Below are positions 1 through 21,106 of a DNA stretch of 21,106 bases, one piece after another. The position numbers were made by a program, and so were the translations under genes. Position 1 is the first letter of the stretch, and each line of letters begins with the position of its first letter. This DNA is from a virus, in IMG/VR virus record IMGVR_UViG_3300022413_000049, positions 1 through 21,106 of that record, one strand, 5' to 3'. Under the pieces are notes generated by a model. The model made no database searches and was not told the origin of the DNA. It saw nothing but the letters and a program-made list of their open reading frames with translations.

Positions 1-12
1 GCCGGAATTACC
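1..12. other. cos: Left terminal repeat, probable cos cohesive end
   Basis: The 12 bases GCCGGAATTACC are repeated exactly as the last 12 bases of the window. Joining the ends through this repeat gives GCGGCCGGAATTACCCGC, in which GCGG and CCGC form a dyad whose axis falls exactly at the middle of the 12-mer. A staggered cut at GCG^G on each strand would leave 12-base 5' overhangs. Lambda-type (GpA) terminases are known to make 12-base or similar 5' overhangs next to the small terminase gene, which is where this site lies. That it is cos is inference; a coincidental or assembly-derived overlap remains possible. Confidence 0.65.
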
Positions 13-65
13 CGCAGTTGATTCGCTTGGGGAGTACCTTTTTGTCTGTGCGGTATAAAAAGCCA

Positions 66-290
66 TTAAAGCGCGTCGAATTGCGCATCTAGCTCGCCGA
101 TCATTTTCTCGATCCGGTTTCGCGCCTCGATATGCTCTAAATTCACATTCGCGGCCTCGTCATTATCATCGACGAGATCGAGCTGCGCGCCTTTTTGATC
201 GATCATCTTTGTGATTGCATCGCGCGCGGCCTCAAATTGTTTCCGTTGTTTTCTGATCTGCTCGGCTTTTTCAAATATTTCAATCTTCAT
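66..290 (-). CDS. Small charged, probably helical phage protein
   Basis: This encodes 74 residues starting from ATG, five bases after the stop of the 202-residue gene upstream. The sequence is rich in E, K, R and Q with heptad-like spacing (residues 1-35 and 48-74), so it is probably a helical or coiled-coil protein with no membrane segment or signal peptide. It is the last gene of the leftward operon. If the genome is joined at cos, the next gene downstream is terS. I do not recognise the family. Its place between a structural-type protein and terminase suggests a packaging or head-related accessory role, but that is only context. Confidence 0.7.
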   Translation of the reverse strand: MKIEIFEKAEQIRKQRKQFEAARDAITKMIDQKGAQLDLVDDNDEAANVNLEHIEARNRIEKMIGELDAQFDAL

Positions 291-295
291 AGTAA

Positions 296-904
296 TTACC
301 TGATCGTTGCAATTGCGGTTTGTAATGATCTTCGAAATGCGGCCGGCCAGGTCTTTATCGCTTCCCGGTTAGCGATCGCATAAAAACGCCATCGTATCCG
401 ATAACGGGTTTTATTTTCATAAGCGACTAAAAGCTTTAGCCGTCCGCTTGATTTTTGTCGTTGCCAGATACCAGGTATTCCACGAACCCGCCCGCTAAAG
501 GTATCGACCCGCGCTAGCAGTTTCGCGATCTTTCCCTGCCGCCGCCCGATAATGTTTCCATATTGATTAAGCCGGATCGAAACCGGCACAGCCTCAGTTC
601 GGCCTCGAGGCGGGCGCGTCCCCCCGTCAATTTGATAATTCAAAAAACGAGCGACCGCCGGCAAAATAAAAATGATTGCCGTGAGGTTTCGTTTAGTTGA
701 ACGCTTGACCCGAATTGCTTTAACCGTGGTCGGTGTTGGGTTATCTAAATCGCGCCGCATTGTGAGCTGTTCTTTTTCTTTTACCTCGACCGCCGTTTTG
801 TTCAGCGCTAGCGACGTCGCAAACGGGATCTGACGCTTGCCCAACCTGTCGAGAAAAATCGTCGCGCTTTTGATATCCGATTGCACATTAAAGGCTATGG
901 TCAT
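296..904 (-). CDS. Recurrent phage protein, possibly gpZ-like tail completion
   Basis: The protein has 202 residues and is strongly basic. It resembles a phage family I recognise by pattern: an N-terminal stretch ending in RQIPFATSLALNKTA (about residues 24-38), then a segment with DLDNPTPTTVKAIRVKRSTK (about 52-71), a basic middle with NQYGNIIGRRQGKI, and a C-terminal part with a YRIRWRFYAIA motif. The opening is reminiscent of minor tail protein Z of lambda, which also starts with an 'all-alanine, N-R/K-T-A' helix, but homology to gpZ is inference. The start codon overlaps the end of the preceding 46-residue ORF by 17 bases. It is odd that a structural-type gene lies in the operon headed by the replication initiator, far from the other tail genes, although it is adjacent to terminase across the cos joint. 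Confidence 0.75.
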   Translation of the reverse strand: MTIAFNVQSDIKSATIFLDRLGKRQIPFATSLALNKTAVEVKEKEQLTMRRDLDNPTPTTVKAIRVKRSTKRNLTAIIFILPAVARFLNYQIDGGTRPPRGRTEAVPVSIRLNQYGNIIGRRQGKIAKLLARVDTFSGRVRGIPGIWQRQKSSGRLKLLVAYENKTRYRIRWRFYAIANREAIKTWPAAFRRSLQTAIATIR

Positions 905-1028
905 ATTTTCCCGCCCTCGCTTTTATCAATGCCTCTAATTCTTTAATTAACCGTGTCAGGTTCACGGGCTGCCAGTGTGCGCCGTTAGACTGCGCTTTGA
1001 GCCAAGCTAATATTTGTTTATCAGTCAT
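888..1028 (-). CDS. 46-residue coupled small protein
   Basis: ATG at 1028 overlaps the TGA stop of the coiled-coil gene (ATGA), and the reading frame stays open to TAA at 888. The product begins MTDKQILAWLKAQSNGAHW and ends in a basic, helical stretch. It overlaps the start of the 202-residue gene by 17 bases, so it bridges an otherwise unexplained 120-base gap with the tight spacing seen elsewhere in this operon. There is no recognisable domain. The opening, with 'ILAWLKAQ' and a TRLIKELEALIKAR helix, could be a small DNA-binding or adaptor protein, but this is a guess. Support is positional (start-stop overlap and gap filling). Confidence 0.55.
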   Translation of the reverse strand: MTDKQILAWLKAQSNGAHWQPVNLTRLIKELEALIKARAGKYDHSL

Positions 1029-1558
1029 TCCCCCGCCCTCGCTCGGCTAGCGATAGATCGTGCCAACTGAATAGCCGGGCCGCCGCCATTTGGTAATGCC
1101 GAATCAATTTTTTCAATCTCAGCCAAAGCCGCATCGAGTCGCTGCACGTCTTTCAGTGCTGCATTAAAACTGCCCTCAAATGACGCTGCTTTGTCTTCCA
1201 GTTCCTCAATACGCTGCTGATATGTCAGTATGTCGGCCTCGTATTTGATTTGCTCGCATTCCAGTTCTCGCGCTAATTCCTCAATACGGGCTTGCCGCTC
1301 ATCGATGGTTTTGCATAATGCATCGTTATGAATCAACCGGCCGCGATATTTATCAACATCCCGTAACGCGCCCTCAAGCTCCTCAATACGGGCTTGCAGT
1401 TCGGCCTTGTCAGCGCAAAGCCGCCTGATTTCCTTGTCTAAAAATGAATCATCAGCTGTGTCAAGGCGTTCGATTTCATCGGCGGCTTCTATACATAATT
1501 CTGGCCACCACCGCGCGCGCTCATCAATGTTCCGCAGTCGTTCAATTAGTGTTTTCAT
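1025..1558 (-). CDS. Coiled-coil phage protein, Ea22/ead-like N-terminus
   Basis: This encodes 177 residues. The N-terminus (residues 1-33), with an ARWWPELCIEAADEIERL stretch, resembles the opening of Ea22/ead-like early phage proteins, where an 'EAADEIERL' helix is common. The rest to about residue 150 is heptad-rich coiled coil with three to four copies of an (Q)ARIEELE-type segment. In the DNA these copies share the block CCTCAATACG at about 1204, 1281 and 1382, so the coiled coil has grown by internal duplication. A GGG loop and a short helix close the protein. An AGGG Shine-Dalgarno-like sequence precedes the ATG. Function is unknown; the related early proteins are usually dispensable accessory products. 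Confidence 0.75.
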   Translation of the reverse strand: MKTLIERLRNIDERARWWPELCIEAADEIERLDTADDSFLDKEIRRLCADKAELQARIEELEGALRDVDKYRGRLIHNDALCKTIDERQARIEELARELECEQIKYEADILTYQQRIEELEDKAASFEGSFNAALKDVQRLDAALAEIEKIDSALPNGGGPAIQLARSIASRARAGE

Positions 1559-1569
1559 TGGTCAGCCCT

Positions 1570-1677
1570 CTATGATTTTAAAAATCGAATAATGCCACGC
1601 AACAAATATAGGACGACGGCAAAAACAAACAAACCAAACCCGCCGGCCACCAAAATTAACCCGAACATTTCAAGCAT
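1570..1677 (-). CDS. 35-residue single-span membrane peptide
   Basis: The ATG at 1677 shares one base with the TAA stop of the upstream gene (TAATG), and the frame runs to TAG at 1570. The product starts MLEMFGLILVAGGFGLFVFAV and is one hydrophobic helix (about residues 4-26) followed by a basic tail (LLRGIIRFLKS). The exact stop-start overlap and the lack of any other gene in this gap support translation. It could be a small inner-membrane peptide, for example a superinfection or host-takeover factor or a small holin-like peptide, but nothing in the sequence decides. It is too short for most gene finders. Confidence 0.55.
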   Translation of the reverse strand: MLEMFGLILVAGGFGLFVFAVVLYLLRGIIRFLKS

Positions 1678-1934
1678 TAGCTAAGCCCCTGCTGATTCAT
1701 TACCCATTCAATCCGATTCGCCAGATATTCAATGTAATCTTCGCGCTGCGAAAAATTGCCCGCCTCATAGGCTCGAACATAAAGCGCGGTGTTGACATCC
1801 TCGGCGACTACCCGCGCGATCGATGCGGCTAAGGCCTGGCGCATTACTGAGCCCGAGCCAGGTTTGATAAATCGCTTTGTGTATTGCTTCGATCCCGGTC
1901 GAATATAGGGCGGCTTTTTATTATTCATAGTCAT
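1677..1934 (-). CDS. Small hypothetical early protein
   Basis: This encodes 85 residues starting from ATG, with an ATGA overlap with the preceding zinc-ribbon-like gene. The N-terminal third is basic and proline/glycine-rich (KKPPYIRPGSKQYTKRF). The rest looks helical, ending in an 'YIEYLANRIEWVMNQQG' segment. It has no cysteine cluster, membrane span or signal peptide. I do not recognise the family. Position in the operon after the replication initiator suggests an early function such as replication or host modulation, by context only. Confidence 0.7.
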   Translation of the reverse strand: MTMNNKKPPYIRPGSKQYTKRFIKPGSGSVMRQALAASIARVVAEDVNTALYVRAYEAGNFSQREDYIEYLANRIEWVMNQQGLS

Positions 1935-2299
1935 GTGCGCTTATCTCCGTAAATCGATTTGTAACACTCTGCAAAATTCAACGGCCCGTTTACATTATCG
2001 CGCTGCCCGGTAATCACCCGACGCAGATTATCGTTAACGCGATCGATCCAGTCTCGAGCGCTCTCACCTGGTAACTGCAAACAAAGCGGTTCTTTTATGA
2101 GCTCGATCGCCCGGAATAAAACTATCATTTTGTGATACTCCAGAACGCGTGCTGTGACCCTCGACCATTCTCGACCCTCACTCATAGAATGGTAACGACA
2201 AACGCCCCATTTCGGGCGCCCCTTATCCCAGTCGGTTATAAATTCGACCAGCAAAGGACATCCATTAGCCTTGCAGATTTTCCGATCGGTGCCGGTCAT
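1931..2299 (-). CDS. Putative zinc-ribbon/knuckle early protein
   Basis: I place the start at ATG 2299, which overlaps the TGA of the O-like gene (ATGA); a TTG nine bases further upstream is also in frame but needless. The 122-residue product has a possible metal site near the N-terminus: C-x4-C (KANGCPLL) followed about 20 residues later by C-x2-H (GVCRYH). The remainder is helical and charged, with an RDWIDRVNDNLRRV helix. In lambda-type phages the gene after O often encodes a helicase loader. This protein is too short and lacks a P-loop, so it is not an obvious gpP or DnaC. A DNA-binding or replication accessory role is inference from position and the Cys/His motif. Confidence 0.7.
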   Translation of the reverse strand: MTGTDRKICKANGCPLLVEFITDWDKGRPKWGVCRYHSMSEGREWSRVTARVLEYHKMIVLFRAIELIKEPLCLQLPGESARDWIDRVNDNLRRVITGQRDNVNGPLNFAECYKSIYGDKRT

Positions 2300-2901
2300 C
2301 CCTTGCAAGCCTCATGTAAATCTTTAAAAATTTCCTCCATTTGGGGATTGATTCCGTCGGTTGATTTGGCAGCATTTCTTGTCGGCCGGCCAGCGTTAGC
2401 GCTGGCCCCAACCTGCGCGCCTGGTGCGCGCTTTTCCTTTTTAGATTTAACCTGCGCGCCTGGTGCGCGCTTTTCCTTTTCTTTTATATTTAAAGGACTG
2501 TCTATTGTTGGTGCAATGGATGATATAGAGATTGACTTATCTGGTGTATTTCGTGCAACCAGTTCTGTAACAATTTCTGCTATAGCTTCCCTGGTGCATT
2601 TTTTGTTATAGAAGATCGGCCCGAGCGTGTAAATCGTGGTCACCCTTTCCTGTCGCTGAACCGCAACCAGGTCGACTTGCTCGAGCACATTTAGCGCCCG
2701 CATTACCGTCGTTTTCGATCGAATCCCCGTTAAATCGATAAACTGCGACAACGAAATAGCGTCGCTTGATTTATGCCAGCCCAACGTTTTGCGGATGATT
2801 GCCACCAGGCATAGAAACTGCGTCGGCGTTAAATGCCGCATCAATTGGTCGGCGAAGACATTGGGAAACGGGAAAAAGTTTTGCTTTAAAAGATTCGACA
2901 T
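2296..2901 (-). CDS. O: Replication initiator, lambda O-like
   Basis: The protein has 201 residues. Residues 8-100 match the N-terminal winged-helix domain of phage replication protein O: an FFPFPNVFADQLMRHLTPTQ opening, a helix leading into ARNTLGW-like RKTLGWHK, then an SLSQFIDLTGIRSKTTVMRAL recognition-helix region. This domain in lambda O binds iterons inside its own gene and recruits the helicase loader and helicase. Here the linker also encodes a duplicated KEKRAPGAQV peptide from two 32-bp DNA repeats (see origin). The C-terminus is shorter than in lambda O (about 299 residues). No gpP-like loader follows, so the host loader or an unrecognised partner is probably used. The gene is first in the leftward operon, behind its own promoter. 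Confidence 0.85.
   Translation of the reverse strand: MSNLLKQNFFPFPNVFADQLMRHLTPTQFLCLVAIIRKTLGWHKSSDAISLSQFIDLTGIRSKTTVMRALNVLEQVDLVAVQRQERVTTIYTLGPIFYNKKCTREAIAEIVTELVARNTPDKSISISSIAPTIDSPLNIKEKEKRAPGAQVKSKKEKRAPGAQVGASANAGRPTRNAAKSTDGINPQMEEIFKDLHEACKG
2388..2560. other. ori: Candidate replication origin inside the O-like gene
   Basis: Three elements lie together inside the O-like coding sequence: a perfect 8-bp inverted repeat with a 4-base loop (2388-2395 and 2400-2407), two 32-bp direct repeats (iterons, 2410-2441 and 2449-2480), and an A/T-rich stretch from 2481 to about 2560. This matches the known lambda arrangement, where O protein binds iterons in the middle of gene O and melts a neighbouring A/T-rich region. 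Origin function is inferred from this arrangement. Confidence 0.65.
2410..2480. repeat. Two 32-bp direct repeats (iterons), 39-bp period
   Basis: Positions 2410-2441 and 2449-2480 are identical over 32 bp. Each holds an inverted repeat, GCGCGC-CTGGT-GCGCGC, followed by TTTTCCTTTT. The 39-bp period keeps reading frame, so the O-like protein contains KEKRAPGAQV twice. The internal dyad is typical of sites bound by dimeric initiators. Confidence 0.9.
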
Positions 2902-2934
2902 TGAGCGCCCTCGAGCTGGTTGAAATCAGGCTAC

Positions 2935-2963
2935 TAAATAACATCAATCCCGCACCTTGGCAA
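2935..2963 (-). promoter_or_regulatory. Leftward early promoter for the O operon
   Basis: On the minus strand TTGCCA (2963-2958) is followed after 17 bp by TATTTA (2940-2935), a good sigma70 fit for -35 and a fair one for -10. It lies 34 bp before the O-like ATG at 2901. Its -35 overlaps the -35 of the rightward promoter. Confidence 0.6.
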
Positions 2964-2986
2964 ACAATGGATATTTCGCCTATACT
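2957..2986 (+). promoter_or_regulatory. Rightward promoter for the HTH operon
   Basis: TTGGCA (2957-2962), an 18-bp spacer and TATACT (2981-2986) form a strong sigma70-like promoter 37 bp before the ATG at 3023. A regulator bound over the shared -35 (TTGGCAA) could block both promoters at once. Confidence 0.7.
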
Positions 2987-3022
2987 CTTGACTCGATCCA
3001 TAACAGACCAGGAATAAACAGA

Positions 3023-3223
3023 ATGGAACAAGTTAGAAGACTAAGATTTACCCCAAAAGAAGCCGCGCAAGCGCTCGGCATTTCGAAATCCAAGCTTTAC
3101 GAGCATATAGCCAAAGGCGAGATCCGCAGCTTTTTGATCACCGGGCGCCGCTGGTTTACGCCGCAGCACCTGGAAAAATTCATAAATGACCAGGCCGAAA
3201 TAGGGGGGGGGTATAAAAAATGA
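3023..3223 (+). CDS. Excisionase/AlpA-like helix-turn-helix protein
   Basis: I start at ATG 3023 because it has an AGGA Shine-Dalgarno sequence and lies downstream of the promoter. The longer in-frame start (TTG 2957) is the promoter's own -35 box. The 66-residue product has the MerR/excisionase-type HTH fold: RFTPKEAAQALGISKSKLYEHIAKGEI (about residues 8-34), then ITGRRWFTPQHLEKFI, the usual wing and helix. Proteins of this size act as excisionases (Xis), as AlpA-type activators, or as small repressors. With no integrase in the window, a transcriptional role at the divergent promoters is more likely than excision. The gene ends in a run of eight G just before the next start. Confidence 0.8.
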   Translation: MEQVRRLRFTPKEAAQALGISKSKLYEHIAKGEIRSFLITGRRWFTPQHLEKFINDQAEIGGGYKK

Positions 3224-3423
3224 TTCCGACAGGCCCACTCCAAAAAGCGATTGTGAACGCAATCAAAAACGCCCGCCAGCCGATCTATATTGACCTTGAA
3301 ACCGTGCAAGGTTTCGATGGAGCAAAGATACGTAACGCCCTTAATCGGCTCGTTAATGGCGGCTTGATCACACCCACCGACGACGGTCGGTATCGACTAA
3401 CAACGCGAGGCAAAAAGTTATGA
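3220..3423 (+). CDS. Small winged-helix DNA-binding protein
   Basis: This encodes 67 residues; its ATG overlaps the preceding stop (ATGA). The pattern of an N-terminal helix (PLQKAIVNAIKNA), a central helix-turn-helix (GFDGAKIRNALNRLVNGGLI) and a beta wing (TPTDDGRYRLTTRGKKL) fits a winged-helix fold like that of MarR/PadR-type or phage regulatory proteins. The ribosome binding site is unusual: the run of eight G at 3203-3210 is the only purine-rich element at suitable distance. Probably a regulator working with the upstream HTH protein; target unknown. Confidence 0.7.
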   Translation: MIPTGPLQKAIVNAIKNARQPIYIDLETVQGFDGAKIRNALNRLVNGGLITPTDDGRYRLTTRGKKL

Positions 3424-3569
3424 CCCTGTGCAATATTTTCGTTATTTCGCTAATCGGTCTTTGCATCGGTTTATGCGGTTTCGCGCTTTGGCAGGACCGG
3501 AAATATCAGCAGCTTAGAAATTATTTATTCAAGCTCGAGCGTGACCTTTACTTTGAAAATGAGGATTAA
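3420..3569 (+). CDS. 49-residue single-span membrane protein
   Basis: The ATG at 3420 overlaps the preceding TGA (ATGA) and the frame runs to TAA at 3569. The product has one hydrophobic helix, about residues 4-24 (IFVISLIGLCIGLCGFAL), with a cytoplasmic-type charged tail QDRKYQQLRNYLFKLERD. Exact coupling at the start and a 3-base gap to the next gene support translation. Small membrane proteins in phage early operons often act in superinfection exclusion or host membrane control; here the function is unknown. Confidence 0.65.
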   Translation: MTLCNIFVISLIGLCIGLCGFALWQDRKYQQLRNYLFKLERDLYFENED

Positions 3570-3572
3570 ACA

Positions 3573-3800
3573 ATGTATAGCAATCCATATATCGCCAAAT
3601 TCGGCGACTACCTGGCCGACCAGGCCGAGACCGATCGCCTCGAGGCTGAGCGCCTGGCGAATGTTTTACGGTTGATAACCTACAATAACCGGCGCGTATT
3701 AAACGGGCTGCGCCCTGTCGAGATACCTGCAAAACTCGCCTATCCTGGCGAATGGCTTAAACCAGGTAACCGCGATCACATCAATCTAGCGACGAGGTAA
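3573..3800 (+). CDS. Small hypothetical protein
   Basis: This encodes 75 residues starting from ATG with a GAGG Shine-Dalgarno sequence ten bases upstream (inside the previous gene's last codons). The N-terminal half is acidic and helical (GDYLADQAETDRLEAERLANVLRLI), and the C-terminal half is proline/basic. It has no membrane segment or known motif. It sits between a membrane peptide and the winged-helix-like gene in a five-gene operon. Unrecognised. Confidence 0.7.
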   Translation: MYSNPYIAKFGDYLADQAETDRLEAERLANVLRLITYNNRRVLNGLRPVEIPAKLAYPGEWLKPGNRDHINLATR

Positions 3801-3804
3801 AGAA

Positions 3805-4257
3805 ATGACACTACCAAAAAACCTATACGCCGGCGAACTCGGCAAGGCGGTCAAATGCCCCGCCTGCGATCAAGTCGTTAAAACTTATCCTCGGCAAATT
3901 TATAAAGCGAACGCTAGAGCGTTGATCTCGATGTATCGTTTCAACATGGCAAATCCTGGCCGTTATTTTCGCTATAAGGATTTGGATATCGATATAGGCG
4001 GCTCGGATTTATCCAAGCTGCGATTTTGGGATTTGATCGAACGCAAACCCCACATTGAGGACGATAAAAAGTTTAGTGGATATTGGCGAATCACAGAGCT
4101 GGGAATCTCGTTTTGTCTCGGCCGAGCGACCGTCAAAAGGTATTGCCACGTTTACAATAATACCGCCTGTAAGTTTTCCGGCGAAGATAGATCAATACAC
4201 GACGCCCTTAAAGATTCAAAATTTAGCTACGCCGAACTAATGGGGATGCTTTTATAA
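3805..4257 (+). CDS. Conserved phage protein with CxxC and winged-helix-like core
   Basis: This encodes 150 residues with a clear GAGG Shine-Dalgarno sequence. Residues 17-22 carry KCPACD, a CxxC zinc knuckle-like pair. The core (about 55-110) has GGSDLSKLRFWDLIERKPH followed by SGYWRITELGISFCLGRATV, the pattern of a winged helix with beta wing. I recognise this combination (CPAC, ARALI, GGDxxKLRFWGLI, SGYWRIT, YNN) as a widespread uncharacterised phage/prophage protein family. It may bind DNA or act as a small regulator. It is the last gene of the rightward operon, 22 bases before an intrinsic terminator. Confidence 0.75.
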   Translation: MTLPKNLYAGELGKAVKCPACDQVVKTYPRQIYKANARALISMYRFNMANPGRYFRYKDLDIDIGGSDLSKLRFWDLIERKPHIEDDKKFSGYWRITELGISFCLGRATVKRYCHVYNNTACKFSGEDRSIHDALKDSKFSYAELMGMLL

Positions 4258-4279
4258 ACCTCGAACATTGCCCGTTTAA

Positions 4280-4304
4280 CCCGCCCTCGAGGCGGGTTTT
4301 TTTT
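4280..4304 (+). terminator. Intrinsic terminator of the rightward operon
   Basis: A perfect 6-bp GC stem (CCCGCC at 4280-4285 and GGCGGG at 4291-4296) with a 5-base loop is followed by eight T (4297-4304). It lies just after the last plus-strand gene. It is one-directional: the minus strand lacks a T tract after the stem. Confidence 0.92.
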
Positions 4305-4557
4305 GCATCTAAATCCGCAGTTAATCACCCTCTTTTTTTGCGTTTTTGAAAAACGACAGAATTTAACCGCTATTAACTGCGGATGTGGATCTGCATTTAT
4401 GATTTTAACGACGGCCGCAAAGTGATACCTGAAGCCACCGGCCCCACGGGGATCGGCGACCAGCCGCACCGCGCAGCCGCAAAAGAGTATCACTATATAG
4501 TCCTTTGACCATCTGCAGATCCGTAACCTGGTCGCCTCGAGGTAACCCATATTGTTA
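4305..4557. other. Inverted-repeat-rich non-coding region between convergent operons
   Basis: About 250 bases hold no convincing gene. They contain several nested inverted repeats: a 13-bp perfect pair (4313-4325 and 4372-4384) around a small hairpin (4341-4355), a 9-bp pair (4387-4395 GGATCTGCA and 4514-4522 TGCAGATCC), and inside it an 8-bp pair (4421-4428 AGTGATAC and 4487-4494 GTATCACT). A 41-codon plus-strand frame (4383-4508) lies inside but has no Shine-Dalgarno sequence. The region could end late transcription, or be a structured RNA or a protein binding site. Confidence 0.6.
4313..4384. repeat. 13-bp perfect inverted repeat with inner hairpin
   Basis: ATCCGCAGTTAAT (4313-4325) is matched by its exact reverse complement at 4372-4384, 46 bases apart. 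Between them CGTTTTT-G-AAAAACG (4341-4355) makes a second small hairpin. It follows the rightward terminator and precedes nothing coding. It may be a factor-assisted terminator for late leftward transcription or a binding site. Confidence 0.85.
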
Positions 4558-5535
4558 CTAATTGAAATCGGCGCCGTCAGAATCGGCCAAATCGGTTTGT
4601 GTCGCGCTATTCGGCGACGTTAAGCTAGTGCAACCAGTAAACATGCCACTAGAAGCGCCCACCGTCGACGTGGTGTCGAGTGCGCCGATAGTTGTTAATG
4701 CCGAGCAACCAAGAAACATGCCGGCAAAATTTGTCCCTGCCTCGGTTTGCAAATTTCCAATAGTCGTGACCGATGTGCAGCCGCGAAAAGTATCAATAAA
4801 ATTTGTACAAGCTCCAAAATCGTAACCACCGAAACTGGTTAGACTAGTGCAGCCCTCCCATGATTCACGCAAACTAGTTGCCGATGAAAGATCGATAGCG
4901 GGAAATGATGTGATAGCCGTGTCGCGCCAAGCGGAAATAGCATTATCGATTGAATCTAAATTATAGTTTCCGAAACTGGTTAAAGCTGACCCTCTAAACG
5001 CGCTTGAGAAATTAGTTGCCGAACTAAGGTCGCTATCCGTAACAGTAAATGTAGTCAGCCCGGAAGCGCCAGAAAATGCTTGGTTAAGGGACGTTATATT
5101 AACGCCGCTATCGATAGTAAAACTTTCAATTGCTGTTTTATTCGTACAAGTATTACCCAAGCTTTTTAAATTCGCGCCGCCTATTATTGAGCAAGTTTTA
5201 ATCTGATTATCTACGATTCTAAATGCTGTAATATTTGTCGATTCCGTTTCGACAATTACGTCGCCCGTCGGAACAACGCCTGGGCTGACGGTTCCAGAGC
5301 TATAAGTTATCGGCGAACCATCTCCCCAATCGACAGTAAAATCGACACCCCCCGTTGTTATTAATGTTAACCGCAAAGCCCCCGGTGAGGCGACCGGAAC
5401 AAGCGTAGCTTTAAACGACGGGCCAGCCTTTATCAAGGTAGCATCTGATCCGGTAACCAAGAAGCTGCCCGCATCGGCCGCCAGCGGCCCCGCAGCCGGC
5501 AGCGCTGTTTTGAAAGGCCCGAGCGATTCTACCAT
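4558..5535 (-). CDS. Leucine-rich-repeat tail protein, receptor-binding candidate
   Basis: The protein has 325 residues. Near the N-terminus lies one copy of the motif ADAGSFLVTGSDATL (about residues 20-34), the same motif that builds the 928-residue repeat protein elsewhere in this genome. Next come beta-rich sequence and a PKD-like segment with FTVDWGDGSPITY. From about residue 110 to 310 there are BspA/DUF285-type leucine-rich repeats: FSGASGLTTF, FRGSALTSF, WEGCTSLTSF, FRGCTSVTTIG, FLGCSALTTIG, FTGCTSLTSP. BspA-like repeats mediate adhesion in bacterial and protist surface proteins, and in phages they occur in tail fibres. It is the last late gene, after the tail-tip genes, the usual place for receptor-binding proteins. 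The assignment as fibre or adhesin is inference. Confidence 0.75.
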   Translation of the reverse strand: MVESLGPFKTALPAAGPLAADAGSFLVTGSDATLIKAGPSFKATLVPVASPGALRLTLITTGGVDFTVDWGDGSPITYSSGTVSPGVVPTGDVIVETESTNITAFRIVDNQIKTCSIIGGANLKSLGNTCTNKTAIESFTIDSGVNITSLNQAFSGASGLTTFTVTDSDLSSATNFSSAFRGSALTSFGNYNLDSIDNAISAWRDTAITSFPAIDLSSATSLRESWEGCTSLTSFGGYDFGACTNFIDTFRGCTSVTTIGNLQTEAGTNFAGMFLGCSALTTIGALDTTSTVGASSGMFTGCTSLTSPNSATQTDLADSDGADFN

Positions 5536-5858
5536 TAGGGATTATTGAAATTTAATATCAGGGTTTGGCCGGAATTGTTCGCCATCTCGATCCGATCGAT
5601 CTGGGTGATCGAGTGCGTGTCGCCGTTGCTATCGGTTATTTGCACAGTCGTCGACGAGCGGCTAGTTTCAGTAAAATTTAAATCCTGGCTAGCGGTGTTC
5701 GCTTCTTCAGTTTCCTTGAGTGCATTTTGTTGACGCGGCCCCGATAAAAATCGGGTGTTCGCATTAATCGCGTGACTAATATTAGTCATGTGATCGCCGG
5801 TAATAATTTCACCTTTGCGGATGCCGGCGATTTTCCGCGAGTTATGTTCCTTTTTCAT
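5535..5858 (-). CDS. Small tail-tip or fibre-base protein
   Basis: This encodes 107 residues, one-base stop-start overlaps on both sides. The N-terminal part is basic (KKEHNSRKIAGIRKGEIITGDHM), the middle a polar helical stretch (ISHAINANTRFL...ALKETEEANTAS) and the C-terminal part beta-like (TTVQITDSNGDTHSITQIDRIEMANNSGQTLILNFN). A short helical trimer-like middle with a beta end is typical of fibre adaptors, and it lies between a tail-tip protein and the LRR protein. This suggests it connects the fibre to the tail, but no family is recognised. Confidence 0.7.
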   Translation of the reverse strand: MKKEHNSRKIAGIRKGEIITGDHMTNISHAINANTRFLSGPRQQNALKETEEANTASQDLNFTETSRSSTTVQITDSNGDTHSITQIDRIEMANNSGQTLILNFNNP

Positions 5859-6688
5859 TAGGCGACAGTCAGAGTTGCACCCGGCGACAAAATTCTGAAC
5901 GCTGCAGAATTCGCAACCAGAGGATAGCCGATCTCGGTTAGCGAAAATCCAAGCGGCGAAAAATTAACCGTCCGGTATACGTCCCATTCGCGAATGCCAG
6001 TTGTCAAATCTAGCCCGTCATCGGCCGATGCGGTGATTTCTTCAGGCGGGTATTGTGTTTTACCTTTGAATTGCCAACCTTCGGCGCGATATGTAAATGT
6101 ATAGCTAACTCGAAAATTGTCACCGTTTTGATCGGCATCGATCGCACTACATAAAATCGTTTTCGGTGGGTATCCATTCCACGTTGCCGAGTTTATTTTC
6201 CCTAAATATTTCGTTATGTCGTTAGTCGGAAAACCCGTCGCCGTATATTCAAAATTGATCGACATGCGAGGCCGCTCGACCTCGGCTGTAAATCGCTGAC
6301 TAGCAAACCCGCCGCCGAAAATTTGATAGCTCGAGTCCATCGGCTGGCCGTTAATATCTTCGTGTGTTTCTTCGACCGAAAGGCCCGACGAAACCCGAGC
6401 CTCTGCCGTGCTCGAGGTCGTCGTCGTCCCGCTATCCTTGTAATAAGAAAGGGTAATTTTAAACTGCCCGCCGCCGAGCGGTGAGCATGTAATGTCGTTG
6501 AGCGTGATCGTCGATATATCTGGATGAGCGTCGCCGATATCGGGCAGGCCCCCATCGTTAATCGCATTAAAGAGTACCTGGGCGGCCGTGCCAGCAACGC
6601 CACTCACCAGGGCGATGCGCTGTGCTCGATAACCCTCTTTAGTCAGCGAAATCTGGCTACTATCTTTTAGGTCAAGTTTCGCTGCCAT
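5858..6688 (-). CDS. Tail-tip structural protein downstream of tape measure
   Basis: This encodes 276 residues, mostly beta-strand with low charge. The N-terminus (LDLKDSSQISLTKEGYRAQR) is followed by a domain with KFKITLSYYKDSG-like strands and then a C-terminal domain (about 165-276), with YPPKTILCSAIDADQNG and YTFTYRAEGWQFKG. A strand followed by 'YxFxYRAEGW' is a pattern seen in tail proteins next to small tape measure genes in other small siphophages. Given its position directly after the tape measure, a distal tail or baseplate hub role is likely. It is far smaller than lambda gpM/L/J combined, and no gpJ-like hub follows. Function is inferred from position. Confidence 0.7.
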   Translation of the reverse strand: MAAKLDLKDSSQISLTKEGYRAQRIALVSGVAGTAAQVLFNAINDGGLPDIGDAHPDISTITLNDITCSPLGGGQFKITLSYYKDSGTTTTSSTAEARVSSGLSVEETHEDINGQPMDSSYQIFGGGFASQRFTAEVERPRMSINFEYTATGFPTNDITKYLGKINSATWNGYPPKTILCSAIDADQNGDNFRVSYTFTYRAEGWQFKGKTQYPPEEITASADDGLDLTTGIREWDVYRTVNFSPLGFSLTEIGYPLVANSAAFRILSPGATLTVA

Positions 6689-7797
6689 TACCCTGCTACC
6701 GCCGCGCCTTTTTCAACTGCATTAGTTATCCCGTCGGCGATCTGCCGCAGTAGACCGGTTTGCTCGTCTAGCTGTTTATTTTTTTGATTTGGTAAACCGG
6801 CCTGCTGCTCTCGAATGCGCTCCAGAGCCGGCTGGCCGGTCTGTGCGCGGTTAAAATCGCCGAGTAAATAATCCTCGGCGCCTGGCCCGATATCGCCGGC
6901 ACCAGGTAGAAAACCGCTGCGCCCGCCCGTGGTAAAATCGCCGGCGATCAGCCGGCCGATCCCGTCGGTAATCGAATCGATTGCACCGAGCATCGAGGCC
7001 AGCCCGCCGAGCGCGTCGCCGGTAAACGCTGCGACCTTGCTCGCGTCCATTGCGTTTATTAGATCGGTCATGTTGTTGACCGTCGTCGAGATTGTCGCAT
7101 TCAATCCGGCCTCGCCGATTTTTACCTGCAGCAAGTCGATCGCGGTCGCGAAATTATCAAAAGCCGGCGCGACATTATTCATTTGATCAGACATCGCGCC
7201 AGCAAAATTAACCCTGCCGATACTCTGCAAATAGCCGGTTATCTCCTCGGCATTCTTTCCGATCGTGGTCGCCACACCCTGAAATGTGAGCGTTACCTGG
7301 TCGCCTTGCGATGAGGCCTTGATGCCGAACTCCTTTAAACGCTCAAACTCGCCGGTGCTAGCATCAGCGACCGCCTCGATCATTTGATCTAAGCTTTTAC
7401 CCATCGCCGACGCCGTGTTGCCATAGGATGTGATCGCCTCGGCCGACGGATCGAGGCCGAGCGCCTTCAGTTTGATAAAAGCGCCGGTAACCTCCTCGAG
7501 CGCAAAGGGTGTTGTCGTCGCAAACCTGACGATCTCGTCGAACGTCCGGCCGGCCTCGTCAGCCGACCCGGTTAGCGTCTTTAAGCTTGATTTCATGGTT
7601 TGAAATTGAATGTTGGTATCGATCAGGCCGCGACCGAGTAAACCGAAACCAGCGGCGCCGGCCAGGCCGGCGATCGCGCCCGTTAGTTGAGCTGTGCCAA
7701 CCGCGATGCCTTTCAGACTACCTTTAACCGTGCTAAAGGCGCCCTTCGTTTTATCCTTTGCGGTTAAAATAAACCGGGTTTCGTGGGTGCTAGCCAT
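6688..7797 (-). CDS. Tail tape measure protein (short)
   Basis: The protein has 369 residues. The N-terminal half matches the tape measure N-terminal domain: TRFILTAKDKTKGAFSTVKGSLKGI (residues 6-30), a hydrophobic alanine/glycine helix (about 35-62), and the signature NIQFQTMKSSLKTLTGSADEAGRTFDEIVRFATTTPFALEEVTGAFIKLKALGLDPS, followed by helical segments and a C-terminal coiled coil. Such proteins set tail length at about 1.5 angstrom per residue, so the tail would be only about 55 nm, short for a siphovirus. The ATG at 7797 lies eight bases inside the end of the T frame. No peptidase or lysozyme domain is visible. Confidence 0.88.
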   Translation of the reverse strand: MASTHETRFILTAKDKTKGAFSTVKGSLKGIAVGTAQLTGAIAGLAGAAGFGLLGRGLIDTNIQFQTMKSSLKTLTGSADEAGRTFDEIVRFATTTPFALEEVTGAFIKLKALGLDPSAEAITSYGNTASAMGKSLDQMIEAVADASTGEFERLKEFGIKASSQGDQVTLTFQGVATTIGKNAEEITGYLQSIGRVNFAGAMSDQMNNVAPAFDNFATAIDLLQVKIGEAGLNATISTTVNNMTDLINAMDASKVAAFTGDALGGLASMLGAIDSITDGIGRLIAGDFTTGGRSGFLPGAGDIGPGAEDYLLGDFNRAQTGQPALERIREQQAGLPNQKNKQLDEQTGLLRQIADGITNAVEKGAAVAG

Positions 7798-7957
7798 CTA
7801 GAAAACTTCCCCTGGCGCGACAGAAAGCATAGTAACCGAGTATTTCATCAATGGGCAATTCGAGTGTTTCGGATGCACTGCGCCCAATTGCGCAACCATA
7901 TTCATATGCCATATATAACAGTGCATCCGCGTTTATTCCTTTTCGAATTCGCCTATT
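7790..7957 (-). CDS. Tail chaperone T extension (G-T frameshift product)
   Basis: Directly after the G stop, the -1 frame is open from 7957 to TAG at 7790 and encodes, after the overlap, a helical segment with GINADALLYMAYEYGCAIG, then ELPIDEILGYYAFCRARG. This matches the second half of lambda-type G-T tail assembly chaperones, where a helix with 'xADxLxxxYEYG' and a 'LPxxElxxYxxFxRAR' helix is usual. It has no good independent start; the first ATG in frame (7912) would delete the first helix. Expression by -1 frameshift at CGAAAAG is therefore expected. The stretch before the slip site is not translated in this frame. Confidence 0.75.
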   Translation of the reverse strand, partial: NRRIRKGINADALLYMAYEYGCAIGRSASETLELPIDEILGYYAFCRARGSFLDG

Positions 7958-8292
7958 TTATCAACGGCATCATGACCCATCCCGGCGACCATCATAAAAG
8001 CCAGGGCCTGCAAAACTTGGAAATCGAAATCATTCTCGAGACTTTCGACAGGTAAGTCGGCGAACACCAGCCGGCCTTTTTCATCCCTGGCCCTGTATTT
8101 TACCGTCGCGCAAATCTTACCGACGTTGGAGCTAAAGGAATCTATTTTTTTCTGCTCGACGCCGGTTAACGGGCGCCAATAAATTTCAACCTTTTGACCG
8201 TCTTCGGTAAGCCACTCGTCAACTGTGGCATGTGCCATTTGACCGCTTAGCGCATCGGCTAGATGATTTCGCCCAATGTCGGCGATATCCAC
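7933..8292 (-). CDS. Tail assembly chaperone, gpG-like
   Basis: The protein has 119 residues from GTG at 8292. It lies between tail tube and tape measure, where gpG/GT-type chaperones occur. The core (about residues 22-80) with VDEWLTEDGQKVEIYWRPLTGVEQKKIDSF and a C-terminal helical part fits the family, which helps the tail tube polymerise on the tape measure. A short -1 overlapping frame follows (T). The start region has no clear Shine-Dalgarno sequence; an internal ATG at 8238 is an alternative, but it would remove a conserved-looking N-terminal helix. Usually the shifted product makes up a few percent; that ratio cannot be read here. Confidence 0.8.
   Translation of the reverse strand: MDIADIGRNHLADALSGQMAHATVDEWLTEDGQKVEIYWRPLTGVEQKKIDSFSSNVGKICATVKYRARDEKGRLVFADLPVESLENDFDFQVLQALAFMMVAGMGHDAVDKIGEFEKE
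7939..7945 (-). promoter_or_regulatory. Candidate -1 frameshift site, CGAAAAG
   Basis: The G gene reads TTC-GAA-AAG-GAA-TAA at its end. A slip back by one at A-AAG (Lys) puts the ribosome into the T frame. The T frame has a stop just upstream (7960-7958), so the shift must occur in the 25 bases between it and the G stop, and this A-rich heptamer is the best candidate there. Lambda uses the similar GGGAAAG. Confidence 0.6.
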
Positions 8293-8295
8293 GGT

Positions 8296-8688
8296 TTACG
8301 CCACAGAGCCGACAGTTAACGCGCCGTCGCCGGTCAAGCTGAACGTTTGAGTAACCATCGCGCCTTTCTCGTTGACCGCGCCTCGAGCCGTAACAAGCGC
8401 CTGGCCCGAGCGGGTTTCGTCGCCGGTCGTGTCGCCTTCAGGTTGCAGCGAAAGCGCAACCGACGCGCCGATGGTCATTGCGCCCTGGCCGGTCGTGTCG
8501 GCTTTATCCCATTTGCATTCAATCTCGGCTGTCCACATGGTATTACCCGCGACATGCCCCTTTGCAGTCTCGCCCAAATCGGTATCTTCGATCAGATCCA
8601 TTGTCTCATCGAGAGTGAAGCGCGAGACACTGGCGACAGTGTTCGCTCCGATTTTGACGATCCCATCGTCTCCGCTAACTTTTGCCAT
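8296..8688 (-). CDS. Major tail tube protein, gpV-like
   Basis: The protein has 130 residues with a strong AGAGG Shine-Dalgarno sequence. The pattern VKIGANTVASVSRFTLDETMDLIEDTDLGETAKGHVAGNTMWTAEIECKWD is a classic tail tube beta fold: strands with an 'I-x-D-T-x-L-G' turn and a long loop. The C-terminal part is beta strand with a TQTFSLTGDGALTVGSV ending. It polymerises around the tape measure to form the tail tube. It sits between the tail terminator region and the chaperone gene, as in other siphophages. Confidence 0.85.
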   Translation of the reverse strand: MAKVSGDDGIVKIGANTVASVSRFTLDETMDLIEDTDLGETAKGHVAGNTMWTAEIECKWDKADTTGQGAMTIGASVALSLQPEGDTTGDETRSGQALVTARGAVNEKGAMVTQTFSLTGDGALTVGSVA

Positions 8689-8851
8689 TTCTATTCCTCT
8701 TTGTCGATTTCTTAATTTGTTTGGCGCCCTGTTCGGGCTCGATCGGCTGGCTTACTTCATACCAGCCGTTATAAATTGCATTTGGCACCTGCGACGCAAC
8801 AACTGTAATTTCAACATCGCTGTCTTTATGAGCCATTTTGATTTGCTTCAT
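8675..8851 (-). CDS. 58-residue protein coupled to tail terminator and tube genes
   Basis: ATG at 8851 overlaps the tail terminator's TGA (ATGA) and the frame ends at TAG 8675, 14 bases inside the tail tube gene. The product starts MKQIKMAHKDSDVEITVVAS, then has a VPNAIYNGWYEVSQP segment and a lysine-rich tail. A short protein with a 'V-x-S-x-V-P-x-Y-x-x-G-W-x-x-V' core is common next to head-tail joining genes in phages, so it is probably a small structural or assembly protein. It is missed by finders with a 60-residue limit but fills an otherwise empty 160-base gap with typical overlaps at both ends. Confidence 0.7.
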   Translation of the reverse strand: MKQIKMAHKDSDVEITVVASQVPNAIYNGWYEVSQPIEPEQGAKQIKKSTKRNRNGKS

Positions 8852-9285
8852 GATTCCGCACTCGTTTTAGAATGTTGGTATGAAACCAGCCAACCCGACG
8901 TCATTGTCGCGATCGGTATGTCCTGCGTGCGCTCGATAATGGGCTCGGTTTCACCGATCAGTAGAGCATTGAAGACAAAGCCCAAGCCGAGTGTATTGTC
9001 GGCTGACATGGCGGCGAAAACCTCGGCCGCGATCGCATTTAAAACCGTTTCAACATTGTCGACCGTCGCAACATAGGCCTGGACGTTAATCGTCAGATCG
9101 CGCGTAAATTGATCGTCAAGCGTTTCTTCTTCGTCGCTGCGTAGATCGTCGCTTTTAAAAATGGACAGCGCCGGCAGCTCGTCAACCGGCCATACTCGAG
9201 CGCGCTCGACGCGAATCCCCGTCGTCGTGAGGCCTGTTAGTAGAGTTTTGACAGTCTCTAAAATTGTTTCGGCTCGGTGCGTCAA
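8848..9285 (-). CDS. Tail terminator-like protein (gpU-like)
   Basis: The protein has 145 residues starting at TTG 9285. The start is fixed by GGAG five bases upstream, by the TTGA overlap with the preceding stop, and by the absence of any ATG before residue 90. The pattern IL-x-V-x-T-L-L-TGLTTTGIRVERARVWPVDELPALSIFKSDD near the N-terminus is that of phage minor tail U/tail terminator proteins, which cap the tail tube and fix its length. Neighbouring genes (joining protein before, tube after) agree. The C-terminal part (VSYQHSKTS) is short and polar. Confidence 0.8.
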   Translation of the reverse strand: MTHRAETILETVKTLLTGLTTTGIRVERARVWPVDELPALSIFKSDDLRSDEEETLDDQFTRDLTINVQAYVATVDNVETVLNAIAAEVFAAMSADNTLGLGFVFNALLIGETEPIIERTQDIPIATMTSGWLVSYQHSKTSAES

Positions 9286-9566
9286 ATTTGCTCCAGAATT
9301 AGCAACGTGGTTCGGGCGCCGACTTCCTTCGCCCGAACTGTGTACATGGCGTCTATTCGGTTAATCGTGATACTGGCGCCGATATTAACGCCGGTGACGT
9401 CGCTATTAATGCAACGTAAACCGACCCGCCGGCCAGTGATATCGATCGTTTCGTCGAAATTACTATCGAAGATCCCCAAAATTGAAATGTTGGCGCCGAG
9501 ATAAACAACCTCGGCAAACTCTCCCGAATCAAAAAAACTGCGGGTATCTTCGATAGTTTCGATCAT
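9282..9566 (-). CDS. Head-tail joining protein, gpFII-like
   Basis: This encodes 94 residues. The order of segments, FFDSGEFAEVVYLGANISILGIFDSNFDE, then a beta pair with VGLRCINSDVTGV, then 'TINRIDAMYTVRAKEVGARTTLLILEQI', mirrors lambda gpFII (an N-terminal 'FD-x-F-x-A-T-x-x-G-V-F-D' stretch followed by a small beta barrel). gpFII joins the filled head to the tail and is present in six copies. The stop overlaps the next gene's TTG start. The family assignment is by pattern and position. Confidence 0.78.
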   Translation of the reverse strand: MIETIEDTRSFFDSGEFAEVVYLGANISILGIFDSNFDETIDITGRRVGLRCINSDVTGVNIGASITINRIDAMYTVRAKEVGARTTLLILEQI

Positions 9567-9568
9567 TG

Positions 9569-9754
9569 TTAATCGCTTTTCGTCGGCTTGTCCTCGACTA
9601 CTTCACCGCGCCCGGTTGATACCAGGATGCGGGTGAGATTTCGATTACAGGTAAGCACCTCGCCGGCCTTGTGTTGTTTTTTATCCTCGCCCTTTGCGCC
9701 GCGCAACAATTTTACGCGCGAGGTTTTCGCCTCCATCTTTTTTTTCATAACCAT
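9569..9754 (-). CDS. Small basic protein beside capsid gene
   Basis: This encodes 61 residues from ATG 9754, with a GAGG Shine-Dalgarno sequence at good distance. After a lysine-rich start it has 'RVKLLRGAKGEDKKQHKAGEVLTCNRNLTRILVSTGRGEVVED', the pattern of small beta-barrel-like phage proteins ('V-x-L-L-R-G-x-x-G-x-x-x-x-A-G-E-V-x-x-L-x-x-x-x-A-x-x-L-I-x-x-G') found next to capsid genes. A head completion or decoration-related role is likely from position. It lies between the capsid fusion gene and the joining protein, with a hairpin upstream. Confidence 0.7.
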   Translation of the reverse strand: MVMKKKMEAKTSRVKLLRGAKGEDKKQHKAGEVLTCNRNLTRILVSTGRGEVVEDKPTKSD

Positions 9755-9774
9755 TATAAAATCCTCAAGAAATT

Positions 9775-9794
9775 GGGGCGGCCAAAGCCGCCCC
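9775..9794 (-). terminator. Hairpin after the capsid gene
   Basis: GGGGCGGC and GCCGCCCC form a perfect 8-bp stem with a 4-base loop, seven bases after the capsid stop. On the minus strand the stem is followed by AATTTCTT, too weak a U-tract for a full terminator. It may be a partial terminator or an mRNA 3'-end stabiliser that raises capsid yield over downstream genes. Confidence 0.7.
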
Positions 9795-9801
9795 GTTAAA
9801 G

Positions 9802-11610
9802 TTAAGCACCTGATTCGCTGAATGATCCCGCGTGCCGGACGCCGACGTCAACGTCCTGAAAAACGCGCAGCACCAGGCCACCCGACGCGGCTTTTTCGGC
9901 CTTATCGGGCTCGACATCGAGCACGCCCCACAACCCGATTATGACGTCCTCGAAATTACCAAACAGGATTGTTTTCGCCGCTAGCTGCGTCGAGACATGC
10001 ACGGGGTATCCGTTTGCCTCGCCGCGATCTAGCAGAAACATCCCGGAACCGGCGTCTTTTGCGGTCGTCTTCATTGATCCAGAGATTGCCGCCGTGGTGC
10101 AATATGCCAGCGTCCCGTTAAGCGCATTCGCGGTTAATACGTCTGTCTCGAAATCAACAATTTCCGCAAAGGTCGGAAACCCGGTCGTCGCAAAAGTCGC
10201 GATACTGGTCGCGCCGATTCCAGCCGTTTCGGTAACACCCGTCGGCTGACCTGCAGCACCCGTGCCGGAAAACGCCGCTAGGTCGATCGCGAGTGCGGCG
10301 CCCTTCGCCATGTCATCCATTAACATTGCCTCGACAGAGGGCGCTGATTGCTTCAGCAACCGTCGTGATATCGGCACTTCGCCGACTACTGTTTTCGGCG
10401 ACATCGCAACCGTGCCGAGCGTCGCGTCGTCCGGTGTTGCGTCGGCGTCCTCTGTGACCCAGTTGAACGCAACGCCACCGTCTAGCCTGGGTATATCAAT
10501 ATCGCCAACCAGGCCAGGCAGGAATCGCGCATTCAATAAACCCATTAGCGCATTCGCGCGCAGCAACTCGATAAACGAGCCGGCCAGGTGATCGGTTCCT
10601 TTAAGAAAACCGCCGTCAGCATCAACACCGACAGTCATAACGCGCTGCTGGCTTGTATACATTGCCGATTGAATTTCGAAAGGAATATAAAAGCCCTGCG
10701 GCGCGCGCTGTAGCTCGTCTTCAATCGCCAGCGAGGCCTCGCGCTCGAAGCCGGCCTTGCTCCAGTCGTTATTAAACGCGGCATTAATCGCCCGCATTAG
10801 AGAATAGCGCTGGACTTCGCTTTTGCTAAGGCCGATTTGTGTAACGGGCTCAGCGCGCGATTGCTTTTCGGCTATCAGCTCGAGGACTGATTTATTCATT
10901 TCATCGACCGTCGACCCGTTGGCAATCGCCTCGCGCGCCAGGGTTTCACAGTCATACCGCTCGCCAATCGCTAAAATATTAGCCATGCGATCGGCTTCTT
11001 TTCGGCGCATGGTTTCAAGCTCTCGATTTTCATCGAGCGCGGGAACTTTCGCCGGCGTTTCGTCTTTCTTTTCCATTTGTATTATCTCGGTTTCGTTAAG
11101 TTTTTCGGCATTGCGCCCAACCTGGGCACTTGGATCGGCGGGTAAGCTAGTCATGGTCACCTCGAAAGGTTCCCAATTAACCGCTCTGAAAATAATCGAA
11201 TCGTCGATTTTTTCAGTTACGTATTTATGCACCCGATATCCAACGCTAATAGTTCGCCTTATGCCGTCGCATATATCGTTAAAAACTTCGCTAGCCAAAT
11301 CCGATTTACCAAATCGCAAAACGGCCCGACCAACCCTATCAGGGTCAATCGCTGCGCTTTCTACAACGCCGACATGCTGCCGCGCGTCATGGTCTAACAA
11401 GACCGGCCCCCCATCGTTTAACCTGCCAAGGTCAACCGAGCTCGGGTTATGGTCTAGCACTTCATCACCGACAACGCCGTCGATATAGCGTTGCACGGGA
11501 TATTCACTCGAAAACCGAACCGCCACGGTTCGCGCTTCCGAATCGATACTATTTTTTTCAAAAGATAACTCGCGAAATTCGAGTCGGGTTTTGATAGTTT
11601 TACTCGTCAT
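9802..11610 (-). CDS. Fused prohead protease and major capsid protein
   Basis: I take ATG 11610 as the start (GGAG Shine-Dalgarno sequence nine bases upstream, ATG overlapping the portal stop region); a TTG five codons upstream is also in frame. The 602-residue product has two parts. Residues 1-165 match HK97-type prohead protease: LLDHD (catalytic His at about 74) and RRTISVGYRV (Ser at about 122). A charged linker (about 165-300) looks like a scaffold or delta domain. Residues 305-602 match HK97-fold major capsid protein: GGFLKGTDHLAGSFIELLRA, a loop, then SRRLLKQSAP and a C-terminal VDVGVRHAGSFSESGA. The protease normally cleaves the scaffold during maturation and is a separate gene. Here fusion means self-processing, probably just before residue 300. 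Confidence 0.9.
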   Translation of the reverse strand: MTSKTIKTRLEFRELSFEKNSIDSEARTVAVRFSSEYPVQRYIDGVVGDEVLDHNPSSVDLGRLNDGGPVLLDHDARQHVGVVESAAIDPDRVGRAVLRFGKSDLASEVFNDICDGIRRTISVGYRVHKYVTEKIDDSIIFRAVNWEPFEVTMTSLPADPSAQVGRNAEKLNETEIIQMEKKDETPAKVPALDENRELETMRRKEADRMANILAIGERYDCETLAREAIANGSTVDEMNKSVLELIAEKQSRAEPVTQIGLSKSEVQRYSLMRAINAAFNNDWSKAGFEREASLAIEDELQRAPQGFYIPFEIQSAMYTSQQRVMTVGVDADGGFLKGTDHLAGSFIELLRANALMGLLNARFLPGLVGDIDIPRLDGGVAFNWVTEDADATPDDATLGTVAMSPKTVVGEVPISRRLLKQSAPSVEAMLMDDMAKGAALAIDLAAFSGTGAAGQPTGVTETAGIGATSIATFATTGFPTFAEIVDFETDVLTANALNGTLAYCTTAAISGSMKTTAKDAGSGMFLLDRGEANGYPVHVSTQLAAKTILFGNFEDVIIGLWGVLDVEPDKAEKAASGGLVLRVFQDVDVGVRHAGSFSESGA

Positions 11611-13114
11611 CGTCTTTTGCTCCAAAAGGGTTTTCTTCTTCTAGCCAAAAATCGATATTGACGCCGAGCGCATCGGCTCGTTGTTTTTCATATGCTAATT
11701 GCTCGAGCGTTTCGTCAAAATCGCGGCCCTGCTGGGATAGAATCCCTTGCCGCGTTTCGATACCCATACCGATGTTATTTCGATTTGCTTCAGAATCTTT
11801 TTTGGGATCTACCCACGGCCAGCCTCGAGGCTGCCAGCGGATATTTTGATATTTTGTCGCAACCTTTTTAAATGGCAGCGGCAGCTTGCCGTTGATAATG
11901 GCGGTCGGTAACCAGCGCTCATATATGCGCTGGTGCATGTGCTCGATCAGCCAGGATTGAATGACTCGCCATTGATCGCGCTCGTCGAGCACGCCGGCGC
12001 GTATACTTGAAAAATTGACATTTTCCAAATCATTCGAAAGCCCGCTATAGGAAACATTAAGGCCCGACGAAGCGCCGCGCAAAACCGCTCTCATAAATCC
12101 ATCAAAGGCCGTCGTTGGGTGCGTCGGATCAAAACCTGTGAAAGTAGTCCCGCTCGGTAATTGCTCGATCGTGCCGGCCTCCATTTGCATTATGAGCTCG
12201 CCGTCGTCGTCTTCTTCGCCGTCGACAATTTCGTCGGGTGTATAGCTATCCCCGTCGGCCGAGTGATAAAAACCCATCTTCGAGGCGCCGATCGACGCGG
12301 CGACCAGCTCGGCTTCTTCATATTTGCCGACCATATTCAAGCGCTTAATTGCCGAATGCATCCACGGGATACCGCGCGCCTGTTCAGGAAAATCGACGAT
12401 ATGCAAATGCAGTATGTCGGCCGCATCGATCCGCAGGTATTCGCGTTCGGGATAAACATTCACCCACGCCTTAACGTTGTTTTGCCGGATATGGTAGGCC
12501 ACGATCGCGCCGAACGTATCGTATTCGATACCCATAACAACCTGGTTGCCGTTTGGTAATTCGCCGTTATGATTTTCGTCGAGGTATTCAGCCGGCAAAA
12601 CCCGCAATCGCATCCCGAAACCTTGCAATGGCGTTTCAATAATTTGAATCAAAACTTCACCGTCGCGGGCAATGCTGGCGATCGCCAGGTTTTCGATATC
12701 ACGCCATGATAACTTGCTATCGATGCTGCAATTAAAAGGCCGGCCCCAAATTTTCCACGCCGATTCAATTAGCTGATTATCGACCATATCGGGTTTATTA
12801 ACGCCGCGCATTGTTTGCGCCTGCAGCTTGATACCGTTAACCCCAATCACATTAGATTTGACCATTTGAACAAACCGGCGGGCATAGTCATTGTTTGAGC
12901 ATAGATCCCGAGCTCGAGCGCGCATAGTTCGTAAGCCGTGCTTTATTTCTTCGTTGATTGGAACTTGTGAACCCGTGAAACTTGCAGATAGCCGGTCGAT
13001 GATTCCCGCGCTGAATTCTCGCTTTTGCGGGATCGCGCCTTGCCGGCGGCTTGCCTTTTTAATGCGGCCGGGTGCGTGATGATATTTACCGTCGATTAGT
13101 GTTATTTTCGACAT
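11600..13114 (-). CDS. Portal protein, lambda gpB family
   Basis: The protein has 504 residues. It matches the lambda-type portal: an N-terminal part with RARARDLCSNNDYARRFVQMVKSNVIG, then WRDIENLAIASIARDGEVLIQ, AEYLDE, a GIEYDTFGAIVAYHIR strand, RIDAADILHLHIVDFPEQARGIPWMHSAIK, the 'GTxTGFDPTHPT' and the 'GLSNDLENVNFSSIRAGVLDERDQWRV' region. The dodecameric portal forms the DNA entry channel and binds terminase. Length fits gpB (533 residues). The gene shares one base with the connector gene upstream and overlaps the capsid gene. Unlike lambda gpB, no separate gpC-like protease follows, because the protease is fused to the capsid protein. Confidence 0.92.
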   Translation of the reverse strand: MSKITLIDGKYHHAPGRIKKASRRQGAIPQKREFSAGIIDRLSASFTGSQVPINEEIKHGLRTMRARARDLCSNNDYARRFVQMVKSNVIGVNGIKLQAQTMRGVNKPDMVDNQLIESAWKIWGRPFNCSIDSKLSWRDIENLAIASIARDGEVLIQIIETPLQGFGMRLRVLPAEYLDENHNGELPNGNQVVMGIEYDTFGAIVAYHIRQNNVKAWVNVYPEREYLRIDAADILHLHIVDFPEQARGIPWMHSAIKRLNMVGKYEEAELVAASIGASKMGFYHSADGDSYTPDEIVDGEEDDDGELIMQMEAGTIEQLPSGTTFTGFDPTHPTTAFDGFMRAVLRGASSGLNVSYSGLSNDLENVNFSSIRAGVLDERDQWRVIQSWLIEHMHQRIYERWLPTAIINGKLPLPFKKVATKYQNIRWQPRGWPWVDPKKDSEANRNNIGMGIETRQGILSQQGRDFDETLEQLAYEKQRADALGVNIDFWLEEENPFGAKDDDE

Positions 13115-13704
13115 TAAAATTTAGCCCTCACAATGCCAGAATGGCCCCGCCCGCTCCGGGCTCGTTTTTTCCGGTTCGCTTTTATCAATTCTTTTCGCCA
13201 GTAATCCCGCCAGGTTAACAATTTTTCAGTATCGCGCGTTGCGCTGGTTTCGACGCCGAGAGAATAGGCCAGGGTGTCAAGCTGATTATTTGTCGCGCGG
13301 TTTAATATAGCCCTTTCGATTTGGGCAATCATTTGACGCGGTAGTGTTCGCGGATCGCCGCTAGCGTCGGCTTTATTGGCGGCGACTCGCAAAATACCAT
13401 CGTCGAGCGTGACTCGCTTGCTATCACTGATTTGGGTAACGTATAAATCCCAATGATAGGAACCAACCTCGAGGACACCAGTTTCTGCAATCGACATTTC
13501 AAATAGAAACTCGCCGCTGTCCTCGATGCCGGTGACAACAAATTCCCTAGACGGCTCGCCCTCGAGCCGAAAATTAAAAGTTAAAGTGTAGCTTGCCGGC
13601 GGGTAATCCCTGACCAGGCCGGAATTGCGCCAGGCTACATAGTCGCCGGAAACGATTACTTTCGGGATTTGGTAAGGCGCCGTTGTATTGTCGAATTGAT
13701 TCAT
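13114..13704 (-). CDS. gpW-like head-tail connector with N-terminal Ig-like part
   Basis: The protein has 196 residues. The N-terminal 110 residues are beta-rich (YQIPKVIVSGDYVAWRNSG, YTLTFNFRLEGEP, YHWDLYVTQISDSKRVTLDDGILRV). The C-terminal region (about 120-175) matches gpW-type: MIAQIERAILNRATNNQLDTLAYSLGVETSATRDTEKLLTWRDYWRKEL, ending in a very basic tail. gpW (68 residues in lambda) seals the portal. The immediate upstream position to portal is also as in lambda W-B. I recognise the two-part form from other phages where it sits in this place. The connector role is by homology of the C-terminal half; what the N-terminal half does is unknown. Confidence 0.75.
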   Translation of the reverse strand: MNQFDNTTAPYQIPKVIVSGDYVAWRNSGLVRDYPPASYTLTFNFRLEGEPSREFVVTGIEDSGEFLFEMSIAETGVLEVGSYHWDLYVTQISDSKRVTLDDGILRVAANKADASGDPRTLPRQMIAQIERAILNRATNNQLDTLAYSLGVETSATRDTEKLLTWRDYWRKELIKANRKKRARSGRGHSGIVRAKF

Positions 13705-13733
13705 TCGAGCGGATACTACCCCGAGTTAATGTT

Positions 13734-13753
13734 CGCGGTTTGCCAAATCGCGG
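13734..13753. repeat. Short interrupted palindrome between genes
   Basis: CGCG-G-TTTG-C-CAAA-T-CGCG is nearly palindromic (one mismatched pair) and lies in the 53-base gap between the Ig-like and connector genes, just after the Ig-like stop. It could be an mRNA processing hairpin or attenuator. It has no T tract. Confidence 0.4.
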
Positions 13754-13757
13754 AACT

Positions 13758-14060
13758 TTATGCAACCACGTTGAAAAAATCAGGATCGACCGTATAAAAA
13801 ACCTGCGTCGGCGAAAACGTGACTTTGGCTCGATAACTCCAAATTCCTTTTTGATCGATATCGGCTGCAACCGTGTTGTAAGCGATTAGCCCGTCGGTGC
13901 CATCGGTGATAAAGGCCGCAGTTTTTTCGACAGTCTCGCCACCTGGTTTAGTCAAAATAATCGCGGTATCCGTTGCCGCGCTAATATCGAGATCCGCGTC
14001 AGATTCTTGCACCGTGACCTGGATCGATGTGCCTAAATCGTTAATAGTTATTTCATCCAT
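13758..14060 (-). CDS. Small Ig-like/BppU_N-type phage protein
   Basis: This encodes 100 residues, starting eight bases inside the end of the repeat gene. The pattern 'VTVQESDADLDISAATDTAIILTKPGGETVEKTAAFITDGTDGLIAYNTVAADIDQKGIWSYRAKVTFSP' is a known small phage family: a DV-S-A-x-T-x-x-x-I-x-x-x-K-P-G-G-x-x core, then a TDGTDGxIxY strand and a GxWxYRAxV strand. It resembles the N-terminal domain of baseplate BppU. It is probably an immunoglobulin-like structural accessory. Which particle part carries it is not shown; its neighbours are a repeat-rich structural protein and the connector. Confidence 0.72.
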   Translation of the reverse strand: MDEITINDLGTSIQVTVQESDADLDISAATDTAIILTKPGGETVEKTAAFITDGTDGLIAYNTVAADIDQKGIWSYRAKVTFSPTQVFYTVDPDFFNVVA

Positions 14061-16839
14061 TCGATATATCTCCGATTTGCGTCAAGGTTTGTTTTATGGA
14101 TTGATCAGCGCTAAGTCGCTGGATAATATTTTGACCGCCGGCCAACTGAAGCTCGATTTTTTGCGATCCCGAAATTATTTGATATATCACCCGAACTTGG
14201 CTATCGATCAAAGTCGCGTCAAACCCGGTAACCGCAATAATTCCTAGTTCAGCAGCAAAAGAATAATCGACTTGCAAATTAGCGTCGGTGCCAATAATGC
14301 CGAGATTACCGCTATCGCATTCGATAACGTAACCGACCGCTAAAACGGCATCGGTGCCGGTGATCGTGACGCTGCCAGCCTCGGCCAATATCTCAACATC
14401 CCCGCCAGTCGTTAGCGCGGCATCGAAACCGGTAATCGCGATCGCGCCAGCGTCAGCGGCGACTACCTGGTTGAGCTCGAGGCTGGCGGCGGCGCCCGCG
14501 ATCGTGACGCTGCCGGCGTCAGCGGCGACTACCTGGTTGAGCTCGAGCCCGGCGGCGGCGCCGGTGATCGTGATCGCGGCGGCGTCAGCGGCGACTACCT
14601 GGTTGAGCTCGAGGCTGGCGATCGCGCCCGCGATCGTGACGCTGCCGGCGTCAGCGGCGACTACCTGGTTGAGCTCGAGCCCGGCGGCGGCGCCGGTGAT
14701 CGCGATCGCGCCGGCCTCGGCGGCGACTACCTGGTTGAGCTCGAGGCTGGCGATCGCGCCCGCGATCGTGACGCTGCCAGCCTCGGCCAGGATCTCAAAA
14801 TCACCGGCCGTGGTTAAAGCGGCATCGAAACCGGTGATCGTGATCGCGGCGGCGTCAGCGGCGACTACCTGGTTGAGCTCGAGGCTGGCGATCGCGCCCG
14901 CGATCGTGACGCTGCCGGCGTCAGCGGCGACTACCTGGTTGAGCTCGAGCCCGGCGGCGGCGCCGGTGATCGCGATCGCGCCGGCCTCGGCGGCGACTAC
15001 CTGGTTGAGCTCGAGGCTGGCGGCGGCGCCGGTGATCGCGATCGCGCCGGCCTCGGCGGCGACTACCTGGTTGAGCTCGAGGCTGGCGGCGGCGCCGGTG
15101 ATCGCGATCGCGCCCGCGTCAGCGGCGACTACCTGGTTGAGCTCGAGGCCGGCGGCGGCGCCGGTGATCGCGATCGCGCCCGCGTCAGCGGCGACTACCT
15201 GGTTGAGCTCGAGGCCGGCGATCGCGCCCGCGATCGTGACGTTGCCAGCCTCGGCCAGGATCTCAAAATCACCGGCCGTGGTTAAAGCGGCATCGAAACC
15301 CGCGATCGTGACGCTGCCGGCGGCGGCGGCGACTACCTGGTTGAGCTCGAGGCCGGCGGCGGCGCCGGTGATCGTGATCGCGCCAGCCTCGGCAGTTAGG
15401 ACAGGATTGCCGCCGCCTACGGTTAACGTGGCGTCGATTCCGGTTACTGAATACGAGCCCGCATTTGCATTTAAAACTCGGTGCCATTCGGCTAATGCTT
15501 CCGGCGGGATAACCGCGCCGCCAGATGTTCTTATGTGCGCTGGATATCGGCCAATATCATCGGCCGTGAATTGATAAGCACCGAAAACCACGTCGCCTTG
15601 TGCGGCGACGCCAGTTACCCATGTTGCCGACGCGCCAGCCGCAGCGTAAAAAAACAAACGCAAAAGATTATTACCTTGATTGATAGACTTGGCAGTGATT
15701 CTTATTCGCCACCAGTCACCCACATCGATAACGCCGGCTGATGCATTATCGCTCTCAAAAAGCGGCGTTTCGAATTCCCCGGTTGACGTGTCCAGCTTTA
15801 AAATGTTGGATTCTGGGCTTACTCCCAGATAACGCATATCAAAATACGCAAATCGAGTAGTGCGCGGAATGGAATCCTTTAAAATGTAAGCAGTGAACGT
15901 GTAGGTGTTTCCGATATCGTCGCCGCTAAACCAGCTCGCGTTTAACTGTTCACCCTCGAACGCCCCCGCATTATCATCGCCGATCCGATCCAGCTCCAAA
16001 TTACCAAACGGATCGGCTGCAACATTGCCGGCCTCGGTCGGCGACCCGATGGGTGTCCAATTAAGCGCGTTATGAGACGTTGATTCGAGATTTTCACGAT
16101 TAATTGCGAAAACACCCGCCAGAGCCGCTAAGGTTCGCGGCTGTATTAATGTCGCGGCGCTGCCGGTTACGGAATACGAACCAGCGTCGGCAGTTAAAAC
16201 AGGGTTGCTAACTATGGTTAACGTGGCGTCGAAACCCGTAACCGCGAAACTCCCAGCGTCAGCAGCTATTGCGCGACCTCTGGACAAGGTTGCCGCGACA
16301 CCCGTAACAGAATACGAACCGGCATCGGCGGTGATCGTATAATCCTTAGTGCCGGTGACGACAACCTCGACCTCAGAAATCGTAAAAATCATCGCGGCGG
16401 GCATGCCGTCTTGTTTTAAGGTGCAACGGATTTGCAGCCCGTTTAATTCTGATGCCGTCCAGTCGCTATTCCAGCCAGTATCGTTAAATGATTGATTAAC
16501 CCATGACGTTGTAAAATATGAACCGTCGACCACGGTTCCTTGAGCGGTGCCGCCAATCAGTAAATCAACTCCGAAATAATCCTTGCCGGTGCCCGAGCCA
16601 GGTTCGCCAACTCGCGCGCGGAAAGTAACATTAGTTATTGTGTCGCCGTCGACAAATGTCGTGCTGGTAAAATCAAAGGTTATGGTATCGGTTTCGACGC
16701 CGTGATCTGGCGTTACCGTGTCGACGGTTAGTGTATCGTTAGGGGTGTCGACGCCCTGGTCGATATTCGTGACAGCGCCGCTTAAATCACTTGTTCCTGA
16801 TACCGTGTAACCATTCGGCAATAGGATTTCAGTCGCCAT
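14053..16839 (-). CDS. Giant repeat protein, probable fibre or virion surface protein
   Basis: The 928-residue protein is built of a beta domain (about residues 1-165), three degenerate copies of the motif ADAGSYSVTGxAATL (170-245), a jelly-roll-like carbohydrate-binding-type domain (about 249-435, with WFSGDDIGNTYTFTAYILKD and DVGDWWRIRITAKS), a long array of 22-residue repeats (about 455-870; consensus VAADAGAIAITGAAAGLELNQV), and a C-terminal part with VRVIYQIISGSQKIELQLAGGQ. Each repeat likely forms one turn of a beta structure, so the protein would be long. It has no enzyme motif. It lies between the cysteine-rich and Ig-like genes, close to the head genes rather than the tail tip, so head fibre, neck fibre or side fibre are all open. 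One motif copy also occurs in the LRR protein. Confidence 0.78.
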   Translation of the reverse strand: MATEILLPNGYTVSGTSDLSGAVTNIDQGVDTPNDTLTVDTVTPDHGVETDTITFDFTSTTFVDGDTITNVTFRARVGEPGSGTGKDYFGVDLLIGGTAQGTVVDGSYFTTSWVNQSFNDTGWNSDWTASELNGLQIRCTLKQDGMPAAMIFTISEVEVVVTGTKDYTITADAGSYSVTGVAATLSRGRAIAADAGSFAVTGFDATLTIVSNPVLTADAGSYSVTGSAATLIQPRTLAALAGVFAINRENLESTSHNALNWTPIGSPTEAGNVAADPFGNLELDRIGDDNAGAFEGEQLNASWFSGDDIGNTYTFTAYILKDSIPRTTRFAYFDMRYLGVSPESNILKLDTSTGEFETPLFESDNASAGVIDVGDWWRIRITAKSINQGNNLLRLFFYAAAGASATWVTGVAAQGDVVFGAYQFTADDIGRYPAHIRTSGGAVIPPEALAEWHRVLNANAGSYSVTGIDATLTVGGGNPVLTAEAGAITITGAAAGLELNQVVAAAAGSVTIAGFDAALTTAGDFEILAEAGNVTIAGAIAGLELNQVVAADAGAIAITGAAAGLELNQVVAADAGAIAITGAAASLELNQVVAAEAGAIAITGAAASLELNQVVAAEAGAIAITGAAAGLELNQVVAADAGSVTIAGAIASLELNQVVAADAAAITITGFDAALTTAGDFEILAEAGSVTIAGAIASLELNQVVAAEAGAIAITGAAAGLELNQVVAADAGSVTIAGAIASLELNQVVAADAAAITITGAAAGLELNQVVAADAGSVTIAGAAASLELNQVVAADAGAIAITGFDAALTTGGDVEILAEAGSVTITGTDAVLAVGYVIECDSGNLGIIGTDANLQVDYSFAAELGIIAVTGFDATLIDSQVRVIYQIISGSQKIELQLAGGQNIIQRLSADQSIKQTLTQIGDISNG
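14461..15396. repeat. Twelve copies of a 66-bp tandem repeat
   Basis: The block starting GACTACCTGGTTGAGCTCGA occurs at 14461, 14527, 14593, 14659, 14725, 14863, 14929, 14995, 15061, 15127, 15193 and 15331. Spacing is exactly 66 bp, except for two gaps of 138 bp (66+72) where another module is inserted. Copies are nearly identical at DNA level and encode 22-residue repeats. Such an array would vary in length by recombination and could be mis-assembled. Confidence 0.95.
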
Positions 16840-17143
16840 CGTTTACGAACTGCCAGCAGCAGCCCCCCGTCTTATTTTTTCGTTGGAATTTTTCAGGAAT
16901 ATTGTGCGGCCAATTAACGCAACGGAATTTGAAAACCTCGCGGATATTCATACCACCGATTTGAACTGTTTTATCGTTCGACGTAATTTTCATTTGGCGA
17001 TCGCCGGCCATCAGAGAACAACCGCGCTCCGGGTTTCGATTTGTTCGATAAATGCAATCGTCGCGCTGTTCGTTTGGAAAGGTAGGCGACTCGCGACAGC
17101 ATGCGCCGTCGCATCGCCGCACCTTTTTTAATAGCAAAGGCAT
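16829..17143 (-). CDS. Cysteine-rich small protein, possible metal site
   Basis: This encodes 104 residues. Eight cysteines: C11-x3-C15-C16-x13-C30-x11-C42 in the N-terminal half (RRCDGACCRESPTFP), and 'FRCVNWP' and 'GGCCWQF' at the C-terminal side. The C-x3-CC-x13-C pattern is like YkgJ-type Fe-S or zinc cluster proteins. It could bind a metal or form disulfides. The gene overlaps the repeat gene's start by 11 bases and follows the 141-residue structural gene. It has no membrane segment. Family by pattern only; a role in folding or assembling neighbouring structural proteins is speculation. Confidence 0.7.
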   Translation of the reverse strand: MPLLLKKVRRCDGACCRESPTFPNEQRDDCIYRTNRNPERGCSLMAGDRQMKITSNDKTVQIGGMNIREVFKFRCVNWPHNIPEKFQRKNKTGGCCWQFVNDGD

Positions 17144-17155
17144 CAGCCTCGCGAT

Positions 17156-17581
17156 TTACGTGACAGTAAAAATCGAGGTTCCGAAATCAACCGTAAACGA
17201 TTCGCCGTTTGCCAGGGTAACGCCCGAGCCATAATCCCACCAGCCGATTAGCGGATCGAGCGGCGAGGACGGGGTGTCGTTATACAAAATAACATATTGA
17301 AAAGTCGCGACCGCACCCGTTGCGTTTAATACAACATCGGTACCGCTGACGTCCCATGTTCCCGCCGGCGTTTCGGCGCCGACGTTAGTTACATCGGCCG
17401 GCACGGTTTCGGTGATGTTGGTATAGCTTATTTGCGTGACGTCGGCCAATACCGCATCGGTAGCCGCAACCGGCGCCGTATTTGATAAACAGATATTCAA
17501 CGTGCTGCCTGCAGTTGTCAAAACGTGAACGCCCGCCGCCAGGTCGACAGCAAATTGATCGTATTTATTAAAAGTTGCCAT
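17156..17581 (-). CDS. Recurrent beta-rich phage protein, structural candidate
   Basis: This encodes 141 residues with an AGAGG Shine-Dalgarno sequence. It matches a widespread uncharacterised family: an FAVDLAAGVHVLTTAGSTLNICLSNTAPVAATDAVLADVTQI opening, then a beta segment with 'GTWDVSGTDVVLNATGAVATFQYVILYNDTPSSPLDPLIGWWDYGSGVTLANGESFTVDF' (the 'FRYVVLYND...PLIGWWDYG' signature). It is thought to be a virion component, in other phages often near capsid or tail fibre genes. It is rich in small residues and low in charge, as for a decoration or fibre protein. No function is shown. Confidence 0.75.
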   Translation of the reverse strand: MATFNKYDQFAVDLAAGVHVLTTAGSTLNICLSNTAPVAATDAVLADVTQISYTNITETVPADVTNVGAETPAGTWDVSGTDVVLNATGAVATFQYVILYNDTPSSPLDPLIGWWDYGSGVTLANGESFTVDFGTSIFTVT

Positions 17582-17589
17582 TTTTAAAC

Positions 17590-17823
17590 TTACCTCTTTA
17601 TTGAGTTGTGATGGTAGATCTCAATCGCGGTTTCGTTGGCTTGAATGCGTCGAGAGTTTTCGTGAATTCGGTCTTTTACGCTGCTAACATCGGTCGCGAC
17701 TTGATTTAAATTCCGGTTAAAATTGTTCAAAATAAACATGATCATCGCCAGCGCGATCGGTGTTATAAGCCGCATCCACGGCGACACAGAATGCTCGATA
17801 ATTTCCGATACCGGGCGCGCCAC
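17590..17823 (-). CDS. Small membrane coiled-coil protein (possible inner spanin or holin partner)
   Basis: This encodes 77 residues from GTG 17823, which overlaps the preceding TAG by one base. It has one membrane span (about residues 17-34, MRLITPIALAMIMFILNN), followed by a coiled coil (about 36-70, NLNQVATDVSSVKDRIHENSRRIQANETA). One N-terminal membrane span plus a coiled-coil periplasmic part is the plan of an i-spanin, though short. With the lipoprotein gene directly upstream it could form a two-part spanin in reversed order, but this is inference. Alternatives are an antiholin or other membrane-linked accessory. Confidence 0.65.
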   Translation of the reverse strand: MARPVSEIIEHSVSPWMRLITPIALAMIMFILNNFNRNLNQVATDVSSVKDRIHENSRRIQANETAIEIYHHNSIKR

Positions 17824-18029
17824 TATTCAGCACATTCAATTTTGCCGACATTACCATTACCCAATGCATTGACCTTTTCGCGGAAACGGAGTCGATCGGT
17901 TTCGATGGTCAGGGAACAATACCGATTCATGGCGTCGGCAAATCTTTTCGCGGTCGCATCCTCGGCCGGCGCAAAAAGCGCGCAGCCCGATAATAAAAAA
18001 GTGATTATAAAAGCCGTGATTATTTTCAT
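17823..18029 (-). CDS. Small lipoprotein, o-spanin-like
   Basis: This encodes 68 residues. An N-terminal signal peptide (KIITAFIITF) leads to a lipobox LLSGC, with the modified cysteine at residue 16. The mature part is about 53 residues with two more cysteines (RYCSL and KIECAE) and a 'DRLRFREKVNAL' helix. Size and lipidation fit an outer-membrane o-spanin (Rz1), although Rz1 is usually proline-rich, which this is not. Clear GGAG Shine-Dalgarno sequence. It lies between the holin-like gene and the membrane coiled-coil gene. It implies a diderm host. Other roles (superinfection exclusion lipoprotein) are possible. Confidence 0.7.
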   Translation of the reverse strand: MKIITAFIITFLLSGCALFAPAEDATAKRFADAMNRYCSLTIETDRLRFREKVNALGNGNVGKIECAE

Positions 18030-18032
18030 TTT

Positions 18033-18245
18033 TTAATCTCCAAAATTGGCCAGCGCGGCCTGGGTATCTTTCAATGCTGTGACGACACCCGTCCCGATCG
18101 CGATATATCGCGGGATTTCACCGATATCATGGATTGATGCAGATGGATCTAGACTCGTCAGCAGTGCCAGCATTGCGCCGGCGTAGGCTAAAGCGCCATT
18201 AATCATCGCGCTGACCGTAACCTTTAATATTTTGGCGAGATCCAT
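18033..18245 (-). CDS. Holin-like small membrane protein
   Basis: This encodes 70 residues. Span 1 is about residues 9-28 (VTVSAMINGALAYAGAMLALL) and a weaker hydrophobic segment at about 46-58 (IPRYIAIGTGVVTAL) follows a polar loop. The pattern, starting with 'DLAKILKVT' and ending in 'ALKDTQAALANFGD', is like small phage proteins often annotated as putative holins, located before lipoprotein genes. It follows the Mor-like gene after a 50-base gap that carries a repeated 14-bp motif. Holin function is inference; no endolysin is seen near it. Confidence 0.6.
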   Translation of the reverse strand: MDLAKILKVTVSAMINGALAYAGAMLALLTSLDPSASIHDIGEIPRYIAIGTGVVTALKDTQAALANFGD

Positions 18246-18296
18246 TTTGCGGAATATACAGCCGACCTTGGCCCCGCCGCTGCCACTTTGCGGAAT
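18242..18296. repeat. Paired 14-bp motif, 41 bp apart
   Basis: CCATTTTGCGGAAT (18242-18255) and CCACTTTGCGGAAT (18283-18296) differ at one base and are separated by 41 bp, close to four helical turns. They span the gap between the Mor-like regulator and the holin-like gene. They could be the operator pair of that regulator controlling lysis genes, but no promoter is obvious. Confidence 0.55.
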
Positions 18297-18577
18297 TACT
18301 TACTAATGACCCGGTAAAAATGTGTCCGCGACATTTTATAGCGCCGCCGGATTTCAGCGCCGTTGCGGCCGTTAAATTCATTTTTTATTTTTTTAATCAC
18401 GGCTGGCCGAAATTTTTGATAACCGCGTTTCAACATCACCCGAACGCCCCCGTAATCTTCGCGCGCTTCTTCAAAATAGCCGCTGACAATACTCTCGGCT
18501 TTTTTTTCTTCGATACCATTCTCGACCAGGCGCAGGATCAACCCGATTTCGAATATTTCTATAATGTCATCGGCCAT
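18296..18577 (-). CDS. Mor-like transcriptional activator
   Basis: The protein has 93 residues. The C-terminal half has the pattern of the Mor/C family of phage Mu activators: a GGVRVMLKRGYQKFRPAVIKKIKNEFNGRNGAEIRRRYKMSRTHFYRVI stretch, in which 'F-x-G-R-N-x-x-E-I-x-R-x-Y-x-x-S-x-x-x-x-Y-x-V-I' is the family's DNA-binding helix-turn-helix. Mor activates middle or late promoters with weak -35 boxes by contacting RNA polymerase. The gene overlaps the terL end by 11 bases, and downstream of it lie lysis and structural genes. It thus could switch on the downstream late block. N-terminal part is acidic and helical (dimerisation). Confidence 0.78.
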   Translation of the reverse strand: MADDIIEIFEIGLILRLVENGIEEKKAESIVSGYFEEAREDYGGVRVMLKRGYQKFRPAVIKKIKNEFNGRNGAEIRRRYKMSRTHFYRVISK

Positions 18578-20531
18578 TTAAAATTGATTCCGTGAAAGTT
18601 TTGCCTTTTCGATTCGACGATCGGCGCCTCTTACGCGGCGCGACCGATTCAACTGCCTCGACGCGCGATTTTTCGCGATCTTCATTACTCGATTGTTCGA
18701 ATAAATCGCCGGTGGGCGGCTGTACCAGTTTTTCGAGTTGTTTCCATTGCGACCGACGCCAACGATTTAATCCAAGCCGCCAAAATGCCGCGATCGCATA
18801 AACCGAACAATCGAGCATTTCATTTCGGGCGCCTTTCGGTAGCATCCAGTCATAAGTTAAAAAACCCTTTGTATATCGCGGCGCCTTTTTCTCGGAAACC
18901 AATTGCTTATAAAATTCTTTTGGCAACTCGTCTGAAAAATGAATATAGCCTTCCTGTTCGGGACTGGTGAGCTCGAGCCAGTTGTAAATTTGATCTTTAG
19001 CGGTATCGGTGCCGACCATCCATAACTCACCGCCCTTTTTGATGGTCTCGCCGCGCACGTCAATATCGACTTTCGTCGGTTTGCCGATAATCGGCTTTGC
19101 CTTCGTTGACCAACCTTTGACCGGGAATATTTTCCGCGCTTTGCGAACCCGACAAAAATCATAAACTTTTTGCGTATGATGCCCGCCCGAATCTATCGCC
19201 GCCGCACTGATTCTGAGCTCCGACCCGCCGGCATTTTCAAAAGGCGCCGCCAAATAGTCGTCGAGCGATTTCCATACCTCATTGTGTGCCGGCGACCCGT
19301 CTAAAATTAGTCGATCAACGATCCAGCGCTCCCGCTCGTTATGACCGATTACCAGGATCTCGAGCCGGTTATCCTGAACATCGACGCCGGCAGTTAAAAC
19401 CAGGGCGCCAACCGGGCATTTTCCGAGCGGATAAGATTCCGCGCGCTTCATTAAAATATCGGCCTCGAGCAGCTTCTTTTTTTCTTCATACGGCAAACCC
19501 AAAATCGTGTTAGTAAATGTTTTTTTAAGCTCGTCGTTTGATTTCGATTTTTCATAAGTCGCGGCGATCTCCGACCAGGATTCCCACCCGACCGGTGAAT
19601 AGAGTGTCGATAAGTGAAAGCTTTTATGTTTGCGCTTTGGGAACTGGTGCACCCACTTGCCGCGCTCGAGCATTTCGGTCTTGTGATATTCAGGAATCAG
19701 CGCGCCGCAAACCGGACAAACCATAGCAACCGAACTTTCGACAATTTGCTCGTCATCGTCGAGCTCATATTTTAGATTTTCAATCTCGAGCATATGAAAA
19801 TCGCCGCAATGCGGGCATGGGACATGATACTCGCCGCGCGAACCGTCCTCGAACCGGCGATTGATTCTCGACGTCGCGACCTCGGTCGGTGTTGACGTCT
19901 CGAGCTGCTTTGATCGCGCAAAAGTTTTACGCCGCCGCTCCGCGAGCTCGATCGGATCGCCCTCGCCCTCGACATCGAATGGGTAAGCGTCAATTTCATC
20001 GAGCATCAGGTATCGAACCGGCATCGCGCGCAATCCTGATGCTGAATTGGCGCCGGCGATCCGCAGCAGCCCACCGTCGAACCCTTTAACCAGAGTCGTG
20101 TTTCTAGAATCCCGCGATCGCGCCGGCGCGATCCGGTCTTGAATACAAGGCATAATCGAAACGGCCGGCGCAAATCTTTGTTGGCTCCAAAGCTTGCCGA
20201 TATCGATCGTCGGTTGAACAACGAGCATAGGCCCGGGCGAATGGTCGATGACATAAAACGTCCAATTGTTGCCGGTCTCGGTTTTGCCCAGTTGCGTGCC
20301 GAACATCAAGGTGACAATTGACACGTTAACGTGCGCGCTGAGGCAATGCATAGGCTCGCGCAGATATGGCGTGCGGCTAGTTCGCCAGCGACCAGGTTCG
20401 GCCGAGCCGGTTTGTGGTAGGTTGCGATTTTTATCAGCCCATTCGGCCAGCTCGAGCTCCGGCGTCGGCTCGATGCCGTGAACAAAACCGACGCAGGCCT
20501 CTGAAAGTTTAATCGGTCTCAATAGTGACAT
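18567..20531 (-). CDS. terL: Terminase large subunit, lambda GpA family
   Basis: The protein has 654 residues, close to lambda gpA (641). ATPase: Walker A at residues 78-84 (GTQLGKT), Walker B at 175-179 (LMLDE). Two CxxC pairs (C239/C242 in PCPHCG and C272/C275 in VCPVCG) form a zinc-like insertion typical of GpA. Nuclease: Asp384 in LTAGVDVQDN and Asp447 in AAAIDSGG, with a further acid near the end in NEMLDCSVYA. It packages DNA into the prohead and cuts at cos, with the TerS partner encoded just upstream (23-base overlap). The GpA family cuts 5' staggered ends, fitting the terminal repeat seen in this genome. The C-terminal tail is arginine/lysine-rich (PRKRRRSSNRKG), which may contact portal or DNA. 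Confidence 0.95.
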   Translation of the reverse strand: MSLLRPIKLSEACVGFVHGIEPTPELELAEWADKNRNLPQTGSAEPGRWRTSRTPYLREPMHCLSAHVNVSIVTLMFGTQLGKTETGNNWTFYVIDHSPGPMLVVQPTIDIGKLWSQQRFAPAVSIMPCIQDRIAPARSRDSRNTTLVKGFDGGLLRIAGANSASGLRAMPVRYLMLDEIDAYPFDVEGEGDPIELAERRRKTFARSKQLETSTPTEVATSRINRRFEDGSRGEYHVPCPHCGDFHMLEIENLKYELDDDEQIVESSVAMVCPVCGALIPEYHKTEMLERGKWVHQFPKRKHKSFHLSTLYSPVGWESWSEIAATYEKSKSNDELKKTFTNTILGLPYEEKKKLLEADILMKRAESYPLGKCPVGALVLTAGVDVQDNRLEILVIGHNERERWIVDRLILDGSPAHNEVWKSLDDYLAAPFENAGGSELRISAAAIDSGGHHTQKVYDFCRVRKARKIFPVKGWSTKAKPIIGKPTKVDIDVRGETIKKGGELWMVGTDTAKDQIYNWLELTSPEQEGYIHFSDELPKEFYKQLVSEKKAPRYTKGFLTYDWMLPKGARNEMLDCSVYAIAAFWRLGLNRWRRSQWKQLEKLVQPPTGDLFEQSSNEDREKSRVEAVESVAPRKRRRSSNRKGKTFTESILNGR

Positions 20532-21033
20532 GTGCGCGCGGATCTTCGACCAGAGTCGAGTGCAATTTTTCGATTAAATTCTCAAGCGCCGCTCGGATCT
20601 CTGCGGCGAGTATCGTGTAACATTTTCCCTTATCGGTCTCGCCGGCGAGCACGCCCGCAACCCTGTCGGGAATTGTCTCGAGATTATTTTTAACCTCGCG
20701 GCCAACCTCAAACAAGTTTTTGCGCTGGATCTCGACTTGCACCAGGTTGCCGGCCAGCTCCTCTCGATTCATTTCCGCAATCAACCGTTTCTCGCGGGTT
20801 AGCTTGGTTCGCTCGTTGCGCTCGGCCTCGCTGGCTACCGATCCGCGCGAGCTCTGGCGCGTGTGTTCTAAAATCGCGCGGATCGATTCAACTAAATCAT
20901 ATTTACCATGCTCTAACCTGGTGACAATGCTCTCGACCTCGAGCTGCTGGATTCGCCGCTCGGTCAACCCGGCCAGGTAAGCCAGGTCGGAAACATCAAC
21001 CTGGTATTCTGAATTAATATCGAACTTTTTCAC
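20509..21033 (-). CDS. terS: Terminase small subunit, Nu1-like
   Basis: The protein has 174 residues starting at GTG 21033; the frame is closed by TAA a few codons upstream, so the start cannot be much earlier. N-terminal winged HTH: VDVSDLAYLAGLTERRIQQLEVESIVTRLEHGKYDLVESIRAIL (about 12-56), as in lambda Nu1, which binds cosB. A long helical oligomerisation part (RGSVASEAERNERTKLTREKRLIAEMNREE...) follows, and the C-terminal part probably contacts TerL. The ATG-less start and missing strong Shine-Dalgarno sequence suggest low expression. It lies 61 bases from the terminal repeat, as Nu1 lies close to cos in lambda. It heads the late operon. Confidence 0.9.
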   Translation of the reverse strand: MKKFDINSEYQVDVSDLAYLAGLTERRIQQLEVESIVTRLEHGKYDLVESIRAILEHTRQSSRGSVASEAERNERTKLTREKRLIAEMNREELAGNLVQVEIQRKNLFEVGREVKNNLETIPDRVAGVLAGETDKGKCYTILAAEIRAALENLIEKLHSTLVEDPRAHVTIETD

Positions 21034-21094
21034 TGTGACCAGTATTTATAAAACGAAGATTCCAAAAAGCCCCTGCAACTAAAAATAAAAAGCG
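21034..21094 (-). promoter_or_regulatory. cos-proximal region: candidate TerS binding and late leader
   Basis: Between the terS start and the terminal repeat are three phased short A-tracts: AAAAAGC at 21064-21070 and 21087-21093, with a third at 57-63 across the cos joint. A TATAAA element lies at about 21050 on the minus strand without a matching -35. In lambda this interval holds cosB (R sites for Nu1 and an IHF site). On joining, the minus strand reads GCGG-loop-CCGC followed by TTTTTATTTTT, which also resembles a terminator for the early operon. Function is inference from position. Confidence 0.4.
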
Positions 21095-21106
21095 GCCGGA
21101 ATTACC
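21095..21106. other. cos: Right terminal repeat, probable cos cohesive end
   Basis: The last 12 bases equal the first 12 (GCCGGAATTACC). The base before this copy completes GCGG, the left arm of the dyad whose right arm CCGC follows the left copy (12-15). See the entry at 1-12. Confidence 0.65.

Follow-up and report, generated by a model that had tools for sequence, protein, structure and literature searches.

Among the described systems closest to the gene treated here are the BACON-domain tandem repeats of the crAss-like phages and the collagen-like side tail fibre proteins of E. coli prophages. According to the sections of the report on which we draw (PMC6949934), the BACON repeats belong to a probably tail-associated protein that has grown by internal duplication, the tail association having been deduced from neighbouring genes. 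The likeness to the present gene lies in tandem repeats arising from internal duplication and in the probable tail protein of those phages; however, the BACON arrays consist of whole domains that, in the same sections (PMC6949934), are duplicated singly and conserved in order in cluster 1, whereas the array described below has a coil of 22 amino acids as its unit, is homogeneous in its DNA, has undergone multi-coil block duplication and matches no Pfam family. In the collagen-like proteins, as stated in the part of the report used here (PMC3368898), the measured length follows the residue number, and they resemble the present case in having a repeat stalk in a probable phage fibre. The collagen-like stalk is a triple helix, while the present one has a period of 22 residues, is predicted to be a single-chain β-solenoid and gains far less length per residue; Gly-X-Y triplets are absent from the translation, in which a period of 22-24 is found instead.

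With respect to the predicted fold, the nearest known structures are β-helical proteins. The AlphaFold2 model of the protein matches the tailspikes CBA120 TSP1 (4oj5, Z 12.6) and phiAB6 (5jsd, Z 10.3), which have the parallel β-helix fold, at about 10% identity, near-identical coils being found only in the present protein. The best structural match is the β-helical ice-binding region 3p4g (Z 24.8, rmsd 3.0, 287 residues aligned), by its title a Ca2+-dependent bacterial protein, at 9-10% identity. The same structure is the best match (Z 24.7, rmsd 3.5, 286 aligned) for the model of a relative, L079, which has the same shape although its coils are diverged in DNA. Foldseek gave no match in the PDB at E≤0.001, and the matches to autotransporters and enzymes were taken as a shared fold only.

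The window, that is, the whole virus record of 21,106 bases, carries on its minus strand an open reading frame for a repeat protein of 928 amino acids (14053-16839), and within it lies a 936-bp tandem array of twelve 66-bp and two 72-bp units. A sequence-only reading had noticed that twelve 66-bp units form runs of 5, 6 and 1, broken by two 72-bp pieces, and the same 936 bp were recovered here, its span 14461-15396 being the codon-phased span 14416-15351 (minus strand) moved by 45 bp. The runs stand in the order 5, 6, 1 on the plus strand and 1, 6, 5 from the N- to the C-terminus, with the 72-bp units between. Unit alignment on the minus strand thus gives 66-bp unit 1 alone (15286-15351), the first copy of the 72-bp (24-residue) unit (15214-15285), a run of six 66-bp units (14818-15213), the second 72-bp copy (14746-14817), identical to the first at 70/72 positions, and a run of five 66-bp units (14416-14745). 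The earlier list lacks a third 72-bp unit at 14344-14415 on the same strand, which has diverged and shares 54/72 positions with the other two. Tandem Repeats Finder reported a period of 66 with 14.3 copies and a score of 1032, which excludes a chance origin of the array, and also periods of 132, 402 and 468, the last two corresponding to a 72-bp unit together with five and with six 66-bp units, respectively. The 72-bp piece had been regarded as a different module, but it is a version of the 66-bp repeat whose linker has two extra residues, so that the period becomes 24 instead of 22 residues (peptide LTTAGDFEILAEAGSVTIAGAIAS versus LELNQVVAADAGSVTIAGAIAS in the 66-bp unit); its last 42 nucleotides are identical to unit 631 at 39 positions, and the old diverged coils of the protein include some of 24 residues (residues 191-214 and 457-480).

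The 66-bp units are 71-100% identical in pairwise comparison (mean 85%), and the description of them as near-identical is true of the first 26 nucleotides, invariant in all twelve, but not of the whole unit, for all 23 variable sites fall within the remaining 40 nucleotides. An invariant run of this length was reached in none of 20,000 permutations of the sites, which are not independent here. The unit cores exist in a few versions combined in varied ways, that is, they are mosaic, and the four-gamete test fails for 61 of the 190 biallelic site pairs. Units far apart in the array are no less alike than neighbouring ones, and identity is highest at lag 5 (0.89). In addition, 192 bp are duplicated exactly (copy A, 14561-14752; copy B, 14831-15022, 270 bp from copy A; both on the minus strand); this is the longest exact repeat, all the others in the array being 96 bp or shorter. 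Such a pattern fits recombination between units, in single-unit and block steps and with exchange that would spread one linker through the array. The homogeneity, the mosaic units and the exact duplicate together give good support to the earlier proposal that the array expanded recently, through unequal or intragenic recombination and with duplication of whole blocks, a route that we infer from the pattern of the units.

The remainder of the protein is encoded on the same strand and places the array in an older context. The N-terminal region (residues 1-165; 16345-16839) is followed by three old diverged coils with a GC content of 53-61% (residues 169-236; 16132-16335), an inserted domain of about 210 residues (residues 245-455; 15475-16107) and the edge coils (residues 457-496; 15352-15471), of which the final 16 residues are already like the array core, up to 41/48 nucleotides. 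On the C-terminal side of the array there are further old diverged coils (residues 833-877; 14209-14343; GC 43-48%). Since coils of both lengths recur in diverged form at residues 169-236, 457-496 and 833-877, the array is an expansion within an older run of coils. Family searches gave no sequence match for the N-terminal region or for the inserted domain, the structural matches of the latter being weak (best Z 3.6), and AlphaFold2 gave poor confidence for the N-terminal region and for the greater part of the inserted domain. The whole protein matched no Pfam family at E≤1, the BACON model included, and no known tail-fibre family in Pfam or PHROG; its sole PHROG match is phrog_26170, of unknown function (1e-4).

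AlphaFold2 modelled residues 455-880, approximately, with high confidence (ten-residue mean pLDDT 82-96 across residues 481-860) as three short strands per unit, and each unit of 22 or 24 residues is thus modelled as one coil of a β-solenoid. AlphaFold2 readily builds solenoids from near-perfect repeats, an objection which the model of the diverged L079 answers only in part. The usual rise per solenoid coil is 0.48 nm, and at this value the twelve units would extend for about 6 nm, out of about 9 nm for the modelled solenoid as a whole. Consequently, the suggestion that the number of units sets the fibre length is plausible, with one modelled coil per unit, but the effect would be small, a change of one unit altering the reach by only about 0.5 nm.

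Relatives, namely proteins with 22-residue coils of the AGSYxVTG type, were sought with DNA patterns for the common core, and a motif-chain filter kept at least 79 open reading frames from 249 records, including the window and one GenBank phage; labels such as L079 denote phage loci with these patterns. The family motif has a period of 22-24 residues and a core of the A-G-x-x-x-[VI]-T-G type; it is present in the diverged coils of the window protein on both sides of the array, and in the array units the period is kept but the cores are altered. The filter threshold overlooks short members of the family. In the members scanned the repeat group gave no Pfam or NCBIfam match above curated cut-offs, the weak matches to TraE, Lipocalin_4 and acylphosphatase being read as composition artefacts, and annotated copies are labelled "hypothetical protein". 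Therefore, naming the repeat group and its neighbour phrog_644, described below, would improve the annotation of many metagenomic phages. A scan of bacterial genomes found no array above threshold in 118 loci among the matches listed, and no close relative of the repeat protein or of the phage was found, the best terminase identity being about 43-44%. No published description of the 22-residue coil family was found in titles and abstracts, which is weak evidence of absence as subscription journals are thinly covered there. With 1510 amino acids, a relative in L112 (254-4783) greatly exceeds the window protein in length; its coils number in the dozens and are all diverged in DNA.

Homogeneity was compared among the 58 genes with at least four 22-residue units in the 79 listed open reading frames, and the window array is by far the most DNA-homogeneous and the most GC-shifted of them. 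The identity between units at fourfold sites is 0.841 in the window gene and at most 0.570 among the 57 other genes listed. Unit pairs of at least 95% identity number 14 of 66 in the phase used for comparison (8 of 66 if the units are phased on the codons of the LEL linker) and none in each of the 57 others. The GC content exceeds that of the rest of its record by 0.235, as against a mean of 0.040 (sd 0.058, maximum 0.120) in the others. This exceptional standing may be exaggerated, because assemblies from short reads often break where an array is homogeneous, and such cases are perhaps under-represented in the collection. GC3 is about 0.87-0.91 in the array (14416-15351, minus strand) and about 0.5 elsewhere in the gene; candidate causes are a GC-rich seed, import and biased conversion.

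Copy number could be compared with other members of the family (58 of the 79 genes are complete within their locus), not within the lineage of this phage. Copy number might, as suggested earlier, vary between individuals, and host range perhaps with it; among the relatives, whole-coil changes are seen in two pairs with flanks about 86% identical: L034 and L038 differ by exactly 22 residues (their flank identity is 92.1% over a longer alignment) and L079 and L103 by exactly 220. However, no internal gap of 10 residues or more occurs in the 23 pairs whose flanks reach 92% identity, which come from few clusters and are non-independent, so fast variation is not the habit of the family. In L025, L053, L061, L105 and L116 the flanks are 87-91% identical and the protein only about 50%, with small gaps, which looks like replacement rather than coil change, and at about 70% flank identity repeat proteins of 149 and 312 residues are present. 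The comparison thus points to a coil number that shifts by whole coils, and slowly in the loci sampled. The comparison with the family as a whole strengthens the support for a recent whole-coil expansion in the window.

We lean towards the reading that the gene encodes a structural protein whose solenoid stalk has grown recently by in-frame recombination between coils and probably makes contact with the host. The stalk would be a single-chain β-solenoid, each unit of 22 or 24 residues (66 or 72 bp) forming a coil of three short strands. A GC-rich coil within the old diverged coils would have been multiplied recently by in-frame recombination between coils; units 543-609 would then stem from single-coil steps, the exact 192-bp duplicate from a step that took in a block of several coils, and the mosaic units from exchange between coils. 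As the period is a whole coil, gain or loss of units would keep the frame and the fold and alter the stalk by about 0.48 nm. The stalk would most likely bear adhesive domains, the N-terminal region and the inserted domain, for contact with the host cell.

Several other explanations of the array have to be weighed against this growth by recombination. The array might be an old one held alike by selection on protein and codons, and the coils of most relatives are indeed alike in protein and diverged in DNA. In the window, however, the five fourfold sites in codons 1, 3, 6, 7 and 8 are identical in all 66 unit pairs, whereas 32 of the pairs differ at those in codon 9, 29 at those in codon 11 and 27 at those in codon 18, a split which codon preference alone would not give, and 192 bp are identical at every site, so that selection without recent expansion is very improbable. 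It is also rather unlikely that the assembler made the block duplication or that the true number of units differs: the 192-bp repeat is beyond short k-mers alone at its distance from the copy, and the record is a single IMG/VR contig with no sequencing type stated, but the other exact repeats can be resolved by long k-mers or 150-base reads, and the unit variants are ordered and in frame. Import of a GC-rich block from another genome, instead of growth from resident coils, is suggested by the GC content of the units (0.739, with a GC3 of 0.913, against 0.504 in the rest of the record) and by the main core types, which are all GC-rich. Nevertheless, a search of phage DNA gave nothing but short GC-rich stretches, which covered 13% of the query at most, and one of plasmid DNA covered at most 23% of it, at 66% identity, the linker peptide pattern was found in none of the viral contigs scanned, and the edge coils grade into the array; we regard import as unlikely, if less so than an assembly artefact.

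The case for a place of the protein in the virion comes largely from the neighbouring genes. Around the window gene there are genes for terminase subunits, a Mor-like activator, a head-tail joining protein, a portal and head and tail proteins, and the repeat gene sits between terminase and portal, away from the tail-fibre end. Upstream of it on the minus strand are a small Cys-rich protein of 104 amino acids (16829-17143), at the place of which some relatives have other small Cys-rich proteins, and a phrog_644 protein of 141 amino acids and unknown function (17156-17581, E 3.2e-7). Of the 79 loci listed, 50 have a phrog_644 gene close to the repeat gene and in the same orientation, upstream of it in 48; none of nine terminase or portal relatives has such a gene, nor does any of 118 bacterial contigs among the matches listed. 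A phrog_644 gene also occurs in 16 of 44 other viral loci, several with shorter multi-motif open reading frames; because the threshold overlooks short members, these 44 are not a clean control. phrog_644 is the most constant neighbour of the 22-residue coil proteins (loci such as L010, L011, L013, L039 and L108) and a good candidate for their partner or adaptor. Among the upstream proteins (118 of 131 listed frames plus two from the window, short, cut and doubtful ones having been removed by hand), phrog_644 accounts for 21 of 120, and the others include portal and tail fibre families; the downstream frames, likewise pruned (122 of 138), include head-tail adaptors, scaffolds and head proteases. 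PHROG families annotated as virion structural proteins were matched by at most 3 of 32 aligned members (phrog_12736 two, phrog_10304 one). These few matches and the synteny support the earlier view of a virion surface gene, and the 928-residue protein likely sits in the virion, in the head or in the tail. A head-associated fibre or capsid decoration, instead of a tail fibre or adhesin, is a real possibility, though not the one we prefer, in view of the place between terminase and portal and of the portal, scaffold, head protease and head-tail adaptor families beside the relatives; on the other hand, a separate tail-fibre-like gene adjoins the repeat gene in L010 and L014, and the relative gp72 of EBPR siphovirus 2 comes after a feature "similar to tail protein" and before lysozyme, in a tail-to-lysis stretch. 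The relatives in L013 and L022 have lectin-type or F5/8-type domains, below the Pfam cut-offs, and an adhesive role of the repeat protein is something we infer. Elsewhere on the minus strand of the window, another receptor-binding candidate, a DUF285/BspA-type leucine-rich repeat protein (4558-5535), ends the tail module, a Mor-type late transcription activator (18296-18577) comes directly after the gene of the terminase large subunit, and the tape measure protein (6688-7797) has only 369 amino acids, which suggests a short tail.

The growth of the stalk by whole coils ties a DNA process, recombination of tandem units, to a mechanical outcome, the addition of whole coils to a probable virion rod, and the at least 79 open reading frames form a comparison set for coil number, flank divergence and DNA homogeneity. 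A more speculative extension, which we consider doubtful, is that a widespread unnamed family of phage β-solenoid stalks, together with phrog_644, serves as an adjustable spacer altered by whole coils, and that in this phage frequent recombination homogenises linkers, shuffles cores and raises GC. If so, length and surface would change together, core strands being shuffled round a constant linker, and the high GC of the array would come from biased conversion.

Some features of the array at the DNA level were also considered. An antisense open reading frame of 406 codons over the array (14354-15574, plus strand) is an effect of composition, as 69 of 300 codon shuffles gave one at least as long. 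The sequence GCGATCGC, common in the array, shows no excess outside the gene (7 occurrences against a Markov expectation of 5.4). A role through hairpins was rejected, three 66-bp units folding no more strongly than shuffles. The 72-bp unit at 14746-14817, as single-stranded DNA, folds more strongly than its shuffles (z -2.59; 1/200).
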